DNA from: Agromyces humatus
GTDB lineage: Bacteria > Actinomycetota > Actinomycetes > Actinomycetales > Microbacteriaceae
Direction of reading: 5' to 3'
DNA: 64,000 nt
Assembly (NCBI RefSeq): GCF_021228295.1
Contig: NZ_JAJQPD010000013.1
Span: 1 to 64,000, forward strand
The notes beneath the pieces were generated by a model, which saw nothing but the letters and a program-made list of their open reading frames with translations, made no database searches and was not told where the DNA came from. The position numbers were made by a program, and so were the translations under genes. This document shows, in pieces, positions 1-64,000 of the stretch. How positions within the stretch are numbered: the first letter of the stretch is position 1; every line of letters begins with the position of its first letter.

Positions 1-99
1 ACGAAGTCGCGTATCGAGACCCGCCGCCGGGCAGCGAAGTTGCAGCCGATCGTCGGTCGAGTAGCGACGAAGTCGCGTATCGAGACCCGCCGCCGGGCA
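1..99. repeat. 33-bp direct repeat containing a palindromic intergenic element
   Basis: Positions 1-33 and 67-99 are identical 33-base copies, 66 bases apart. The complete element at 55-87 starts GGTCGAGTAGCGACG and ends CGTATCGAGACC. It is an imperfect inverted repeat that can fold into a hairpin. The copy at the left edge is cut by the window border. I recall dispersed palindromes of this type being common between genes of Microbacteriaceae. Its role is unknown; transcript termination or mRNA stabilisation is possible. Confidence 0.75.
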
Positions 100-136
100 A
101 CCGGGCCGTGTCCGACCGCCGTGCGACGATACGTGC

Positions 137-754
137 GTGCCAGTGGACTTCACCGCGATCGACTTCGAAACCGCCAACTCCTCTGGCGCCTCCGCCTGCT
201 CGGTGGGCCTCGTCAAGGTGCGCGACGGCCGGGTCGTCGATCGCGTGCACTGGTACATCCGGCCACCCTTCCCGCACGACGAGTTCTCCGAGTGGAACGT
301 GCGCATCCACGGCATCACGCCGGCGATGGTGGCGGATGCGCCGGGCTGGGGCACGCGCGTCGCAGGGCTGCGCGAGTTCGCGGGCGACGACGTGCTGGTC
401 GCCCACAACGCCGGGTTCGACATGGGCGTCATCGTGAAGTCCTCCGAGGCCCTGGGCATCGCCGTGCCCGACTACCGCTCGCTGTGCAGCCTGCAGGTCG
501 CGAGGCGCACGTACCACCTCGACTCCTACCGGCTGCCCGTCGCGGCGATGGCGGCCGGCTTCGAGGACTTCTCGCACCACGACGCGCTCGCCGACGCCGA
601 GGCGTGCGCGGCGATCATCGTGCACGCGGCCGCGCGACACGAGGCGGGCGACATCGAGCAGCTCGCGCACATCACACGCGTGCGGCTCGGGGCGATCGGG
701 CCGGTCGCCGTTCGCGACGACCGAGCCGCGCACGGCCCGATGGCCCTGCAGTAG
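137..754 (+). CDS. DEDDh 3'-5' exonuclease, DnaQ/epsilon-like
   Basis: This is a 205-residue stand-alone 3'-5' exonuclease of the DnaQ (DNA polymerase III epsilon) superfamily. All five DEDDh catalytic positions are visible: D9 and E11 in DFETAN, D95 in HNAGFD, and H148 and D153 in HDALADAEA. There is no polymerase-binding tail, GIY-YIG domain or helicase domain, so it is more likely an accessory proofreading or repair nuclease than the replicase epsilon subunit. The GTG at 137 gives MPVDF. A second GTG at 143 would give VDFTAIDFE, shorter by two codons, and no convincing ribosome-binding site separates them. The gene stands alone between two palindromic intergenic repeats. The physiological substrate cannot be read from the sequence. 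Confidence 0.88.
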   Translation: MPVDFTAIDFETANSSGASACSVGLVKVRDGRVVDRVHWYIRPPFPHDEFSEWNVRIHGITPAMVADAPGWGTRVAGLREFAGDDVLVAHNAGFDMGVIVKSSEALGIAVPDYRSLCSLQVARRTYHLDSYRLPVAAMAAGFEDFSHHDALADAEACAAIIVHAAARHEAGDIEQLAHITRVRLGAIGPVAVRDDRAAHGPMALQ

Positions 755-765
755 CCGCCCCGGTC

Positions 766-806
766 GGTCGAGTGGGACGCGACGGAGGAGCGCCCGTCTC
801 GAGACC
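766..806. repeat. Diverged copy of the intergenic palindrome
   Basis: This stretch starts GGTCGAGTGGGACGCGACGG and ends GTCTCGAGACC. It shares both ends with the element at 55-87 but differs in the middle. It lies 12 bases after the exonuclease stop and before rmuC, a place where a hairpin could end the exonuclease transcript. Confidence 0.55.
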
Positions 807-856
807 CTCCGGCGGCCAACCCTCCGATGTCGGCGGCCGCTGCGACACTCGATGAC

Positions 857-2296
857 ATGGAGATCCTGCTGCTCGTCATCGGCCTCATCGTGGGCGTCGC
901 GCTCGGCGTGCTCGGCACCTGGTTCCTCGCCCAGCGGCGCGCCGCGGCCGGTTCCAGCGAACCGGCAGCCGGCGAAGACCCGGCGCTCATCGAAGCGCGT
1001 CACCAGCAGGCGCTCACCGAGCTGCGCGCCGCGGGCGAGGCGCAGCTCTCGCGTGCCCTCGCCGACGAGCGGTCCAGGCAGGCCGCACTCGGCGCCGAAC
1101 TCGCGGCGGTCGAGGCGACGGCCGCAGGGCTGCGCGAGCAGATCGAGGCGGCGCGGGCGCAATACCGCGAGATCGTCGAACGCCAGCGCGTCGAGCAACG
1201 CGAGCGTGAGGCCCGCGAGGCCGCCGACAGCAAGGTGCTGCAGGCCCTCGCCCCCGTGAAGCAGACCCTGACCGACATGCAGTCCAAGGTCACCGCACTC
1301 GAGACCCAGCGGCATCAGCAGCACGGAGAACTCAGCCAGCAGCTGAAGATCGCCGCCGAGAACGAAGAGCGACTGCGCTCGACGGCCGAGTCCCTGGCGT
1401 CCGCCCTGCGCTCCAACAGCACGCGCGGCGTGTGGGGCGAGACCCAGTTGCGCAGCGTGGTCGAGGCCGCCGGACTTCTCGAGCGGGTCGACTTCGACAC
1501 CCAGCGTTCGATCACCACCGACTCCGGTGCCGGTCGGCCCGACATGGTCATCCACCTGCCCGGCGGCAAGAACATCGCCGTCGACGCCAAGGTGCCGTTC
1601 AACGCCTACCTCGAGGCCAGCCAGATCCCGGCCACCGCGTCGGGCGCCGACGGCGCCCAGCGCGAGAAGCTCATGAAGGGTCACGTGAAGGCCGTTCGCG
1701 ATCACATCGTCGCGCTCGGCAGCAAGACCTACTGGGAAGGCCTCGGGGCCTCCCCCGAGATGGTCATCGCGTTCATTCCGAGCGAGTCGTTGGTCTCGAG
1801 CGCCCTCGAGGCCGACCCCTCCCTGCTCGAGTTCGCCTTCTCGAAGCGCGTCGCCCTGGCGTCACCCGTCACCCTGTGGTCGGTGCTGAAGACCGTCGCC
1901 TTCAGCTGGCAGCAAGACGTCCTCACGAAAGAGGCGAAGACGCTTTTCGACCTCAGCCGTGAGCTGTACGCGCGCCTCGCCACGACCGCGGGCCAGATCG
2001 AGAAGCTCGGTCGCACGATCGAGCGGAGCGTGAAGGACTACAACGCATTCGTCGGGTCACTCGAATCACGCGTGCTGCCCACCGCGCGCAAGCTCAAGGC
2101 GCTCGATGAGACGAAGGTGCTCGCGACGCTCGAGGGAATCGAGGAGAGCCCCCGCGAATTGACCGCATACGAGTTCACGACGGCGAACCCGGCTGAATCA
2201 CCGGCCGAGATCGAAGCGCCGCAGACCGTCGAGGCGCTCACCGAACACGAATACCTCATCGCCGACATCGACCCCGAGATCCGCTCCTCGATCTGA
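857..2296 (+). CDS. rmuC: DNA recombination protein RmuC
   Basis: RmuC is a membrane-anchored, nuclease-like protein that limits DNA inversion and recombination at short inverted repeats. The 479-residue product has one N-terminal membrane helix (about residues 2-24), a long Glu/Arg/Ala-rich coiled coil (about 45-180) and the conserved RmuC domain. That domain carries RGVWGETQLR (190-199) and RPDMVIHLP followed by NIAVDAKVPF (to about 248), including the D243/K245 pair typical of the restriction-endonuclease-like fold. I chose the ATG at 857 because it places the membrane helix at the N-terminus. GACACT at 844-849 lies 7 bases before it, matching the leaderless promoter spacing seen elsewhere in the window. 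An in-frame ATG at 827 would add ten unremarkable residues. Confidence 0.93.
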   Translation: MEILLLVIGLIVGVALGVLGTWFLAQRRAAAGSSEPAAGEDPALIEARHQQALTELRAAGEAQLSRALADERSRQAALGAELAAVEATAAGLREQIEAARAQYREIVERQRVEQREREAREAADSKVLQALAPVKQTLTDMQSKVTALETQRHQQHGELSQQLKIAAENEERLRSTAESLASALRSNSTRGVWGETQLRSVVEAAGLLERVDFDTQRSITTDSGAGRPDMVIHLPGGKNIAVDAKVPFNAYLEASQIPATASGADGAQREKLMKGHVKAVRDHIVALGSKTYWEGLGASPEMVIAFIPSESLVSSALEADPSLLEFAFSKRVALASPVTLWSVLKTVAFSWQQDVLTKEAKTLFDLSRELYARLATTAGQIEKLGRTIERSVKDYNAFVGSLESRVLPTARKLKALDETKVLATLEGIEESPRELTAYEFTTANPAESPAEIEAPQTVEALTEHEYLIADIDPEIRSSI

Positions 2297-2334
2297 GCCG
2301 GCCCGCGACGGCCGACCGTCACAGCCGGCGATCC

Positions 2335-2379
2335 GCTGCCGCACAACCGATCCCCCGGTGCAACCGACCGTGCGGCAGC
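2335..2379. terminator. Hairpin between convergent rmuC and VOC gene
   Basis: GCTGCCGCAC (2335-2344) pairs perfectly with GTGCGGCAGC (2370-2379) across a 25-base loop. It lies between two convergent genes, so it may terminate both. There is no T-run on either side. Confidence 0.5.
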
Positions 2380-2388
2380 ACCGCCCCG

Positions 2389-2784
2389 TCATGTGGCGAG
2401 CACGCTCAGCACGTTTCCCGCGGGGTCGCGGAACCACGCGATGTCAGGTCCCTGACCGCTCTGGCTGCCGCGAGCGACGCCCCGTTCGTCGGTGCCGTAG
2501 TCATCGGGCGCCTCGTAGATCTTCGTAACGACGCCCGCTTCGTTGAGCTCGTCGACCGCCCGATCGATGTCCTCGACGACGAGGTTGAAGATCGTGAACG
2601 TCGCCGGCACGTGATCGGGCTTCGGGTAGATGAACACCGCCTGCCCCGACGGCAGGGTCAGCTGCAGGGCGCCGGCCATCGGTTCATCACTCACGGGAAG
2701 CCCGAGCTTCGTGTCGTAGAACTCGCGTGCCGCCTCGATGTCGTCGACGCTGAACCCGGGGAATGCATCTCGAATGCTGACCAT
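2389..2784 (-). CDS. VOC (glyoxalase/bleomycin resistance) family protein
   Basis: This 131-residue protein has the vicinal-oxygen-chelate layout: a first beta-alpha-beta-beta-beta module starting IRDAFPGFSVDDIEAAREFY and a second from about residue 65 (FTIFNLVVEDIDRAV), ending in WFRDPAGNVLSVL, the usual last strand of the fold. Members are lyases, dioxygenases, or binding and resistance proteins. The normal metal-ligand pattern is incomplete (no His at the start of strand 1), so catalysis is uncertain. A strong ribosome-binding site AAGGAGG lies 6 bases before the ATG. The gene is monocistronic and convergent with rmuC. The 196-base gap upstream of it (2785-2980) shows no gene. The ligand cannot be predicted. 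Confidence 0.85.
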   Translation of the reverse strand: MVSIRDAFPGFSVDDIEAAREFYDTKLGLPVSDEPMAGALQLTLPSGQAVFIYPKPDHVPATFTIFNLVVEDIDRAVDELNEAGVVTKIYEAPDDYGTDERGVARGSQSGQGPDIAWFRDPAGNVLSVLAT

Positions 2785-2980
2785 CTGGTTCCTCCTTCAC
2801 TCCCGCCAAGACTCCCACCCCGACGCACCGACGTCGAGGGCTCGACGGCGTACGACGGTGACGACCAGCCGACACCTTGGGGCAGCATCCCGTTCACCAC
2901 ACAGGATCACAGGCGCACCACCACACCCCAGCTGCTTGGCGACTCGCCCATCCTGCGTTACGGCTCGGCGCCGAAGCGGA

Positions 2981-4336
2981 TTACGACTCGGAACGCGGAT
3001 GCACCTCGTCGACCGGTGGCTCGAAGCCGGCCGCGGCCTCGGCGCCGGTCACGATCGTCGCGTCGGGGTCGGCCTCGAGCGGATGCGCGAGCTCGTCTTC
3101 GCCGAGGCGTGCCAGCGCCAGCGTCGCGAGCGCGAGGAACGGGGGTACGAGGCCCGCGATGAGGAACGCGGGCACGAGCCCGATCGCTTCGCCGACCGGC
3201 CCGGCGACGGCCATCGAGATGGGCATGAGCGCGAGCGACACGAAGAAGTCGAGGCTCGAGACCCGCCCGAGCATCGACGGGGGCACCCGGCGCTGCAGCA
3301 GCGTGCCCCACACCACCTGCGCCCCGTCGAACAGCACGCCGACGATGAAGAGCGCGATGACCATGACCCAGAGCCACGACGTCAGCCCGATGATGGCGAG
3401 CGGTACGCAGCCGAACCCCCACGCGAGGATCATGAGCGTCAGGTATCGCCGTGGGATGCGAACCGACGCCACGGTGAGCGAACCGACCGCGCCACCCACG
3501 CCGAACGCCGCGAGCGCGAGCGCGAATGCACCCGCCCCGCCGCCGGTCTGGTCTTTCACGGCGAATGGCAACAGCACCTCGATGGGCCCCATGATGAGGA
3601 ACACGAGGACGATCGAGAAGACCAGCGTCGCGAACAGCCACCGCGTCTGCAGGAGGTAGCGGAACCCGTCGCGCATATCGATGAACGACTGCCGCACCGG
3701 GTGCACGACGACCTCGTCGGGATCGCGGCGCACCGCAGTGGTGCGCATGACCACGAGCACCGCCGCAGCCGCGCCCTGCAGCACCGCGACGACCGCGAAC
3801 GCGAGCCATGGCGCCTGCACCGCGATGAGCGCACTCGCGAGCGCGGGACCTGCGGCCTGCATGACCGCCGGCCGCAGCACCCCTTCGACGCCGTTGGCCG
3901 CGAGCAACTGCTCAGGTGGGAGGATCGCCGGCAACCACGCCGAGTATGCGGGATAGAAGAACCCGTCGGCGACGCCGAGCACGAACGAGAGCACCGCGAG
4001 ATGCCAGACCTCGATGACGCCCGAGGCCGCCAGCACCGCGGCGACGGCGAACGTCACTCCGCGCACGATCTCGACCACGAGCAGGATGTATCGCTGAGGA
4101 ATGCGGTCGGCTGCGACGCCGCCGAACAGCACGGCGAGCACGAGCCCCAGACTCGCTCCCACCGCGACGTACGAGAGATCGATCGGTGACCCGCCCAGTT
4201 CGACGACCTGCCACACGGCGGCGACGAGCCAGGCGCCCGCCGACAGCAACGACGCCGAGAGCGCCGCCACCAGCAGGCGGTACTGGCCCGATGAGAACGG
4301 GCGGAGCGCGCGCGGAAGACGACTGGCGTCGGTCAT
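2981..4336 (-). CDS. MFS transporter, EntS/MFS_3-like exporter family
   Basis: This is a 451-residue major facilitator with about 12 hydrophobic segments from residue 20 to 425 and an acidic cytoplasmic C-terminal tail of about 35 residues. The arrangement after TM2 (GGVAADRIPQRYILLVVEI) and the LGRVSSLDFF segment after TM10 resemble the MFS_3 group, which includes enterobactin and macrolide exporters, so a drug or secondary-metabolite efflux role is plausible. The substrate is not identifiable. CACAAT at 4343-4348 lies exactly 6 bases before the ATG and could be the -10 box of a leaderless transcript; no ribosome-binding site is visible. The gene is transcribed in the same direction as glpX, which ends 46 bases upstream of it. 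Confidence 0.85.
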   Translation of the reverse strand: MTDASRLPRALRPFSSGQYRLLVAALSASLLSAGAWLVAAVWQVVELGGSPIDLSYVAVGASLGLVLAVLFGGVAADRIPQRYILLVVEIVRGVTFAVAAVLAASGVIEVWHLAVLSFVLGVADGFFYPAYSAWLPAILPPEQLLAANGVEGVLRPAVMQAAGPALASALIAVQAPWLAFAVVAVLQGAAAAVLVVMRTTAVRRDPDEVVVHPVRQSFIDMRDGFRYLLQTRWLFATLVFSIVLVFLIMGPIEVLLPFAVKDQTGGGAGAFALALAAFGVGGAVGSLTVASVRIPRRYLTLMILAWGFGCVPLAIIGLTSWLWVMVIALFIVGVLFDGAQVVWGTLLQRRVPPSMLGRVSSLDFFVSLALMPISMAVAGPVGEAIGLVPAFLIAGLVPPFLALATLALARLGEDELAHPLEADPDATIVTGAEAAAGFEPPVDEVHPRSES

Positions 4337-4382
4337 CGGTACATTGTGCCCCGAGCCACCGACATCCGCCCGCGAGATCAGG

Positions 4383-5384
4383 TCATCGGTCGGCTGCGTC
4401 GAGCCATTTCTCGACGAGGTGGTCGGCCCGGACGCGCCGGATCGTGCCCGACCGTCCGCGCAGCACGATCGACTCGGTGCGGATGATCGGACCCTTCTTG
4501 CGCACGCCGTCGACGAGTTCGCCGTCGGTCACCCCGGTCGCCACGAAGAACGTGTTGTCGCCGCGAACGAGCTCATCGAGCTCGTACACCTTGTCGCAGT
4601 CGAGGCCGGCCGCCTCGCCGCGCTCGCGCTCGGCGGCGTCGCCGGGCGCAAGGCGCCCCTGCATGAACCCGCCGAGCGCCTTGATCGCGCATGCCGTGGT
4701 GATGCCCTCGGGGCTGCCGCCGATGCCGACGCACATGTCGATGCGCGACTCGTAGCGGGCGGCGTTGATGCCGCCGGCGACATCGCCGTCGCTGATCAGT
4801 CGGGTGCCGGCGCCGGCCGCGCGGATGTCCGCGATCAGCTGCTCGTGACGCGGGCGGTTCAGCACCGCGACGCGCAGTTCGCCCACGTCTTTGCCCTTCG
4901 CCGCGGCGAGCGCCCGGAGGTTCTCCCCGATGGGCTTGCGGATGTCGACGACGCCGATGCCCGCGGCATCCGTGACGATCTTGTCCATGTAGAAGACCGA
5001 CGACGCATCGAGCATCGTGCCACGGTCGGCGACCGCGATCACCGACAGTGCGTTCTGGCGGCCCGCGGCCGTGAGCGACGTGCCGTCGATGGGGTCGACG
5101 GCGATGTCGCAGGCCGGGCCGCGCCCGTTGCCGACGCGCTCGCCGTTGAAGAGCATGGGAGCTTCGTCTTTCTCGCCCTCGCCGATGACGACGACGCCGT
5201 CGAAGTTCACCGTGCCGAGGAACGCGCGCATCGCGTCGACCGCGGCACCGTCGGCGCCGAGCTTGTCGCCGCGCCCGATCCACGGGTACGAGCGGATCGC
5301 GGCGGCCTCGGTCGCCCGCACGAGCTCGAGCGCGATGTTGCGATCGGGGTGCAGGAAGAGGGTTTCGGTGTCGGTGCTCACCAT
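4383..5384 (-). CDS. glpX: Class II fructose-1,6-bisphosphatase (GlpX)
   Basis: The enzyme hydrolyses fructose 1,6-bisphosphate to fructose 6-phosphate in gluconeogenesis. The 333-residue sequence is full length for the class. It has the metal-binding GEGEKDEAPM (68-77), DPIDGT (97-102), the upstream GRGDK (D40), and the C-terminal RTESIVLRGRSGTIRRV segment. In M. tuberculosis the sole FBPase is of this GlpX type, and its gene also lies near fumC and xseA. The start ATG is preceded by GGAGG at 8-base spacing. A TAGGCT candidate -10 box lies about 73 bases upstream. A second, diverged GlpX gene lies directly upstream on the same strand, and the fructose-bisphosphate aldolase gene diverges beyond it. 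Confidence 0.96.
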   Translation of the reverse strand: MVSTDTETLFLHPDRNIALELVRATEAAAIRSYPWIGRGDKLGADGAAVDAMRAFLGTVNFDGVVVIGEGEKDEAPMLFNGERVGNGRGPACDIAVDPIDGTSLTAAGRQNALSVIAVADRGTMLDASSVFYMDKIVTDAAGIGVVDIRKPIGENLRALAAAKGKDVGELRVAVLNRPRHEQLIADIRAAGAGTRLISDGDVAGGINAARYESRIDMCVGIGGSPEGITTACAIKALGGFMQGRLAPGDAAERERGEAAGLDCDKVYELDELVRGDNTFFVATGVTDGELVDGVRKKGPIIRTESIVLRGRSGTIRRVRADHLVEKWLDAADR

Positions 5385-5456
5385 CGAGGGGTCCTCCGGG
5401 ACGCGTGTGTGATCGACCTCGCCGAGGTCGGGCTGAGTGGGCGATCGCCCGGTTCA

Positions 5457-5462
5457 AGCCTA
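5457..5462 (-). promoter_or_regulatory. Candidate -10 box for glpX
   Basis: TAGGCT on the minus strand, about 73 bases upstream of the glpX start, predicts a leader of roughly 65 bases. No good -35 box is seen. Confidence 0.35.
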
Positions 5463-5516
5463 GGCAGGCGGCCGACGATCGGTACAGGATTTCACCGTCG
5501 AGGCGATGAAAGATCG

Positions 5517-5535
5517 TCGAATCTTAAGGATTCGA
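5517..5535. terminator. Small hairpin over the stop codon of the second GlpX gene
   Basis: TCGAATC (5517-5523) and GATTCGA (5529-5535) form a perfect 7-bp stem with loop TTAAG. The loop contains the TAA stop of the upstream gene. It may end that transcript or mark the start of the glpX upstream region. No T-run follows. Confidence 0.35.
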
Positions 5536-6468
5536 TCGGTCACCCTGGGCCGCCCGCCGAGTTCCGGGATCGCCGGGACCGACGCGCCACGACTCCCCCG
5601 GCGCCAGTTCGGCACCCGGTCCCAACGAGCACGGAGTCACGGCCGCGACGAACAGCCACGCGTCGGCGCCGCACAGCGCGTCGAGGCCGAACAGTCGGGC
5701 CTGCGACAGCCCCGCCGCCCCGATCCGCGACGCCTCGGCCGACGACTGCGGTGCGAGTCGTGCGTGCATCGACCCGCCGAGCGCGCGCACCGCCGCCGCG
5801 GTGAGCACCCCCTCGGGCGCGCCGCCGATACCGGCGACGAGGTCGAGGCCGCCACCCCGCCGCGCGGCGCGGATCGACCGTTCGACGTCGCCGTGTTCGA
5901 AGAGCTCGACGGATGCCCCTGCCGCCCGAGCCTCGGCGACGAACCGCTCGTTGCGCGGCCGATCCTGCACGGCGACCCGCACCTCGGCGGCAGCGACACC
6001 GCGGGCCGCGGCCACGTGACCGACGAGCTCGGCGATCGAGGCGCCGGCCGGGACATCCGGCACCCAGGTCACGACCTTCTCCATGTAGTGGGCCGCACCC
6101 AGCGAGGCGAGCGCGCCGCGCGGGGCCACGGCCATGACCGCCATCGCGCCCGGACGGCCGGCCGCCGCGAGCCGCGTGCCGTCGACGGGATCGACGGCGA
6201 GGTCGACCGCGGGGCCCGCACCGGTGCCGAAGCGCTCGCCGACGAAGAGCATGGGGGCTTCGTCCTTCTCGCCCTCACCGACGACCACGATGCCGTCGAC
6301 CTCGAGGCCGGCGAGCGCCGCACGGAGTGCACGAACGGCGAGCCCGTCGATGTCGTCGCCGCGACCCGAACCGACGAGCGGCGCTGCGGCGAGCGCGGCG
6401 TCGACCGCGGCCGCGACGAGCCCGTCGGCGAGGCCCGACGCGGCGAGATCGAGTGGATCGTGCACCAT
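5524..6468 (-). CDS. Diverged GlpX-like class II fructose-1,6-bisphosphatase
   Basis: This 314-residue paralogue of the neighbouring GlpX keeps the metal and phosphate motifs: GRGDDID (D38), GEGEKDEAPM (64-73) and DPVDGT (93-98), and also an IGGAPEG segment. It therefore looks catalytically competent. It differs in two ways: the N-terminus is shorter and Ala-rich, and the last 40 or so residues (from VTPCSLGPG on) do not match the RTESIVLRGRSG ending of its neighbour. The other two frames over that tail gave no match to the usual ending either, so a simple recent frameshift is not obvious. It might act on sedoheptulose bisphosphate, inositol phosphate or FBP. CATGAT lies 6 bases before the ATG, fitting a leaderless start. 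It is divergent from fba. Confidence 0.85.
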   Translation of the reverse strand: MVHDPLDLAASGLADGLVAAAVDAALAAAPLVGSGRGDDIDGLAVRALRAALAGLEVDGIVVVGEGEKDEAPMLFVGERFGTGAGPAVDLAVDPVDGTRLAAAGRPGAMAVMAVAPRGALASLGAAHYMEKVVTWVPDVPAGASIAELVGHVAAARGVAAAEVRVAVQDRPRNERFVAEARAAGASVELFEHGDVERSIRAARRGGGLDLVAGIGGAPEGVLTAAAVRALGGSMHARLAPQSSAEASRIGAAGLSQARLFGLDALCGADAWLFVAAVTPCSLGPGAELAPGESWRVGPGDPGTRRAAQGDRSNP

Positions 6469-6517
6469 GGCACCATCATGGCGCAGCCCCCATCGTGAGC
6501 CTCGCTCGGCAACTCAG

Positions 6518-6523
6518 TAGACT
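6518..6523 (+). promoter_or_regulatory. Candidate -10 box for fba
   Basis: TAGACT lies 34 bases before the fba start in the divergent region between the second GlpX gene and fba. The -35 region is not clear. Confidence 0.4.
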
Positions 6524-6557
6524 CGTTCAGAACCCAACAGACTTCCGAAGGAGCACC

Positions 6558-7589
<1,032 letters not shown>

Positions 7590-7597
7590 GGCGACAG

Positions 7598-8230
7598 ATG
7601 TCACAGGACGAGGTCGCTCGCAACTCCGCAGACGCCGGGGCGGGTGACGGTGGCGCACGCGCCCCCGGGCCGGGGTCCGGAACCGCCGAGCCCACCGCGA
7701 GCCGCGACGAGCGGCCTCGTCCCCAATACGGCGAATACGCCCCCGAGGGGTGGACGTGGCAGCCGCCCGCAGCGCCGCAGCAGTCCGATGAGCCGCCCGC
7801 CGTGCCAGCCGCCGCTTCGGCCCCCATCGCGACAGATGCAACGCCGGCCCGCCGCCCCGTCGATCGGGTCTGGACCATCGCCCTGCTCGCACTCGGTGTC
7901 GCCGGCGTCATCTACAACAGTGCGTCGCTCGCGCTCCTGCCGCAGAACCTGCTCGAGTCGATGCAGCTCTCGGCGGCGATGCTCGGCCTCGATCCGGCGA
8001 CCTCGTTCACCCCAGGCCCCGCCGTGCCGACGATCATCGCGATCGGCATCGCCGTGCAGGTGCTGCTGTGGCTCGGCGCCGCGCGCTGGTCGATCGTGCG
8101 CATGCGGGCGGGTCGTCTCGCCTGGTGGATCCCGCTCGTCGCGGGCGCCGTGGCATTCGTCGCGGTCGTCATCACGAGCAGCCTGATCATCGCGAGCGAT
8201 CCCGACTTCCTGAGTTCGCTCACCCCCTAG
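7598..8230 (+). CDS. DUF6264-like membrane protein
   Basis: This is a 210-residue protein of unknown function. The first 85 residues are disordered, rich in Gly, Ala, Pro and Asp, and contain RPQYGEYAPEGWTWQPP, a motif I associate with the Microbacteriaceae family DUF6264. Three membrane segments follow, about residues 90-110, 145-165 and 175-200, with a short C-terminal tail. It begins 8 bases after fba, so it is probably co-transcribed. Restricted occurrence in this family suggests an envelope role, but nothing in the sequence points to a reaction. The TAG stop lies inside a 17-base tandem repeat that continues into the intergenic region. Confidence 0.8.
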   Translation: MSQDEVARNSADAGAGDGGARAPGPGSGTAEPTASRDERPRPQYGEYAPEGWTWQPPAAPQQSDEPPAVPAAASAPIATDATPARRPVDRVWTIALLALGVAGVIYNSASLALLPQNLLESMQLSAAMLGLDPATSFTPGPAVPTIIAIGIAVQVLLWLGAARWSIVRMRAGRLAWWIPLVAGAVAFVAVVITSSLIIASDPDFLSSLTP

Positions 8231-8275
8231 GCGTCACGAAACCCTAGGCGTCACGAAACCGCGGGCGTCACGAGA
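8225..8275. repeat. Three-copy 17-base tandem repeat spanning a stop codon
   Basis: Units at 8225-8241 and 8242-8258 are identical (CCCTAGGCGTCACGAAA). The unit at 8259-8275 is diverged but keeps GGCGTCACGA. The first copy contains the TAG stop of the preceding gene, and the second copy brings a second TAG in another frame. The repeat fills most of the 71 bases between this gene and convergent ispH. Confidence 0.8.
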
Positions 8276-8301
8276 CCGTCAGCGCGGTCGGGGCCGTCGC
8301 G

Positions 8302-9393
8302 TCAGTTCGGCGCCGACCGGTTGCGACCGCCGAGCGCCCGCTCGTCGCGGTTGCCCGCGAGATCCTTGCGCAGCTCTTTCGGCAGCGAGAACATCAGGTC
8401 TTCCTCTGCGGTCTTCACCTCGGCGACATCGCCGTACCCGGCGTCGCTGAGGGCGAGCAGCAGTTCTCTCACGAGTTCTTCGGGTACCGAGGCGCCGCTC
8501 GTGACGCCGACGGTCTCGACGCCGTCGAGCCACTCCTGCTTGACCTCGCTCGCGTAGTCGACCCGGTAGGCGGCCTTTGCGCCGTACTCGAGCGCGACCT
8601 CGACGAGGCGCACGCTGTTCGAGCTGTTCGCCGAGCCGACGACGATCACGAGGTCGGCGTCGCGGGCGACCTTCTTGATCGCGACCTGGCGGTTCTGGGT
8701 GGCGTAGCAGATGTCGTCGCTCGGCGGGTCCTGCAGGTTCGGGAACCGCTCGCGCAGCCGGCGCACGGTCTCCATGGTCTCGTCGACGCTCAGGGTGGTC
8801 TGCGAGAGCCACACGACCTTGTCTGGGTCGCGCACCTCGATGTCGGCGACCTCGTCGGGGCTGCCGACGAGCGTCACGTGGTCGGGCGCTTCGCCCGCGG
8901 TGCCCTCGACCTCTTCGTGTCCTTCGTGGCCGATGAGCAGGATCTCGAAATCGTCGCGCGCGAACCGCACGGCCTCGCGGTGCACCTTGGTGACGAGCGG
9001 GCACGTCGCGTCGATCGCGTGCAGTCCACGATCGGATGCCGCGTTCACGACCGCCGGCGAGACGCCGTGCGCGCTGAACACGATGTGGGCGCCCGCGGGT
9101 ACCTCGTCGACCTCGTCGACGAAGATCGCGCCCATGGCCTCGAGCTCGTTCACGACGTGGATGTTGTGCACGATCTGCTTGCGCACGTAGACCGGTGCGC
9201 CGTAGTGCTCGAGGGCCTTCTCGACGGCGATCACGGCGCGGTCGACGCCGGCGCAGTAGCCGCGCGGCGCAGCCAGCAGCACGCGCTTGTGTCCGGGGAC
9301 GGGGATATCCTTGAGCCGGCCGCGCACGCCCGGGACTCTGGGCATACCGAGGCCGATTCGCGGGGTATCCGTCATGCTCGTCACGGTGTCCAT
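8302..9393 (-). CDS. ispH: 4-hydroxy-3-methylbut-2-enyl diphosphate reductase
   Basis: IspH (LytB) is the iron-sulfur enzyme of the last step of the MEP pathway, giving isopentenyl and dimethylallyl diphosphate. The protein (363 residues from the ATG at 9393, or 357 from the ATG at 9375) carries the three cluster cysteines in [16 protein letters not shown] and [11 protein letters not shown], plus SAHGVSP and [14 protein letters not shown]. It closely follows the mycobacterial LytB2 pattern. TAGGAT overlaps the first ATG and would favour initiation at 9375, so the exact start is open. The gene is divergent from xseA with only about 40 bases between them, as in other actinobacteria. The C-terminal [11 protein letters not shown] segment is the usual family ending. 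Confidence 0.96.
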
Positions 9394-9432
9394 CCTACGC
9401 GGCTGAGATCGGCGGGCGGCTGGGAGGCCAGA

Positions 9433-10686
9433 GTGACCGATGCACCGGCGACCCGCGAGGCGCCGTGGCCCGTCGCGGTCCTCTCGGGCAAGATCAAGCA
9501 ATACCTCGACCGGCTCGGCACCGTGTGGGTCGAGGGCGAGATCACGCAGTGGGGAGTCTCGGCGGGCAACGTCTACGGCAAGCTGAAAGATCTCGACGCC
9601 GACGCGACCGTGTCGTTCCAGGTCTGGTCGTCGGTGCGCGCACGCTTCACCGAGCAGTTCAAGCAGGGTGACCGCGTCGTCGCCCTCGTGAAGGTCAACT
9701 GGTGGGTCAAGGGCGGCTCGCTCTCGATGCAGGTCTACGAGCTCAAGCACGTCGGCATCGGCGACCTGCTCGAGCGCCTCGAGCGCCTGCGCACGCAGCT
9801 CGCCGGCGAGGGACTGTTCGACCCGGCTCGCAAGCAGAGGCTGCCGTTCCTGCCGGGTGTCGTCGGCCTCATCACCGGCAAAGACAGCGACGCCGAGCAC
9901 GATGTGCTGCGCAACGCCCGCCTTCGATGGCCGTCGGTCGAGTTCCGGGTCGCGCACGCGGCCGTGCAGGGCGACCGCGCGGTGCCCGAGGTGGTCTCGG
10001 CGCTGGCGCGCCTCGACGCCGACCCCGAGGTCGAGGTCATCATCATCGCGCGCGGCGGCGGCGACTTCCAGAACCTGCTCGGGTTCAGCGACGAGCGTCT
10101 CGTGCGGGCCGTCGCCGCGGCCTCGACGCCGGTCGTCTCGGCGATCGGCCACGAGGCCGACCGGCCCTTGCTCGACGAGGTCGCCGACCTGCGCGCCTCG
10201 ACCCCGACCGACGCGGCCAAGCGGGTGGTGCCCGACGTGGGCGAAGAACTCGTGCGCGTCGGTCAGGCGCGAGCCCGGCTGAGCATGCGCCTGCAGCATC
10301 AGCTCTCCCACGAGATCGACCGCATCGCACACCTGCGATCGCGCCCGGCGTTGGCCGACGGCTCGTGGATCGTCGACCGTCGGGCCGAAGAGCTCACGCG
10401 ATGGGTGTCGCGGGGCGTCGAACTGGTCGAGCGTTCGCTCGAGCGTGCCGATGCCCGTGTGGGCGAGCTGCGCGGGCACCTGCGCGCGCTGTCGCCGCAG
10501 GCGACCCTCGATCGCGGCTACTCGATCGCACAACTTCCCGACGGCCACGTGCTGCGGGCTTCAGACCAGGCGCCCGTCGGCACCCGTTTCACGCTCGCGC
10601 TCGCCGACGGCGCGATCGTCGCCGAGTCCGCCGGGCCCGCGCACGGCGCCGTCGGCGGCGCCGAACCGGCCGCGTCAGCCAATTAG
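9433..10686 (+). CDS. xseA: Exodeoxyribonuclease VII large subunit
   Basis: The large subunit of exonuclease VII degrades single-stranded DNA to oligonucleotides together with XseB. The 417-residue protein has the N-terminal OB-fold (about 12-110, with [10 protein letters not shown] and GKLKD) and the catalytic core with [30 protein letters not shown] and [20 protein letters not shown], then a coiled-coil region and the conserved ending [12 protein letters not shown]. The GTG at 9433 is chosen because GGGAGG (9422-9427) is correctly spaced and the family normally starts just before this point. xseB follows with a 10-base gap but has its own leaderless promoter overlapping the xseA stop. Confidence 0.96.
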
Positions 10687-10689
10687 AAT
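10684..10689 (+). promoter_or_regulatory. Leaderless promoter -10 box of xseB
   Basis: TAGAAT overlaps the xseA stop codon and is followed by 7 bases and then the xseB ATG at 10697, so transcription would start at the A of the ATG. This points to separate transcription of xseB in addition to read-through from xseA. Confidence 0.55.
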
Positions 10690-10696
10690 GGTCCCC

Positions 10697-10936
10697 ATGC
10701 CCCCCTCCAGCGAGATCGCCGAGCTCAGCTACGAGCAGGCACGAGACGAACTCGTGCGCGTCGTGGGCGAGCTCGAGCAGGGGTCCGCCACACTCGAGCA
10801 GTCGCTCGCGCTCTGGGAGCGCGGCGAGGCGCTCGCCGCACGATGTGAAGAGTGGCTCATCGGCGCCAAGGCCCGCCTCGATGCCGCCCGTGCGTCAGCG
10901 GCATCCCATCGGTCGACCGAAGGCGGCGCCGGCTGA
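10697..10936 (+). CDS. xseB: Exodeoxyribonuclease VII small subunit
   Basis: This 79-residue protein has the XseB fold signature: a helical hairpin reading [20 protein letters not shown], then [15 protein letters not shown] and a final helix. Several XseB chains bind one XseA and are needed for activity. The ATG at 10697 is preferred over the ATG at 10688, because the latter sits inside the TAGAAT box and the 10697 start fits a leaderless transcript. The C-terminus (after ARLDAARA) is Ala/Ser/Gly rich. Its stop overlaps the start of the next gene by one base (TGATG), so translation of the following membrane protein is probably coupled. Confidence 0.95.
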
Positions 10937-11577
10937 TGGCGCAGCGCCCACCGCGGGTCGTCGCCGAACTCGGCCGTCCCGAGACCCCCGAAGAGACGGC
11001 CGCCCGCAAGGCCGAGAACTCGCGCAACCACCGCCAGCGCCAGACCGTGAAGAACCTCGTACTCGCCCTCGGCGCGACTCTGCTCCTGGTGCTCGTCATC
11101 GTGCTCATCGTGCCGCGCAGCGATGCCCCCATCGAACCCGACATCGACGTGGCCGGCGTCGCACAGCAGGCCCAGGTCGCGGTCGACGACCCGCTCGCGG
11201 TTCCCGAACTGCCCGAGGGCTGGCGCTCGAACGCCGCCGAGATCCGTACGAGCGCCGCCGACGGCGTCACGGCGTGGTACGTCGGCTACCTCACTCCGAG
11301 CGACGAGTACGTCGGCATGTACCAGGGCGTCGAGGCCAACCCCACCTGGGTCGCCGGGCTGCTCTCGCGCACCCTCGCGACCGGCACGACCACGATCGAC
11401 GGCATCGAGTACACGGTCTACGACAACCGCGAGTCGAGCGATGACGTCGGCAATGCCCGCTACGCGCTCACGACCGAGGCGGGCGGCACCGTGTTCGTGC
11501 TGCTCGGCACCGCATCCGAAGCGGAATTCACGACGCTCGCGTCGGCGCTCACGCCGACCATCGAAGCGCAGAACTGA
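10936..11577 (+). CDS. DUF4245 membrane-anchored protein
   Basis: This 213-residue protein has a charged cytoplasmic N-terminus (1-40), one membrane helix (about 41-60, LVLALGATLLLVLVIVLIV) and an extracytoplasmic domain of about 150 residues typical of DUF4245. Its function is unknown. The family is restricted to actinobacteria and is usually encoded next to glpX, xseAB or fum, as here. The start overlaps the xseB stop by one base. It may be an envelope-associated accessory protein, but no catalytic motif is visible. The N-terminal EETAARKAENSRNHRQRQT is strongly basic, as expected for a cytoplasmic anchor. Confidence 0.9.
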   Translation: MAQRPPRVVAELGRPETPEETAARKAENSRNHRQRQTVKNLVLALGATLLLVLVIVLIVPRSDAPIEPDIDVAGVAQQAQVAVDDPLAVPELPEGWRSNAAEIRTSAADGVTAWYVGYLTPSDEYVGMYQGVEANPTWVAGLLSRTLATGTTTIDGIEYTVYDNRESSDDVGNARYALTTEAGGTVFVLLGTASEAEFTTLASALTPTIEAQN

Positions 11578-11588
11578 GAGGGCACCGC

Positions 11589-12245
11589 GTGACCGAGCAG
11601 CCGATCGACCGTCCGCAGACTCCGGCCGCGACGTGGCGCGAACTGCGCCGCGGCAACGAGCGCTTCGTGGCGGGCGCGCCGCTGCACCCTCGTCAAGACA
11701 TCGACCGCCGCACCTCGCTCGCCACCACCCAGCGCCCGCTCGTGACGATCTTCGGATGCAGCGACTCGCGCCTCGCCGCCGAGATCATCTTCGACGTCGG
11801 CCTCGGCGACGCCTTCGTCGTGCGCAACGCCGGTCAGGTGGTCACGCCCTCCGCGCTCGGCTCCATCGAGTACGCCGTCGGCCTGCTGCACGTGCCGCTC
11901 ATCATCGTGCTCGCCCACGACGGGTGCGGTGCAGTGCGCGCCGCCGTCGACTCGCAGGCCGCCGACGCCGACCCGCTGCCGGCACACATCGCCGGTCTCG
12001 TCGAGAAGATCGTGCCGGCTGTTCGCAAGGTCGCGGGAGGTGCACCAGACGGCCCCCTCGAGACCGATCATGTCGACGTCGGCTTCGTCGGCCGCGAGCA
12101 CCTGCGCAACACCGTCACCGAGCTCGTCGAGTCATCCGAGATGATCAGCGATGCGATCGCAGCGGGTACGCTGGCTATCGTCGGCGCGAACTACCGACTC
12201 TTCGAAGGTCGCGTCGAGACCGACATCATCGTCGGCAACGTCTGA
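11589..12245 (+). CDS. Beta-class carbonic anhydrase
   Basis: This zinc enzyme interconverts carbon dioxide and bicarbonate. All zinc and catalytic residues of the beta class are present in the 218-residue sequence: C57, D59 and R61 in GCSDSR, and H110 and C113 in AHDGCG. The N-terminal TWRELRRGNERFVAG is the standard opening helix. The GTG start follows the DUF4245 stop by 11 bases with GAGAGG upstream, so it is probably in the xseB-DUF4245 transcript. No signal peptide is visible, so it is cytosolic. It ends 78 bases before fumC. Bicarbonate supply for carboxylases is the likely role. Confidence 0.95.
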   Translation: MTEQPIDRPQTPAATWRELRRGNERFVAGAPLHPRQDIDRRTSLATTQRPLVTIFGCSDSRLAAEIIFDVGLGDAFVVRNAGQVVTPSALGSIEYAVGLLHVPLIIVLAHDGCGAVRAAVDSQAADADPLPAHIAGLVEKIVPAVRKVAGGAPDGPLETDHVDVGFVGREHLRNTVTELVESSEMISDAIAAGTLAIVGANYRLFEGRVETDIIVGNV

Positions 12246-12323
12246 TCGTCAGCAGTCGACGTCGACGGCCGCGCGAGCGACCTCGGCCGGGATATCCGGC
12301 CATACATCGAAAGGGATCACACC

Positions 12324-13736
12324 GTGGTGGACAACGCCGCCGACTACCGTATCGAGCACGACACGATGGGTGAGGTGCGGGTCCCCGCATCGGCGCTCTA
12401 CCGGGCGCAGACGCAGCGCGCGGTCGAGAACTTCCCCATCTCCGGCTCGGGGCTCGAGCCTCAGCAGATCCAGGCGCTCGCCCGCATCAAGAAGGCCGCA
12501 GCGCAGGCCAACGCGCAGCTCGGCGTGCTCGACGCAGACATCGCGCGGGCCATCGAGACCGCCGCCGACGAGGTCATCGCGGGCACGCACGACTTCGCCG
12601 AGCACTTCCCGGTCGACGTCTACCAGACCGGCTCGGGCACCTCCTCGAACATGAACATGAACGAGGTGCTGGCGACGATCGCCACCACGAAGCTCGGCAG
12701 CGCCGTGCACCCCAACGACCACGTCAACGCGTCGCAGTCGTCGAACGACGTGTTCCCGACGTCGGTGCACATCGCCGTCACGGCGGCGCTGATCGACGAG
12801 CTCATCCCCGCGCTCGACCACCTCGCCGTCGCCCTCGAGGCCAAGGCCGAGCTGTGGGCGGGCGTGGTCAAGGCGGGTCGCACCCACCTCATGGACGCGA
12901 CGCCGGTCACGCTGGGCCAGGAGTTCGGCGGCTACGCCCGCCAGATGCGACTCGGCATCGAGCGCGTGCGCTCGGCGCTCCCCCGTGTCGCCGAGGTGCC
13001 GCTCGGCGGCACCGCCGTCGGTACCGGCATCAACACCCCCGCGGGCTTCCCGCAGCTCGTCATCGAGCTGCTCCAGCGCGAGACCGAGCTGCCGATCACC
13101 GAGGCGGCCGACCACTTCGAGGCACAGGCCAACCGCGACGGCCTCGTCGACGCGTCGGGCGCGCTGCGCACCATCGCCGTGAGTCTCACCAAGATCGCCA
13201 ACGACATCCGCTGGATGGGCTCCGGCCCCAACACCGGCCTCGGCGAGCTCTACATCCCCGACCTGCAGCCCGGCTCGTCGATCATGCCCGGCAAGGTCAA
13301 CCCGGTCGTGCCCGAGGCGGTCCTCATGGTCGCGTCGCGCGTGGTCGGCAACGACGCGACGATCGCGTGGGCCGGGGCGTCGGGCTCGTTCGAGCTCAAC
13401 GTGCAGATCCCGGTGATGGGCACTGCGCTGCTCGAGTCGATCCGCCTGCTCTCAAACGCGGTGCGCGTGCTCGCCGACAAGACCGTCGACGGCCTGCAGG
13501 CAAACGAGGAGCGCACGTCGGCTCTCGCCGGCATGTCGCCGTCGATCGTGACCCCGCTGAACAAGCTCATCGGCTACGAGGCCGCCGCGAAGATCGCGAA
13601 GCACTCGGTGGCCGAGGGCGTCACCGTGCGCGAGGCCGTCATCGCACTCGGACACCTCGAGCGCGGCGAGCTCACCGAAGAGCAGCTCGATGCCGCCCTC
13701 GACCTGCTCTCGATGACGCGCCCGCCGCAGGCCTGA
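12324..13736 (+). CDS. fumC: Class II fumarate hydratase
   Basis: Fumarase C converts fumarate to L-malate in the TCA cycle. The 470-residue protein has the three conserved regions of the aspartase/fumarase superfamily: [14 protein letters not shown] (from about 101), [17 protein letters not shown], and the signature [11 protein letters not shown] (about 318-328) on the flexible loop with the catalytic serine. It is the oxygen-stable, iron-free class. The GTG start at 12324 has GAAAGGG about 8 bases upstream. It is monocistronic, or follows the carbonic anhydrase weakly, and ends at a long palindrome shared with convergent phoH. FumC placed close to glpX and phoH matches the mycobacterial order. 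Confidence 0.97.
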
Positions 13737-13740
13737 TCGC

Positions 13741-13808
13741 CGAACGCGTCACTTCACGACGTTCCGACACTCCCCAGCCGGAGTGCGCGTCGCGAAGTGA
13801 CGCGTTCG
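13741..13808. terminator. Long palindrome between convergent fumC and phoH
   Basis: Arms at 13741-13761 and 13788-13808 are 21 bases long with one mismatch. Inside them CACTCC (13768-13773) pairs with GGAGTG (13780-13785). The element starts 5 bases after the fumC stop and ends about 20 bases beyond the phoH stop. It can fold on either strand and probably terminates both genes. Its size and near-perfect symmetry also fit a dispersed repeat. Confidence 0.7.
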
Positions 13809-13827
13809 CAGCCCCCTGTGCGACTCT

Positions 13828-15231
13828 CTACGTGAGCTCGGCGCCGTCGAGCATCTCGGAGACGAGTGCGGCGATCGCCGAGCGCTCCGACCGCGTGAGC
13901 GTGATGTGGGCGAACAGCGGATGCCCCTTCAGCGTCTCGATGACCGACGCGATGCCGTCGTGGCGTCCGACGCGCAGGTTGTCGCGCTGCGCGACGTCGT
14001 GGGTCAGCACGACCCGCGAGTTCTGGCCGATGCGGCTCAGCACCGTGAGCAGCACGTTGCGCTCGAGCGACTGCGCCTCGTCGACGATCACGAACGCGTC
14101 GTGCAGCGAACGACCGCGGATGTGCGTGAGCGGCAGCACCTCGAGGATGCCCCGGTCGACCACTTCCTCGAGCACGTTGTCGGAGACGACCGAACCGAGC
14201 GTGTCGAAGACCGCCTGCCCCCAGGGGTTCATCTTCTCGCCCTGGTCGCCCGGCAGGTAGCCGAGCTCCTGGCCGCCGACCGCGTAGAGCGGGCGGAACA
14301 CCATGATCTTCTTGTGCTGCTGGCGCTCGAGCACCATCTCGAGTCCGGCGCACAGCGCGAGGGCCGACTTTCCGGTGCCGGCGCGGCCTCCGAGCGAGAG
14401 GATGCCGACTTCGGGGTCGAGCAGCAGGTCGATCGCGAGCCGCTGCTCGGCCGAGCGACCGTGCACGCCGAACACGTCGCGGTCGCCGCGTACGAGCTTG
14501 ACCTCGCGCTCGCCCACGACCCGGCCGAGCGCCGAGCCGCGCTCGGAGTGGATGACGAGCCCGGTGTTCACGGGCATGCCCTCGACGTCGGGCGTGGTCA
14601 TCGCCTCGTGCTCATAGAGCTTGGCCATGTCGTTCGAGCCGAGCGAGAGCTCGCTCATTCCGGTCCAGCCGGAGTCGAGCGCCAGCTCGGCGCGGTACTC
14701 CTGGGCGTCGAGGCCGATCGAGGCGGCCTTCACACGCAGCGGCAGGTCTTTCGACACGACCGTGACGGCGACGCCGTCGTTGGCGAGGTTCGCGGCGCAA
14801 GCGAGGATGCGCGAGTCGTTGTCGCCGAGCTGCAGCCCGCTGGGCAGCACCGACGGGCTCGAGTGGTTGAGCTCCACCCGCAGCGAACCGCCGTCGCCCA
14901 CCGGGATCGGGAAATCGAGTCGCTCGTGCTCGATGCGCATCTCATCGAGGATGCGCAGGGATTGCCGCGCGAAGTACCCGATCTCGGGATCGTTGCGCTT
15001 GGACTCGAGCTCGGTGATCACGACCACCGGCAGCACCACCGCATGCTCCGCGAACCTGAACAGCGCCCGGGGGTCCGACAGGAGCACCGAGGTGTCAAGC
15101 ACGTACGTCCGCTCGGCCTGCGCGTTGTGCACGGGCGTCGAGGCTTCGGGCTCGGCCTTGCGGCGCCCCATGCTTCGACCGACGGACTTGGAGGATTCCA
15201 GAGAAGCCACGACCGCTCCTGCCCCGAGCAT
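13828..15231 (-). CDS. PhoH family protein with N-terminal PIN domain (PhoH2)
   Basis: This 467-residue fusion combines a PIN RNase domain (about 41-180, D46 in YVLDTSVL, acidic residues near GDNDSR) with a PhoH-type P-loop ATPase/helicase domain (about 250-465). Walker A is GRAGTGKS (282-289) and Walker B VIVDEAQ (381-387). In mycobacteria the homologous PhoH2 is an ATP-dependent, sequence-specific RNA helicase and ribonuclease. No antitoxin-like small gene is obvious next to it. The ATG at 15231 is used here. An ATG at 15171 (MGRRKAEPE) would remove 20 weakly conserved residues and is also possible. It stands alone, 226 bases from the next gene upstream. Confidence 0.92.
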
Positions 15232-15457
15232 CTGCTCGGCTCTCGCGCCGGCCGGCGAATCCTCCTACGAGCGGTTCACGAGCCGACTCGTTCAGGCACC
15301 TTGCCTGATGTCTCAGACGCTACGACGCACTTCGGACATCCGTGTCAGCGACACGCGAAACGTCATCTGCCGTTCACCTGCTCGAACACTCGCTCCGGGG
15401 CGGCGAACGCAGGCGGGCGAGCGAGCAGGCGACAGCGAGCGGATGTCGCGGCGGGGC

Positions 15458-16579
15458 TCAGTACGATGCCGCCGTGCCGTAGGACACGAACGCGCCGCGC
15501 AGCATCTCGAACGTCTCTTCAGATGTGGCGGCGTGGATCGAGAGCCGCACCTGGCCGAGTCTCGTGCTCGCGGTCACCCCGTGGTTGTGCAGCGAGGCGG
15601 TGAGCAGGGTGACCTGCTCTGCGGGCGGTTCGAGGACGACGATCCCGGCGCGCTCCTGCTCGTCGCGCGACGAGACCACGGCGAGTGCGTACTCGTCGGC
15701 GAGCTCGATCGCGCGGCTCACGCGTTCGGCGACCACGGCGTTGATCGCGGGCACGCCGACGTCGGCGATCTCTTCGAGGCTCGCCGCGAATCGGGCCTCG
15801 GCGACGGGGTCGGGATTCGACACGCGGTAGGCGCGGGCGTCGGGCGCCGGCGGGGGCACGTGCCCCCATGGCTCGTCCTCCTCGGTTCCGGTGAAGCCCG
15901 AGAACACCGGCGTCAGTCGCTCGATCGCCCGCTCAGACAACGCCATGATGCCGGTGCCCCACCCGGCTCGACACCACTTCTGGCCGCCGCTCAGCACCAC
16001 GTCGGCCGCCTCCCACGGCGCGTCGACGACGCCGAGCCCTTGGATCGCATCGACGATGAGCAGCCGGTCGCCGATCACCTGCCTGATGCCCTCGATGTCG
16101 CACAGGTACCCGGTGCGCGAGTCGACGAGGCTCACCGCGACCGCCTCGATGTTCTGTTCGAGCTGCTCGCGGATCTGCCCGGGCGTCACCTTGCCATGGT
16201 CGGTCTCGAGCCAGACCGGCTGCACGGTGTGGAGCGCCTCCTGCGCCCGCACCGCTGCGATCGTGAGGCTCGGGAACTCCTCGGCCGAGAGCAGCACCCC
16301 GCCCGTGAGCCCGAACATGGCGTGCATGATTCCCTGCGTCGTGTTCGGCTGGAACACGATCTGCCCGGCCGGGAACCCGGTCACCTCGGATGCCGCGGCG
16401 CGAACCCGCTCGTCCTGCTCGAGGAACACGTCGAGACTGCCATGGCGGGCACGCTGCAGCACCTGGGTGAAGGCGAGCGCCTCTTCGGCGGCGACCGTCG
16501 AGAGCGGGCCGACCCGGCCGTAATCGAGGTAGCCCGGCTCTTCGGCGAACGCGGCGATGAACTCGTCGATGGTGGTCAC
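15458..16579 (-). CDS. Class V aminotransferase (PLP-dependent)
   Basis: This is a fold-type I PLP enzyme of the class V aminotransferase / cysteine desulfurase-like family, 373 residues. The cofactor lysine is K201 in LSGGQKWCRAGWGTG and the pyridine-nitrogen aspartate is D177 in IVDAIQGLG. FQPNTTQG (76-83) contacts the cofactor phosphate. There is no desulfurase active-site Cys loop, so an aminotransferase or kynureninase-like reaction is more likely; the substrate is unknown. I chose the GTG at 16579 because a purine-rich stretch (GGAAGGGGG) precedes it. An in-frame ATG at 16606 lacks any ribosome-binding site. It follows the prenyltransferase gene by 48 bases on the same strand, so co-transcription is likely. 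Confidence 0.85.
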   Translation of the reverse strand: MTTIDEFIAAFAEEPGYLDYGRVGPLSTVAAEEALAFTQVLQRARHGSLDVFLEQDERVRAAASEVTGFPAGQIVFQPNTTQGIMHAMFGLTGGVLLSAEEFPSLTIAAVRAQEALHTVQPVWLETDHGKVTPGQIREQLEQNIEAVAVSLVDSRTGYLCDIEGIRQVIGDRLLIVDAIQGLGVVDAPWEAADVVLSGGQKWCRAGWGTGIMALSERAIERLTPVFSGFTGTEEDEPWGHVPPPAPDARAYRVSNPDPVAEARFAASLEEIADVGVPAINAVVAERVSRAIELADEYALAVVSSRDEQERAGIVVLEPPAEQVTLLTASLHNHGVTASTRLGQVRLSIHAATSEETFEMLRGAFVSYGTAASY

Positions 16580-16627
16580 GTGTGGGTGCCCCCTTCCGTC
16601 GAACATCTTGGCAGAACGTCGAGCCTC

Positions 16628-17413
16628 TTACCCGCCGTATCGACGATGACGCGTCGCGTAGTCGCGCAACGCCCGCAGGAAGTCGACCTGGCGCAGGTCG
16701 GGCCCCAGCGCCTCGACGAAGTAGAACTCACTGTGCGCTGCCTGCCACAGCATGAAGTCGCTGAGCCGTTGCTCGCCGGACGTGCGGATGACGAGGTCGG
16801 GGTCGGGCTGGCCCCCGGTGTAGAGGTGTTCGCCGATGAGGTCGGGCGTGAGCCGCTCGGCGAGGTCTTCGAGGCTGCGACCCTCGGCGTGGTGGGCCGC
16901 AACGATCGAGCGCATGGCATCGGTGATCTCTTTGCGCCCGCCGTAGCCGACGGCGAGGTTCACGTGCAGGCCGCGCTTGCCGACCGTGCGGTGCTCGGCA
17001 GCGTCGAGTGCGGCGACCAGTGGTTCGGGCAGGCCCGCGTCGGAGCCGACGTGCTGCACGCGCCAGTCGCGGTAGTGCGAGAGCTCTTCGGCGAGTTCGG
17101 CGATGATCTCGATGAGGTCGGCGAGCTCGTCGGTCGGTCGATTGCCGAGATTGTCGCTCGACAGCAGGTAGAGCGTCACGACCTTGACGCCCAGGTCGTC
17201 GCACCACTCGAGGAACTCGCGCATCTTGGCGGCTCCTGCGCGGTGGCCGTGCGCCGCGGTGTCGTAGCCGAGCTGCTTCGCCCAGCGACGATTGCCGTCG
17301 ATGATCATCGCGACGTGACCCGGCAGCGACTCGGGGTCGAGGCCGCGACGGAGTCGGTTCTGATAGAGGCGGTAGAGGATGCCGCGACCGAGGGGCTGAT
17401 CGCTCTTCTGCAC
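16628..17413 (-). CDS. uppS: Short-type cis-prenyltransferase (isoprenyl diphosphate synthase)
   Basis: This 261-residue undecaprenyl-diphosphate-synthase-family enzyme condenses IPP onto an allylic diphosphate in cis. D39 in MIIDGNRRWA is the catalytic aspartate. VNLAVGYGGRKEI, DPDLVIRTSGEQRLSDF and VDFLRALRDYATRHRRYG are the remaining conserved blocks. The spacing and the C-terminal block match the mycobacterial Rv1086 type, which makes short Z,E-farnesyl diphosphate, better than the decaprenyl synthase. The neighbourhood (hemolysin III and greA nearby) is also that of Rv1086. Product chain length cannot be fixed from sequence alone. It is divergent from the hemolysin-III gene. Confidence 0.92.
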   Translation of the reverse strand: MQKSDQPLGRGILYRLYQNRLRRGLDPESLPGHVAMIIDGNRRWAKQLGYDTAAHGHRAGAAKMREFLEWCDDLGVKVVTLYLLSSDNLGNRPTDELADLIEIIAELAEELSHYRDWRVQHVGSDAGLPEPLVAALDAAEHRTVGKRGLHVNLAVGYGGRKEITDAMRSIVAAHHAEGRSLEDLAERLTPDLIGEHLYTGGQPDPDLVIRTSGEQRLSDFMLWQAAHSEFYFVEALGPDLRQVDFLRALRDYATRHRRYGG

Positions 17414-17476
17414 GGCACTACGCTACCCCCAACCGCCTCCCGCGGGACTCACAGCGGACCGTGATCGGCAAAGCTC

Positions 17477-17482
17477 TACGCT
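17477..17482 (+). promoter_or_regulatory. Leaderless promoter -10 box of the hemolysin III gene
   Basis: TACGCT, 6 bases (GTGAGA) and then the ATG at 17489. The same hexamer and spacing occur before ppx at 32128. No ribosome-binding site lies upstream of the start. Confidence 0.6.
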
Positions 17483-17488
17483 GTGAGA

Positions 17489-18292
17489 ATGAACCGTGAG
17501 CGCCGCCGTCAGTCCGTCGACCTCGGCGTGGAGCTGTCGCAGCCCGTCGCACCCGCCGACCCCGCTGAACTCGCGGTCACGCGGGCGGAACACGGCCCCG
17601 ATCTGCCGAACATCCCACTGCTCGACGACTCGCTGACCCACACCGAAGAGATCAAGCCCACCTGGCGCGGGTGGATCCACGCGGGCACCTTCCCGGTGAC
17701 GATCGCGGCGGGCGTCGTGCTCATCGTGCTCGCCGACGGCCCATGGGCGAAGTGGGCCAGCGCGGTGTTCACGCTCACCTCGATGCTGCTGTTCGGCAAC
17801 TCGGCGCTGTACCACCGGTTCAACTGGAGACCCAGGGCCAAGGTCGTGCTGAAGCGCATCGACCACGCCAACATCTTCCTGCTCATCGCGGGAACCTACA
17901 CGCCACTCGCGATCCTCGCGCTGCCGCCCGACAAGGGGTGGCTGCTCCTCGCGATCGTGTGGGGCGGCGCGCTCATCGGCATCGGCTTCCGCGTGTTCTG
18001 GATCAACGCGCCGCGCTGGCTCTACGTACCCATCTACCTGCTGCTCGGCTGGGCTGCGGTCATGTACATCGGCGACCTGCTCGCGGCGAGCGTCGCGATG
18101 ATGGTGCTCGTCATCGTCGGCGGCCTGCTCTACACGGCGGGCGCGATCGTGTACGGCCTCAAGAAGCCCAACCCCTGGCCCGGGCACTTCGGTTTCCACG
18201 AGATCTTCCACGTGTGCACCGTGCTGGCGTTCATCTGCCACTGGACCGCGACGCTCATCATCGCCATGGCACCCGCGTACCACGTGGGCTGA
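17489..18292 (+). CDS. trhA: Hemolysin III / PAQR family membrane protein
   Basis: This 267-residue integral membrane protein has seven predicted helices from about residue 62 to 260 and a cytoplasmic N-terminal extension of about 60 residues. The family's zinc site is intact: H109 in NSALYHRF, D125 and H126 in RIDHANIF, and H237 and H241 in FGFHEIFH. Members are called hemolysin III or TrhA; in other bacteria they influence membrane-lipid homeostasis, and true hemolysis is doubtful. The ATG at 17489 is preferred over the GTG at 17483 because it lies exactly 6 bases after a TACGCT box. It is divergent from uppS and convergent with the small membrane-protein gene. Confidence 0.93.
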   Translation: MNRERRRQSVDLGVELSQPVAPADPAELAVTRAEHGPDLPNIPLLDDSLTHTEEIKPTWRGWIHAGTFPVTIAAGVVLIVLADGPWAKWASAVFTLTSMLLFGNSALYHRFNWRPRAKVVLKRIDHANIFLLIAGTYTPLAILALPPDKGWLLLAIVWGGALIGIGFRVFWINAPRWLYVPIYLLLGWAAVMYIGDLLAASVAMMVLVIVGGLLYTAGAIVYGLKKPNPWPGHFGFHEIFHVCTVLAFICHWTATLIIAMAPAYHVG

Positions 18293-18303
18293 GGTGCCCG
18301 TGC

Positions 18304-18364
18304 GGGTTGAGGAGCGAGCGAAGGGAGCGTCGCGAATCCCGGCGCCGGCTCGACGGGCTCAACC
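18304..18364. repeat. Dispersed intergenic palindrome between convergent genes
   Basis: The stretch opens GGGTTGAGGAGCGAGCGAAG, a sequence type I recall as frequent in Microbacteriaceae intergenic regions. GGTTGAG (18305-18311) pairs with CTCAACC (18358-18364). It fills the gap after the hemolysin III stop and runs six bases into the end of the convergent small gene. It is a plausible bidirectional terminator. Confidence 0.55.
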
Positions 18365-18694
18365 GGCAGAATCGGGGCGGCCGCCTTCTTCGCGCGGCGG
18401 CTCGTCGCCGTCGTGCGGCGGCTCGTCACCCGCATCGATCGCCTGGCCATCGGCCTCGGCGAGCTCGGCGTCGCGCGCGGCCGCCTCAGCCTCGGCGGCG
18501 AGCTGGGCCCGCACCTGCGCGCGCATGTTGACCCGGCGCATGCGCCGTGTCATGTCGAGGATGAGCAGCACCACCGCGACCATCACCAGGAACGTGAGCA
18601 CGAAGCCCCAGATTCCGGGGGTGACGGTGTTCGGGTCGAACTCCTCGTCGGCGGCGAGCACGTCGATGGCGAGCACAGCGGGCACGACGAGCAT
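18359..18694 (-). CDS. Small conserved actinobacterial membrane protein
   Basis: This 111-residue protein has a short N-terminal segment, one strong membrane helix (about 29-47, IWGFVLTFLVMVAVVLLIL), a basic stretch (TRRMRRVNMR) and an Ala/Glu-rich tail that becomes acidic and low-complexity. AGAGGAG sits 4 bases before the ATG. Its position between the hemolysin III gene and DUF4307/greA corresponds to Rv1083 of M. tuberculosis, also a small membrane protein, so orthology is likely. The function is unknown. The tail rich in Asp, Glu, Pro and Gly suggests a disordered cytoplasmic region. Its promoter probably lies in the palindrome at 18737-18755. Confidence 0.85.
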   Translation of the reverse strand: MLVVPAVLAIDVLAADEEFDPNTVTPGIWGFVLTFLVMVAVVLLILDMTRRMRRVNMRAQVRAQLAAEAEAAARDAELAEADGQAIDAGDEPPHDGDEPPREEGGRPDSAG

Positions 18695-18736
18695 CGGACT
18701 CCTCTTCAGGGCGGGATTCGGGCCTTCTCGGGCGGT

Positions 18737-18755
18737 TAGGCTTGATTCAAGCCTA
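18737..18755. promoter_or_regulatory. 19-bp palindrome giving divergent -10 boxes
   Basis: TAGGCTTGA, one T, then TCAAGCCTA: a perfect inverted repeat with a single central base. Each strand offers TAGGCT as a -10 box, upstream of DUF4307 on the plus strand and of the small membrane gene on the minus strand. Both genes then have leaders of about 30-50 bases with clear ribosome-binding sites. It could also bind a dimeric regulator. Confidence 0.5.
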
Positions 18756-18781
18756 GACGATGCGACCCGAAGGAGGCTGCG

Positions 18782-19192
18782 GTGACCGTGCCCGAGAGCG
18801 ACGTGCTGGCCGCCCGCTACGGTCGCACACGCGCCAACCGCAGGCGCGACCGCGTGCTGCTCATCGCCGGCGCGGCCTTCGCCGCGATCGTGCTCCTCGC
18901 GTGGGTCGTCTGGGCAGGCCTCGACGGCCAGAAGCCGCAGGTCGAGGTCACCGACACCGGGCATCGCCTCATCAACGACGAGCGCGCCGTCGAGGTGAGC
19001 TGGAACCTCTCGGTGCCGCCGGGCAACGACACCGCCTGCGTCGTGCAGGCGCTCAACGAGGACTTCACGGTGGTGGGCTGGAAGGTCATCGACGTGCCGG
19101 CATCGACGCAGCACATCCGCAGCCTCACCGAGACCGTGCGAGTCGCTCAGGAAGCGAACACCGGCTTGATTTACCGCTGCTGGCTCACCTAA
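18782..19192 (+). CDS. DUF4307 membrane protein
   Basis: This 136-residue protein has a basic N-terminus (RYGRTRANRRRDR), one membrane helix (about 25-46) and an extracytoplasmic beta-rich domain with two cysteines (TACVVQAL and IYRCWLT) that may form a disulfide. This is the DUF4307 architecture. The family has no known activity and is found beside greA and the mycothiol conjugate amidase gene in many actinobacteria. Here greA follows, but the amidase gene is missing. AAGGAGG at 18770-18776 fixes the GTG start at 18782. The stop is followed by a small CCGGC/GCCGG hairpin at 19208-19221 and then the greA leader. Confidence 0.9.
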   Translation: MTVPESDVLAARYGRTRANRRRDRVLLIAGAAFAAIVLLAWVVWAGLDGQKPQVEVTDTGHRLINDERAVEVSWNLSVPPGNDTACVVQALNEDFTVVGWKVIDVPASTQHIRSLTETVRVAQEANTGLIYRCWLT

Positions 19193-19271
19193 TATTGGAG
19201 ATTCGCTCCGGCATACGCCGGGGCGACACGTATATACATGCGTCTCCACGAGAGTGAAGATGTGTACCGGC

Positions 19272-19292
19272 ATATCCACGAGCGGTGGATAT
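19272..19292 (+). promoter_or_regulatory. Hairpin in the greA leader
   Basis: ATATCCAC and GTGGATAT form a perfect 8-bp stem with loop GAGCG, 7 bases before the GGGAG ribosome-binding site and 21 bases before the greA ATG. The region 19190-19300 is unusually AT-rich for this genome and contains TATATACA at 19231-19238, a possible -10 box. The hairpin could modulate translation or transcript stability of greA. Confidence 0.45.
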
Positions 19293-19313
19293 CCATTCAC
19301 GGGAGTGTGCATC

Positions 19314-19805
19314 ATGGCGCAGGACGCCACCGTCACCTGGCTCACCCAGGAGGCCCACGACCGCCTCGCGGCGGAACTCGAGCACCTCTCCACCCACGGC
19401 CGCGAAGAGATCGCGAAGCGAATCGAGGCCGCGCGTGAAGAGGGCGACCTCAAGGAGAACGGCGGGTACCACGCCGCCAAAGACGAGCAGGGAAAGCAGG
19501 AGGCCCGCATCCGTCAGCTGAAAGAGCTGCTGCGCACCGCCGAGGTGGGCGACGCCCCCCAGTCGACGGGCGTCGTCGAGTCGGGCACCGTCATCACGGC
19601 CGTCATCGCCGGCGACGAAGAGACCTTCCTCATCGGCAGCCGCGAGATCGCCGGCGATTCCGAACTCGACGTCTGGAGCGAGCAGAGCCCGCTCGGTGCC
19701 GCCATCATCGGCCTGAAGGTCGGCGACAAGACCAGCTACACCGCGCCCAACGGCCGCGAGATCGCCGTCGAGGTCACCGGTGTCGAGACCTGGGGCGGCC
19801 AGTAG
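19314..19805 (+). CDS. greA: Transcription elongation factor GreA
   Basis: GreA rescues backtracked RNA polymerase by stimulating transcript cleavage through the secondary channel. The 163-residue protein shows the N-terminal antiparallel coiled coil (about 10-80) with the acidic tip REEGDLKENGGYHAAKDEQG (D45 and E48 are the functional residues) and the FKBP-like C-terminal domain with SPLGAAIIGLKVGD. The ATG at 19314 follows GGGAG at 9-base spacing. An upstream in-frame start at 19254 would only translate the structured leader. A strong terminator hairpin follows the gene. In mycobacteria greA likewise lies next to DUF4307. Confidence 0.96.
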   Translation: MAQDATVTWLTQEAHDRLAAELEHLSTHGREEIAKRIEAAREEGDLKENGGYHAAKDEQGKQEARIRQLKELLRTAEVGDAPQSTGVVESGTVITAVIAGDEETFLIGSREIAGDSELDVWSEQSPLGAAIIGLKVGDKTSYTAPNGREIAVEVTGVETWGGQ

Positions 19806-19848
19806 GCCCCCTGCCGAACACGCGCAGCGCGGTTCGCAGAACCGACGA

Positions 19849-19882
19849 CGAAGAGCGGATGCCCCGGGGCATCCGCTCTTCG
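19849..19882. terminator. Bidirectional terminator between greA and ilvA
   Basis: A perfect 34-base palindrome: 17-base arms, CGAAGAGCGGATGCCCC and its complement. It lies between the convergent greA and threonine ammonia-lyase genes, the stop of the latter starting 2 bases away. TTCATT follows on the plus strand. It is among the strongest hairpins in the window. Confidence 0.85.
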
Positions 19883-19883
19883 T

Positions 19884-21131
19884 TCATTCCTCGTGGATGA
19901 CGGGGTCGTACCCGGCCCGCCGCAGCACCTGGATGACCTCGTCGCGGTGCTCGGCGCCACGGATCTCGACCGAGAGCTTGAGCTCGACCTCGGAGATCTG
20001 CAGCTTCGAGCCGTGGCGGGTGTGCAGCACCTCGATGACGTTCGCGTTCGCCTCGGCAAGCAATTCGGCGATGCGCGCGAGCTGACCCGGCTTGTCGGGC
20101 AGGCCGATGCTGAGCGACAGGTAGCGGTCGGAGGCGGCGAGTCCGTGAGCGATGACCCGCTGCATGAGCAGCGGATCGATGTTGCCGCCCGAGAGCACGG
20201 CGACGACCGGGCCGTCGCACTGCACCGCACCGGTCATGAGCGCCGCCACGGCGACGGCACCGGCCGGCTCGACGACGAGCTTCGCCCGCTCGAGCAGCAC
20301 GAGCAGCGCGCGGGCGATGTCGTCTTCGCTCACCGTGATGACCTCGTCGACGGCATCGCGGATGATGGCGAAGTTGAGCTCGCCCGGCCTGTATACGGCG
20401 ATGCCGTCGGCGATCGTCGGCACGACGGGCACCTGCACCGGTGCTCCGGCGGCGATCGAGGCGACATAGGGCGCGGCGTTCTCGGCCTGAACCCCGACGA
20501 CCCGGATGGTGCGCCCGAGCTCGGCGGCCCGCTGCTTGACCGCGCTCGCGATGCCGGCCGCGAGTCCGCCGCCACCGATGGGGACGACGATGGTCGTCGC
20601 GTCGGGCGCCTGCTCGAGGATCTCGAGGCCGAGCGTGCCCTGGCCCGCGACGATGTCGTGGTGGTCGAACGGCGGGATGATGACGGCACCGGTCTGGTCG
20701 GCGAACGCTGCCGCCGCCTTCAGCGTCTCGCCGACCGAGTCGCCGTGCAGGACGACGTCGGCGCCGTAGGAACGGGTGGCCGCGAGCTTGGGCAGCGCGA
20801 CGCCGACGGGCATGAAGATCGTCGCCGCGATGCCGAGCTCACGCGCCGCGTACGCGACACCCTGGGCGTGGTTGCCCGCCGAAGCGGCGACGACGCCGCG
20901 GGCGCGCTCGTCGTCGCTCAGTGCCGAGAGTCGGTTGTAGGCGCCGCGCAGCTTGTAGGAACCGGTGCGCTGCAGGTTCTCGCACTTGAGGTACACGGGC
21001 ACGCCGACGGTGCGGCCGAGAAAGCGCGACGACTCCATGGGCGTCTCGCGGACGACCCGGCCGACGACCGCGCGAGCCTCGACGAACTCGGCGAGGCTCG
21101 GCCCGGCGATGGTGGTGCTCACGTCGTTCAT
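19884..21131 (-). CDS. ilvA: Threonine ammonia-lyase with C-terminal ACT domain
   Basis: This PLP enzyme deaminates threonine (and serine) to 2-oxobutyrate, the first step of isoleucine synthesis. The 415-residue protein has the cofactor lysine K60 in GSYKLRGAYN, the glycine loop IGGGGLAAG and an ACT-like regulatory domain from about residue 325 (YLSLSIGLPDKPGQLARI). This single-ACT, about 400-residue form is intermediate between catabolic TdcB and long biosynthetic IlvA. Such enzymes serve isoleucine synthesis in many actinobacteria. The ATG at 21131 overlaps the stop of the upstream permease gene (ATGA), indicating translational coupling. A perfect terminator follows. Confidence 0.94.
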   Translation of the reverse strand: MNDVSTTIAGPSLAEFVEARAVVGRVVRETPMESSRFLGRTVGVPVYLKCENLQRTGSYKLRGAYNRLSALSDDERARGVVAASAGNHAQGVAYAARELGIAATIFMPVGVALPKLAATRSYGADVVLHGDSVGETLKAAAAFADQTGAVIIPPFDHHDIVAGQGTLGLEILEQAPDATTIVVPIGGGGLAAGIASAVKQRAAELGRTIRVVGVQAENAAPYVASIAAGAPVQVPVVPTIADGIAVYRPGELNFAIIRDAVDEVITVSEDDIARALLVLLERAKLVVEPAGAVAVAALMTGAVQCDGPVVAVLSGGNIDPLLMQRVIAHGLAASDRYLSLSIGLPDKPGQLARIAELLAEANANVIEVLHTRHGSKLQISEVELKLSVEIRGAEHRDEVIQVLRRAGYDPVIHEE

Positions 21132-22366
21132 TCTCCTCGTTGGAATCCGGGTCTCTGCGGCACCGTGCTCCACAGGGGGGAGCGCACCTCGATCGCCGGC
21201 GGCCCCGGATCACCCTTCCACGAGCCTCTCGACACGAAGACGATCATCACGTTGAGCACGGCCGCGACGGGCACCGCGAACAGGGCGCCCGGGATGCCCG
21301 CGAGCAGCGACCCGGTCGCGACCGCGACGACGACGCCCAGCGGATGCACCTTCACCGCCGTGCCCATGATGAGCGGCTGCAGCACGTGGCCCTCGACCTG
21401 CTGCACGAGCAGCACGATGCCGAGCATCACGAGCGCGATGACCGGCCCGTTGTAGACGAGCGCGACGAACACGGCGAGCGCGCCGGTGACCACCGCACCG
21501 ACGATCGGGATGAACGAGCCGAGGAAGACGAGGATCGCGATGGGGATCGCGAGTGGCACGCCGAGGAAGAACGCGCCGAGGCCGATGCCGATCGCATCGA
21601 TCGTCGCGACCAGGATCTGCACCTTCACGAAGTTCTGCAGGGTCGCCCAACCGGCGGACCCGGCGCCGTCGACCGCAGCACGCGCACGGCGCGGGAAGAT
21701 GCCGACGATCCAGCTCCAGATGCCACGGCCGTCGATGAGGATGAACAGGGTCGCGAAGAGTGCGAGCAGCATGCCCGCGAGGAAGTGGCCGAGCGACGTG
21801 CCGAACGAGAGCGCACCGCTGACGAGGATGCCGCTGTCTTGCTGCACCGACGTGATGATCTGCTCGACGAAGTCGTTGAGTTGCTGTTCGGTGATGTGCA
21901 GGGGGCCCTCGAGGAGCCATTCGCGGAACTGGTCCCACGCCACGAGCGACTGCGCGGCGAGCTCGTCGGCGCCGCGCACGATCTGCGTGATGCCGAGCGT
22001 GAGCAGGCCGCCGACGACGGCGAGTGCCGAGAGCATCGCGACGGTGACGCCGAGCCACTTCGGCCAGCCATGGCGCTGCAGGAACGTCGAGAACGGCACC
22101 AGGAGCGCGCCGATGAGCACCGCGACCAGGATCGGGATGACGATGAGTCGCAGCTGGATGATGAGGAAGATGACCACGGCGACGACGCCGCCGACGAGCA
22201 GGAGCCGCCACGACCAGGCGGCTGCGAGACGCACGCCGTACGGAATCCCCTCGGCCACGTCGGGCGGCGCTTCGGCAGGCACGGATTCCTCGTGCGCCCC
22301 CCGGCGCGCTCGACGTCGGGCGATGCGCCCGGCCCGTCGTCGATCCCCGTGCGTCGAGTCCGCCAT
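21128..22366 (-). CDS. AI-2E family transporter (TqsA/PerM-like)
   Basis: This 412-residue membrane protein has an Arg-rich N-terminal tail of about 45 residues, then two hydrophobic hairpins (about 50-115), a soluble segment (about 130-180) and a further five helices with the family motif GSFIPIVGAVV and a late PLIMGTAVKVHPLGVVV. The AI-2E/PerM family exports small solutes; only a few members act on autoinducer 2, and in actinobacteria the substrate is unknown. TAGACT lies exactly 6 bases before the ATG, so the mRNA is probably leaderless. Its stop overlaps the ilvA start by four bases. A homologue (Rv1101c) lies in the equivalent mycobacterial block. Confidence 0.9.
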   Translation of the reverse strand: MADSTHGDRRRAGRIARRRARRGAHEESVPAEAPPDVAEGIPYGVRLAAAWSWRLLLVGGVVAVVIFLIIQLRLIVIPILVAVLIGALLVPFSTFLQRHGWPKWLGVTVAMLSALAVVGGLLTLGITQIVRGADELAAQSLVAWDQFREWLLEGPLHITEQQLNDFVEQIITSVQQDSGILVSGALSFGTSLGHFLAGMLLALFATLFILIDGRGIWSWIVGIFPRRARAAVDGAGSAGWATLQNFVKVQILVATIDAIGIGLGAFFLGVPLAIPIAILVFLGSFIPIVGAVVTGALAVFVALVYNGPVIALVMLGIVLLVQQVEGHVLQPLIMGTAVKVHPLGVVVAVATGSLLAGIPGALFAVPVAAVLNVMIVFVSRGSWKGDPGPPAIEVRSPLWSTVPQRPGFQRGE

Positions 22367-22372
22367 TCGTCC

Positions 22373-22378
22373 AGTCTA
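22373..22378 (-). promoter_or_regulatory. Leaderless promoter -10 box of the AI-2E transporter gene
   Basis: TAGACT on the minus strand, then 6 bases (GGACGA), then the ATG at 22366. No ribosome-binding site is present. Confidence 0.6.
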
Positions 22379-22435
22379 GGCGCGGCGTATGCGGCCGACG
22401 GTATGTCGGCGGGTCGCGCTAACGTCGATCCCACC

Positions 22436-23641
22436 ATGGTCGACGTCGTCTCTCCCGCCCTTGCCCGCCGCATCGCGCTCGCCGCCCAGGGCTTCGCCCG
22501 CCCGCTGCCCGAGGCCGCCGGCACGCGCGCCCTCAACGGGGTCGTCGACCGCCTCGGGCTGCTGCAGATCGACTCGGTCAACGTGTTCGAGCGCAGCCAC
22601 TACCTGCCGGCGTTCAGCCGCGTCGGCCACTACGACCGGGCTCTGCTCGATCGCCTCACGAGCGGGCGTCGCGGGCGAACCGTCGAGTACTGGGCGCATG
22701 AGGCCGCATTCATCCCGCGCGAGCTGTGGCCGCTCTTCGAGTTCCGCCGACGCGAGTTCGCGCGCATGGGCAGCGACTGGGGCGGGTGGGTCGCCGAGAA
22801 CCGCGACCTCGCCGCGTGGCTCCGTTCCGAGCTCGCCGCCAATGGTCCGATGCGCGCGAGCGAGATCGAGCACGACGCCAACGTTCGGCAGGGCCCGTGG
22901 TGGGGCTGGTCCGACGTCAAGCGCACTCTCGAGTGGATGTTCCGCACGGGCGACGTGGTGTGCATCGAGCGCCGTCGGTTCGAGCGCGTCTATGCCCTCC
23001 CAGAGCAGGGCCTGTCGGCCGAGCTGCTCGCTGAACCTCCGGCCGAGGGCGATGCGGTGCGCGCGCTCGTCGCACTCGCGGCATCCGCGCAGGGCATCGC
23101 GACCGAAGCCGACCTCGCCGACTACTGGCGGCTGAAGCGTGCACGCGTCAAGCAGGCCATCGCCGAGCTCGTCGACGCGGGCGTGCTCCTGCCCGTCGAG
23201 GTGCCGGGGTGGACGACGGGCAGCAAGGCGACCCCCGCCTGGATCCATCGCGACGCACGACGGCCGCGGCGCATCGAGGCCGCCGCCGTGTTGAGCCCGT
23301 TCGACCCGGTCGTGTGGTTCCGTCCGCGGGCCGAGCGACTGTTCGACTTCCACTACCGCATCGAGATCTACACGCCCGAAGCCGAGCGCAGGTTCGGCTA
23401 CTACTCGCTGCCGGTGCTCATCGACGACCGAATGGTCGGGCGGGTCGACCTCAAGAGCGACCGCAAGGCGGGCGTGCTGCGGGTGCAGTCGGCATGGACC
23501 GAACCAGACGCGCCACGTGAGACCGCGGCCCGGTTGGCTCCGGTGCTGCGTCGGGCTGCGCAATGGCAGGGTCTCGACGACATCGCGGTCATGGGGCGGG
23601 GCGACCTCTCCCCCGCACTCGCGGCCGAGCTGGCAGCCTAG
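22436..23641 (+). CDS. YcaQ/AlkX-type winged-helix DNA glycosylase
   Basis: This 401-residue protein belongs to the HTH_42 superfamily (AlkZ/YcaQ), which excises bulky or cross-linked bases from DNA. The active-site QxD motif of the YcaQ/AlkX branch is present as Q44-I45-D46 in GLLQIDSVNV, rather than the QxQ of AlkZ. Other family features are ERSHYLPAFSRVG, the tandem winged-helix region, LSPFDPVVWFRPR and the beta-rich C-terminus with GRVDLKSDRKAGVLRV. It probably repairs interstrand cross-links or alkylated DNA. The ATG at 22436 lies 10 bases after TAACGT, so the leader would be very short. Its stop overlaps that of convergent htpX in the tetranucleotide CTAG. Confidence 0.9.
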   Translation: MVDVVSPALARRIALAAQGFARPLPEAAGTRALNGVVDRLGLLQIDSVNVFERSHYLPAFSRVGHYDRALLDRLTSGRRGRTVEYWAHEAAFIPRELWPLFEFRRREFARMGSDWGGWVAENRDLAAWLRSELAANGPMRASEIEHDANVRQGPWWGWSDVKRTLEWMFRTGDVVCIERRRFERVYALPEQGLSAELLAEPPAEGDAVRALVALAASAQGIATEADLADYWRLKRARVKQAIAELVDAGVLLPVEVPGWTTGSKATPAWIHRDARRPRRIEAAAVLSPFDPVVWFRPRAERLFDFHYRIEIYTPEAERRFGYYSLPVLIDDRMVGRVDLKSDRKAGVLRVQSAWTEPDAPRETAARLAPVLRRAAQWQGLDDIAVMGRGDLSPALAAELAA

Positions 23642-24510
23642 AAGCTGCCGCCCATCTGCTCGAGTCGTTTGATGCGCTCGCCGATCGGCGGGTGGGTGGC
23701 GAAGAGGCGGTCGACGATGCCGGGCCGCAGCGGATCGGCGATCCACAGGTGCGCCATCGAGGAGTTCTGCCGCTTCATCGGTCGCCCGTAGGCCTCGAGC
23801 TTCGCGAGGGCGCGCGCGAGCGCGTCAGGATGACGCGTCGTCATGGCGCCCGTGGCGTCGGCGAGGTACTCGCGCTGGCGCGACACCGCGAGCTGCACGA
23901 GGCTCGCGACGAGCGGGGCGATGAGCATCGCGACGAGGCCGAAGATCAAGACGACCGGGTTGCCGTTGTTGTTGCGGCCGAAGAAGGCCATGCGCACGAG
24001 CATGTCGGAGATGAAGCCCACCGCGACGACGAGCCCGAACACGATCATCGACAGCCGGATGTCGTAGTTGCGCACGTGCCCGAGCTCATGCGCCATGACT
24101 CCCTCGAGCTCGGCGTCGTCCATGATATCGAGCAGGCCGGTGGTCGCTGCGACGACGGCGTGCTCGGGGTCGCGGCCGGTGGCGAAGGCGTTCGGGGCGG
24201 GGTCGGAGATCACGAACACGCGCGGCATCTTCGTGCCGGTCGTGATCGAGAGGTTCTCGACCGTGCGCCACAGGCGCGGATGGTCGGACTTCGAGCGCAC
24301 CTCGACCGCGCCCGACATCGACAGCGCCTGCTTGTCAGCGGTGAAGTACTGGAACAGGGCGTACGCCGTGGCGATGACGAGCGTCACGATGACGATCGTG
24401 AGGTCGTTGTAGATAGTGGCCGCCAACCAGCCCAACCCGCCGATGATGGCGAGGAAGAACAAGATGATGAAGACGGTGTTGCGTTTGTTCTTGGCGATCG
24501 CGCGGTACAA
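23638..24510 (-). CDS. htpX: HtpX-like M48 family zinc metalloprotease
   Basis: This 290-residue membrane protease is involved in quality control of membrane proteins. Two N-terminal helices (about 12-55) are followed by the zinc-binding HELGH (141-145, E142 catalytic), two more hydrophobic segments (about 155-205) and the third zinc ligand E214 in SRQREYLAD. The ending ATHPPIGERIKRL is typical of HtpX. It lies 9 bases downstream of lemA on the same strand; the LemA-HtpX pairing is a recurrent operon in bacteria. No terminator space exists at the 3' end because it shares four bases with the convergent glycosylase gene. Confidence 0.95.
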   Translation of the reverse strand: MYRAIAKNKRNTVFIILFFLAIIGGLGWLAATIYNDLTIVIVTLVIATAYALFQYFTADKQALSMSGAVEVRSKSDHPRLWRTVENLSITTGTKMPRVFVISDPAPNAFATGRDPEHAVVAATTGLLDIMDDAELEGVMAHELGHVRNYDIRLSMIVFGLVVAVGFISDMLVRMAFFGRNNNGNPVVLIFGLVAMLIAPLVASLVQLAVSRQREYLADATGAMTTRHPDALARALAKLEAYGRPMKRQNSSMAHLWIADPLRPGIVDRLFATHPPIGERIKRLEQMGGSF

Positions 24511-24519
24511 CGCCGGCCC

Positions 24520-25086
24520 TTAGAACTGAACGCGCGGCGGCTCGGCGATGGCTGCCGGCTCAGTGACCTCGAAGAAGTCGCGCTCGTGGAAGCCGAGGCC
24601 GCGCACGAACAGCGTGTTCGGGAACACCTTGATCTTGGTGTTGAGTTCGCGCACGCCGCCGTTGTAGAACCGGCGCGACGCCTGGATCTTGTCTTCGGTG
24701 TCGACGAGCTCGGCCTGAAGTTGCAGGAAGTTCTGGCTCGCCTGCAGCTGCGGGTATGCCTCGGCGACGGCGAAGATCGACTTCAGCGCCTGCTGCATGT
24801 GGTTCTCGGCCGCGCCCGCCTCAGCGGGACCCTGCGCCGAAAGCGTCTCGGCTCGCGCCTTCGTGACGTTCTCGAAGACGGCCTTCTCGTGTGCGGCGTA
24901 GCCCTTGACCGCCTCGATGAGGTTCGGGATCAGGTCGGCACGACGCTTGAGCTGCACCGTGATGTCGCTCCACGCCTCGTCGACGCGCACGTTGAGCGTG
25001 ACCAGCGAGTTGTAGGTTGCCCAGAGGTAGATGCCGATGATCAGCACGAGTGCGACGACGATGATGACGGGGATGAGCCATTCCAT
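24520..25086 (-). CDS. lemA: LemA family protein
   Basis: This 188-residue protein has one N-terminal membrane helix (about 3-23) and a four-helix-bundle domain carrying NSLVTLNVRVDEAWSDITVQ, RRADLIPNLIEAVKGYA and the C-terminal YNGGVRELNTKIKVFPN, all diagnostic of LemA. Topology places the bundle on one side of the membrane. The exact role is unknown, though the steady association with HtpX suggests a shared function in membrane-protein turnover. AGGAG lies 8 bases before the ATG. The leader contains a 13-base tandem repeat, and TAGGAT about 60 bases upstream is the best -10 candidate. It is divergent from a TetR gene. Confidence 0.95.
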   Translation of the reverse strand: MEWLIPVIIVVALVLIIGIYLWATYNSLVTLNVRVDEAWSDITVQLKRRADLIPNLIEAVKGYAAHEKAVFENVTKARAETLSAQGPAEAGAAENHMQQALKSIFAVAEAYPQLQASQNFLQLQAELVDTEDKIQASRRFYNGGVRELNTKIKVFPNTLFVRGLGFHERDFFEVTEPAAIAEPPRVQF

Positions 25087-25106
25087 GGCACGGACTCCTA
25101 GCGCGG

Positions 25107-25132
25107 TGAGCGTCTGACTTGAGCGTCTGATC
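25107..25132. repeat. 13-base tandem duplication in the lemA leader
   Basis: TGAGCGTCTGACT (25107-25119) and TGAGCGTCTGATC (25120-25132) are adjacent direct repeats, 11 of 13 bases identical, between the predicted lemA promoter and its start codon. They could be a regulator half-site pair or slippage. Confidence 0.6.
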
Positions 25133-25146
25133 TGGGCTTGTGCCTC

Positions 25147-25152
25147 ATCCTA
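25147..25152 (-). promoter_or_regulatory. Candidate -10 box for lemA-htpX
   Basis: TAGGAT on the minus strand predicts a leader of about 54 bases, which includes the 13-base tandem repeat. No consensus -35 box is seen. Confidence 0.4.
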
Positions 25153-25220
25153 CCGAGGGGGTCCGGCGGCGACCGTCGTTCCCATGAGACTCAAAGGAAC
25201 CCCGCGACCGGCTCCGGGCG

Positions 25221-25226
25221 TAGGCT
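25221..25226 (+). promoter_or_regulatory. Leaderless promoter -10 box of the first tetR gene
   Basis: TAGGCT, 6 bases (CAGCCT), then the GTG at 25233. No ribosome-binding site lies upstream. Confidence 0.6.
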
Positions 25227-25232
25227 CAGCCT

Positions 25233-25910
25233 GTGACCGAGCGGCTCCACCACCCGAGGCGCCCCGGCCGGCCCCGCGGCGCGAAGCCCGGCGACACTCG
25301 GGCGCGCATCCTCGCGGCTGCGACCGACGAGTTCGGCGAACGCGGCTACGAAGCGGCATCGATGCGCGCGATCGCCCGCCGGGCCGGTGTCGATCCGGCA
25401 CTCGTGCACCACTACTTCGACGACAAGCAGAGCCTGGTGGCCGAGGTCGTCGAGGTGCCGCTCCGTCCCGATCGGCTGGTGGGTGCGGCGCTCGACGGCC
25501 CGCTCGACGAGCTCGGCGAGCGGCTCGTGCGGGCGGTGCTGACCGCGTGGGACTCGGCGACGGTGCGGCCCGCCGCGGTCGCGGCCCTGCGCTCGGCGAT
25601 CGGCCAGGGACCGGTCGCGCGCATGCTGCGAGAGTTCCTTCGCCGCGAGATCATGCATCGCATCGCCTCGCGTCTGGGCGACGACGATGACGCCGAGCTG
25701 CGGGCCGAGCTCGCCGCATCGCAGCTCGTGGGCGTGATCATGGTGCGCTACGTGCTCGAGTTCGACCCGGTCGCGTCCCTCCCGATCGACGAGCTCGTCG
25801 CCCGCGTCGGGCCGGCGGTGCAGTGGCATCTCACCGGCCTGCCGCCGGGCAGCCGGAACGGTCTTGACAGAGGGGTGGCGCAGGCGAAGAATTCAGCACA
25901 TGATGAATAG
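25233..25910 (+). CDS. TetR family transcriptional regulator
   Basis: This 225-residue regulator has a basic N-terminal tail (RRPGRPRGAKPG) and the TetR helix-turn-helix at about residues 22-70 (RARILAAATDEFGERGYEA, then MRAIARRAGVDPALVHHYF). The ligand-binding part resembles the TetR_C group of ABC-exporter-linked regulators. It probably represses the ABC exporter encoded immediately downstream: the ATPase gene starts inside its last codons, and a consensus promoter lies within its 3' end. The GTG start fits a leaderless transcript. The effector is unknown, most likely a drug or lipid exported by the ABC system. Confidence 0.92.
   Translation: MTERLHHPRRPGRPRGAKPGDTRARILAAATDEFGERGYEAASMRAIARRAGVDPALVHHYFDDKQSLVAEVVEVPLRPDRLVGAALDGPLDELGERLVRAVLTAWDSATVRPAAVAALRSAIGQGPVARMLREFLRREIMHRIASRLGDDDDAELRAELAASQLVGVIMVRYVLEFDPVASLPIDELVARVGPAVQWHLTGLPPGSRNGLDRGVAQAKNSAHDE
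25864..25892 (+). promoter_or_regulatory. Promoter inside the 3' end of tetR for the ABC exporter
   Basis: TTGACA (25864-25869), a 17-base spacer and AAGAAT (25887-25892), then 7 bases to the ATG at 25900. This is the best -35/-10 pair in the window. It predicts a leaderless ABC mRNA made independently of tetR read-through. Confidence 0.6.
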
Positions 25911-26724
25911 CTCGGATGCCGCGAGCGGCGGCGCCGCGATCATCGTCGAAGACCTCCACGTGCGCCGCGCGAAGATCCCCGTGCTCGAGGGCCTGAACCT
26001 CGCCGTGCCGAAGGGCCGCATCGTGGGCCTGCTCGGCCCGAGCGGCAGCGGCAAGACGACGCTCATGCGCTCGATCGTCGGCGTGCAGGTCGTGCAGTCG
26101 GGGCGCATCGAGGTACTCGGCCTTCCGGCCGGCTCACGCGAGCTGCGTCGCAGGGTGGCCTACGTGACCCAGCAGGCGAGCGTCTACGACGACCTCACCG
26201 TGCGCCAGAACCTCGGCTACTTCCGCCGCGTGCTCGGCGCCGGGGCATCCGACATCGATCGCGTCATCGACCGCACCGACCTCGGATCCGTCGCGAACCG
26301 GCTCGCCGGCTCGCTCTCGGGCGGCCAGCGCGGCCGCGTCTCACTCGCCGCCGCTCTGCTCGGCACGCCCGAGGTGCTCGTGCTCGACGAGCCGACGGTC
26401 GGTCTCGACCCGGTGCTGCGCGTCGAGCTCTGGGGTCTCTTCCGCACCCTCGCAGACGACGGGGCGACGCTGCTCGTCTCGAGTCACGTGATGGATGAGG
26501 CCAAGCGGTGCGACCGGCTGCTGCTCATGCGCGATGGCGAACTGCTCGCCGACGACAGCGTGCGCGGCGTGCTCGAGATCACCGGCACCGACGACGTCGA
26601 GACGGCCTTCCTGCGGCTCATCGAACGCGGCGCCCCCGACCTGCGCCCGCTCGACGAATCCGCGCGGGTCGCGCAGGCCGTGGATTCCACCGACCTCGAC
26701 TCCGGAAGCGAGGCGACGCGATGA
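25900..26724 (+). CDS. ABC transporter ATP-binding protein (ABC-2 exporter type)
   Basis: This 274-residue ATPase has Walker A GPSGSGKTT (46-54), Q-loop YVTQQASVYDDLTV, signature LSGGQ (139-143), Walker B VLVLDEP (159-165) and the H-loop in SSHVMDEA. Similarity is to drug and daunorubicin-type ABC-2 exporters. The last 45 residues are a variable acidic tail. The start is placed at the ATG at 25900 (a second ATG follows directly) because a TTGACA/AAGAAT promoter ends 7 bases before it. It overlaps the end of tetR by 11 bases. The permease gene starts in its stop codon (ATGA), so the pair is translated together. Confidence 0.93.
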   Translation: MMNSSDAASGGAAIIVEDLHVRRAKIPVLEGLNLAVPKGRIVGLLGPSGSGKTTLMRSIVGVQVVQSGRIEVLGLPAGSRELRRRVAYVTQQASVYDDLTVRQNLGYFRRVLGAGASDIDRVIDRTDLGSVANRLAGSLSGGQRGRVSLAAALLGTPEVLVLDEPTVGLDPVLRVELWGLFRTLADDGATLLVSSHVMDEAKRCDRLLLMRDGELLADDSVRGVLEITGTDDVETAFLRLIERGAPDLRPLDESARVAQAVDSTDLDSGSEATR

Positions 26725-27455
26725 CCCTCGTGCGCACGTTCTCGACGGCGGGTCGCGTGCTCACCCAGATCCGGCACGATCCGCGCACCGTGGGACTGCT
26801 GCTCGTGGTGCCGAGCCTGCTCATCGGCCTCGTCGCCTGGATCTTCACCGACACCGACGTCTTCGCGACGATCGGCCCGGCGATGATCGCCCTGTTCCCG
26901 TTCATCGTCATGTTCCTCGTCACGAGCATCTCGACGCTGCGCGAGCGTCGCAGCGGCACCCTCGAACGGCTGTTCTCGATGCCGCTCGGCAAGGGCGACT
27001 TCATCCTCGGCTATGCACTGGCATTCGGGCTCCTCGCCGTCTTCCAGACCGCGATCGCGGTGTCGTTCGCCGTGTGGGTGTGCGGCCTCGAGATCGAGGG
27101 CTCGACCTGGCTGCTGTTCGCGGTCGCCGTGTCCGACGCGCTCCTCGGGACCGCACTCGGGCTGCTCGCGAGTGCCTTCGCGCGAACCGAATTCCAGGTG
27201 GTGCAGTTCATGCCGGTGCTCGTGTTCCCGCAGATCCTGCTCGGCGGCATCTTCCTGCCCACCGACCAGCTGCCCGAGGGGCTCGAGGCGATCAGCGCGT
27301 GGCTGCCGCTCACGTTCGCGATCGACGCGCTCACGGCCGTGGCCGACGGCTCGGAGGACGCCGAGTGGATCCTGTCGAAGATCCTCGTCATCGCGGCCTG
27401 GATCGTGGGATCGATCGTGGTCGGCTCGATCACGCTGCGTCGTCGCACGCCGTAG
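26721..27455 (+). CDS. ABC-2 type transporter permease
   Basis: This 244-residue membrane subunit has six predicted helices starting at about residues 24, 51, 98, 130, 163 and 220. It shows the ABC-2 features RERRSGTLERLFSMP (coupling region) and FPQILLGGIFLPTDQLP before the last helix. It partners with the ATPase just upstream to form a half-transporter dimer that exports a drug or lipid-like substrate; the substrate is not predictable. The ATGA overlap with the ATPase gene gives equimolar synthesis. The TAG stop sits inside a three-copy 14-base tandem repeat. Confidence 0.92.
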   Translation: MTLVRTFSTAGRVLTQIRHDPRTVGLLLVVPSLLIGLVAWIFTDTDVFATIGPAMIALFPFIVMFLVTSISTLRERRSGTLERLFSMPLGKGDFILGYALAFGLLAVFQTAIAVSFAVWVCGLEIEGSTWLLFAVAVSDALLGTALGLLASAFARTEFQVVQFMPVLVFPQILLGGIFLPTDQLPEGLEAISAWLPLTFAIDALTAVADGSEDAEWILSKILVIAAWIVGSIVVGSITLRRRTP

Positions 27456-27494
27456 GACTCACGCCGTAGGACTCACACCGTAGGACTCACACCG
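27449..27494. repeat. 14-base tandem repeat spanning a stop codon
   Basis: GCCGTAGGACTCAC at 27449-27462 and 27463-27476, then ACCGTAGGACTCAC at 27477-27490, plus a partial ACCG. The first copy contains the TAG stop of the permease gene. The arrangement is the same as at 8225-8275, with a different unit. Confidence 0.85.
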
Positions 27495-27498
27495 ACCG

Positions 27499-27568
27499 TT
27501 CCGGGGGTGCTTTCGCGCCATGTCGGACGCGATTCACCGGCAAATGTGGCGGAAAAGCACCCCCGGAA
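27499..27568. terminator. Large inverted repeat between convergent genes
   Basis: TTCCGGGGGTGCTTT (27499-27513) pairs perfectly with AAAGCACCCCCGGAA (27554-27568). The inner bases GCGCCAT and ATGTGGCG partly pair as well. It lies between the ABC permease and the convergent lactone-oxidase gene and probably terminates both. The length suggests it may be a dispersed repeat. Confidence 0.7.
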
Positions 27569-27571
27569 TGC

Positions 27572-28942
27572 TCAGGCGCCGACCGCGCCCGACACCGCGC
27601 CGGGCCGTTGCCCGGCGTCCACTCCGCCGAGCACGTTCTCGAGGTAGGCGTTCGTGAATCGGCCCTCGGGGTCGAGTTCGTCGCGAACGCGCAGGAAGTC
27701 GTCGAAGCGGGGGTACACCTCGCGCAGCGTGTCGGCGCTCTGCGTGTGCAGCTTGCCCCAGTGCGGGCGGCCGCCGTACCCGCGCATGATCGCCTCGACG
27801 CCCGCGAAGTACTCGCGGTGGTCTTCGCGGAAGTAGCGGTGCACGGCGATGTACCCGCAGTCGCGGCCGTACGCCGTCGAGAGCCAGTTGTCGTCGGATG
27901 CCGCAGCACGAACCTCGATCGGGAAGCTCACCCGCCACCCCGACCGCTCGATGAGCGCGCGCACCTCGCGGAACGCAGCGGGCACGGCTTCGAGCGGGAT
28001 CGCGTACTCCATCTCGCGGAACCGCACGGCACGGTGCGTCGTGAACACGGCAGGCGCGAAGTCGGCGAAGTCGCGGTCGCCCGTGTGCTTCGTGACCGTG
28101 TCGACCAGTCGGGCGAGCGGCGGCGTGAGGCCGGGGGCGAAGCGGCCCGTCGCGCAGACCGCCCGGTAGACGCCGTTGGCGAGCACCTCGTCGTCGAGCC
28201 ATCGCGACACCCGGCTGAGCGGTGTGCGCGTCGCGTCTGCCGGCAGCCGGGTGTTGGTCTTGGTGAGCGCCGTGGCGGTGTGCGGGAACCAGTAGAACTC
28301 GAAGTGGTCGACGGCGCGCGCGCGGCGCGGCCAACCGTCGAGCACGGCGTCGAGCGGCTCGGGCTTCTCGACGGCGTGCAGCACGAACCGCGGGACGAGC
28401 TGCAGGGTCACCTCGACGAGCACGCCGAGCGCACCGAGGCCGAGCCGTACGGCCGGCAGCAGCTCGGGCCGCTCGGTCTCGCTGACCGTGAGCAACTCCC
28501 CGGCGCCGGTGACGAGCTTCACGGCGACGATCTGCGTCGCGAGACCGCCGAAGCCGAGCCCGGTGCCGTGTGTGCCGGTCGAGGTCGCGCCCGCGATCGT
28601 CTGGCGGTCGATGTCGCCCATGTTCGGCAGGGCGAGGCCGTAGGGGGCGAGCAGCGCGGGCAGTTGGTGCAGCCTCGTGCCGGCGGCGAGCGTCACCCGA
28701 CCGGTCGCGACATCCGCATCGATCACACCCGAGAGCTCGGTGAGGTCGAGCTGAACGCCGGGAGCGATCGCGATGCCCGTGAAGCTGTGCCCCGAACCCA
28801 CGGGCTTGATGCGAAGGCCGGATGCCGCGGCGGCCTGCACGGCCCGCTGCACGGCCTCAGCCGTGGCCGGGCGCTCGACCCGCACGGGCCGTACCGCCTC
28901 GGTCCGAGCCCAGTTGCGCCACATCGCTCCGGTCGCGGTCAC
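27572..28942 (-). CDS. FAD-linked D-arabinono-1,4-lactone oxidase family protein
   Basis: This 456-residue flavoprotein of the VAO/PCMH type has an FAD domain in the first 180 residues, with H52 in PVGSGHSFTGIA at the site of covalent FAD attachment, and NMGDIDRQTIAGATSTGTHG. The ALO domain follows with the C-terminal RPHWGKLHT motif. Relatives oxidise sugar lactones or polyols such as gulonolactone, arabinonolactone, xylitol or sorbitol with oxygen. The real substrate is unknown. The GTG at 28942 overlaps the stop of the upstream aldolase gene (GTGA). An ATG at 28924 is the alternative start. It is the last gene of a four-gene overlapping operon under a TetR regulator. Confidence 0.9.
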   Translation of the reverse strand: MTATGAMWRNWARTEAVRPVRVERPATAEAVQRAVQAAAASGLRIKPVGSGHSFTGIAIAPGVQLDLTELSGVIDADVATGRVTLAAGTRLHQLPALLAPYGLALPNMGDIDRQTIAGATSTGTHGTGLGFGGLATQIVAVKLVTGAGELLTVSETERPELLPAVRLGLGALGVLVEVTLQLVPRFVLHAVEKPEPLDAVLDGWPRRARAVDHFEFYWFPHTATALTKTNTRLPADATRTPLSRVSRWLDDEVLANGVYRAVCATGRFAPGLTPPLARLVDTVTKHTGDRDFADFAPAVFTTHRAVRFREMEYAIPLEAVPAAFREVRALIERSGWRVSFPIEVRAAASDDNWLSTAYGRDCGYIAVHRYFREDHREYFAGVEAIMRGYGGRPHWGKLHTQSADTLREVYPRFDDFLRVRDELDPEGRFTNAYLENVLGGVDAGQRPGAVSGAVGA

Positions 28943-30186
28943 AGGAACGCCTTCCCCTCTCCTCGATACGTCGGGACGATCTCGACGACCTCGTCGCCGT
29001 CGACGACGGCGAACTCGTTCAGGTGCTCGGCGAGCTCGCCCGACTTCGTGTGCCGGAACCAGACGCGATCGCCGGGCGCGAGCCGCCGCGCCGCGCTGCC
29101 CGAGACCGGAGTCTGCACCTCGCCGGCCATCTCGCGAGGCTCCATGCGCAGCCCCTCGGGCCACACGATGCGGGGCAGCCGGTCGGCCGCGGGCGGGCCC
29201 GAGGCGATCCATCCGCCGCCGAGGATCGTCGCGTGCACCGGGCCCGGACGCCTGACGACGTCGAGCGCGAACGCCGCCGCGGGGGCGGGCGTGAACTGCT
29301 CGTACCCGTCGAACAGGTGCCCCCCGAAGATGCCCGATCCCGCTGCGATCTCGGTGATCGAGGGGTCGGCCGAGGTGCGCTCGAGCGAGCCCGTGCCGCC
29401 GCCGTTGACGAACTCGAGTTCGGCGTGCTCCCGCACCGCCGCGACCGCGCGCGCGCGACGCTCGACGAGCTCGGGCATCGACCGGGACTGCATCCACCGG
29501 TTCACCGCGCCGTCGACCGGGCGCCCCTCGGGCCGGTTCACGACCCCGGCGATCTGCGCTTCGTACGACATCAGGCCGACGAGCTCGAACCCGGGTCGCG
29601 CGACCACGTAGGCCGCGAGCGCGCCCGCATCGGCGGGGTCGTGCACTGGTGACCGACGCACGCCGAGGTGACCGAGCAGCGGCGCGTCCCACGACGCGTC
29701 GAGCTCGATGCAGACGCGGATGTGCTCGCGACGGCCGGGTGGCAGCACGCTGTCGATGAGGTCGAGTTGCGACGGCGAATCGATCATGAGCGTGATGCGG
29801 CGCGCGAGTTCGGCATCGGCCGCGAACCGACGGATGCTCCCCCGCTCGGCCGTGGGATACCCGACGACGATGTCGTCGACCGTGTCGGCGAGCCACAGCG
29901 CCTCGGCCAGCGTGTAGGCGAGCACTCCGCGATATCCGGGCAGCCGCAGCAGCGCCTCGACGACCTCGCGCACGCGCACCGACTTCGAGGCCACGCGGAT
30001 GGGCATGCCGTTCGCCCGGCGCGCCATGTCGAGTGCGTTGTGCCGCAGCGCGCCGAGGTGGAGCGCGCCGACGGGCGCGTCGAGGTGCCGAGTCGCCTCG
30101 GTGAGGGCCGGCCAGTACTGCTCGGGCGACGTCCAGGTCGCGGCATCCGCTGCCGGAATGCCGCGCTTGCGCAGATCGAGTGCCAT
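28939..30186 (-). CDS. PLP-dependent amino acid deaminase/aldolase (D-threonine aldolase-like)
   Basis: This 415-residue alanine-racemase-fold (fold type III) PLP enzyme has the N-terminal TIM barrel with the cofactor lysine K68 in RVASKSVR, a FVNGGGTGSLE phosphate-binding loop and a C-terminal beta domain with PGDRVWFRHTKSGELAEH, the metal-site region of D-threonine aldolases and D-serine dehydratases. Actinobacterial relatives are annotated amino acid deaminase/aldolase and, from memory, often sit next to the arabinonolactone-oxidase gene, as here. The natural substrate is not known. Its ATG overlaps the stop of the upstream MFS gene by one base, and its stop overlaps the next start by four. 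Confidence 0.9.
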   Translation of the reverse strand: MALDLRKRGIPAADAATWTSPEQYWPALTEATRHLDAPVGALHLGALRHNALDMARRANGMPIRVASKSVRVREVVEALLRLPGYRGVLAYTLAEALWLADTVDDIVVGYPTAERGSIRRFAADAELARRITLMIDSPSQLDLIDSVLPPGRREHIRVCIELDASWDAPLLGHLGVRRSPVHDPADAGALAAYVVARPGFELVGLMSYEAQIAGVVNRPEGRPVDGAVNRWMQSRSMPELVERRARAVAAVREHAELEFVNGGGTGSLERTSADPSITEIAAGSGIFGGHLFDGYEQFTPAPAAAFALDVVRRPGPVHATILGGGWIASGPPAADRLPRIVWPEGLRMEPREMAGEVQTPVSGSAARRLAPGDRVWFRHTKSGELAEHLNEFAVVDGDEVVEIVPTYRGEGKAFL

Positions 30187-31460
30187 CAGCGAACGCCCCT
30201 GACCCGGGCGACGGCGAAGGCACCGGCGAACGAGAAGGCGGCGCCGAGCAGGAAGACGAGCATGAACGATCCCGAGACCACGACCGCCGCGGCGCCGATC
30301 ATCGGCGCGACGGCCTGCGGCACGGCCGAGGCGATGTTCATGATGCCGAGGTCCTTGCCGCGCGAGGCCGCGTCGGGCAGCACCTGTGTCGCGAGCGCCT
30401 GGTCGACCGAGAGGAAGCAGCCGTAGCCGAGGCCGAGGAGCCCGGCGCCGACCATGGCGACGGTGAGGTCGGGGAAGAGCCCGAGCAGCAGTGCGGCGAG
30501 TCCCTGCAGCGCGGATGCGACGAAGACGAACATCTTGCGACGACCGAGGCGGTCGGAGAGCCTGCCGAGCAGCAACGAGGCGAGGATCACGAACACCATG
30601 TAGATGAGCGTCAGCACGATGAGGTCGGCTTCGGCGTTCTCGTCGTCGAGCTGGAACATCAGGAAGTACAGCAGCAGGCTCGTGCCGAGCGCGTTGCCGA
30701 CCGAGACGAGCACGCGGCTGAGCAGCGTCCAGCCGAAGTCGGGGTGCTTGCGGGGGCTGATCCAGAACCCGGCGATGATGCTCTTGGCCGTGACGCGCTC
30801 GCGCTCGGCCGGCGCGAGCGGTTGGTCGGCCCGCATCAGGAACGGGATGGCGAGCCCGATGAGGATCAACGCGAGCAGCACGTAGCCGAGCGAGGCGTCG
30901 CTGACGAGCTCGGTCACGAGTACGAGCCCCACGATGATGCCGACGGCCTGCGGCGCCGACATCCATCCCGAGACGAACCCGCGCTGGTTCACGGGCACCT
31001 GGTCGGAGATCGTCGCCGTGAGCGCCGCCGTCATGATGCAGAACCCGACGGATGCCGCGACCCAGGTCGCCCCGATGGCCCAGATCTCGGTCTGGGCGCC
31101 GAGCGTGACGAGCGACAGCCCGAAGACCACCGCGCCGATCGCGATCCACGGGCGGCGCCTTCCGAACCGCGACGTCGTGCGGTCGGAGAGCGCACCGGTG
31201 AGCGGGTAGGCGATGATGGTCGCGATCGCGGCGATGCCCGAGATCATGCCGAAGGCGACGACGCTGTCGACCCAGTTCTCGGGGTGGAGTTGCGCGTCGA
31301 TCTGCGCGGGCAGCAACAGCTGCACGGGCGTGAGCTGGGCCATCCAGATGCCGAGCCACACCGTCGCGAACGAGGCGATCCAGCCGCTGCCGACGCGACG
31401 CGTGGGTTCGGCGAGCGCGCTCGTCGCGGCATCCGTCAGGGGCAGGTCTGCACGCGTCAT
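30186..31460 (-). CDS. MFS transporter
   Basis: This 424-residue, twelve-helix major facilitator has the motif-A loop GALSDRTTSRFGRRRPW after TM2 and its echo GRLSDRLGRRKM after TM8. The closest resemblance is to sugar or SLC45/GPH-like MFS members, so it may import a sugar derivative or a hydroxy-amino acid used by the two downstream enzymes. The substrate is unknown. The start overlaps the TetR stop (ATGA) and the stop overlaps the aldolase start (TGATG). The promoter must therefore lie upstream of the TetR gene, and the whole unit is probably autoregulated. Confidence 0.9.
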   Translation of the reverse strand: MTRADLPLTDAATSALAEPTRRVGSGWIASFATVWLGIWMAQLTPVQLLLPAQIDAQLHPENWVDSVVAFGMISGIAAIATIIAYPLTGALSDRTTSRFGRRRPWIAIGAVVFGLSLVTLGAQTEIWAIGATWVAASVGFCIMTAALTATISDQVPVNQRGFVSGWMSAPQAVGIIVGLVLVTELVSDASLGYVLLALILIGLAIPFLMRADQPLAPAERERVTAKSIIAGFWISPRKHPDFGWTLLSRVLVSVGNALGTSLLLYFLMFQLDDENAEADLIVLTLIYMVFVILASLLLGRLSDRLGRRKMFVFVASALQGLAALLLGLFPDLTVAMVGAGLLGLGYGCFLSVDQALATQVLPDAASRGKDLGIMNIASAVPQAVAPMIGAAAVVVSGSFMLVFLLGAAFSFAGAFAVARVRGVR

Positions 31461-32053
31461 CGGGTGTCGGCCATTCTCGTGAGGGCGTCGGCGGCCGCGG
31501 CGGCGACCGCTCGGGCGGCATCGTCATCGCGATCGACGAGCCACGTGAGGGTGAGCCCGTCGGTGAACGCGACGAGCACGCGCGCGACACGCTCGACGGG
31601 GACGGTCCAGCTCGCGCCCGCGATCTCGGCGCCGAGCTCGAGCGAACGGGCGGCGAGCTCGATGTACTTCGCGTACTGGGCCGCGGCGAGCGGATGACGC
31701 TCGGGCGACCGCAGCGCGTACTGCGTGAGCTCGAGCATGGCCTGCTCGTGCTCGGGATCGGAGCGCAGGTGCTCGAAGTACCGCAGCAGTCCGGCCTCGA
31801 CGATCTCGTGGAGCGTCTGCCCGGGGATCAGGTCGGGCAGCACCGCCTGCTGCTCGCGGCCGACCACGGTCGTGATGAGTTCGTCGACGAGTTCGTCGCG
31901 CGACGCGAAAGCGTAGTGGAAGCTCGCGAGCGACATGCCCGCCTCGGCGACGATCGCCCGGGTCGTGGCCTGGGCGAGACCGTGCCGCGAGACGACTCGC
32001 AGCGCCGCGTCGATCAGCGCCGCACGCCGCTCGGCCGCGGGGATTCGGGTCAC
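31457..32053 (-). CDS. TetR family transcriptional regulator
   Basis: This 198-residue regulator has an N-terminal helix-turn-helix (about 12-55: RAALIDAALRVVSRHGLAQ, then IVAEAGMSLASFHYAF) and an all-helical ligand domain. It starts at a GTG with GAGAGGAG directly upstream. It heads the MFS-aldolase-oxidase operon with a four-base overlap. A perfect palindrome TGGGACA-GT-TGTCCCA lies 33 bases before its start, in the space shared with divergent ppx, and is the natural candidate operator. The expected ligand is the transported substrate. Confidence 0.92.
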   Translation of the reverse strand: MTRIPAAERRAALIDAALRVVSRHGLAQATTRAIVAEAGMSLASFHYAFASRDELVDELITTVVGREQQAVLPDLIPGQTLHEIVEAGLLRYFEHLRSDPEHEQAMLELTQYALRSPERHPLAAAQYAKYIELAARSLELGAEIAGASWTVPVERVARVLVAFTDGLTLTWLVDRDDDAARAVAAAAADALTRMADTR

Positions 32054-32085
32054 GGTGCTCCTCTCGACGCCGGTGCCGACCGAAG

Positions 32086-32101
32086 TGGGACAGTTGTCCC
32101 A
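32086..32101. promoter_or_regulatory. Palindromic operator between tetR and ppx
   Basis: TGGGACA, GT, TGTCCCA: a 16-bp inverted repeat with perfect 7-bp arms, 33 bases upstream of the TetR GTG and 27 bases upstream of the ppx -10 box. Size and place fit a TetR-family operator that could also affect ppx. Confidence 0.6.
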
Positions 32102-32127
32102 GTCGGTTCAGTATGCACGAAAACGGC

Positions 32128-32133
32128 TACGCT
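32128..32133 (+). promoter_or_regulatory. Leaderless promoter -10 box of ppx/gppA
   Basis: TACGCT, 6 bases (CGCAGT), then the ATG at 32140. It is identical in hexamer and spacing to the hemolysin III promoter at 17477. Confidence 0.6.
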
Positions 32134-32139
32134 CGCAGT

Positions 32140-33066
32140 ATGCGCCTCGGGGTTCTCGACGTCGGTTCCAACACCGTGCACCTCCTCGTGGTCGACGCCC
32201 ATCGCGGCGCACGGCCGATCCCGATGTCATCGCACAAGTCGGTGCTGCGACTCATGCGCTATCTCGAGGCCGATGGCGCGATCAGCGACGAGGGCGTCGC
32301 GGCGATCATCTCCGCGGTCGGCCACGCGGCGGCGATCGCCCGCGAGTCGGGTCTCGATGAGTTCCTCCCCTTCGCGACCTCGGCCATCCGCGAGGCCGCC
32401 AACGGCGAAGAGGTGCTCGACCGCGTCGCACGCGAGACCAGCGTCGAACTGCAGGTGCTCCCCGGCGAAGACGAGGCGAACCTGACCTTCCTCGCCGTGC
32501 GGCGCTGGTACGGCTGGTCGGCCGACAACATCCTGCTCTTCGACATCGGGGGCGGCTCGCTCGAACTCACCCAGGGTATCGACGAGGTGCCCGACGTCGC
32601 CCGCTCGGTGCCGCTCGGCGCCGGTCGCTCGACCGTGGAGTTTCTTCCCGACGATCCGCCCTCCGAAGACCAGGTGGCGCGCCTGCGCGCGCACGCGCGT
32701 GAGCTGCTTTCCGGCGAAGTCAACGCCTTCCGCCAGCTGCCCTCGCCAGACCACGTGGTCGGTTCCTCGAAGACCATCCGTTCGCTCGCACGGCTCGCGG
32801 GTCACGTCGCCGAGGGCGTCGGGTCGAGCGAACGCTACGTGCTCACCCGAAGGGGCCTCGACGACTGGACCCCGCGCCTCGCGAAGATCCCGGCCGACTC
32901 ACGACCCGCCCTGCCCGGCATCACCGCCGACCGCACGTTCCAGATCGTGGCGGGCGCGGTCGTGCTCTCCGAGGCCATGCGGGCATTCGACGTGCGCGAA
33001 CTCGAGGTGTCGCCCTGGGCGCTGCGCGAAGGACTCATCCTGCGTCGGCTCGACGTCATGGAGTGA
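32140..33066 (+). CDS. Ppx/GppA family exopolyphosphatase
   Basis: This 308-residue sugar-kinase/actin-fold phosphatase acts on polyphosphate or pppGpp. It has the phosphate-1 motif [15 protein letters not shown] (3-17), the catalytic-glutamate region [14 protein letters not shown], the phosphate-2 motif [13 protein letters not shown] and a final [11 protein letters not shown]. This short form lacks the C-terminal HD-like domain, like mycobacterial Rv1026/Rv0496, which are exopolyphosphatases acting on short chains. The ATG at 32140 is set by the TACGCT-N6 promoter. It is divergent from a TetR operon and is followed by a tRNA gene on the other strand. Confidence 0.93.
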
Positions 33067-33083
33067 TGAGTCGGGCAGCACGG

Positions 33084-33157
33084 TGCTCCCGCTGGGATTC
33101 GAACCCAGACTGAGGCGAGTTTAAGTCGCCTGCCTCTGCCGATTGGGCTACGGGAGC
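33084..33157 (-). tRNA. tRNA with UAA anticodon (Leu by anticodon) but class I structure
   Basis: The 74-base gene folds as a normal cloverleaf: a 7-bp acceptor stem (GCTCCCG with CGGGAGC), a D arm with GG in the loop, the anticodon stem GGCGA/TCGCC with loop CTTAAAC, a 5-base variable loop TCAGT, the T arm CTGGG-TTCGAAT-CCCAG and discriminator A. CCA is not encoded. The anticodon at the normal position is TAA, which reads UUA leucine codons. Bacterial leucine tRNAs normally carry a long variable arm (class II), and this one does not. The gene lies convergent to ppx in the gap before the NADH dehydrogenase gene. The tRNA call is firm; the amino acid identity is uncertain. Confidence 0.9.
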
Positions 33158-33191
33158 GCGGCGCCGCACGATGGCGGCGCCGCGACCCACA

Positions 33192-34673
33192 CTACTTCGC
33201 GGCGACGGGTTGCGCGCTGGCAGCCTTCGCAGCGGACTTCGACTCCTTCGCCCCGCCGGCGTGCGGCTCGAGCGCCGCCTTGGCCTTGGGCGCGGCGTTC
33301 TGAGGCGCGGATGCCGCGGGGGCGGCCTTCGGCTGCGGTGCGGCCTCGGCCGCGAGCTTCGGTCGGGCGGCGAACGCCTCGAACTGCGCCCGCGGCTGCT
33401 GCACCGCGGTGAGCGAGACGATGTCGCGGCCGAGCCAGAAGTTGTTCCACCAGCCCCAGAACACGCGGAACTTGCGCTCCCAGCTGGGCATGGCGAGGCC
33501 GTGGTAGCCGCGGTGGGCGAACCAGGCGATGAGGCCCTTGAGCGCGATGTTGCCCGACTGGAACACGCCCGAGCCGATGCCGAGACCGGCGACCGCGCCG
33601 AGGTTCTTGTGGATGTACTCCTTGGGCTCTTCGCCGCGCAGCACAGCCACGATGTTCTTCGCGAGCAGCTTGCCCTGACGCACGGCGTGCTGCGCGTTCG
33701 GCACGCAGTAGCCGCCGACGCCGCCGCCCGTGAGGTCGGGCACCGCGGCGATGTCGCCCGCCGCCCAGGCATCGGACACCCAGTCGTCTTCGTCGCCGAC
33801 GCGCAGGTCGGCACGGGTCAGGATGCGGCCGCGCTCTTCGACGGGAAGGTCGCTCGAGCGCACGATGGCCGGGTTGGCCATGACACCCGCGGTCCACACG
33901 ATGAGGTCGGTCTCGAAGCGCTCGCCGGTCGACAGCTCGATGTTGCCGTCGACCGCGCTCGTCAGCTGCGTGTCGAGGTGGATCTCGGCGCCGCGCTGGG
34001 CGAGGTGCTTGATGACCCAGTGGCTCGTCGGCAGCGAGACCTCGGGCATGATGCGGCCCATGGCCTCGATGAGGTGGAAGTGCGTGTCGTCGAAGGTCAG
34101 CTGCGGGTAGAACTCGAGCAGCGAGCTCGCGAACGAGCGCAGCTCGGCGAACACCTCGATGCCGGCGAAGCCGCCGCCGACGACGACGAACGTGAGCAGT
34201 CGATCGCGCTCGGGACCGGCCGGCAGGTTCGCCGCCTTGTCGAAGTTGGTGAGCACGCGGTCGCGGATGGCGACGGCCTCTTCGATCGACTTCAGGCCGA
34301 TGGCGTTGTCGGCGATGCCAGGGATCGGGAACGTGCGCGAGACGGCTCCGCCGGTGACGACGACCACGTCGTAGTCGAAGTCCCACGGCTCACCGATCTC
34401 GGGAGTGATCGTCGCGGTCTTCGCCGCATGGTCGATGCGGGTGACCTTGGCGGTGATGACGCTGGTCTTCTTGAGGTGACGACGCTGCGAGACGACGGAG
34501 TGCCGCGGCTCGATCGACCCTGCAGCCACCTCGGGAAGGAACGGCTGATAGGTCATATACGGGAGCGGGTCGACGACCGTGACCTCGGCCTCGCCGGGTC
34601 GGAGCCACTTCTCGAGCTTCCACGCGGTGTAGAACCCGGCATAGCCGCCACCGACAATGAGAATCTTGGGCAC
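33192..34673 (-). CDS. ndh: Type II NADH dehydrogenase
   Basis: This membrane-associated single-subunit NADH:quinone oxidoreductase does not pump protons. The 493-residue protein has the FAD-binding GGGYAG (8-13), the NADH-binding VVVGGGFAGIE (163-173), the quinone-site-like region VGGYCVPNAQHAVRQG and the C-terminal amphipathic membrane anchor around FWGWWNNFWLGRDIV. The last 65 residues form a low-complexity Ala/Lys/Pro tail, which is unusual for the family and probably disordered. The GTG at 34673 starts the canonical MPKILIVGG. GAGGAG lies 11 bases upstream. An in-frame GTG at 34712 is less likely. Confidence 0.95.
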   Translation of the reverse strand: MPKILIVGGGYAGFYTAWKLEKWLRPGEAEVTVVDPLPYMTYQPFLPEVAAGSIEPRHSVVSQRRHLKKTSVITAKVTRIDHAAKTATITPEIGEPWDFDYDVVVVTGGAVSRTFPIPGIADNAIGLKSIEEAVAIRDRVLTNFDKAANLPAGPERDRLLTFVVVGGGFAGIEVFAELRSFASSLLEFYPQLTFDDTHFHLIEAMGRIMPEVSLPTSHWVIKHLAQRGAEIHLDTQLTSAVDGNIELSTGERFETDLIVWTAGVMANPAIVRSSDLPVEERGRILTRADLRVGDEDDWVSDAWAAGDIAAVPDLTGGGVGGYCVPNAQHAVRQGKLLAKNIVAVLRGEEPKEYIHKNLGAVAGLGIGSGVFQSGNIALKGLIAWFAHRGYHGLAMPSWERKFRVFWGWWNNFWLGRDIVSLTAVQQPRAQFEAFAARPKLAAEAAPQPKAAPAASAPQNAAPKAKAALEPHAGGAKESKSAAKAASAQPVAAK

Positions 34674-34708
34674 GGTGAAATGGACTCCTCGTTTGCTTGA
34701 ACGTGCGA

Positions 34709-35998
34709 TCACTGTTCGCGAATGCGGACAGTCCGCCTGAGATGCCGAGTGGCGCCGATGCCCAACAGCGCTCCTATCGTACCAAATCCAGCGACCAACG
34801 AGAGCGGGACCGTGATATACGCGAGGGTCCAGGGCGTCGGGAGGAGCGTGTCCGTCGCATCCTCGTCTGGCAGGGGCGGATCGGCTATGGGGACGATCTC
34901 GGCATCCTCAGTCGACGGAGCCGGGGTCTCGCCCGCCGCTCGCCGGTGCAGGGTGATCCATTCGGCGAGGCTGCCGAGCGGGTTCTCGTCGACCGTCTCG
35001 ACGTCGGACTCCAGCGCCGCGACGGGGTCGATGAGCCCGAATCCGTACAACGCGCTCGGCACCTCGCGGCCGTTCGGATCGGCCGTCTGGATGACCCGTT
35101 CGATGACGTTGGCGGCGTCGAGCTCGGGGTACTCCGATCGCACGAGGGCGACCAGCCCTGAGACGAGTGGTGCTGCGCCGCTCGTGCCGCTCCAGATCGC
35201 GACGCGCCCGTCGGGTTGCACGCCGACGAGGTCTTCGCTCGGCGCGGCGACCGCGATCGAGATGCCCTGCGAGCTCGCGTCGAGGCTCGCGTTCTTCTCC
35301 TTGTCGACGCCCGCGACCGTCAGGACCCCGGGGATGGTCGCCGGGGCGCCGACCTCGCTCGTGCCGTTGCCCCGGTTGCCGGCCGCCGCGACCACGACGA
35401 CGTCGTTCTCGAAGGCGTACGTGAACGCGTCGTCCCAGCTCTCGGGCCAGTCGCGGGTGTTGCGGGTGAGCGACATGTTGATGACGTCGGCACCGTTGTC
35501 GACCGCCCAGCGAACGCCCTCGGCGATCTGCTCGTCGTTCGTCTTCTCGGCACCGGTGTCCTGACCGAAGGCGACCGACACGGCGAGGATCTCGGCCTCG
35601 GGCGCGACGCCGATGACGCCACTGCCCTCACCCGTGCCGCGACCGGCGAGCAGTGAGGCGACCATGGTTCCGTGCGCACTGTCGTCGGGATCGCCGACCG
35701 GGGTCTGCCCGTCGGGAGTGCCGAGGCCCGAGACATCCGTGCCGCCAGTGACGACGCCGCGCAGCTCGGCGACGTTGCCGTTCACACCCGTGTCGATCAC
35801 GGCGACGGTGACTCCCTCGCCGCGCGAGGTGTTCCACGCGGTCGTGAAGCCGTAGTCGCCCAGCCAGTACTCGTAGTCGCGCACCGTGTCGGCCTGGGCC
35901 GGCGCGGCTCCGGTGAACACCATCGCGCCCACCGCGGCGGCCGCTGCAGCGATGCGCGCCGTGCGCGCGAGGGGACGGAGACGTTCGCGCCGGGTCAT
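34709..35998 (-). CDS. Membrane-anchored S8 subtilase, mycosin-like
   Basis: This 429-residue secreted serine protease starts with a signal peptide ending AQA (36). The subtilase domain has the triad D69 (VAVIDTGVNG), H109 (DSAHGTMVA) and S273 (SGTSGAAPLVSG), with the oxyanion N208 in AAAGNRG. One C-terminal membrane helix (about 394-416) and a short basic tail anchor it outside the cell, as in mycosins. No type VII secretion gene is in the window, so mycosin function is not implied. It is the third gene of an overlapping chain after ftsB and DUF501 (ATGA overlap with the latter), which ties it to envelope or division genes. The substrate is unknown. Confidence 0.92.
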   Translation of the reverse strand: MTRRERLRPLARTARIAAAAAAVGAMVFTGAAPAQADTVRDYEYWLGDYGFTTAWNTSRGEGVTVAVIDTGVNGNVAELRGVVTGGTDVSGLGTPDGQTPVGDPDDSAHGTMVASLLAGRGTGEGSGVIGVAPEAEILAVSVAFGQDTGAEKTNDEQIAEGVRWAVDNGADVINMSLTRNTRDWPESWDDAFTYAFENDVVVVAAAGNRGNGTSEVGAPATIPGVLTVAGVDKEKNASLDASSQGISIAVAAPSEDLVGVQPDGRVAIWSGTSGAAPLVSGLVALVRSEYPELDAANVIERVIQTADPNGREVPSALYGFGLIDPVAALESDVETVDENPLGSLAEWITLHRRAAGETPAPSTEDAEIVPIADPPLPDEDATDTLLPTPWTLAYITVPLSLVAGFGTIGALLGIGATRHLRRTVRIREQ

Positions 35999-36558
35999 CC
36001 GCTCAGCTCTTCGGATGTCTCGTCGACGGCCGGCTCGGCGGGCTCGTCGACCCCGTAATCGGGGCACTGGCACACCGCGGGCGACCACGACGAGCGCTCG
36101 AGCGCGAGGTCGCCGATGGGGTTCGCGCCGGGCCCGGCGGCCAGCGAGTGCGCGGCGAGCGCGTGCAGGCACTTGACCCGCGTGGGCATGCCGCCCGCCG
36201 AGATGCCGGCGATCTCGGCGACCTCGCCGAACAGGCCGCGATCGGTGAGGAAGTCGCCGTGCGCACGCCGGTAGGCGGTTCGCACGTCGGCGTCGCCGGC
36301 CAGCAGCTCGGTGCACTCGACCATGAGCTGCGCCGCCTCGAGGAACGACATCGCAGCCGTCGCGACCGGGTGCGAGAGGTAGTAGAACGTCGGAAACGGG
36401 GTGCCGTCGGCCAGCCGAGGCGCCGTTGCCACGACCGTGGGCGCGCCGCACACGCATCGGGCGGGGATCCCGACGACGTCGCGCGGGCGCCGGCCGAGCT
36501 GTGCGGTGACGATGCGCAGGTCGCGCTCCGAGACCGGGCTGAAGGGCGGGCGGGTCAT
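35995..36558 (-). CDS. DUF501 protein
   Basis: This 187-residue protein belongs to DUF501, a family found in actinobacteria between ftsB/divIC and ppx. Visible features are a CVCGAP cysteine pair near residue 35, TFYYLSHP, MPTRVKCLHALAAHSLA and a late CQCPDYG. The four or more conserved cysteines and histidines suggest metal binding, but no reaction is known. It overlaps the ftsB stop and the protease start by four bases each, so the three proteins are translationally coupled. In M. tuberculosis the equivalent (Rv1025) also follows the divIC-like gene. The C-terminal 20 residues are acidic and variable. Confidence 0.92.
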   Translation of the reverse strand: MTRPPFSPVSERDLRIVTAQLGRRPRDVVGIPARCVCGAPTVVATAPRLADGTPFPTFYYLSHPVATAAMSFLEAAQLMVECTELLAGDADVRTAYRRAHGDFLTDRGLFGEVAEIAGISAGGMPTRVKCLHALAAHSLAAGPGANPIGDLALERSSWSPAVCQCPDYGVDEPAEPAVDETSEELSG

Positions 36559-37172
36559 CGGTCGCCCTCTCCGGCTGCGGGCGCGCCCGTCGCCGGGTCG
36601 ACGGGGGGCGTCGCCGGGTCGGTCGCGGCCGGCGCGAGCCCCGCGGTCATCACGGAGTCGAGCAGCGTGCGCATCCAGTCGCCCTTCGTTTCGGTCACTT
36701 CGGCCGAGACCTCGGTCGCGGCATCCGCCGCGGTTCCCGCCGCCCGGTCGTCGATGACGAGGTAACTCACCTCGCCCGGCATCACGTAGTAGAGGCGCTC
36801 ACGTGCCTGCGTCACGATGTACGTCTCGTCATTCCAGCGCTCGCGCTCGTCGCGCAGCCGCTGCACCTCCTCCTCTTGTGCGGAGACGGCGGCGCGAAGC
36901 TCCGCGATCTGCTGCCGTTGCTGCGCGTACGCCGCGATCGACGGCGCCAGCACCACGACGGCGAGCACGAGTATGCCCATCATGATGAGCGAGAAACCTG
37001 AGAATCGGATGCCCCTGAGCCATCCCGCGCGTGCAGGATCGGTCGCGCCGCCCGAATTCGTGCGCGCGGCGGCCCGCGGTTCGGGCGGAGCCGACCGCTT
37101 TCGAGCGCGCGGCGACCGGTCGCCGGCAGGATTCGCCGGGCGGCGGGGTGTGCGGGCGGAATCGCCGTTCAT
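36555..37172 (-). CDS. Septum formation initiator FtsB/DivIC family protein
   Basis: This 205-residue bitopic divisome protein has a basic, disordered cytoplasmic N-terminus (1-55), a membrane helix (about 58-82) and an extracytoplasmic coiled coil (about 84-112) followed by ERWNDETYIVTQARERLYYV, the FtsB/DivIC core. A Pro/Ala/Thr-rich tail ends the protein. Such proteins bridge FtsQ and FtsL-like partners and stabilise the septal synthase. The ATG at 37172 is directly preceded by GAGGAGG. In-frame starts further upstream run through the terminator of eno and are unlikely. It is the first gene of the ftsB-DUF501-protease chain. Confidence 0.92.
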   Translation of the reverse strand: MNGDSARTPRRPANPAGDRSPRARKRSAPPEPRAAARTNSGGATDPARAGWLRGIRFSGFSLIMMGILVLAVVVLAPSIAAYAQQRQQIAELRAAVSAQEEEVQRLRDERERWNDETYIVTQARERLYYVMPGEVSYLVIDDRAAGTAADAATEVSAEVTETKGDWMRTLLDSVMTAGLAPAATDPATPPVDPATGAPAAGEGDR

Positions 37173-37201
37173 CACCCTCCTCGTCGCCGGCCCGGAGACC
37201 A

Positions 37202-37233
37202 CGACGGGGGTGGCCACGCGGCCACCCCCGTCG
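37202..37233. terminator. Terminator hairpin between eno and ftsB
   Basis: CGACGGGGGTGGCC (37202-37215) and its exact complement (37220-37233) with loop ACGC. The perfect 14-bp stem lies 15 bases after the eno stop and 30 bases before ftsB. It should end most eno transcripts, with ftsB expressed by read-through or its own promoter. No T-run is present. Confidence 0.75.
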
Positions 37234-37248
37234 CTGTCAGCTACGCGA

Positions 37249-38583
<1,335 letters not shown>

Positions 38584-38587
38584 TCAC

Positions 38588-38593
38588 AGTCTA
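38588..38593 (-). promoter_or_regulatory. Candidate -10 box of eno
   Basis: TAGACT on the minus strand predicts a transcript start about 50 bases before the GTG, with the AGAGGAG site inside the leader. The -35 region is not consensus. Confidence 0.5.
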
Positions 38594-38650
38594 GTAATGC
38601 TCACGAGCGCCGCTCAGCCACGTGACATCCACTCGCGCGACCGTGCGCGG

Positions 38651-39805
38651 TCAGTCGACCGCGCGAACGAGCGAGTCGAGTCGCCGGGCAGCGCGTGACC
38701 AGTCGAACTCCGTCGCACGCACCCGACCTGCCGCCGCGGTGCGCCGCAGGACCTCGGGGTCCCGGGCGAGTTCGTCGAGCGCAGCCGCCAGGGCACCGGC
38801 ATCGCCGGGGGGAACGAGAATCCCGGCTCCGCGAACCGTCTCGGGGATGCCGCCGATGTCGGACGCGACCACGGCGGCGCCTGCCGCCATGCCCTCGAGT
38901 GCGGTGAGCGCGAACGGCTCGCGCCACGTCGACGGGACGACGACGATGTCGGACTCGCCGAGGATGCGCACGACCTGCTCGCGCGGGACGAACGGGGTGA
39001 ACTCCACGCGGTCGCCGAGCGGTGCGGCGGCACGCCTGAGCTCGAGCTCGAATCCGGTGAGCGCCGCATTCGCGTCGAATCCGTCGGATCCGACGATCCG
39101 CAGCCGCAGATCGTCGCGGTCGAGCCGCCGGAACGCGTCGATCACGACGCCGGCACCCTTCTCACGCAGCATCCGGCCCACGAACGCCACCTGAAGCGGT
39201 CGGTCGTGGTCACGGCCAGGCGCACGCTGGAAGGCCGACGTGTCGACCCCGTTGTGCACGACCACCACGCGGGCGTGCATCGACGTCGGCAGGTGCTCCT
39301 TCATCTCATCGGCGAGCGACCCGCTCACGCAGACGATGAGCCGGACGTGGCGGAGCACCCTCGCCGACTCCGCGCGCGAGTACGAGCGCAGCAGGTTGTT
39401 GTGCGCGTAGAGCACGGGGACGTGCCGCCGGTGGTCGACGAGCGGGATCGCCTGCGGCGCATTGTGGCAGAGCACGACCGACGGCGACCACGAGCCCTGG
39501 TCGGCGAACGCCGGCCGGAACGTGCGCCGGACCACGAGCCGAGGCATGCCGAGCACCGCGAGGGCTGCGTCCACGATCCGCCGCGGCGCGACGCGCTCGA
39601 GCGGCCACGGCGACGCCTGCTCGTACTCGATCGCCCGCGCACTCCGGTAGCGGTCGGGGTAGGTGCCCCGGGCCACCAGCACCGACGGTTCAGGAGTCCC
39701 GGCGGTGCGTGCGCGGCTCAGCCCATGCACGACCGTGGGGATCGCGCTCCCCGTGCTCGGCGAGTAGTGGTCCCCGGGTGTGATCAGGTGGATGATCTCG
39801 CGCAC
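38651..39805 (-). CDS. GT4 family glycosyltransferase
   Basis: This 384-residue GT-B fold retaining glycosyltransferase has the GRMLREKG motif (210-217) opening the C-terminal Rossmann domain and the nucleotide-sugar EX7E motif E296/E304 in STWREPFALTALEGMAAG, followed by SDIGGIPE. The N-terminal domain starts HLITPGDHYSPSTGSAIP, typical for acceptor binding. There is no membrane segment, so it acts at the cytoplasmic face. Donor and acceptor are unknown; a cell-wall or exopolysaccharide role is usual. The GTG at 39805 follows AAGGAG at 5-base spacing. It lies 28 bases downstream of hisS and may be co-transcribed with it. Confidence 0.9.
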   Translation of the reverse strand: MREIIHLITPGDHYSPSTGSAIPTVVHGLSRARTAGTPEPSVLVARGTYPDRYRSARAIEYEQASPWPLERVAPRRIVDAALAVLGMPRLVVRRTFRPAFADQGSWSPSVVLCHNAPQAIPLVDHRRHVPVLYAHNNLLRSYSRAESARVLRHVRLIVCVSGSLADEMKEHLPTSMHARVVVVHNGVDTSAFQRAPGRDHDRPLQVAFVGRMLREKGAGVVIDAFRRLDRDDLRLRIVGSDGFDANAALTGFELELRRAAAPLGDRVEFTPFVPREQVVRILGESDIVVVPSTWREPFALTALEGMAAGAAVVASDIGGIPETVRGAGILVPPGDAGALAAALDELARDPEVLRRTAAAGRVRATEFDWSRAARRLDSLVRAVD

Positions 39806-39833
39806 CGCGCTCCTTCGGCCGAGCGGTCGGCGT

Positions 39834-41102
39834 TCAGGCGGCGAGCTCGCGGAACGAGAGCGAGGCGGCGTCGGTGGTGTCTGGGCCGACCTGCGCGAAC
39901 GCGTCGAAGCCGTCGGCGGTGACCCGGTCGAGCAGTGCGCGCAAGTTCTTGACGCGCCGTTCGAGACGGACACGGGTTCCGGATGCCACCAACTCGGCCT
40001 TGAGCGCGAGCAGCTGCGGCAGCGGCGCATCGGCGTCGTGGACGAGCACGACCGCACGCGGACGCGCCTCATCACTCACGGCGAGCAGGTCGACGATGCG
40101 CTCGAACCCGATCGAGAAGCCGCAGGCCGGCACCTCGTGACCGAGGAAGCGCCCGATCATGTGGTCGTAGCGGCCGCCGCCGCCGAGCGAATAGCCGTGG
40201 TCGGCATGCGCGATCTCGAAGATCGTGCCGGTGTAGTAGCCCATGCCGCGCACGAGCGTGGGATCGAACTCGATCGCGGCGTCGGGCAGGGCGGCGCGCA
40301 GCGCCAGCAGGTCGGAGTACGCCGCCTGATCGAGCCACGCCGGCGGGGGAACCACGCCGTCGGCGAGATGCCAGTCGGCCGCCGTGAGCGCCTCGAGCTC
40401 GGCTGCGACATCCGCATCGCCCGTGACGATGCCGAGCTCGGCGAGCTCGGCCGCCACTCCCCCGGTGCCGATCTTGTCGAGCTTGTCGATCGTGATGAGG
40501 GCGCGCTCGCGCAGCTCGTCGGGAACGCCCCAGGAGCCCAGGATGCCCGCCAGGATGCGCCGGTCGTTGATGCGGATCGTGCAGTCGCCGAGATCGAGCG
40601 CGTCGAGTGTCGCGACGGTCGCCGTGAGCAACTCGAGCTCGGCGAGCGGCCCGGCCTCGCCGATGATGTCGATGTCGCACTGCACGAACTGGCGGTAACG
40701 ACCCTTCTGCGGGCGTTCAGCGCGCCACACCGGCGCGATCTGGATGGCTCGGAACACGGGCGGCAGGGCCGCGCGGTGCGTCGCGTAGAACCGCGCGAGC
40801 GGCACGGTGAGGTCGTAACGCAGGCCGAGGTCGGCGAGCGAGAGGGCGTCGCCGGATGCCGCAGCCGCGGCCAGGTCGTCGGGCGTGAGGCCGCGCTTCA
40901 TCACGGCGAACGCCAGCTTCTCGTTGTCGCCGCCGAGGCCCGCATGCAACCGTGACGAGTCCTCCATGACCGGCGTCTCGATCTCGTCGAAGCCGTGCGC
41001 CGCGTAGACGCCGCGGATCACGCCGAGCGCGTGCTCGCGCCGGGCCTTCTCGGCGGGGAGGAAGTCGCGCATACCGCGCGGAGGAGTGACGGATGCGGCC
41101 AT
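39834..41102 (-). CDS. hisS: Histidine-tRNA ligase
   Basis: This class II aminoacyl-tRNA synthetase charges tRNA-His. The 422-residue protein has PPRGMRDFLP at the N-terminus, motif 2 in RPQKGRYRQFVQCDIDIIG, the histidine-A signature around LVRGMGYYTGTIFEIA with GGGRYDHMIG, and an anticodon-binding domain from about residue 330. I chose the ATG at 41102 (MAASVTPPRG). The ATG at 41111 is three codons upstream, but GGAAGA is then too close to it. It stands 67 bases downstream of ferritin on the same strand and 28 bases upstream of the glycosyltransferase gene. Confidence 0.96.
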   Translation of the reverse strand: MAASVTPPRGMRDFLPAEKARREHALGVIRGVYAAHGFDEIETPVMEDSSRLHAGLGGDNEKLAFAVMKRGLTPDDLAAAAASGDALSLADLGLRYDLTVPLARFYATHRAALPPVFRAIQIAPVWRAERPQKGRYRQFVQCDIDIIGEAGPLAELELLTATVATLDALDLGDCTIRINDRRILAGILGSWGVPDELRERALITIDKLDKIGTGGVAAELAELGIVTGDADVAAELEALTAADWHLADGVVPPPAWLDQAAYSDLLALRAALPDAAIEFDPTLVRGMGYYTGTIFEIAHADHGYSLGGGGRYDHMIGRFLGHEVPACGFSIGFERIVDLLAVSDEARPRAVVLVHDADAPLPQLLALKAELVASGTRVRLERRVKNLRALLDRVTADGFDAFAQVGPDTTDAASLSFRELAA

Positions 41103-41169
41103 GCCGATCATTCTTCCAGCACGCGGCGTGGGTGGCGTGCGCCGCAGCGCCCGTCGCGGCGCGACAGAC

Positions 41170-41703
41170 CTACAGCGCGCCGCCCGCGGCCTCGGGCGCG
41201 TTGGCATCGACGCCGCTGTCGCCGATGCGCTCACGGGCGACGAAGTTCTCGATGTCGAACAGGTTGTCGCCCGCGCGCTTCACGATCGTGAGCAGGGTGT
41301 CCATCGACGAGACCTCTTCGACCTGCTCCTTGAGGAACCAGAGCATCGCCTGCTCGCCGAGCGCGTCGCCCTCGGACCGGGCGGCCTTGAACAGCGCCTC
41401 GATCTGCCCGGTGACTTCTTTCTCTTGGGCGAGGGCGAGCTCGATCGGCTCGACGACGTTCGCGAAGTCGTTGCGCACGGGCGGGATGCCGGGGATGGCG
41501 ACGCCGAGATGGCGGTCCATGCGGTACTGCACGAGCATCATCGCGTGATTGCGCTCCTCGACCGACTGCCGGTAGAAGTGCGCCGCGAGCTGCGGCAGGT
41601 CGTGCTCGTCGAACCATGCGGCGATCGCGATGTACTGCTGCGATGCCGCGAACTCGTTGCCGATCTGGGTGGACAGGAGGTCGTTGAAGGAGTCGCCGCT
41701 CAT
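41170..41703 (-). CDS. Ferritin
   Basis: This 177-residue non-heme ferritin is an iron-storage nanocage subunit. The ferroxidase residues are visible in the four-helix bundle: E17, Y24, E50 and H53 (SVEERNHAMML), then E94 and E130-region residues in ALAQEKEVTGQI and FLKEQVEEV. No heme-ligand Met is placed as in bacterioferritin, so it belongs with mycobacterial BfrB-type ferritins. The last 15 residues are Ala/Gly-rich. Its ATG overlaps the mazG stop (ATGA), so iron storage and nucleotide sanitation are translationally coupled, perhaps as joint protection against oxidative damage. Confidence 0.95.
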   Translation of the reverse strand: MSGDSFNDLLSTQIGNEFAASQQYIAIAAWFDEHDLPQLAAHFYRQSVEERNHAMMLVQYRMDRHLGVAIPGIPPVRNDFANVVEPIELALAQEKEVTGQIEALFKAARSEGDALGEQAMLWFLKEQVEEVSSMDTLLTIVKRAGDNLFDIENFVARERIGDSGVDANAPEAAGGAL

Positions 41704-42413
41704 GCCTCGACGCTACTCGCCTGCTCTGCGCGACGCACCTGGTCTTCGAGATCGCGCACGGCGCCGCGCAGTGCACGTTCGGCATCGAGCCCCTGCGCGC
41801 GGGCCGACTCGACGAGCTCGAGCAGCATTCGCCCGAGTTCGGGCTCGGTGGCGGGCGACGTCGCCGCCGCGGCATCGCTCGGCGCCGGGACATCCGCCAC
41901 CGTCACCTCGACCTTCTCGGACTTGTCGAGCACCTTCCGTGCGAGGGAGAGCGCCGGCATGCCGCGCGGCACGCCGTCGAGCACGCTCGTGCGATGCGGT
42001 TTCTCGTCTTTCTTCAGGTCGTCCCAGAACGCGACGACGTCGGCAGCGGTGTGCGCCTCGCGATCGCCGAAGACGTGCGGATGCCGCGACACCATCTTCG
42101 CCGTCATGTGACGAGCCACGTCGTCGATGTCGAAGTCCTCGCCGGGAGTGTGCGCCGCGATGTCGGCGTGGAAGAGCACCTGGTACAGCACGTCGCCGAG
42201 CTCTTCGATCATCTCGGCGCGATCGCCGGTCTCGATGGCGTCGATGAGTTCCCAGCACTCCTCGACGAGGTACTGCACGAGGCTCTCGTGAGTCTGATCG
42301 GCGTCCCAGGGGCATCCGCCCGGCGCGCGCAGCAGCGCGACGGTCTTGATCAACTCGTCGAGCGCAGTCGCCCGATCGGTCTCTGCTCGGCTCACGCGGT
42401 CAACCTCGGTCAT
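41700..42413 (-). CDS. mazG: MazG family nucleoside triphosphate pyrophosphohydrolase
   Basis: MazG hydrolyses (d)NTPs, including oxidised 5-OH-dCTP in mycobacteria, to monophosphates. The 237-residue single-domain form carries GGCPWDADQTHESL, the metal-binding helix EECWE (51-55) and EELGD (70-74), and the KMVSRHPHVFGD segment. The C-terminal 70 residues are Ala-rich with a further predicted helix. TAGGCT lies exactly 6 bases before the ATG, so the mRNA is probably leaderless. It overlaps the ferritin start by four bases. In M. tuberculosis the gene also lies between mfd and eno. Confidence 0.95.
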   Translation of the reverse strand: MTEVDRVSRAETDRATALDELIKTVALLRAPGGCPWDADQTHESLVQYLVEECWELIDAIETGDRAEMIEELGDVLYQVLFHADIAAHTPGEDFDIDDVARHMTAKMVSRHPHVFGDREAHTAADVVAFWDDLKKDEKPHRTSVLDGVPRGMPALSLARKVLDKSEKVEVTVADVPAPSDAAAATSPATEPELGRMLLELVESARAQGLDAERALRGAVRDLEDQVRRAEQASSVEA

Positions 42414-42419
42414 CCCGTC

Positions 42420-42425
42420 AGCCTA
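42420..42425 (-). promoter_or_regulatory. Leaderless promoter -10 box of mazG-ferritin
   Basis: TAGGCT on the minus strand, 6 bases (GACGGG), then the ATG at 42413. No ribosome-binding site is visible. Confidence 0.6.
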
Positions 42426-42682
42426 CGTCGGCGGCTCCGGCCTGCACCCAGATGAGCACGGTGAACATCGTGCACGCGACGGCTCGCGTCGCCCGACGCG
42501 ACCGACCACCAGACCCGGTGCGTCATCCTTCGTCTCCACATCATGAGGCAATTGCCGGGCCGAATAGGATTGTGCACAGGAGTGCCGGGAAGTCTGGTCG
42601 GCCGACGAGCGATCGTCGTCAGTGTTTCCGACGTCACGACGCGGCCCGCGCCGCCAGTGCGCGACTTCCGACAAGGGGTCCC

Positions 42683-43885
42683 ATGAACTTCCTCCGCTCC
42701 GAGCGCTGGGGCGCCGCCCTGCTGCTGATCGCCGCCGTGCTCGGCCTCCTCGTCGCGAACCTCCCGTTCGGCGCAGACGTCCTGGCCGTGAAGAACGAGC
42801 ACATCGACCTGCCCTGGCTCGGTCTCGACCTCTCGCTCGGCCATTGGATCAGCGACGGGCTGCTCGCGATCTTCTTCTTCATCGTCGCGGTCGAGTTGAA
42901 ACGCGAGCTCGTGATCGGCGAGCTCAACAGCCTGTCGAAGGCGCTGCTGCCCGCGATCGCGGCCGTCGGCGGGGTCGTCGTTCCGGCGCTCATCTTCGTC
43001 GCGTTCACGGCGGGCACCGAGACCATCGACGGCTGGCCGATCCCGACGGCGACCGACATCGCCTTCGCGCTCGGGGTGCTCGCGATGTTCGGCACCTGGA
43101 TCCCCACTCGTGTGCGGGTGTTCCTGCTCGCCCTCGCGGTGCTCGACGACCTCATCGCGATCATCATCATCGCGTTCTTCTTCACGAGCGGCGCCGACCT
43201 CGCTGCGCTCGGCTTCGCGGGGATCGCGATCGCCCTGTTCGGCGCCGTGAGCCGGCTGATGAAGCCGCGGTCGAACTGGATCCTCTCGCGCCGACCGCAG
43301 TGGCCGGTGAACGTCGCGCTCATCCTGCTCGGCGTCGTCGCGTGGTACTTCGTGTACCAGTCGGGCGTGCACGCGACCATCGCGGGCGTCGCCCTCGGGC
43401 TCGTGATGGCCCGCCGCCCGGGCGGGCGGGCGGTGCATACGCTCGAGCCGTGGTCGAACGGCGTCATCCTGCCGCTGTTCGCCTTCTCGGCCGCGATGGT
43501 CGTCGTGCCCCAGGTGCGCCCGAGCGAGCTCGACCCCGCGTTCTGGGGCATCCTCGTCGCCCTGCCCGTCGGCAAGATCGTCGGCATCACCCTCGCCGGC
43601 GGGATCGGGGGTCTCGTCGCGCGTCGCCGATCTGGCACACCGCTGACCTTCGTCGACCTGCTCGTGGTCGGCGCCCTCGGCGGCATCGGCTTCACGGTGT
43701 CGCTGCTCATGAACGAGCTCGCGTTCGCGGGACTGCCCGACGTGGCCGACGAGGGCACGCTCGCGGTGCTGCTCGGCTCGGGAGTCTCGATGGTCGCGTC
43801 GGCGGTCTTCGTGAGCCTGCGCTCGCGTCAGTACCGCCGCAGCGGTGGAACGCAGCCGGGCGTGGGCGGCCCGTTCTCGCACTGA
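42683..43885 (+). CDS. nhaA: Na+/H+ antiporter NhaA
   Basis: This 400-residue antiporter exchanges sodium for protons and supports salt and alkali tolerance. It has the paired transport aspartates D155-D156 in ALAVLDDLIAI, the TM4 unwound motif PTATDIAFALGVLA, and ELKRELVIGEL (from 71) in the pH-sensing region. About 12 membrane helices are predicted. AAGGGG (42673-42678) precedes the ATG at 42683. The 269-base upstream gap shared with mazG contains TAGGAT at 42566-42571, a possible -10 box, and no other gene. The C-terminal 15 residues are Gly/Pro-rich and hydrophilic. Confidence 0.95.
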   Translation: MNFLRSERWGAALLLIAAVLGLLVANLPFGADVLAVKNEHIDLPWLGLDLSLGHWISDGLLAIFFFIVAVELKRELVIGELNSLSKALLPAIAAVGGVVVPALIFVAFTAGTETIDGWPIPTATDIAFALGVLAMFGTWIPTRVRVFLLALAVLDDLIAIIIIAFFFTSGADLAALGFAGIAIALFGAVSRLMKPRSNWILSRRPQWPVNVALILLGVVAWYFVYQSGVHATIAGVALGLVMARRPGGRAVHTLEPWSNGVILPLFAFSAAMVVVPQVRPSELDPAFWGILVALPVGKIVGITLAGGIGGLVARRRSGTPLTFVDLLVVGALGGIGFTVSLLMNELAFAGLPDVADEGTLAVLLGSGVSMVASAVFVSLRSRQYRRSGGTQPGVGGPFSH

Positions 43886-43930
43886 GCGCGCGCGGGCAGC
43901 GATGCCGAGCGGATGTCCCGCGGCGCGGGG

Positions 43931-43955
43931 CGCGCGTCGCGCGTCGCGCGTCGCG
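43931..43955. repeat. 7-base tandem repeat
   Basis: CGCGCGT repeated three times plus CGCG, in the 89 bases between convergent nhaA and mfd. It is likely a slippage product; no function is evident. Confidence 0.7.
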
Positions 43956-43974
43956 GTCTCGTCGGGTGGGGCGA

Positions 43975-46900
43975 TCAGTCGGCCGCGGCGGCGGCCGGGA
44001 CCTCCGTTGCCGGCGCCTCGGGCACCGGGAAGATCGCGGTCACGAGTCGCGAGACCCACTCGATGAGGTCGGCGTCGCCCGGCAGTTCACCGTTGACGAC
44101 GGGGAACGGCACGATGATGACGTCGTTCTGCGCGAAATGCTTGGCGCCCGGATAGAGGCGTTCGAGCCTCACGCGTCGTGAGTCGGGGATGTTCGCGGGC
44201 GCGATGCGCAGCTTCGACCCGGTGGTGATGACGTCGGAGAGCCCCGCGAGCTGCGCCTGCCGTCGCAGGCGCGAGATCGCGACGAGATGCTTCACCTGCT
44301 CGGGCGGAACGCCGTAGCGGTCGACGAGCTCGTCGAGCACCGCGTCGATCTGCCCCTCGGCGGCAGCGGGGCCGCTCGCGGCCGAGAGCTTCTGGTAGGC
44401 CTCGAGGCGCAGGCGCTCGCTGTCGACGTAGTCCTCGGGGATGTGCGCGTCGACCGGCAGCTCGAGCCGCAGTTCGGTCTGCCCCTCGGCGACATCGCCG
44501 CGGAACGCCGACACCGCCTCGCCGATCATGCGCAGGTAGAGGTCGAAGCCGACGCCGGCGATGTGCCCGGCCTGCTCGGCGCCGAGCAGGTTGCCGGCGC
44601 CGCGGATCTCGAGGTCTTTCAGCGCGACCTGCATACCCGACCCGAGCTCGTTGTTCGCGGCGATGGTCGACAGGCGGTCGTGCGCGGTCTCGGAGAGCGG
44701 CTTGGCCGGGTCGTAGAGGAAGTACGCATATGCGCGCTCGCGGCCGCGGCCGACCCGCCCGCGCAACTGATGCAGCTGCGAGAGCCCGTACTTGTCGGCG
44801 CGGTCGATGATGATCGTGTTCGCGTTCGTGATGTCGAGACCTGTCTCGATGATGGTCGTCGAGACCAGCACGTCGAACTTGCGCTCCCAGAAGTCGACGA
44901 CGATCTGCTCGAGCACGTGCTCGTTGAGCTGTCCGTGGGCGACGGCGATGCGGGCCTCTGGGACGAGTTCGGCGAGCTGCGCCGCGGCCCGGTTGATCGA
45001 TGAGACCCGGTTGTGCACGAAGAAGACCTGGCCCTCGCGCAGCATCTCGCGCCGGATCGCCGCGGCGACCTGCTGCTCGGAGTAGGGACCCACGAACGTG
45101 AGGATCGGGTGCCGGTCTTCGGGCGGAGTCGCGAGCGTCGACATCTCGCGAATCCCGGTGACCGCCATCTCGAGTGATCGCGGGATGGGGGTCGCGCTCA
45201 TCGCCAGGATGTCGACGTTGGTCTTCAGCTTCTTGAGCGAGTCCTTGTGCTCGACGCCGAACCGCTGCTCTTCATCGATGATGACGAGGCCCACATCCTT
45301 GAACTGCACCTTCTCGGTGAGGATGCGATGGGTGCCGATGACCATGTCGACCGTTCCGTCGGCAAGGCCCGCCACGGTGTCGCGCGCCTCTTTGTCGGTC
45401 TGGAACCGGCTGAGCGCCCGCACATGCACGGGGAACCCGGCGAACCGCTCGTTGAACGTCTCGAGGTGCTGCTTGACGAGCAGCGTCGTCGGCACGAGCA
45501 TCGCGACCTGCTTGCCGTCTTGGATCGCCTTGAACGCAGCGCGCACGGCGACCTCGGTCTTGCCGAAGCCGACGTCGCCGGCGAGCAGCCGGTCCATCGG
45601 GATCGGCCGTTCCATGTCGGCCTTCACCTCGTCGATGGTCTGCACCTGGTCGGGCGTCTCGACGAACGGGAACGCCTCTTCGAGCTCGTGCTGCCACGGG
45701 GTGTCTGCGCCGAACGCATGGCCCTTGGCCGCCATGCGCGCCGAGTAGAGCTTGACGAGCTCGACCGCGATATCGCGCACGGCCCTGCGCGCCTTGCCCT
45801 TGGCCTGCGCCCAGTCGCTGCCGCCCATCTTGCTCAGCGAGGGTGCCTCGCCGCCCACATACCGGCTCAGCAGGTCGAGCTGGTCGGTGGGCACGAACAG
45901 CCGGTCGCCGGCGTGCCCGCGCTTCGACGGTGCGTACTCGAGCACCAGGTACTCGCGCACCGCGGTCGGTTGCTGCTGGATGCCCGCCGTACGGCTCGGC
46001 CCGGTGGGTCGGCTGCCGGTGGCGACCTCTCGCTGCACCATCTCGACGAACCTGCCGATGCCGTGCGTCTGATGCACGACGTAGTCGCCTTGCTTCAACT
46101 GCAGCGGATCGACGACGTTGCGGCGCCGGCTCGCGAGCTTCTTGCCCTGGCGGGCGTCGTATCCGGCGGCGCGGCCGTAGAACTCGGCTTCGGCGATGAG
46201 CCCCAGCTTCACCTCGGGCACCTCGTAGCCGCGCGCCGCGTCGGCCTGCACGAGATAGGCGACGCCGGGTTCGAGATCGGCGGGAACCTCATCGACCAGG
46301 CGCGCCGCGAGGCCGGCTTCGGCGAGCACGTCGCGTGCGCGTTCGACGAGTCCATGACCTGCGGATGCCACGACCAGGCTCCACCCGTCGCGCAGGCGCT
46401 CGGCGGCGTGATCGACGGCGCCGGCGACGTTGCCCTGGAAGCTCGGCATCGCGCTCGCCGCAACCCGCACGGCGGTGACGGCGGCGCGGGCCCGGTCGGC
46501 GGCTTCACCCTCGCCCGCGGCGACGACCTCGGCGGCGTCGCCGATGTCGAACGACGAGAAGTTCCACCACACGCGGCGAGGATCGAGCTCGCCGGGGGCG
46601 CTGAACAGCGCCGCATCGCGCAACTGGCGCACGGTCAGGAAGTCGCCGGCGGCCAGGTCGATCGGCGCCTCTGCGCCGGCAGTGGCCGCGCTCCAGGCCG
46701 CGCTGAGGAACTCGCGGTTCGTCTCGCCGAGGCTGACTGCGCGCCCCGCCACCCGCTCGGGTGCGAGGACTGCGATCGCGGCGCCCTCTGGCAGGTAATG
46801 GCTGAGCGGCACGAGTCGCTCGAGCAGGGCGGGCGCGAGGGACTCCATGCCCTCGACGGGGATGCCTTCGGCGACCTTCTCGAGCAGGCCCGCGAGACTC

Positions 46901-47670
46901 GGGAACTCGTGCACCATTTCACGCGCGCGCTGGCGCACGGGTGCGGTGAGCAGGAGTTCGCGGCTCGGCGCGAGCGACACCCGCTCGATGGGCTCGGGCA
47001 GGGATCGCTGGTCTGCGACCGAGAACGAGCGCACCTCTTCGACCTCGTCCCCGAAGAACTCGACGCGCACGGGGTGGTCTGAGGTCGGCGGGAACACATC
47101 GAGGATGCCGCCGCGCACCGCGAACTCGCCGCGCCGCGCAACCATGTCGACGCGAGCATATGCGAGGTCGACGAGCTGTACGGCGATGGCCGACAGGTCG
47201 TGGCCCCGGCCTCCGGCGACGAGCTCGATGGGCGCGAGCTCGGCGAGGTTGTCGGCGAGCGGCTGCAGCGCGGCGCGCACCGACGCGACCACGACGAGCG
47301 GATGTCTCGCACCGGACTTCGACCATTCGTTCATGCGACGCAGGGCATGCAGCCGGCGGCCGACGGTCTCGGCGCTCGGCGAGAGTCGCTCGTGCGGCAG
47401 CGTCTCCCACGCGGGGAACTCGAGCACCTCGGCGTCGTCGAGGTATGGCGCGAGGGAGGCGCGAAGGGACTCGCCCTCGCGGCTCGTCGCGGTGATGGCG
47501 AGGAGTGCCGGTGGCAGCCCGGCCTCGGTTCGACGGGCGAGCAGCCCGGCGAGCAGCGGCGCATCGAGGCCGGCCGGTGCCGAGAAGTCGGTGCTGCGCA
47601 GGGCCTCGCGGAGCGCGACGTCGATCGTGGAGGCGCGCGAAAGCGCCGTGAGCAAGCCCTGGAGGTTCAC
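43975..47670 (-). CDS. mfd: Transcription-repair coupling factor Mfd
   Basis: Mfd removes stalled RNA polymerase and recruits UvrA to lesions. The 1231-residue protein has all modules: a UvrB-like UvrA-binding region (about 1-350), the RNA polymerase-interacting domain (about 515-600, LKQGDYVVHQTHGIGRFVEM), the SF2 translocase with Walker A GDVGFGKTEVA, the DEEQ box in IIDEEQRFGVEHK and the RGRVGRGRERAYAYF motif VI, then the TRG and C-terminal D7 domains. The GTG start lies exactly 6 bases after TAGACT, which indicates a leaderless mRNA. A Gln/Pro/Thr-rich insert (RPTGPSRTAGIQQQPTAVRE) lies in the RNA polymerase-interacting region. The final 15 residues are Ala/Pro rich. Confidence 0.97.
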   Translation of the reverse strand: MNLQGLLTALSRASTIDVALREALRSTDFSAPAGLDAPLLAGLLARRTEAGLPPALLAITATSREGESLRASLAPYLDDAEVLEFPAWETLPHERLSPSAETVGRRLHALRRMNEWSKSGARHPLVVVASVRAALQPLADNLAELAPIELVAGGRGHDLSAIAVQLVDLAYARVDMVARRGEFAVRGGILDVFPPTSDHPVRVEFFGDEVEEVRSFSVADQRSLPEPIERVSLAPSRELLLTAPVRQRAREMVHEFPSLAGLLEKVAEGIPVEGMESLAPALLERLVPLSHYLPEGAAIAVLAPERVAGRAVSLGETNREFLSAAWSAATAGAEAPIDLAAGDFLTVRQLRDAALFSAPGELDPRRVWWNFSSFDIGDAAEVVAAGEGEAADRARAAVTAVRVAASAMPSFQGNVAGAVDHAAERLRDGWSLVVASAGHGLVERARDVLAEAGLAARLVDEVPADLEPGVAYLVQADAARGYEVPEVKLGLIAEAEFYGRAAGYDARQGKKLASRRRNVVDPLQLKQGDYVVHQTHGIGRFVEMVQREVATGSRPTGPSRTAGIQQQPTAVREYLVLEYAPSKRGHAGDRLFVPTDQLDLLSRYVGGEAPSLSKMGGSDWAQAKGKARRAVRDIAVELVKLYSARMAAKGHAFGADTPWQHELEEAFPFVETPDQVQTIDEVKADMERPIPMDRLLAGDVGFGKTEVAVRAAFKAIQDGKQVAMLVPTTLLVKQHLETFNERFAGFPVHVRALSRFQTDKEARDTVAGLADGTVDMVIGTHRILTEKVQFKDVGLVIIDEEQRFGVEHKDSLKKLKTNVDILAMSATPIPRSLEMAVTGIREMSTLATPPEDRHPILTFVGPYSEQQVAAAIRREMLREGQVFFVHNRVSSINRAAAQLAELVPEARIAVAHGQLNEHVLEQIVVDFWERKFDVLVSTTIIETGLDITNANTIIIDRADKYGLSQLHQLRGRVGRGRERAYAYFLYDPAKPLSETAHDRLSTIAANNELGSGMQVALKDLEIRGAGNLLGAEQAGHIAGVGFDLYLRMIGEAVSAFRGDVAEGQTELRLELPVDAHIPEDYVDSERLRLEAYQKLSAASGPAAAEGQIDAVLDELVDRYGVPPEQVKHLVAISRLRRQAQLAGLSDVITTGSKLRIAPANIPDSRRVRLERLYPGAKHFAQNDVIIVPFPVVNGELPGDADLIEWVSRLVTAIFPVPEAPATEVPAAAAAD

Positions 47671-47676
47671 CCGATG

Positions 47677-47682
47677 AGTCTA
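47677..47682 (-). promoter_or_regulatory. Leaderless promoter -10 box of mfd
   Basis: TAGACT on the minus strand, 6 bases (CATCGG), then the GTG at 47670. No ribosome-binding site precedes the start. Confidence 0.6.
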
Positions 47683-47766
47683 CGCGCGGCCTCCGACGTT
47701 GCATCCGCTCAGTCGGCGTCGCCGGGTACGATTGGCGCCGCACGTCTACGCCAGGAGGCACCACCC

Positions 47767-48459
47767 ATGATCATCGCCGCCGCCGACGGTTCGGCCCTCG
47801 GAAACCCCGGCCCGGCCGGCTGGGCCTGGTACGTCGACGACGACTGCTGGGACGCCGGCGGGTGGAAGCACGCCACCAACAATCAGGGTGAGCTCAAGGC
47901 CGTGCTCGAGCTGTTCCGGGCGACCGCGCACCTCGACGACGAGCTGCTCGTGCTGTGCGACAGCCAGTACGTGATCAACGCGGTGACCAAGTGGATGGCG
48001 GGCTGGAAGCGCAAGGGCTGGCGCAAGGCCGACGGCAAGCCCGTCATGAACCTCGAGTTGCTGCAGGAGCTCGACGCCGCCCTCGCGAGCCGCGCCTACC
48101 GCTTCGAGTGGGTGAAGGGCCATGTCGGGCATCCGCTCAACGAAGCCGCCGACGAGCGGGCACGCGCCGTCGCCGAGGCCTTCCAGCGCGGCGCCGCGGT
48201 TCCGTCGGGTCCCGGGTGGACGCGCAACGGCGGCGTGGCGATCGAGACGGCCGCCCTCGTCGCGCCCGATGTCGACGCGATCTTGGACGACGCGCTCGAC
48301 GACGCCGGACCCGATGACGCGCTCTTCGCGCTCGACGACCTGCCCGCCGCGTGGCACACGCTCACGGTCGAGCTCTCGACCGAAGAGCACGACCGCCTCC
48401 TGCAGCGCGCCCGCGCCGAGGGGCGCTCGCCCGAGGACTTCCTGCGCGGCCTGATCTGA
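47767..48459 (+). CDS. rnhA: Ribonuclease HI with C-terminal extension
   Basis: This enzyme cleaves RNA in RNA-DNA hybrids. The N-terminal 140 residues are a complete RNase HI: D7 (AAADGSALGNPG), E42 (NNQGELKAV), D65 (LCDSQYVI), H119 and D129 (KGHVGHPLNEAADERA). The remaining 90 residues are not part of RNase HI. They include an acidic stretch (PDVDAILDDALDDAGPDDA) and a C-terminal helical unit starting LSTEEHDRLLQRARAEG, which resembles a small ribbon-helix-helix-like or oligomerisation motif. The extension may recruit partners. AGGAGG (47753-47758) precedes the ATG, and TACGAT at 47728-47733 is a plausible -10 box. It is convergent with pth with only 16 bases between stops. Confidence 0.93.
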   Translation: MIIAAADGSALGNPGPAGWAWYVDDDCWDAGGWKHATNNQGELKAVLELFRATAHLDDELLVLCDSQYVINAVTKWMAGWKRKGWRKADGKPVMNLELLQELDAALASRAYRFEWVKGHVGHPLNEAADERARAVAEAFQRGAAVPSGPGWTRNGGVAIETAALVAPDVDAILDDALDDAGPDDALFALDDLPAAWHTLTVELSTEEHDRLLQRARAEGRSPEDFLRGLI

Positions 48460-48475
48460 GTTGCCTGCGTCGGCC

Positions 48476-49114
48476 TCAGGCCGGCGAGTGGAACCGCTGC
48501 TGCGCGGCCACGATGCCCTCGCTCGCGACGGCCTCGACGGCGTCGGCGGCATCCGACAGCAGGTTCGGCAGGGCGGCGCGCTCGGTCGACGAGAAGTCCT
48601 TGAGCACGAAATCCGCGGCGTCCTGACGACCGGGCGGGCGGCCGATGCCGACGCGCACCCGCGTGAACGCTCCACCGTCGGTCGCCTTCACGACGTCGCG
48701 GATGCCGTTGTGGCCGCCGTGGCCCCCGCCCTGCTTCAGGCGCACGGTGTCGAACGGGATGTCGAGCTCGTCGTGGATGACGATGAGCCGCTCGACGGGG
48801 ATCGAATAGAACTTCACGAGCGCGGCCACGGGGCCGCCCGAGGTGTTCATGTAGCCGTTGGGTTTCGCGATCACGAGTTTGGGGCCGCCGGGGCGCAGGA
48901 ACCCCTCGGCGACGCGCGCGGGCGTCTTGTGGCTCTTGAACGTCGCGCCGATGCGCGAGGCGAGCTCGTCGGCGACCATCTGGCCGACGTTGTGCCGATT
49001 GCCCGCGTACTGCGCTCCGGGGTTGCCGAGCCCGACCACGAGCCAGGTGTTGTCGGCCACGGCGTCATCTCTCTGCTGGCGGGGGCGGAGGAAGTCGAAG
49101 AGCCCCATGTTCAT
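48476..49114 (-). CDS. pth: Peptidyl-tRNA hydrolase
   Basis: Pth releases peptides from peptidyl-tRNAs that drop off ribosomes. The 212-residue protein has VVGLGNPGAQYAGNRHNVG with the catalytic H41, the PNGYMNTSG segment with the substrate-binding Asn, VIHDELDIPFDTVRLKQGGG and GHNGIRDV. The first 22 residues (MGLFDFLRPRQQRDD) extend beyond the usual start of the family. Two ATGs, at 49114 and 49108, are possible; neither has a good ribosome-binding site. It lies 122 bases downstream of rplY on the same strand, separated by a strong hairpin. The order rplY-pth is conserved in actinobacteria. Confidence 0.96.
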   Translation of the reverse strand: MNMGLFDFLRPRQQRDDAVADNTWLVVGLGNPGAQYAGNRHNVGQMVADELASRIGATFKSHKTPARVAEGFLRPGGPKLVIAKPNGYMNTSGGPVAALVKFYSIPVERLIVIHDELDIPFDTVRLKQGGGHGGHNGIRDVVKATDGGAFTRVRVGIGRPPGRQDAADFVLKDFSSTERAALPNLLSDAADAVEAVASEGIVAAQQRFHSPA

Positions 49115-49175
49115 CCGTTTCTGTGGGCGTCGCGCCGCAATGAGGCTGCGGTCGGGGTCGGCGGGCGACGCGAAA

Positions 49176-49225
49176 GGGCCTGCGGCCCGCACTCCGAGCG
49201 TACCCGGATGCGGCGCCGCAGGCCC
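49176..49225 (-). terminator. Terminator hairpin after rplY
   Basis: GGGCCTGCGGC (49176-49186) pairs with GCCGCAGGCCC (49215-49225), and inside it CCGCA pairs with TGCGG. In the direction of rplY transcription the stem is followed by TTTCG. It should separate rplY from pth partly or fully. Confidence 0.7.
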
Positions 49226-49236
49226 CGTCGGTGGAA

Positions 49237-49878
49237 CTACTCTGCCGACTCGGCGGGTGCCCCTTCGGCCTCGGCCTCAGCGGCCTCGCCCTCGGCGGGC
49301 TCGACCTCAGCGGCCTCGCCCTCTTCACCCAGGTCGACCTTCTGCGGCACGTGCACGTTCACCACGAGCGTCTCGGGGTCGTTGATGAGCGTCGCGCCCT
49401 TCGGCAGCTCGATCGCGCTGGCCAGGATCTGCGTGCCCTCTTCGAGGCCCTCGACCGAAACCACGATGTTCTCGGGGATGTGGGTCGCCTCGACCTCGAG
49501 CAGCAGGGTGTGCGCGTCGACGTCGGCGATCGTGCCGGCGAACGGCTCGCCCTCGATGTGCACGGGCACCTCGACCTGGACCTTCTCGCCCTTCTTGATG
49601 ACGATGAGGTCCATGTGCTCGATGATCTGGCGCACGGGGTCCTTCTGCACGTCCTTGACGAGCACGAGCGTGCTCTTGCCGTCGATCTGCAGGTCGAGCA
49701 GGGCATTCGCCTTGCGGATGAGCAGGCCGACCTGGTGCGCGGGCAGCGCGACGTGCTTCGGGTCGGTGCCGTGTCCGTAGATCACGGCGGGGATGGCGCC
49801 GGTCGCGCGGAGCTTGCGCGCCGCACCCTTGCCGAACGACTCCCGCGTGGCGGCTTCGACCTTGTTGTCTTCGTCCAT
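49237..49878 (-). CDS. rplY: 50S ribosomal protein L25/general stress protein Ctc
   Basis: This 213-residue long form of L25 (CTC/TL5) binds 5S rRNA. The N-terminal L25 domain (about 5-92, with RKLRATGAIPAVIYGHG and DLQIDGKSTLVLVKDVQKDP) is followed by the TL5 beta domain (about 95-185, VPVHIEGEPFAG and LINDPETLVVNV) and a strongly acidic Glu/Ala tail of about 30 residues. The ATG at 49878 is preceded by AAGGAG at 7-base spacing. The 241 bases upstream (to 50119) hold no gene. TAGAAT on the minus strand at 50062-50067 is a weak -10 candidate and would give a leader of about 180 bases. Confidence 0.96.
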   Translation of the reverse strand: MDEDNKVEAATRESFGKGAARKLRATGAIPAVIYGHGTDPKHVALPAHQVGLLIRKANALLDLQIDGKSTLVLVKDVQKDPVRQIIEHMDLIVIKKGEKVQVEVPVHIEGEPFAGTIADVDAHTLLLEVEATHIPENIVVSVEGLEEGTQILASAIELPKGATLINDPETLVVNVHVPQKVDLGEEGEAAEVEPAEGEAAEAEAEGAPAESAE

Positions 49879-50119
49879 GGTGGTTCTCCTTGCGGGCTCG
49901 CGGCCCAGATCGTGTGTCTGTTGTTTCGACTCGAACGCGCGCACATCACGTGCGCAATGCGTGAGGAAAAGCCGTGAAGCCTGCTTCCACCGCGTCGATC
50001 ACGGATGCCATGCCCGAGCGAACCCGAACTGGCGGCATCCCTCGCCGAAGTCCAATGGACGATTCTACATCGCTTTGCACGGGTGCGCTGCCACGATGAC
50101 TCCGCACCCGGCGAGGGAG

Positions 50120-50653
50120 TCAGGCGGACGGGCCGGCCCTGAGCCGCGAGACCGCGTCGTCGATGATCCGACCCACCGGCTGGTCGATGTCGACGACGAT
50201 GCCGGGCTCGTCTGGATCGAGGGCCTCGAGCGTGGCGAGCTGCGAGTCGAGCAGGCTCGTCGGCATGAAGTGCCCGGTGCGCCCCTCGGTGCGGGCGGCG
50301 AGCACCTCGCGGGTTCCGTGGAGGTGCACGAACCGCACCTTCGGCGCACTCGCGAGGATCGTGTCGCGGTACCTGCGCCTCAGCGCGGAGCAGGCGATGA
50401 CGAGTCCGGCGCCCCGTTCGGATGCCTCGGCGAGCGTCGCACCGACGGTCTCGAGCCACGGCCTGCGGTCGTCGTCATCGAGGGGCACACCCGACGCCAT
50501 CTTCTCGATGTTCTCGATCGGGTGGAGGTCGTCGGCGTCGGTGAACGCCACGCCGAGGTCGCGCGCCAGCAGGGCCCCGATCGTGGACTTGCCCGACCCC
50601 GAGACGCCCATCACCACGATGATGGGCGTCTCGGGCGTCGTCGAATCGGTCAC
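50120..50653 (-). CDS. gntK: Gluconokinase family kinase
   Basis: This 177-residue P-loop carbohydrate kinase of the GntK type phosphorylates gluconate to 6-phosphogluconate. Walker A is GVSGSGKST (16-24). [20 protein letters not shown], the DRRPWLETV lid region, [12 protein letters not shown] and [20 protein letters not shown] are all standard for gluconokinases. It is translationally coupled to the mannonate dehydratase gene (GTGA overlap) as the last gene of the glucuronide operon. That position would be expected for 2-keto-3-deoxygluconate kinase, but the sequence is not of the PfkB/KdgK fold. It may serve gluconate use, or act on a pathway intermediate. Confidence 0.92.
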
Positions 50654-51888
50654 CAGTCGTGCACCGTGCCGTCGGCGAGGCGGTTGTACGGCAGATAGGC
50701 CTGCTCGTAGGGGTACTTGCCCGCCTCGTCCTGGTTCAGCTCGACGCCGAGACCGGGCTTGTCGCCCGGGTGGAGCATGCCGTTCTCCCAGGTGAAGGAC
50801 TGCTCGAACACCTCGTCGGTCTTCTGCCCGTGCTTCATGTACTCCTGGATTCCGAAGTTGTGGATCGAGAGGCCGAGGTGCATCGCTGCCGCCATGCCCA
50901 CCGGGGAGATGTCGGTCGGTCCGTGCATGCCCGACTTGATCTGGTACTGCGCAGCGTACTCGAGCGTCTTCTTGAGCGGCGAGATGCCGCCCATGTGCGT
51001 GACCGCGCCGCGCACGTAGTCGATGAGCTGGTCGCGGATGAGGTCCTTGAAGTCCCACACGGTGTTGAAGATCTCGCCGATCGCGAGCGGCGTCGTCGTG
51101 TGCTGGCGGACGAGGCGGAGTGCCTCCTGATTCTCGGCCGGGGTGCAGTCCTCGAGCCAGAACAGGTCGTACGGCTCGAGCGACTTGCCGAGCTTGGCCG
51201 CCTGGATGGGCGTCATGCGGTGGTGGCCGTCGTGCAGCAGTGGCAGGTCGGGTCCGAACTCGTTGCGCACGGCCTCGAAGACGCCGGGCAGGTGCTTCAG
51301 GTACGCGCGCGTGTCCCAGTCCTCCTCGGTCGGCTTCGCGCCTCGGCGAGCGGGCTCATGGTCGTACCTCACGTCGGCGTCCCCGGTGTCGGCGGCCTGC
51401 GAGGCGATGCCGTAGATGGCCTTCAATCCGGGCACGCCGGTCTGCACGCGAATGGAGCGGTAGCCCTGCTCGAGGTGCGAGCGGATCGAGTCGAAGATCT
51501 CGGGCAGTTCCTTGCCGGAAGCGTGGCCGTACGCCATCAGCCCCGTGCGGCTGGCGCCGCCCAGGAGCTGGTACACCGGCATCCCGGCCGCCTTGCCCTT
51601 GATGTCCCACAGCGCCATGTCGACGGCCGCGATCGAGGCCATCGTGACCGGCCCGCGGCGCCAGTACGCGCTGCGGTAGAGGAACTGCCACGTGTCCTCG
51701 ATGCGGCTCGCGTCACTGCCGATCAGGAGGGGCGCGACGTGGTCCTTGAGGTAGCTCACCACGGCGAGCTCGCGGCCGTTGAGCGTGGCGTCGCCGAGGC
51801 CGGTGAGGCCATCCTCGGTCGTCAACTTGAGCGTCACGAAGTTTCGGTCGGGGCTCGTGACGATGACCTCGGCCTTGGCGATCTTCAT
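50650..51888 (-). CDS. manD: D-mannonate dehydratase (enolase superfamily, ManD)
   Basis: ManD dehydrates D-mannonate to 2-keto-3-deoxy-D-gluconate and is unrelated to UxuA. The 412-residue protein has the N-terminal capping domain, the barrel with [19 protein letters not shown], the metal ligands in [14 protein letters not shown] and AIGEIFNT, the [16 protein letters not shown] block and the diagnostic C-terminus [14 protein letters not shown]. The family includes strict mannonate dehydratases and slower mannonate/gluconate dehydratases. The pathway context (UxaC and fructuronate reductase upstream) strongly supports mannonate as substrate. AAGGAG lies 9 bases before the ATG. It begins 3 bases after the symporter stop. 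Confidence 0.95.
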
Positions 51889-51891
51889 GGG

Positions 51892-53457
51892 TCAGGACTC
51901 CTTGGTGTCTGAATTGTTGGGGGTGGTCGGCCCGCTTGGGGTGGTCGAGCCGTCGGCGGCGTCCGAGCCGTCGGGGGCGCCTGCCGACGACGGCTCGTCG
52001 GTGGTGAATCCGTCGAGATCGGCTGCGTGGCGGCCGGCGGCGAATGCCGCTGTCGACAGGCCCGGCTCGACGACCTGCTGGTTGCGACGGCGCTCCTCGA
52101 TCTCGGCGACGATCTCGCGGTGTCGCGTGTCGGTGAGCGGGTAGAAGAACATGATGAGGACGGCGAGTCCGGCAGCCACGGCGGGCAGCAGGCCGGCAGC
52201 TGCCCGGATGCCCCACTCGGCCTCGACCGACTGCGTCTCGACCCCGGCGACGTAGCCGCCGATCGCGAGGGCGTACGCGGCGAGGGCGCCGCCCACCGCC
52301 TGGCCGGTCTTGCGGGTGAACGAGAAGAGGGCGTAGATGATGCCTTCGGCGCGCACACCGGTCTTCCACTCGCCGTACTCGACCGTGTCGGCCTCGAGCG
52401 CCCAGACGAGCATGTTGACGAGGACGAGCCCGACGTAGCAGAGCACGAGACCCGAGAAAGCGAGCCACACCGCGCTGGGCGGGGCGAGGAAGACGACGAG
52501 CCCACCGACCACCATGATCAGGCCGCCGCCGATGTAGCCGGTGCGCTTGCCGAACCGTCGCACGATGGTGGGCACGACGACCGCGAGGCCGAACGTGAGC
52601 ACGATCTGGATGATCGAGAGCACCGCGTACAGCGGCAGCGCGTGCAGGACGTCGCGCAGGTAGTACAGCTGCACGGTGCTGAGCGCGAGCATGCCGGTGA
52701 GGAAGACGAACGAACTGAGGCACAGCAGCAGCAGGGGCTTGTTGCTCTTCAGGATCGCGAAGCTCTGCTTCATCGACACCTTCGCCACGTCGCGCTTCAC
52801 CGTCTCTTTCGCGGTGAAGAACGTGAACATGTACAGCGCGAAGCCGACGACGACGAACCCGAGGGTCATGTACGTGAAGAGCGCCTGCAGGTCGCGGTCG
52901 GGCGTGATCAGCGGGGCGATGAAGATGCCGAGACCCGCGCCGACGACCATGGCGCCGATCGTGCGCGCGCTCGCGAGCTTGGCGCGCTCGCCCGAGTTCC
53001 GGGTCATCGCACCGGCGAGCGAGCCGTAGGGGATGTTGACGAGGCTGTACGCCAGGCCGAGTGCGGCGTAGGTCAGGTAGGCGTAGAGCAGCATGCCGCT
53101 CTCGCCGATCTGCGGGATCGAGAACGTGGCGACGCTGAGCAGCAGCAGCGGCAGCGAGCCGAAGAGGATGAACGGCCGGAACTTGCCGAAGCGCTTGCTG
53201 TAGGTGCGGTCGACGATGCGACCGGCGAACACGTCGGCGAAGGCGTCGAAGATGCGCACGACGAGCAGCAGGGTGCCGGCGGCGGCGGCCGAGATGCCCG
53301 CGACATCGGTGTAGTAGATGAGCAGGAACATCGTGGCGGTGGTGAACGCGAGGTTGTTCGCTGCGTCGCCCGCGCCGTACCCGACGATGCTGAGCTTGCT
53401 GAGCTTCTTCTCGGTGCCGACGCCGTTCTCACGCGTGGCGGTGGTGCTTTCTGACAT
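51892..53457 (-). CDS. GPH-family glycoside/cation symporter (glucuronide importer)
   Basis: This 521-residue symporter of the glycoside-pentoside-hexuronide family has about 12 membrane helices (residues 25-455) and the family hallmarks GYGAGDAANNLAF at TM1, RIFDAFADVFAGRIVDRT after TM2 and NIPYGSLAGAMT. Its position directly after beta-glucuronidase points to glucuronide or glucuronate uptake, like E. coli UidB. The last 65 residues are a hydrophilic Ser/Thr/Pro/Asp-rich tail, longer than usual. AAGGGAG precedes the ATG. It lies 34 bases downstream of uidA and 3 bases upstream of manD, in one transcript. Confidence 0.92.
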   Translation of the reverse strand: MSESTTATRENGVGTEKKLSKLSIVGYGAGDAANNLAFTTATMFLLIYYTDVAGISAAAAGTLLLVVRIFDAFADVFAGRIVDRTYSKRFGKFRPFILFGSLPLLLLSVATFSIPQIGESGMLLYAYLTYAALGLAYSLVNIPYGSLAGAMTRNSGERAKLASARTIGAMVVGAGLGIFIAPLITPDRDLQALFTYMTLGFVVVGFALYMFTFFTAKETVKRDVAKVSMKQSFAILKSNKPLLLLCLSSFVFLTGMLALSTVQLYYLRDVLHALPLYAVLSIIQIVLTFGLAVVVPTIVRRFGKRTGYIGGGLIMVVGGLVVFLAPPSAVWLAFSGLVLCYVGLVLVNMLVWALEADTVEYGEWKTGVRAEGIIYALFSFTRKTGQAVGGALAAYALAIGGYVAGVETQSVEAEWGIRAAAGLLPAVAAGLAVLIMFFYPLTDTRHREIVAEIEERRRNQQVVEPGLSTAAFAAGRHAADLDGFTTDEPSSAGAPDGSDAADGSTTPSGPTTPNNSDTKES

Positions 53458-53491
53458 GGTGTGGGCTCCCTTACCCTGTGCCGGCTCGCGG

Positions 53492-55264
53492 CTACTTCTT
53501 CAGCCCGGTCCAGCGGGCGCGCAGCGCGTGCGCGGCGGCCTTGGGCTTGCGGTCGCGGGTGAACACACCCTTCTTGTTGCCGTCGACGCGGGCGAACCCG
53601 TTCTTGGTCTGGAAGTCGGCGAAGTTCCACACCTGCTCGCCGATCATCGCCTCGACCCGGTCATGCACCCGGTGGTACATGTCGAGGAAGCTCGTCTGGT
53701 ACTCCTCGGTGAACGGGGCGTCGTAGATCGAGTGGTAGCCGGCCACCGTGTCGGCGCCGTACTCGGTCATGATGAGGGGGCGGGCGAACTTCTCCTGCCA
53801 GCCGATGAGCTCGGCCTCGAGCTTCTGCTCGGCGGCGGCGAGGTCGCCGGAGTCGACGTACCAGCCGTAATAGCGGTTCAGGCAGATGACATCGAAGAGG
53901 TCGGCGATCAGGTCTGCCTCGTGGTTCGCGAACATGACGTTCACGAAGGTCACCGGGCGCGTCGCGTCGAGCTCGCGGGTGAGGTTCACGAGCGGCTCGA
54001 AGTACTCGCGCGCCCCGGGCTCGTTCGAGGCCGGCTCGTTGGTGATCGACCACATGACCACGCTCGGGTGGTTCTTGTCTCGGTCGACCAGTTCGCGGAT
54101 CGCCTGCGCGTGCGTGGCCTGCGTGTCGTCGTTGATGTTCTCGGGGGCGAAGGTCAGCTTGGTCTGGCCGCCGAAGATGCCGCCGCCCATCGCGAGGTTG
54201 AGCCCCACGGCGCCGACCTCGTCGATGACGACGATGCCGTGGCGGTCGGCGAACTCCATGACCTCTTCGGCGTAGGGGTAGTGCGACGTGCGGAACGAGT
54301 TCGCGCCGATCCAGTCCATGAGCTGGAAGTCGTGCACGAGGTAGGCGTTGTCGTGTCCCTTGCCGCGGACCGCGGTGTCCTCGTGCTTGCCGAACCCGGT
54401 GAAGTAGAAGGGCTCGCCGTTGATGAGGAACTGCATGCCGCGGACCTCGATGGTTCGCACGCCGATCGGCAGCGTGTACTCGTCGACGACCTCGCCGCCC
54501 ACGACGGCCTGCGCCGTCAGCGTGTAGAGGTAGGCCGCGCCGGGCTGCCAGAGCTTCACGTCGTCGATGCGCACGACGCCGGCGATGCCCTCGGCCGAGC
54601 CGACGACGGTGCCCTCGACGTCGCGAAGGGTGACCTGAACGGTGTCGGCGCCGGTGGTCTCGACGTCGAAGCCGACGACGCCGGTCGCGCCGTCGACATC
54701 GGTCATGACCGTGAGGTCGGTCACGCGCACGGCGGGTGCGCTGTAGAGCCACACCGAGCGGGCGAGGCCCGCGTAGTTGTAGAAGTCGTGCAGGTAGTCC
54801 TGCTTGCGGCCGCCATCGTCGGTGACGGTGATGCTGCCGGGCGGGATCGTGGTGTTGGTGAGCTCGTTGTTGACACCGACGGTGAGGCGGAACTCCTGGC
54901 CGGCCGTCACGACGTCGGTGATGTCGGCCTCGAACGGGGTGTATCCGCCGACGTGCTCGGCGACCTTGGTGTCGTTCACGTACACGACGCCCTCGTGGGT
55001 GGCGGCGTCGAGGCGCACGAAGACGCGCTCGCCGGCCCAGCCGCGGGGCACGCGCACCGTGCGCTGGTACCAGACCCAGCCGACGTGGTCGCGGATCGCC
55101 GGGTCGGCGAAGAGGTCGTTGTAGCTCGCGGGCACGGCGGCCTCGAGCGTCGTGTCGAGCGTTGCCTGCCACAGCGTGTGCGGCGTGCCGGGGTCGACCG
55201 CGAACTGCCAGAGTCCGTCGAGGTTGACGAGCTCTCGGGTCGGGCTGGTCTGGGGCTTCAGCAT
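53492..55264 (-). CDS. uidA: Beta-glucuronidase (GH2)
   Basis: This retaining glycosidase releases D-glucuronate from beta-glucuronides. The 590-residue protein has the three GH2 domains: a jelly-roll (about 1-180), an Ig-like domain (about 181-275) and a TIM barrel (about 276-590). The acid/base is E410 (MWSITNEPASNEPGARE) and the nucleophile E501 (LIMTEYGAD). The NxK motif that reads the uronate carboxylate is present as N563 and K565 in GNKKGVFTRDRKPK, so it is a true glucuronidase and not a galactosidase. No signal peptide is seen, so glucuronides must be imported first. It is the first gene of the uidA-symporter-manD-gntK transcript, with a LacI operator 113 bases upstream. Confidence 0.96.
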   Translation of the reverse strand: MLKPQTSPTRELVNLDGLWQFAVDPGTPHTLWQATLDTTLEAAVPASYNDLFADPAIRDHVGWVWYQRTVRVPRGWAGERVFVRLDAATHEGVVYVNDTKVAEHVGGYTPFEADITDVVTAGQEFRLTVGVNNELTNTTIPPGSITVTDDGGRKQDYLHDFYNYAGLARSVWLYSAPAVRVTDLTVMTDVDGATGVVGFDVETTGADTVQVTLRDVEGTVVGSAEGIAGVVRIDDVKLWQPGAAYLYTLTAQAVVGGEVVDEYTLPIGVRTIEVRGMQFLINGEPFYFTGFGKHEDTAVRGKGHDNAYLVHDFQLMDWIGANSFRTSHYPYAEEVMEFADRHGIVVIDEVGAVGLNLAMGGGIFGGQTKLTFAPENINDDTQATHAQAIRELVDRDKNHPSVVMWSITNEPASNEPGAREYFEPLVNLTRELDATRPVTFVNVMFANHEADLIADLFDVICLNRYYGWYVDSGDLAAAEQKLEAELIGWQEKFARPLIMTEYGADTVAGYHSIYDAPFTEEYQTSFLDMYHRVHDRVEAMIGEQVWNFADFQTKNGFARVDGNKKGVFTRDRKPKAAAHALRARWTGLKK

Positions 55265-55376
55265 GATGGCCTTTCTGTCGCGCCGTTGCGAAATGTCGCT
55301 GCACTGCGCTCTGCATTCGTGCCGATCGACGGATGCTCCGGGGACCGGTATGACACCAGTGAACCATGTTTTCCGC

Positions 55377-55400
55377 CATTTGGCAACCGATTGCCAAATG
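55377..55400. promoter_or_regulatory. LacI-family operator upstream of uidA
   Basis: CATTTGGCAA, CCGA, TTGCCAAATG: a 24-bp palindrome with perfect 10-bp arms and a CG-centred core, the form bound by LacI/GalR regulators. It overlaps the likely -35 box of uidA. The related site at 58521 and the lacI gene at 58642 complete a local circuit. Confidence 0.85.
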
Positions 55401-55582
55401 CACCGCGAAATTCGTTCTCGAGCCGGGCTCGGGCAGCGCCGGGAGGATGCTCCGCAACGAGGATGCTCCGTCGTCGGCCCGCACCCCATCGCGAGCCGCC
55501 GGCAGTGATGTGGCGGCGTGATCGAGCGCGGTGACGAGTGTGGCGGTATCCGTGATCCTCAGTCTGCACCCGCCGCGCACTC

Positions 55583-55597
55583 GCGGCCAGTGGCCGC
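55583..55597 (-). terminator. Small hairpin after the fructuronate reductase gene
   Basis: GCGGCC and GGCCGC with loop AGT, about 20 bases beyond the reductase stop on the minus strand, with further partial pairing outside. It may separate the uxaC-reductase transcript from uidA. Confidence 0.4.
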
Positions 55598-55617
55598 TGG
55601 CACGCGCGGAGACGGTG

Positions 55618-57090
55618 TCAGATCGTTTCGAAGGCGTCGGCGGCGCGCGAGACCGCCACGACGACAGCCGGGTCGTCGAGCAGCTCGGGGTCGACCAGGC
55701 GCAGCAGTTCGACGACAGCCCGCTCACCCGGCTCGGACGCGGCGGTCGCGAGCGCGTCGCCGACGCGATCGGCCGGGAGTCGCGCGCTGCGCGCGGCGGC
55801 CACCCATGCTCCGAGTGCGCGCACCGACGCCTCGCCGTCGCGACCGGCCGCGCGCTCGGCGCGCAGCACCGGAGCGATGCGAACCCGGAGCTTCGTCGTG
55901 CCGTCCTGGCCGATCTGGCCGAGCAGGTGCTGTATTCGGGCGTTGTCGAATCGGTCGAGCAGGGCGGCGCGGTAGCCGTCGAGATCGAGGCCCTCGGACG
56001 GCAGGTGCCGCACGGCCTCGGCCCAGAACTGCTCGACCCACGAGCGCACCTCGGGGTCTCCGACCGCTTCGGCGACGGTACGGTGCCCACGGGCCGCTCC
56101 CGCGTACGCGAGCAGTGTATGCGACCCGTTGAGCAGCCAGAGCTTGCGACGCTCGAACGGGTCGATGTCGTCGACGAACCGGGCTCCGGCCTTCTCCCAG
56201 GCGGGGCGCCCGGCACGGAACTCACCGCTCAGCACCCAGTCGTGGAACGGCTCGGTGACGACAGGTGAGCGATCGTGCCAGCCGGTGGCGGCGGCCACTG
56301 CAGCGACATCCGCCGGCGTCGTCTTCGGGGTGATGCGGTCGATCGAGGTCGACACGAACGTGACCTGCTCGGCGAGGTGCTCGCGAGTCGCGGTCGCGGA
56401 GGCGAGCTCGGCGAGCGCGAGCATGCTCGACCTCGTGAGCTCGCCGTTCTCGGGGAGGTTGTCGCACGAGACGATCGCGAGCGGACCGGCCCCCGCTCGG
56501 CGTCGTGCCTCGACACCGGCGAGGAGGCGGGCGAGCGCGGTGCGCGGCGCCTCGGCGAGGTCGAACTGCGCGGCGTCGAGGTTGCGGCGCAGCCACTCGA
56601 CGTCGGCGGCGACCGCCGGGTTCGCGAGGTCGGGCCGCCCATCGGCGTCGAGCGCATATCCGGCCTCGGTGACCGTGAGGGTCACGAGCGCGGTCGCCGG
56701 CGCGGCGACATGCTCGACGAGACGGTCGACGCGGGCGCCGTCGACGGCTTCGGAGATGCTGTCGATCACCGTGACCGTGTCACCGTGGACCGAGCGCTCG
56801 AGCAGCGAGTAGAGGCCGTCCTGCGCGGCGATCTCTTCAGCGGCCTGCGGGCTTCGGCCCGTGAAGGCCGCGATGCCCCATTCGTTGGCGTCGTCGGCCA
56901 CGTCGGTGTACCAGGCCTGGTGCGCGCGGTGGAAGGCGCCGAGCCCGAGGTGGGCGATGCGAACGGGCGCCGGCTCGGACGCCGTACCGGTGCGCGCCGC
57001 GAGATTGCGACGATTCAGGTCGAGGCCTGCTGGTGCCGCGGCGGCGGCCGATGCGCCCGCTGCCGATTCGGTCGTGGACGTGTCGCTCAC
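55618..57090 (-). CDS. uxuB: Mannitol dehydrogenase family protein, likely fructuronate reductase
   Basis: This 490-residue NAD-dependent long-chain polyol dehydrogenase has a Rossmann domain starting VRIAHLGLGAFHRAHQAWY (43-61), DGLYSLLERS, the VSCDNLPENGELTR segment, and the helical C-terminal domain with the catalytic region ERRKLWLLNGSHTLLAY. Mannitol dehydrogenase and UxuB/UxaB fructuronate or tagaturonate reductases share this fold. The overlap with uxaC (GTGA) and the mannonate dehydratase gene downstream make reduction of D-fructuronate to D-mannonate the expected reaction. The N-terminal 25 residues are an Ala/Ser/Thr-rich extension. Confidence 0.9.
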   Translation of the reverse strand: MSDTSTTESAAGASAAAAAPAGLDLNRRNLAARTGTASEPAPVRIAHLGLGAFHRAHQAWYTDVADDANEWGIAAFTGRSPQAAEEIAAQDGLYSLLERSVHGDTVTVIDSISEAVDGARVDRLVEHVAAPATALVTLTVTEAGYALDADGRPDLANPAVAADVEWLRRNLDAAQFDLAEAPRTALARLLAGVEARRRAGAGPLAIVSCDNLPENGELTRSSMLALAELASATATREHLAEQVTFVSTSIDRITPKTTPADVAAVAAATGWHDRSPVVTEPFHDWVLSGEFRAGRPAWEKAGARFVDDIDPFERRKLWLLNGSHTLLAYAGAARGHRTVAEAVGDPEVRSWVEQFWAEAVRHLPSEGLDLDGYRAALLDRFDNARIQHLLGQIGQDGTTKLRVRIAPVLRAERAAGRDGEASVRALGAWVAAARSARLPADRVGDALATAASEPGERAVVELLRLVDPELLDDPAVVVAVSRAADAFETI

Positions 57091-58487
57091 AGCTTGAACA
57101 CCTTTCGGGGAATCGCGTCGACCAGGTCGACGGCGATGCGCTCGGCGGCGCCGAGCGAGACACGGCCCTCGCGCACGAGGCGCGCGAGGAAGGCCGAGTC
57201 GAGACGGCGGGCCATGTCGTGACGCGCCGGGATGGAGAGGAAGGCACGGGTGTCGTCGATGAAGCCCGACCCACGGTAGAACCCCGCGGTCTCGGTGACG
57301 GCCGCGCGGAAGCGCAGGATCGCGTCTGGGGCGTCGAGGAACCACCACGGTGCGCCGATGAACACGCTCGGGTAGAAGCCCGCGAGGGGTGCCACCTCGC
57401 GCGAGTAGATGGTCTCGTCGATGCCGAACAGCACGAGGTGCAGGCCCGGTTCGAGTCCGTGCTTCTCGAGCAGTGGGCGCACGTTCGCGGTGTAGGTCGT
57501 CGTCACCGGGATGTCGTGCCCGGTGTCGGGGCCGAGCCGCTCGAACGTCGAGCTCGAGTGGTTGCGGAAGACGCCCGGGTGAACGGTCATGACGAGTCCG
57601 TCGCGCGCGCTCATGCCCGCCATGCGCAGCAGCATGTTGCCGCTGAACTCCCGCGCGCCCGCGGCGTCGAGCTCGCCGGCGAGGGCACGCCGGAAGAGCG
57701 CGGATGCCTCGTCGTCGGTCAGGTCGACGGTGTACGGCTCGCGCACCCCGTGGTCGGCCGAGACGGCGCCGTGCGCGATGAAGTGCGCCCGGCGCGCCTC
57801 GAGCGCGGCGAGGTAGCCGGCGAAGTCGTCGGGTGCGGTGCCGTTCGCCTCGGCGAGTCGCTCGATGCGCTCGGTGAAACCGGGCGCGGTCGGGTCGAGG
57901 TAGGCGTCGGGTCGGAACGTGGGGAGCACGCGGCCCGAGAACGACGGGTCGGCGGCGAGCGCGGCGTGCACGGCCAGGTCGTCCATGGGGTCGTCGGTCG
58001 TGGCGAGCACTTCGATGCCGAAGCGCTCGAAGAGGGCGCGGGGGCGGTACGCGGGGTCGCCGAGGCGCGCGGCGATCTGGTCGTAGACGGCGTCGGCCGT
58101 CTCGGCCGAGGGCTCGAGCTCGATGCCGAAGAGCGTCGAGAGCTCGTGGGACAGCCAGTAGCCCGAGGCGGTGCCGGCGTAGAGGTGCCAGTGGCTCGCG
58201 AACGTGCGCCAGGTCTCGCGGGGGTCGGAGGGCCCGCTTCGGCCGACGCCGAGCGTGGCGAGGTCGACGCCCGCCGCGTGCAGCATGCGCGTGACGTAGT
58301 GGTCGTACGTGATGAACAGGTCGGCCGGGTCGGAGAACGGTTCGTCATCGAGGAGCAGCGACGGGGCGACGTGGCCGTGCGGGGAGATGACCGGCAGTTG
58401 CGCGACCGACTCGTACAGGCCCCTGGCGATGTCGCGGGTGGCCGGATCGGTCGGGAACAGCCGGTCGGGATCGAGATGCAGCTTCAT
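57087..58487 (-). CDS. uxaC: Glucuronate isomerase
   Basis: UxaC isomerises D-glucuronate to D-fructuronate (and galacturonate to tagaturonate). The 466-residue amidohydrolase-superfamily protein has the metal-binding PHGH (H37, H39), TFASHWHLYAGTASGYWL, TTDDPMDDL, the LPTFRPDAYLDPTAPGF block, and SGNMLLRMAGM with VMTVHPGVFRNHS. The start is the ATG at 58487 because GGAGGTG lies 5 bases upstream; the GTG two codons earlier lacks this. A LacI operator sits 34 bases before the start. It overlaps the reductase gene by four bases, forming a two-gene transcript that may continue into uidA. Confidence 0.96.
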   Translation of the reverse strand: MKLHLDPDRLFPTDPATRDIARGLYESVAQLPVISPHGHVAPSLLLDDEPFSDPADLFITYDHYVTRMLHAAGVDLATLGVGRSGPSDPRETWRTFASHWHLYAGTASGYWLSHELSTLFGIELEPSAETADAVYDQIAARLGDPAYRPRALFERFGIEVLATTDDPMDDLAVHAALAADPSFSGRVLPTFRPDAYLDPTAPGFTERIERLAEANGTAPDDFAGYLAALEARRAHFIAHGAVSADHGVREPYTVDLTDDEASALFRRALAGELDAAGAREFSGNMLLRMAGMSARDGLVMTVHPGVFRNHSSSTFERLGPDTGHDIPVTTTYTANVRPLLEKHGLEPGLHLVLFGIDETIYSREVAPLAGFYPSVFIGAPWWFLDAPDAILRFRAAVTETAGFYRGSGFIDDTRAFLSIPARHDMARRLDSAFLARLVREGRVSLGAAERIAVDLVDAIPRKVFKL

Positions 58488-58520
58488 TGACACACCTCCA
58501 TGATGGTCTGGGATCGCGAG

Positions 58521-58540
58521 TTTGTCAACCGGTTGCCAAA
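58521..58540. promoter_or_regulatory. LacI-family operator upstream of uxaC
   Basis: TTTGTCAACCGGTTGCCAAA is a 20-bp palindrome with one mismatch pair and a CCGG centre, matching the uidA operator arms TTTGGCAA/TTGCCAAA. The deviating base creates a consensus TTGACA on the minus strand (58523-58528), the likely -35 box of uxaC, so repressor and polymerase would compete directly. The -10 box is unclear. Confidence 0.85.
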
Positions 58541-58641
58541 TGATGCCGTCTGGGCGGCAGGCCGACGCCGCGATGGCGAGGTTGATCGCCAGGCGGAGGT
58601 GCGACGGACGCCGGTGTCGACGCCGGTATCGGTCGTCGCCG

Positions 58642-59703
58642 TCAGTCGCCGGCGCCGGGCAGCGGATGCCCGGTCGACCCGCGCACCACGAGCTCGGTCG
58701 GCAGGAGCGCCTCGACGTCGACCCGACGATCGTCGGACTGCGGCGAAACCCGGCTGAGCAGGTGTCGCACGGCGCGCTCCCCCGCCTCGATGAGCGGCGC
58801 CCGCACCGTGGTGAGCGCCGGCGCGGTGAAGTCGCTGCCGAAGATGTCGTCGAAGCCGGCGATGCTGAGCTGCGACGGCACGGCGATGCCGCGTTCGAGC
58901 GCGACCCTGAGCAGGCCGATCGCCATGAGGTCGTTGAACGCGACGACCGCGGTCACGCCTGAGGCGATCACCCGTGAGATCGCTGCGGTTCCGCCGTCGA
59001 GCGTCGGCACTCCGGGTCCGATCTCGACGATCGTCATACCGCGCTTCGGCGCGGCCGCGAGCAGTGCCTCCCAGCGCCGGCGACTCACCCACGAGGTCTC
59101 GGGACCCGACACGTAGGCGATCGAGCGGTGTCCGAGTTCTGCGAGGTGCGCGACGAGCTGGTCGACGCCCCGCTCGACATCGGGCAGGATGCCGGTGACG
59201 CCCTCGAGCTCCCGGTTGATCACCACCACCGGCTTGCGGGCCGCGATCTGCTTGATCTGCGTGTCGGCTAGGCGGCTCGTCGCGAGCACCAGACCGTCGA
59301 CCGAGGGCATCACCCGTTCGATCGCGGTCGCTTCACGCTCGCCCGATTCCTGCGACTCGGCGACGACCAGGGTGTACCCGGCGTCGGCCGCGGCCCGCTC
59401 GGCTCCGCGCACGATGCCGAAGATCACCGGATTCGTGATGTCGGCGACGAAGAGGCCCAGCGTGTTGGTGCGGCCGGTCGGGAGCGCCCTCGCGATCGGG
59501 TTGACCCGGTAGTTTAGCTCTTTCGCCGCCGCCTGGATGCGCTCTTCGGTCTTGACGTTGATGCGGCCGGGCTGGCTGAGCGCCCGCGACACCGTCGAGG
59601 GGTTCACCCCGGCGAGCTTCGCGATGTCGTAGATCGTGGGCGCCGAGCCGCCGCGGGAGCGCTTCGATTCGCGGGCCACCCGCTCGGGTTGCTGGTCACT
59701 CAT
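58642..59703 (-). CDS. LacI family transcriptional regulator of the glucuronide genes
   Basis: This 353-residue regulator has a LacI-type helix-turn-helix (about 22-45, PTIYDIAKLAGVNPSTVSRA), hinge RVNPIARALPTGRTN and a periplasmic-binding-protein-like effector domain with LGLFVADITNPVIFGIVRG, INRELEGVTG and VAFNDLMAIGLLR. The recognition helix and Ala-Leu hinge suit a CG-centred palindrome of the form found at 58521 and 55377. The likely inducer is a hexuronate such as glucuronate or fructuronate. GAGGAGGTGA precedes the ATG. It lies 42 bases downstream of the sugar isomerase gene, so it may be co-transcribed with the ABC transporter genes. Confidence 0.93.
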   Translation of the reverse strand: MSDQQPERVARESKRSRGGSAPTIYDIAKLAGVNPSTVSRALSQPGRINVKTEERIQAAAKELNYRVNPIARALPTGRTNTLGLFVADITNPVIFGIVRGAERAAADAGYTLVVAESQESGEREATAIERVMPSVDGLVLATSRLADTQIKQIAARKPVVVINRELEGVTGILPDVERGVDQLVAHLAELGHRSIAYVSGPETSWVSRRRWEALLAAAPKRGMTIVEIGPGVPTLDGGTAAISRVIASGVTAVVAFNDLMAIGLLRVALERGIAVPSQLSIAGFDDIFGSDFTAPALTTVRAPLIEAGERAVRHLLSRVSPQSDDRRVDVEALLPTELVVRGSTGHPLPGAGD

Positions 59704-59745
59704 CTCGGCTCACCTCCTCGGCGTACTCGGCCGCCCACCACCACG

Positions 59746-60612
59746 CTAGCGTGCGAGCAACCCGGAATATCCGAGTGCCACGATGTTGTCGTACGACGTC
59801 TGCAATGCCTCGTACACCGTTCGACCGTACAGGTCGTCCTGCTCGACGAGCAGGTACTCGGCCCCGCTCTCGAGGCTCTGGTCGATGATCGCCGTGAAAT
59901 CGAGGTTGCCCTCGCCGACCTCGGCGAACTGCACGACGCCCGAGAAGGCCTGCATGAAGCCGCCGAAGTCGCCCTTCTCGAGCATCGAGAAGGCCTCGTC
60001 GGGCAGTTGCCCGATGCGGTAGTCCTTCAAGTGCACCATCGCCACGCGACCCGCATAGCGGCGGATGACGCCGACCGGGTCGACGCCGCCGCGCTGCAGC
60101 CAGTGCACGTCGAGTTCGAGCCCGACGTTCGGTGCGCGGTCGGCGATGATGTCGAGCAGGTAGCGCCCGTCGTACTTCGCGAATTCGATGTGGTGGTTGT
60201 GGTAGTAGAGCCTGATGCCCTCGTCGGCGAGGCGCACGGCCATCTCATCGGTGCGGTCGCAGAAGTCGAGCACGGCCTCGAGCGAGCGCATCGCGTCGAA
60301 CGGCAGCATGCCGATGCGCAGCATCTTGGAGTCGAGCGTCTTCGCGTCGGCGACGATCTTGTCGAAGTCGTCGGTGAGTGAGTCGTTCGGCGACCCCGCG
60401 GGCTTGGTGAGGCCCGCCGAGAGGGCGGCGATGTCGACGCCGAGCTCCTGCCGGGCACGATCGAGTTCGGCCACGTTCTCGGGCGTCATCGGGATCTGCG
60501 ACACCTCGACGGCGTGGTAGCCGATCTCGGTCACCTTGCGCAGGGCCTCGAACGCCCCGATCTCGGCGACACTGTCCTTCAGCATCATCGCCTGCACGCC
60601 GATCTTCGCCAT
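59746..60612 (-). CDS. Sugar phosphate isomerase/epimerase (AP-endonuclease 2-like TIM barrel)
   Basis: This 288-residue xylose-isomerase-like TIM barrel has EVSQIPMTPENVAEL at strand 2, YYHNHHIEFAKYDG (metal-ligand region), NVGLELDVHWLQRGG, AMVHLKDYRIG and a late glutamate in LVEQDDLYG. These are the usual metal ligands of the family. Such enzymes isomerise or epimerise sugars or dehydrate inositol intermediates; the substrate is not defined here. In this context it may act on a sugar released from glucuronides or pectin/xylan fragments. AAGGAG lies 8 bases before the ATG at 60612. It sits between the ABC transporter genes and lacI on the same strand. Confidence 0.88.
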   Translation of the reverse strand: MAKIGVQAMMLKDSVAEIGAFEALRKVTEIGYHAVEVSQIPMTPENVAELDRARQELGVDIAALSAGLTKPAGSPNDSLTDDFDKIVADAKTLDSKMLRIGMLPFDAMRSLEAVLDFCDRTDEMAVRLADEGIRLYYHNHHIEFAKYDGRYLLDIIADRAPNVGLELDVHWLQRGGVDPVGVIRRYAGRVAMVHLKDYRIGQLPDEAFSMLEKGDFGGFMQAFSGVVQFAEVGEGNLDFTAIIDQSLESGAEYLLVEQDDLYGRTVYEALQTSYDNIVALGYSGLLAR

Positions 60613-60661
60613 CTGTCGTACTCCTTCGGTTGTCGGTTCCATGAATAGTGGTCGGGCGGCG

Positions 60662-61519
60662 TCAGGCTGCCGATGCGGACAGATCGGCCGCCTCGGCGTC
60701 GAGCAGGCGTCGCCGGTTCCGTCGACGCTCCGCCTGACGGTCGGGATCGGGCACCGGCGAGGCGAGCAGCAGTCGCTGGGTGTACGGATGCTCCGGGGTG
60801 CGTGTCACGAGTTCCGCCCGGCCCTGCTCGACGATGTCGCCGCGGTACATCACCGCCACGTCGTGGCTGATGTGCCGCACCACGTCGAGGTCGTGCGAGA
60901 TGAACAGGTAGGCGACGCCGGTGTCGCGCTGGATCTCGAGGAACAGGTCGAGCACGCGTGCCTGGGTGGTGAGGTCGAGCGCGCTCACCGGCTCGTCGCA
61001 CACGATGAGCTTGGGCTTCAGGGCGAGGGCCCGCGCGATCGCGACGCGCTGGCGCTGGCCGCCGCTGAACTCTCGGGGCCGGCGGTGCACCGAGTCCTGC
61101 GGCAGGCCGACCCGGTCGAGCAACTCCCTGATTCGCTGGTTCGCCGCCGTTGCGCTCGTGCCCTGGATGGTGAGCGGCTCCGCGAGGATGTCACCGACCT
61201 CCATCGCCGGGTTGAGCGACGTGTACGGGTCCTGGAAGACGACCTGCAGATCGCGGCTCAGCTCACGCCGTTGCCGTCGACTCGCGTGCGAGATGTCGCG
61301 GCCGTCGAAGGTCACCGTGCCGCCGCTGACCGGCGCCAGGCCGAGCAGCGCACGGCCGAGGGTCGTCTTGCCCGATCCCGACTCGCCGACGAGCCCGAGC
61401 GTCCTGCCCTGGTCGATGGCGATCGACACGCCCTTCAGTGCGCGGAACGGCTCGGCGCGGAAGCCCTTGCCGGGGTACTCGACGACCAGGTCGTCGACGC
61501 TGAGCAGTCTCTCGTTCAT
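60662..61519 (-). CDS. Dpp/Opp-type ABC transporter ATP-binding protein (second ATPase)
   Basis: This 285-residue ATPase of the oligopeptide/nickel importer family (DppF/OppF-like) has Walker A GESGSGKTT (45-53), QDPYTSLNPAM as Q-loop, signature EFSGGQRQR, Walker B LIVCDEP and ISHDLDVV. The C-terminal oligopeptide-transporter domain (EHPYTQRLLLASP) is present. It pairs with the ATPase half of the fused protein encoded just upstream (ATGA overlap). Members of this family also import oligosaccharides. Its proximity to uronate genes suggests a glycan-derived substrate. The last 25 residues are Arg- and Ala-rich. Confidence 0.93.
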   Translation of the reverse strand: MNERLLSVDDLVVEYPGKGFRAEPFRALKGVSIAIDQGRTLGLVGESGSGKTTLGRALLGLAPVSGGTVTFDGRDISHASRRQRRELSRDLQVVFQDPYTSLNPAMEVGDILAEPLTIQGTSATAANQRIRELLDRVGLPQDSVHRRPREFSGGQRQRVAIARALALKPKLIVCDEPVSALDLTTQARVLDLFLEIQRDTGVAYLFISHDLDVVRHISHDVAVMYRGDIVEQGRAELVTRTPEHPYTQRLLLASPVPDPDRQAERRRNRRRLLDAEAADLSASAA

Positions 61520-63465
61520 CGGGCGACCTCCTCGATCGCTTCGTTCGTCTCGGTCGAAGCGGTTGCCGCGACATCCGTGATCAGGCCGACCCGGGCGGCG
61601 TCCGCGAGCGTCGGAACGACCGGCGCCGCCGGCGCGCTCGACCCGAGCGTCGTCATCGGCTCCTTGCCCTCGAGCATGGAGTCGAGCAGCGTGCGGGTGT
61701 AGACGTCGCGCGGGTCGCGCAGGATGTCGCGCACCTGCCCGGCCTCGACCACACTGCCGTGCTGCATCACGACGACCCGGTCGGCGAGGTCGGCGACGAC
61801 ACCGAAGTTGTGCGTGACCAGGATGACGCCGACGCCGAGCTCCTTCTGCATGTCGCGCAGCAGGTCGAGCACCTCGGCCTGCACCGTCACGTCGAGCGCG
61901 GTGGTCGGCTCATCGGCGATGATCAGGTCGGGCTCGCAGCTGATCGCTCCCGCGATGAGCACGCGCTGGGCCATGCCGCCCGAGATCTCGTGCGGGTAGG
62001 CATCGAAGGTGCGCTTCGGGTCGGCGATGCCGACCTTCTCGAGCAGGTCGAGCGCGCGCCGGGTGGCCTCGGCCCTCGAGATGCCGAGCACGAGCATCAT
62101 GGGGCGGACGAGCTGCGACCCGACCCGGTACGCGGGGTCGAGGTTCGACATCGGCTCCTGCGGAATGTAGGCGATGCGCCGCCCGCGAAGGGCGCGCAGA
62201 CGCGTCTGCGAAACGCGCTCGTCGCCGGGCGCGACCGTGTACGCGCCGTCGAACTGGATGGTGCCTCCGGTGATGCGCGCGGTGTCGGGCAGGAGCCCGA
62301 GGATCGAGAACGCGGTCTGGGACTTGCCCGACCCCGACTCGCCGACGATGCCGACGACCTCGCCGCGATCGACATGGAACGACACGTTGCGAACGACCGA
62401 CCGCACTGAGCCGTCGGCCTGCGGGTAGCCGACGCCGAGGTTCGACACCCGCAGGAGGTGGTGCTCGGTACCGGCTTCCACGGCGGGCAGCGCCGCCGAG
62501 ACGGCGCGGGTGCGCACATCCGATGCCGCCGGAACCCGTGCGTCGACGGCGGCGACCGCCCCCGTGGCATCCGTCGCCCGGCGCTTCGCCTTCGCGATCT
62601 TCTGCCCGTCTTCGAGGGCATCGCGCACGGCGTTGCCGAGCAGCACGAGCGCACCGATCGTGAGGCCGATCGCGAGCACCGGCCAGACGAACAGCTGCGG
62701 GCTCAGGTAGACGTTGCGGAAGCCGTCGGAGAGCATGACGCCCCACGTCGCCTCGGCAGGGTTGCCGAGCCCCAGGAACTCGAGTCCCGACTGGACCGCG
62801 ATGGCCACGCCGAGCACCATCGCGGTCTGGATGATGAGGGGTGCGCGCACGACCGAGAGGATGTGCCGGGTGATGATGCGTCCGTCGCCGAGGCCCGCGA
62901 CGCGCGCGGCGTCGACGTACAGCTCGTTGCGAACCGACTGCACCGCGGTGCGGGTGAGGCGGTAGTACCCGGGGCTGATCAGGATGCCGAACATGATCAT
63001 CGAGATCCACACCGACGGGCCGAGGGCCGCACGCGCCGAGAGCAGCACGATGATGCCGGGCAGGCTCATGAGCAGGTTCGTGAACCAGCTCGCGCCGGTA
63101 TCGAACGGGCCGCCGTAGTAGCCGGCGATGAGGCCGGCCGGAAGGCCGATGCCGATCGCGACAGCAGCACAGAGCAGGGCCGACAGCAGCGTGAGCTGCG
63201 CGCCGTAGAGCAGCCGGCTCCACACGTCGCGGCCGGCACTGTCGGTGCCGAGGAGGTGCTCGCCGCCGGGGGCCGCGAGCGTGTTCCCGATGTCGGCGAA
63301 GTTCTGGTCGAACGGGGCCAGGAGGGCGGCGAAGGTCGCCGCGAGGATCATGATCGCGAGGATCGCGACCGCGATGATGCCGAGCGGGTTGGTGAAGATC
63401 CGCTTGACCAGCGAGCTGCGCACCATCGCGCCTGCCCGGGGATCGATGTCGACAGGCTGGGTCAT
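61516..63465 (-). CDS. Fused Dpp/Opp-type ABC permease and ATP-binding protein
   Basis: One 649-residue chain joins two normally separate subunits. Residues 1-290 are a DppC-like permease with six helices, LLGTDSAGRDVWSRLLYGAQ and the EAA loop DAARVAGLGDGRIITRHIL (185-203). After an Ala/Val-rich linker (about 292-335), residues 336-605 are a DppD-like ATPase: Walker A GESGSGKS (375-382), signature ISGGM (494-498) and Walker B LIIADEP (514-520). Similar fusions occur in actinobacterial Dpp-type importers. The start at 63465 overlaps the stop of the upstream DppB-like gene and the stop overlaps the next ATPase, so all subunits are coupled. The substrate-binding protein gene must lie outside the window. 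Confidence 0.93.
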   Translation of the reverse strand: MTQPVDIDPRAGAMVRSSLVKRIFTNPLGIIAVAILAIMILAATFAALLAPFDQNFADIGNTLAAPGGEHLLGTDSAGRDVWSRLLYGAQLTLLSALLCAAVAIGIGLPAGLIAGYYGGPFDTGASWFTNLLMSLPGIIVLLSARAALGPSVWISMIMFGILISPGYYRLTRTAVQSVRNELYVDAARVAGLGDGRIITRHILSVVRAPLIIQTAMVLGVAIAVQSGLEFLGLGNPAEATWGVMLSDGFRNVYLSPQLFVWPVLAIGLTIGALVLLGNAVRDALEDGQKIAKAKRRATDATGAVAAVDARVPAASDVRTRAVSAALPAVEAGTEHHLLRVSNLGVGYPQADGSVRSVVRNVSFHVDRGEVVGIVGESGSGKSQTAFSILGLLPDTARITGGTIQFDGAYTVAPGDERVSQTRLRALRGRRIAYIPQEPMSNLDPAYRVGSQLVRPMMLVLGISRAEATRRALDLLEKVGIADPKRTFDAYPHEISGGMAQRVLIAGAISCEPDLIIADEPTTALDVTVQAEVLDLLRDMQKELGVGVILVTHNFGVVADLADRVVVMQHGSVVEAGQVRDILRDPRDVYTRTLLDSMLEGKEPMTTLGSSAPAAPVVPTLADAARVGLITDVAATASTETNEAIEEVAR

Positions 63466-64000
63466 GAGACACGCACCTTCGGGTTGAGCCATCCGTTCGC
63501 GAGATCCACGAGCAGGTTGACGATGATGACGATGATGACGGTGTAGAGCACGACGCCCATGACGATGGGGATGTCGCCGAGCGAGGTCGCCGAGACGGCG
63601 AGCGCGCCCATGCCGGGCAGCGCGAAGATCTGCTCGATGATGACGACGCCGCCGAGCATGCCGATGAACTGCAGGCTGAGCACGGTGAGCCCGGCCGGCG
63701 CGGCGCTGCGCAGGACGTGCTTGAAGAGGATCTCGCGCTCCGAGACGCCGCGGCTGCGCAGCGTGCGAACGTAGTCCTTCTCGAGCTGGGCGATGACGGC
63801 GCTGCGCACCTGCTGCGCGCCCGAGGTGACCGCGGTGACCGTCATGGCGATCGCCGGGAGGGTGAGCGAGATCAGCCAGGCGTCGGGGCCGGCTCCCGGT
63901 GCGATCGTGCTGATGGCCGGGAACAGGCCGAGCTGGATCGCGAAGATCGTGACGAAGATGATCGCGAGCACGAAGCCCGGGATCGCGTCGCCGATGACGG
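63462..64000 (-). CDS. Dpp/Opp-type ABC transporter permease (5' end outside window)
   Basis: This is the C-terminal part (about 179 residues) of a DppB-like permease. The reading frame continues beyond the right edge of the window, so the start is not seen. Visible features are the IGDAIPGFVLAI segment, the EAA loop region KDYVRTLRSRGVSEREILFKHVLRS without its usual Ala start, FIGMLGGVVIIEQIFALPGMG and the final NLLVDLANGWLNPKVR ending common to DppB proteins. It forms the transmembrane dimer with the permease half of the fused protein. The stop overlaps the next start (ATGA). Confidence 0.93.
   Translation of the reverse strand, partial: VIGDAIPGFVLAIIFVTIFAIQLGLFPAISTIAPGAGPDAWLISLTLPAIAMTVTAVTSGAQQVRSAVIAQLEKDYVRTLRSRGVSEREILFKHVLRSAAPAGLTVLSLQFIGMLGGVVIIEQIFALPGMGALAVSATSLGDIPIVMGVVLYTVIIVIIVNLLVDLANGWLNPKVRVS

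Follow-up and report, generated by a model that had tools for sequence, protein, structure and literature searches.

A class I tRNA-Leu(UAA) is the only UUA reader found in Agromyces humatus, and class I and class II forms interchange in Actinobacteria

Results

A class I tRNA with leucine identity

The stretch of the Agromyces humatus genome that was analysed (the window, 64 kb) contains a tRNA-Leu(UAA) gene that is built on a class I frame. Textbooks regard a long variable arm as characteristic of leucine tRNAs. In spite of its short variable loop, it is very likely that this gene supplies the cellular tRNA-Leu(UAA) of the organism, which would be charged by LeuRS and would read UUA as leucine on the ribosome. 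It is the only UUA reader found in A. humatus. Far from being peculiar to A. humatus, the short form occurs commonly in Actinobacteria.

ARAGORN finds a single tRNA in the window, a tRNA-Leu(taa) at 33082-33157 on the minus strand, and the Rfam tRNA model matches 33084-33157 on the same strand with 58 bits (cut-off 29). The 74-base tRNA with UAA anticodon and 5-base variable loop given in the preliminary description is thus confirmed by both programs. As a standard program calls the gene a tRNA-Leu, the object is not hidden. Its parts are listed here, with the identity elements of the D arm taken from the available part of a 2023 review (PMC9976931).

33084..33157, minus strand: class I tRNA-Leu(UAA), 74 nt (ARAGORN, Rfam, identity test, stem conservation)
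33131..33148, minus strand: D arm GCCCAATCGGCAGAGGCA (positions 10-26), leucine-type, with A14, A15, G18G19, A20a and a 3-bp stem
33121..33123, minus strand: anticodon UAA, within the loop CUUAAAC (ARAGORN)
33109..33113, minus strand: variable loop UCAGU, 5 nt, the last base of which, U48, pairs with A15 (Rfam alignment)
33084..33084, minus strand: discriminator A73

The cloverleaf had been described as clean. This holds for the acceptor stem (7 of 7 pairs), the anticodon stem (5 of 5) and the T stem (5 of 5); in the Rfam alignment, the D stem has three pairs and one mismatch. After A73 the DNA encodes no more than the CC of a CCA end. The free energy is -34.5 kcal/mol (z of -3.94 against 200 shuffles), and the minimum free energy fold differs from the exact cloverleaf. 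The UAA anticodon is placed within an intact cloverleaf, as in a bacterial tRNA-Leu(UAA), and the variable arm has 5 nt where class II tRNAs have at least 10 nt. Sigma-70-like promoter and intrinsic-terminator patterns were looked for near the tRNA gene and none were found.

The positions of the acceptor, anticodon and T stems pair in 97.7-100% of 131 distinct class I Leu(UAA) sequences, most of them with several pair types, so the cloverleaf is conserved and not a product of chance. Such conservation in relatives had been named beforehand as a point on which the proposal would depend. A73 and U48 are invariant in all 131 parsed sequences. The invariance of the D arm and the anticodon loop in this set is no evidence, because both were fixed by the scan pattern for most sequences, and the D arm also by the parser.

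Leucine identity elements were compared across all 45 distinct tRNAs that ARAGORN recognised in A. humatus. According to the available part of the review, A73, the A15-U48 pair, G18G19 and A20a are required by E. coli LeuRS; A14 is named too, and the variable arm is dispensable for leucylation in E. coli (PMC9976931). Our test called for A73, A14, A15, U48 and the leucine D-loop frame, and part of its D-arm component was devised after inspection of the leucine tRNAs. It was passed by five of the 45 tRNAs, which are exactly the five leucine tRNAs (four of class II and the class I UAA tRNA). The latter has A73, A14, A15-U48, G18G19 and A20a. The nearest look-alike in the D loop is Lys(CTT), which is one nucleotide short there, and the lysine and arginine tRNAs of A. 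humatus are without the leucine D-loop frame. Among class I UAA genes, 154 of 157 also pass; 118 of the 157 were obtained from loci that had been picked up by a pattern with a fixed D arm. Two of the three failing genes (L174, L176) have an ARAGORN start that is shifted by one base, and the third is a degenerate second copy in L171.

We propose that LeuRS would recognise A73 together with the corner of D loop and T loop (A14, A15-U48, G18G19, A20a and the 3-bp D stem), and that these elements would need no long variable arm. The charged tRNA would then read the very rare UUA codon as leucine.

The tRNA inventory of A. humatus

The 4.04-Mb genome of A. humatus (16 contigs) has 46 matches to the Rfam tRNA model, 45 of them above the cut-off. 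When these loci were typed by ARAGORN, 45 distinct tRNAs were obtained, and the one match below the cut-off was not called a tRNA. The class II leucine tRNAs are CAA (85 nt), CAG (87 nt), GAG (85 nt) and UAG (84 nt), and the fifth leucine tRNA, UAA, is the class I gene of the window. A whole-genome scan for a second, class II tRNA-Leu(UAA), as had been suggested, detected none among the 45 typed loci above the cut-off and the one below, so that the class I gene is the only UAA tRNA found. The genome codes for one full-length LeuRS.

Rfam and ARAGORN, both in plain mode, overlooked a 46th tRNA, Lys(UUU), the gene of which contains a group I intron. As plain searches missed this gene, a second UAA tRNA that is split is still conceivable, and the case for this gene being the sole UAA tRNA is strong without being complete. 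The split gene is located at G000:C5:26495-26823 (L400:4996-5324), with the intron (Rfam RF00028, 60.9 bits, cut-off 50) in the anticodon loop, and is mislabelled as Asn(gtt) by ARAGORN in intron mode. The surrounding stretch measures about 6.6 kb, compared with about 0.6 kb in the relative G008, where the tRNA-Lys(UUU) is unsplit. The plain Lys(UUU) pattern is also absent from G002 and G003.

UUA aligns with leucine but is very rare in A. humatus

The meaning of UUA was assessed from the residues that are aligned with TTA codons in rpo and ribosomal regions. One frame was used per place; pairs below 45% identity were left out, as were target residues with a TTA codon of their own. An earlier version of the analysis had counted spurious overlapping frames and was noisy (TTA to Leu 67% in IMCC26103 and 43-62% in four other genomes).

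The most informative genome is that of IMCC26103 (G431, complete, 1.46 Mb), which carries a class I UAA gene (L091) and uses UUA in rpo and ribosomal genes. Its 33 TTA sites correspond to 111 aligned residues in five other actinobacteria, 94 of which (85%) are leucine, and 15 more are Met, Ile or Phe. The other five leucine codons are aligned to leucine in 72-76%. There are 38 tRNA matches in this genome, and as its six long tRNAs are Leu(TAG), Leu(GAG), three Ser and Tyr, it has no class II UAA tRNA among them. These alignments indicate that UUA is leucine in an organism that has the class I form and no class II UAA tRNA.

In A. humatus itself the test is empty because UUA is too rare: there is one aligned TTA site, which is opposite Phe. 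TTA sites are also too few to judge in Rothia (2 sites, 2 of 5 residues Leu), Corynebacterium (3 sites, 3 of 4) and G025 (2 sites, 4 of 4), and there are none in Mycolicibacter. The scarcity of UUA that had been anticipated for a high-GC genome was borne out. Among the 1,799 leucine codons of the predicted genes of the window (49 genes, chosen by our own GC3 rule) there is at most one TTA, which is found inside an over-long subtilase frame where this overlaps DUF501. A further 400 kb of A. humatus, about one-tenth of the genome, has 16 TTA among 10,704 leucine codons, distributed over at most 15 of 326 predicted genes. This rarity fits the GC content of 70% and does not in itself point to regulation.

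The class I form is widespread in Actinobacteria

A DNA search with the window tRNA gave a match in 40 of 40 genomes (A. humatus included). According to ARAGORN, the matched locus is a class I Leu(UAA) in each of the 24 congeners; across the other families of the order this is so for 13 of 15 genomes. One of the two exceptions is G038, where the matched locus is a class I Leu(CAA) and the UAA tRNA is class II. The other is G027, where the matched locus is a Lys(UUU) tRNA.

When one genome per species was scanned with the class I pattern, at least 119 stretches were found. Among the matches listed, 118 of 119 are class I Leu(UAA) genes according to ARAGORN and the remaining one is broken by the locus end. 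The taxa among the matches listed include Mycobacterium, Nocardia, Rhodococcus, Corynebacterium, Arthrobacter, Streptosporangium, Geodermatophilaceae, Nanopelagicaceae and Acidimicrobiaceae. There are also a few MAGs with the labels Rokubacteria, Deltaproteobacteria, Planctomycetota, Acidobacteria, Pyrinomonadaceae and Chloroflexaceae, which are possibly wrong. The preliminary description had left room for the structure being simply the standard one across the family. This is what we found, as it is the usual form in the genus and the order and occurs well beyond. A form private to the species or the family is ruled out by its presence across the order and in mycobacteria, nocardias, corynebacteria and Acidimicrobiia.

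Across a sample of 396 genomes of the phylum, 55 have a match to the strict class I pattern and 246 to a looser one, which covers both arm types; the 246 include chance matches. From 150 matches listed (hand count), 127 genomes were kept after 23 entries had been discarded by eye (chance matches without tRNA stems and one duplicate copy). Among these listed matches, 47 genomes from 11 families have the class I form and 80 genomes from 32 families the class II form. One family among the matches listed has genomes of both kinds, and none of the 127 kept genomes has a class I together with a class II UAA tRNA. The looser pattern undercounts class II, because all 11 sampled genomes of one family (f18) were missed by both patterns, though two of them carry class II UAA genes.

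Additional degenerate or partial copies of the gene were encountered in three genomes. Pseudonocardia endophytica has a second, degenerate Leu(taa)-like gene (L171, 3900-3971) at a distance of 3.4 kb from the intact copy, which is matched by its 3' half. In G019, the 3' part of the tRNA (query 47-74) is repeated twice just downstream of the gene (G019:C1:3272817-3273028), which might follow repeated integration at the tRNA. A 23-base copy of the 3' part is found about 1.6 kb away in G006.

The gene shares its neighbourhood with class II UAA genes, presumably bldA in two genomes

The genes around the tRNA form a conserved neighbourhood, for which enolase was used as an anchor.

32113..33066, plus strand: Ppx/GppA phosphatase (Pfam PF02541), convergent with the tRNA, stop codon 17 bp from A73
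33192..34712, minus strand: pyridine nucleotide-disulphide oxidoreductase (Pfam PF07992), conserved neighbourhood, 34 bp upstream of the tRNA on the same strand
35995..36558, minus strand: DUF501 gene (Pfam PF04417), conserved neighbourhood
36555..37301, minus strand: DivIC-type septum formation gene (Pfam PF04977), neighbourhood
37249..38529, minus strand: enolase (TIGR01060, 655 bits), neighbourhood anchor

Upstream of the tRNA, the order on the minus strand is oxidoreductase (NDH-2-like by our own labelling), subtilase, DUF501, DivIC and enolase. In the window, Ppx has an unusual position, beyond the tRNA and facing it. We located enolase in six other genomes and mapped the neighbourhood genes and all ARAGORN tRNAs. 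Two of these genomes (G061 and G144) we take to be Streptomyces and their UAA gene to be bldA, partly from codon and sequence type. Both have, on the same strand, a class II tRNA-Leu(UAA) of 85-86 nt, which lies past the oxidoreductase gene at a distance of about 6 kb. The class II tRNA-Leu(UAA) of G241 lies past this gene at 182 bp, that of G038 at 76 bp. In G025 and the mycobacterial G432, a class I gene is on the same strand and the same side of the enolase, DivIC, DUF501 and Ppx genes, and no match to the oxidoreductase was found within the examined stretch.

As the class II UAA genes of G061, G144, G241 and G038 occur in the same enolase neighbourhood, the window tRNA looks like the positional counterpart of bldA with another architecture. 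The comparison with bldA that had been drawn beforehand thus holds in one respect, chromosomal position: neighbourhood and strand are shared with the two genomes assumed to be Streptomyces, and the class II architecture is not.

At least one of the enolase, DUF501, oxidoreductase and Ppx genes occurs within the locus stretch in 89 of 138 class I loci (20 of them from the genus), and none of the four in 49. In 41 loci the oxidoreductase is directly upstream, within 400 bases. The counts of loci with these genes are lower bounds because the loci have at most 8 kb. The cluster is on the opposite strand in L110, L125, L167 and L183.

Class I and class II architectures are interchangeable

While A. 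humatus has a class I UAA and a class II CAA tRNA, the UAA tRNA is class II and the CAA tRNA class I in G038, and both are class I in G032, G033, G036 and G037. The long leucine tRNAs of Mycolicibacter (G432) are only GAG, UAG and CAG, which agrees with the available part of a report on M. tuberculosis, where tRNA-Leu-2, -3 and -5 have long loops (PMC11541572). Since the window gene is found at a locus that holds a class II tRNA-Leu(UAA) in some other actinobacteria, the two architectures replace each other at one locus.

Short-loop leucine tRNAs also occur in phages. The window tRNA matches 134 phage records at the DNA level, and when viral sequences were scanned with the class I pattern, ARAGORN recognised a class I UAA gene in 119 of 120 stretches among the matches listed. 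Two phage records were examined: one codes for a class I Leu(CAA), the other for a class I Leu(UAG) and Leu(CAA), but for a class II Leu(UAA). Two tRNA arrays were noticed in MAGs. One (L176, 74-4667, labelled Pyrinomonadaceae) has 21 tRNAs including four short-loop leucine tRNAs (TAG, AAG, CAA, TAA) and looks like a mobile or phage-type tRNA cluster. The other (L118, 56-4411, labelled Chloroflexaceae) has 26 tRNAs; among its leucine tRNAs, CAA and UAA are class I, and GAG and CAG are class II.

For the origin of the class I form, sequences were compared with omission of the variable arm, part of the D loop and the anticodon. Class I UAA sequences have a mean identity of 0.70 to Arg(ACG), 0.67 to Lys and 0.66 to Asn. 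For class II UAA tRNAs the means are lower, at 0.635 (G038), 0.628 (G241) and 0.564 (G144). The A. humatus tRNA, outside the variable arm, has 0.73 identity to its own Arg(ACG) and 0.70 to its own Lys(CTT), and 0.59 and 0.63 to the class II Leu(UAA) of G241 and G038. The values lean towards a class I tRNA having acquired leucine elements and taken over, more than towards an arm that was lost in place, but constraints common to class I tRNAs could produce these identities as well. A tRNA tree (62 columns, midpoint-rooted) is mixed and weak. Our tentative scenario, which we regard as quite possible but short of probable, is an in-place switch between class II and class I at the bldA locus, in which a mobile class I leucine tRNA lineage shared with phages probably took over, as opposed to the arm being simply lost, with the actinobacterial LeuRS serving both forms in one cell.

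Discussion

Most probably, this tRNA is charged with leucine and decodes UUA despite the lack of a class II arm, because the identity set is confined to leucine tRNAs in A. humatus and UUA is aligned with leucine in IMCC26103. Together with the finding of no other UAA tRNA, this favours the leucine tRNA of unusual form among the readings offered in the preliminary description. That the tRNA is charged with another amino acid (e.g. Arg or Lys) and recodes the rare UUA is very improbable. Outside the variable arm it is closer to its own Arg(ACG) and Lys(CTT) than to class II Leu(UAA) tRNAs, and the sole aligned UUA site of A. humatus faces Phe. However, the lysine and arginine tRNAs of this organism do not have the leucine D-loop frame, the leucine identity set persists in 154 of 157 class I UAA genes, and of the 111 residues aligned to UUA in IMCC26103, 94 are leucine and a further 15 are Met, Ile or Phe, so that this reading found no support. 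Neither did a non-decoding role, and a non-decoding or decaying tRNA-like gene seems to us the least probable of all. It would account for a variable arm that is unexpectedly short for a UAA anticodon, but the stems are held by compensatory change in 131 distinct sequences, and as the gene is the only UAA tRNA found, UUA codons would be left without a known reader if it were absent.

A mainly regulatory, bldA-like role, in which late or limited supply of the tRNA gates a few UUA-containing genes, is somewhat less remote, though still unlikely. The codon is very rare (at most 1 of 1,799 in the window and 16 of 10,704 in the further 400 kb), and the gene appears to be the positional counterpart of class II UAA genes in Streptomyces-like genomes. 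Yet the rarity of UUA follows from the GC content of 70%, and UUA is present in rpo and ribosomal genes of IMCC26103. According to the available part of a study of TTA codons, these show no bias to gene starts outside Streptomycineae and are sometimes found in growth-associated genes (PMC4255298).

We found no literature description of a class I tRNA-Leu(UAA) in Actinobacteria in a search that most subscription papers are outside of; partial hints come from the available parts of the M. tuberculosis report (PMC11541572) and of a paper on a mycobacterial tRNA cluster, which mentions a short-loop tRNA-Leu(TAG) (PMC6582537). The 2023 review, as far as available, treats the long variable arm as the rule for leucine tRNAs, with exceptions only in animal mitochondria (PMC9976931). 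Short-armed leucine tRNAs are counted in a general tRNA set, the available part of which does not name actinobacterial ones (PMC2474678). If the architecture switch is true, the long-arm rule outside animal mitochondria would fail for a large part of a phylum. A widespread natural bacterial exception, which occurs beside long-armed leucine tRNAs in one cell, would provide a clean test of what LeuRS needs. As the locus appears to be shared with a bldA-type gene, it becomes askable how a regulatory and an ordinary tRNA replaced each other. A missing arm, which the available part of a study of human tRNA-Leu reads as a sign of the wrong isotype (PMC8450103), should not be taken as such a sign.

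Comparison with known systems

With bldA, the class II tRNA-Leu(UAA) of Streptomyces, the window tRNA shares the UAA anticodon, A73, the strand and the eno-divIC-DUF501-ppx-oxidoreductase neighbourhood, the compared genes being presumably bldA. It differs from these bldA-type genes, which have 85-86 nt, a long variable arm and a GGTGGAA D arm, by its 5-nt loop and TAGCCCAA. A73, A14, A15-U48, G18G19 and A20a are common to canonical class II tRNA-Leu of the E. coli type, whereas the window tRNA lacks the long variable arm, has A9 for G9 and a GCC/GGC D stem.

Animal mitochondrial tRNA-Leu(UUR) is likewise a leucine tRNA without a long arm, with identity via A73 and A14 according to the available part of the review (PMC9976931). 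It is, however, organellar and is served by a different synthetase, and we do not claim a common origin. The short-loop leucine tRNAs of phages and tRNA clusters have the same class I frame, with UAA, CAA or UAG anticodons. Those copies are accessory and occur in arrays, whereas the window tRNA is encoded by a fixed gene on the chromosome, with no other UAA tRNA found in the genome.
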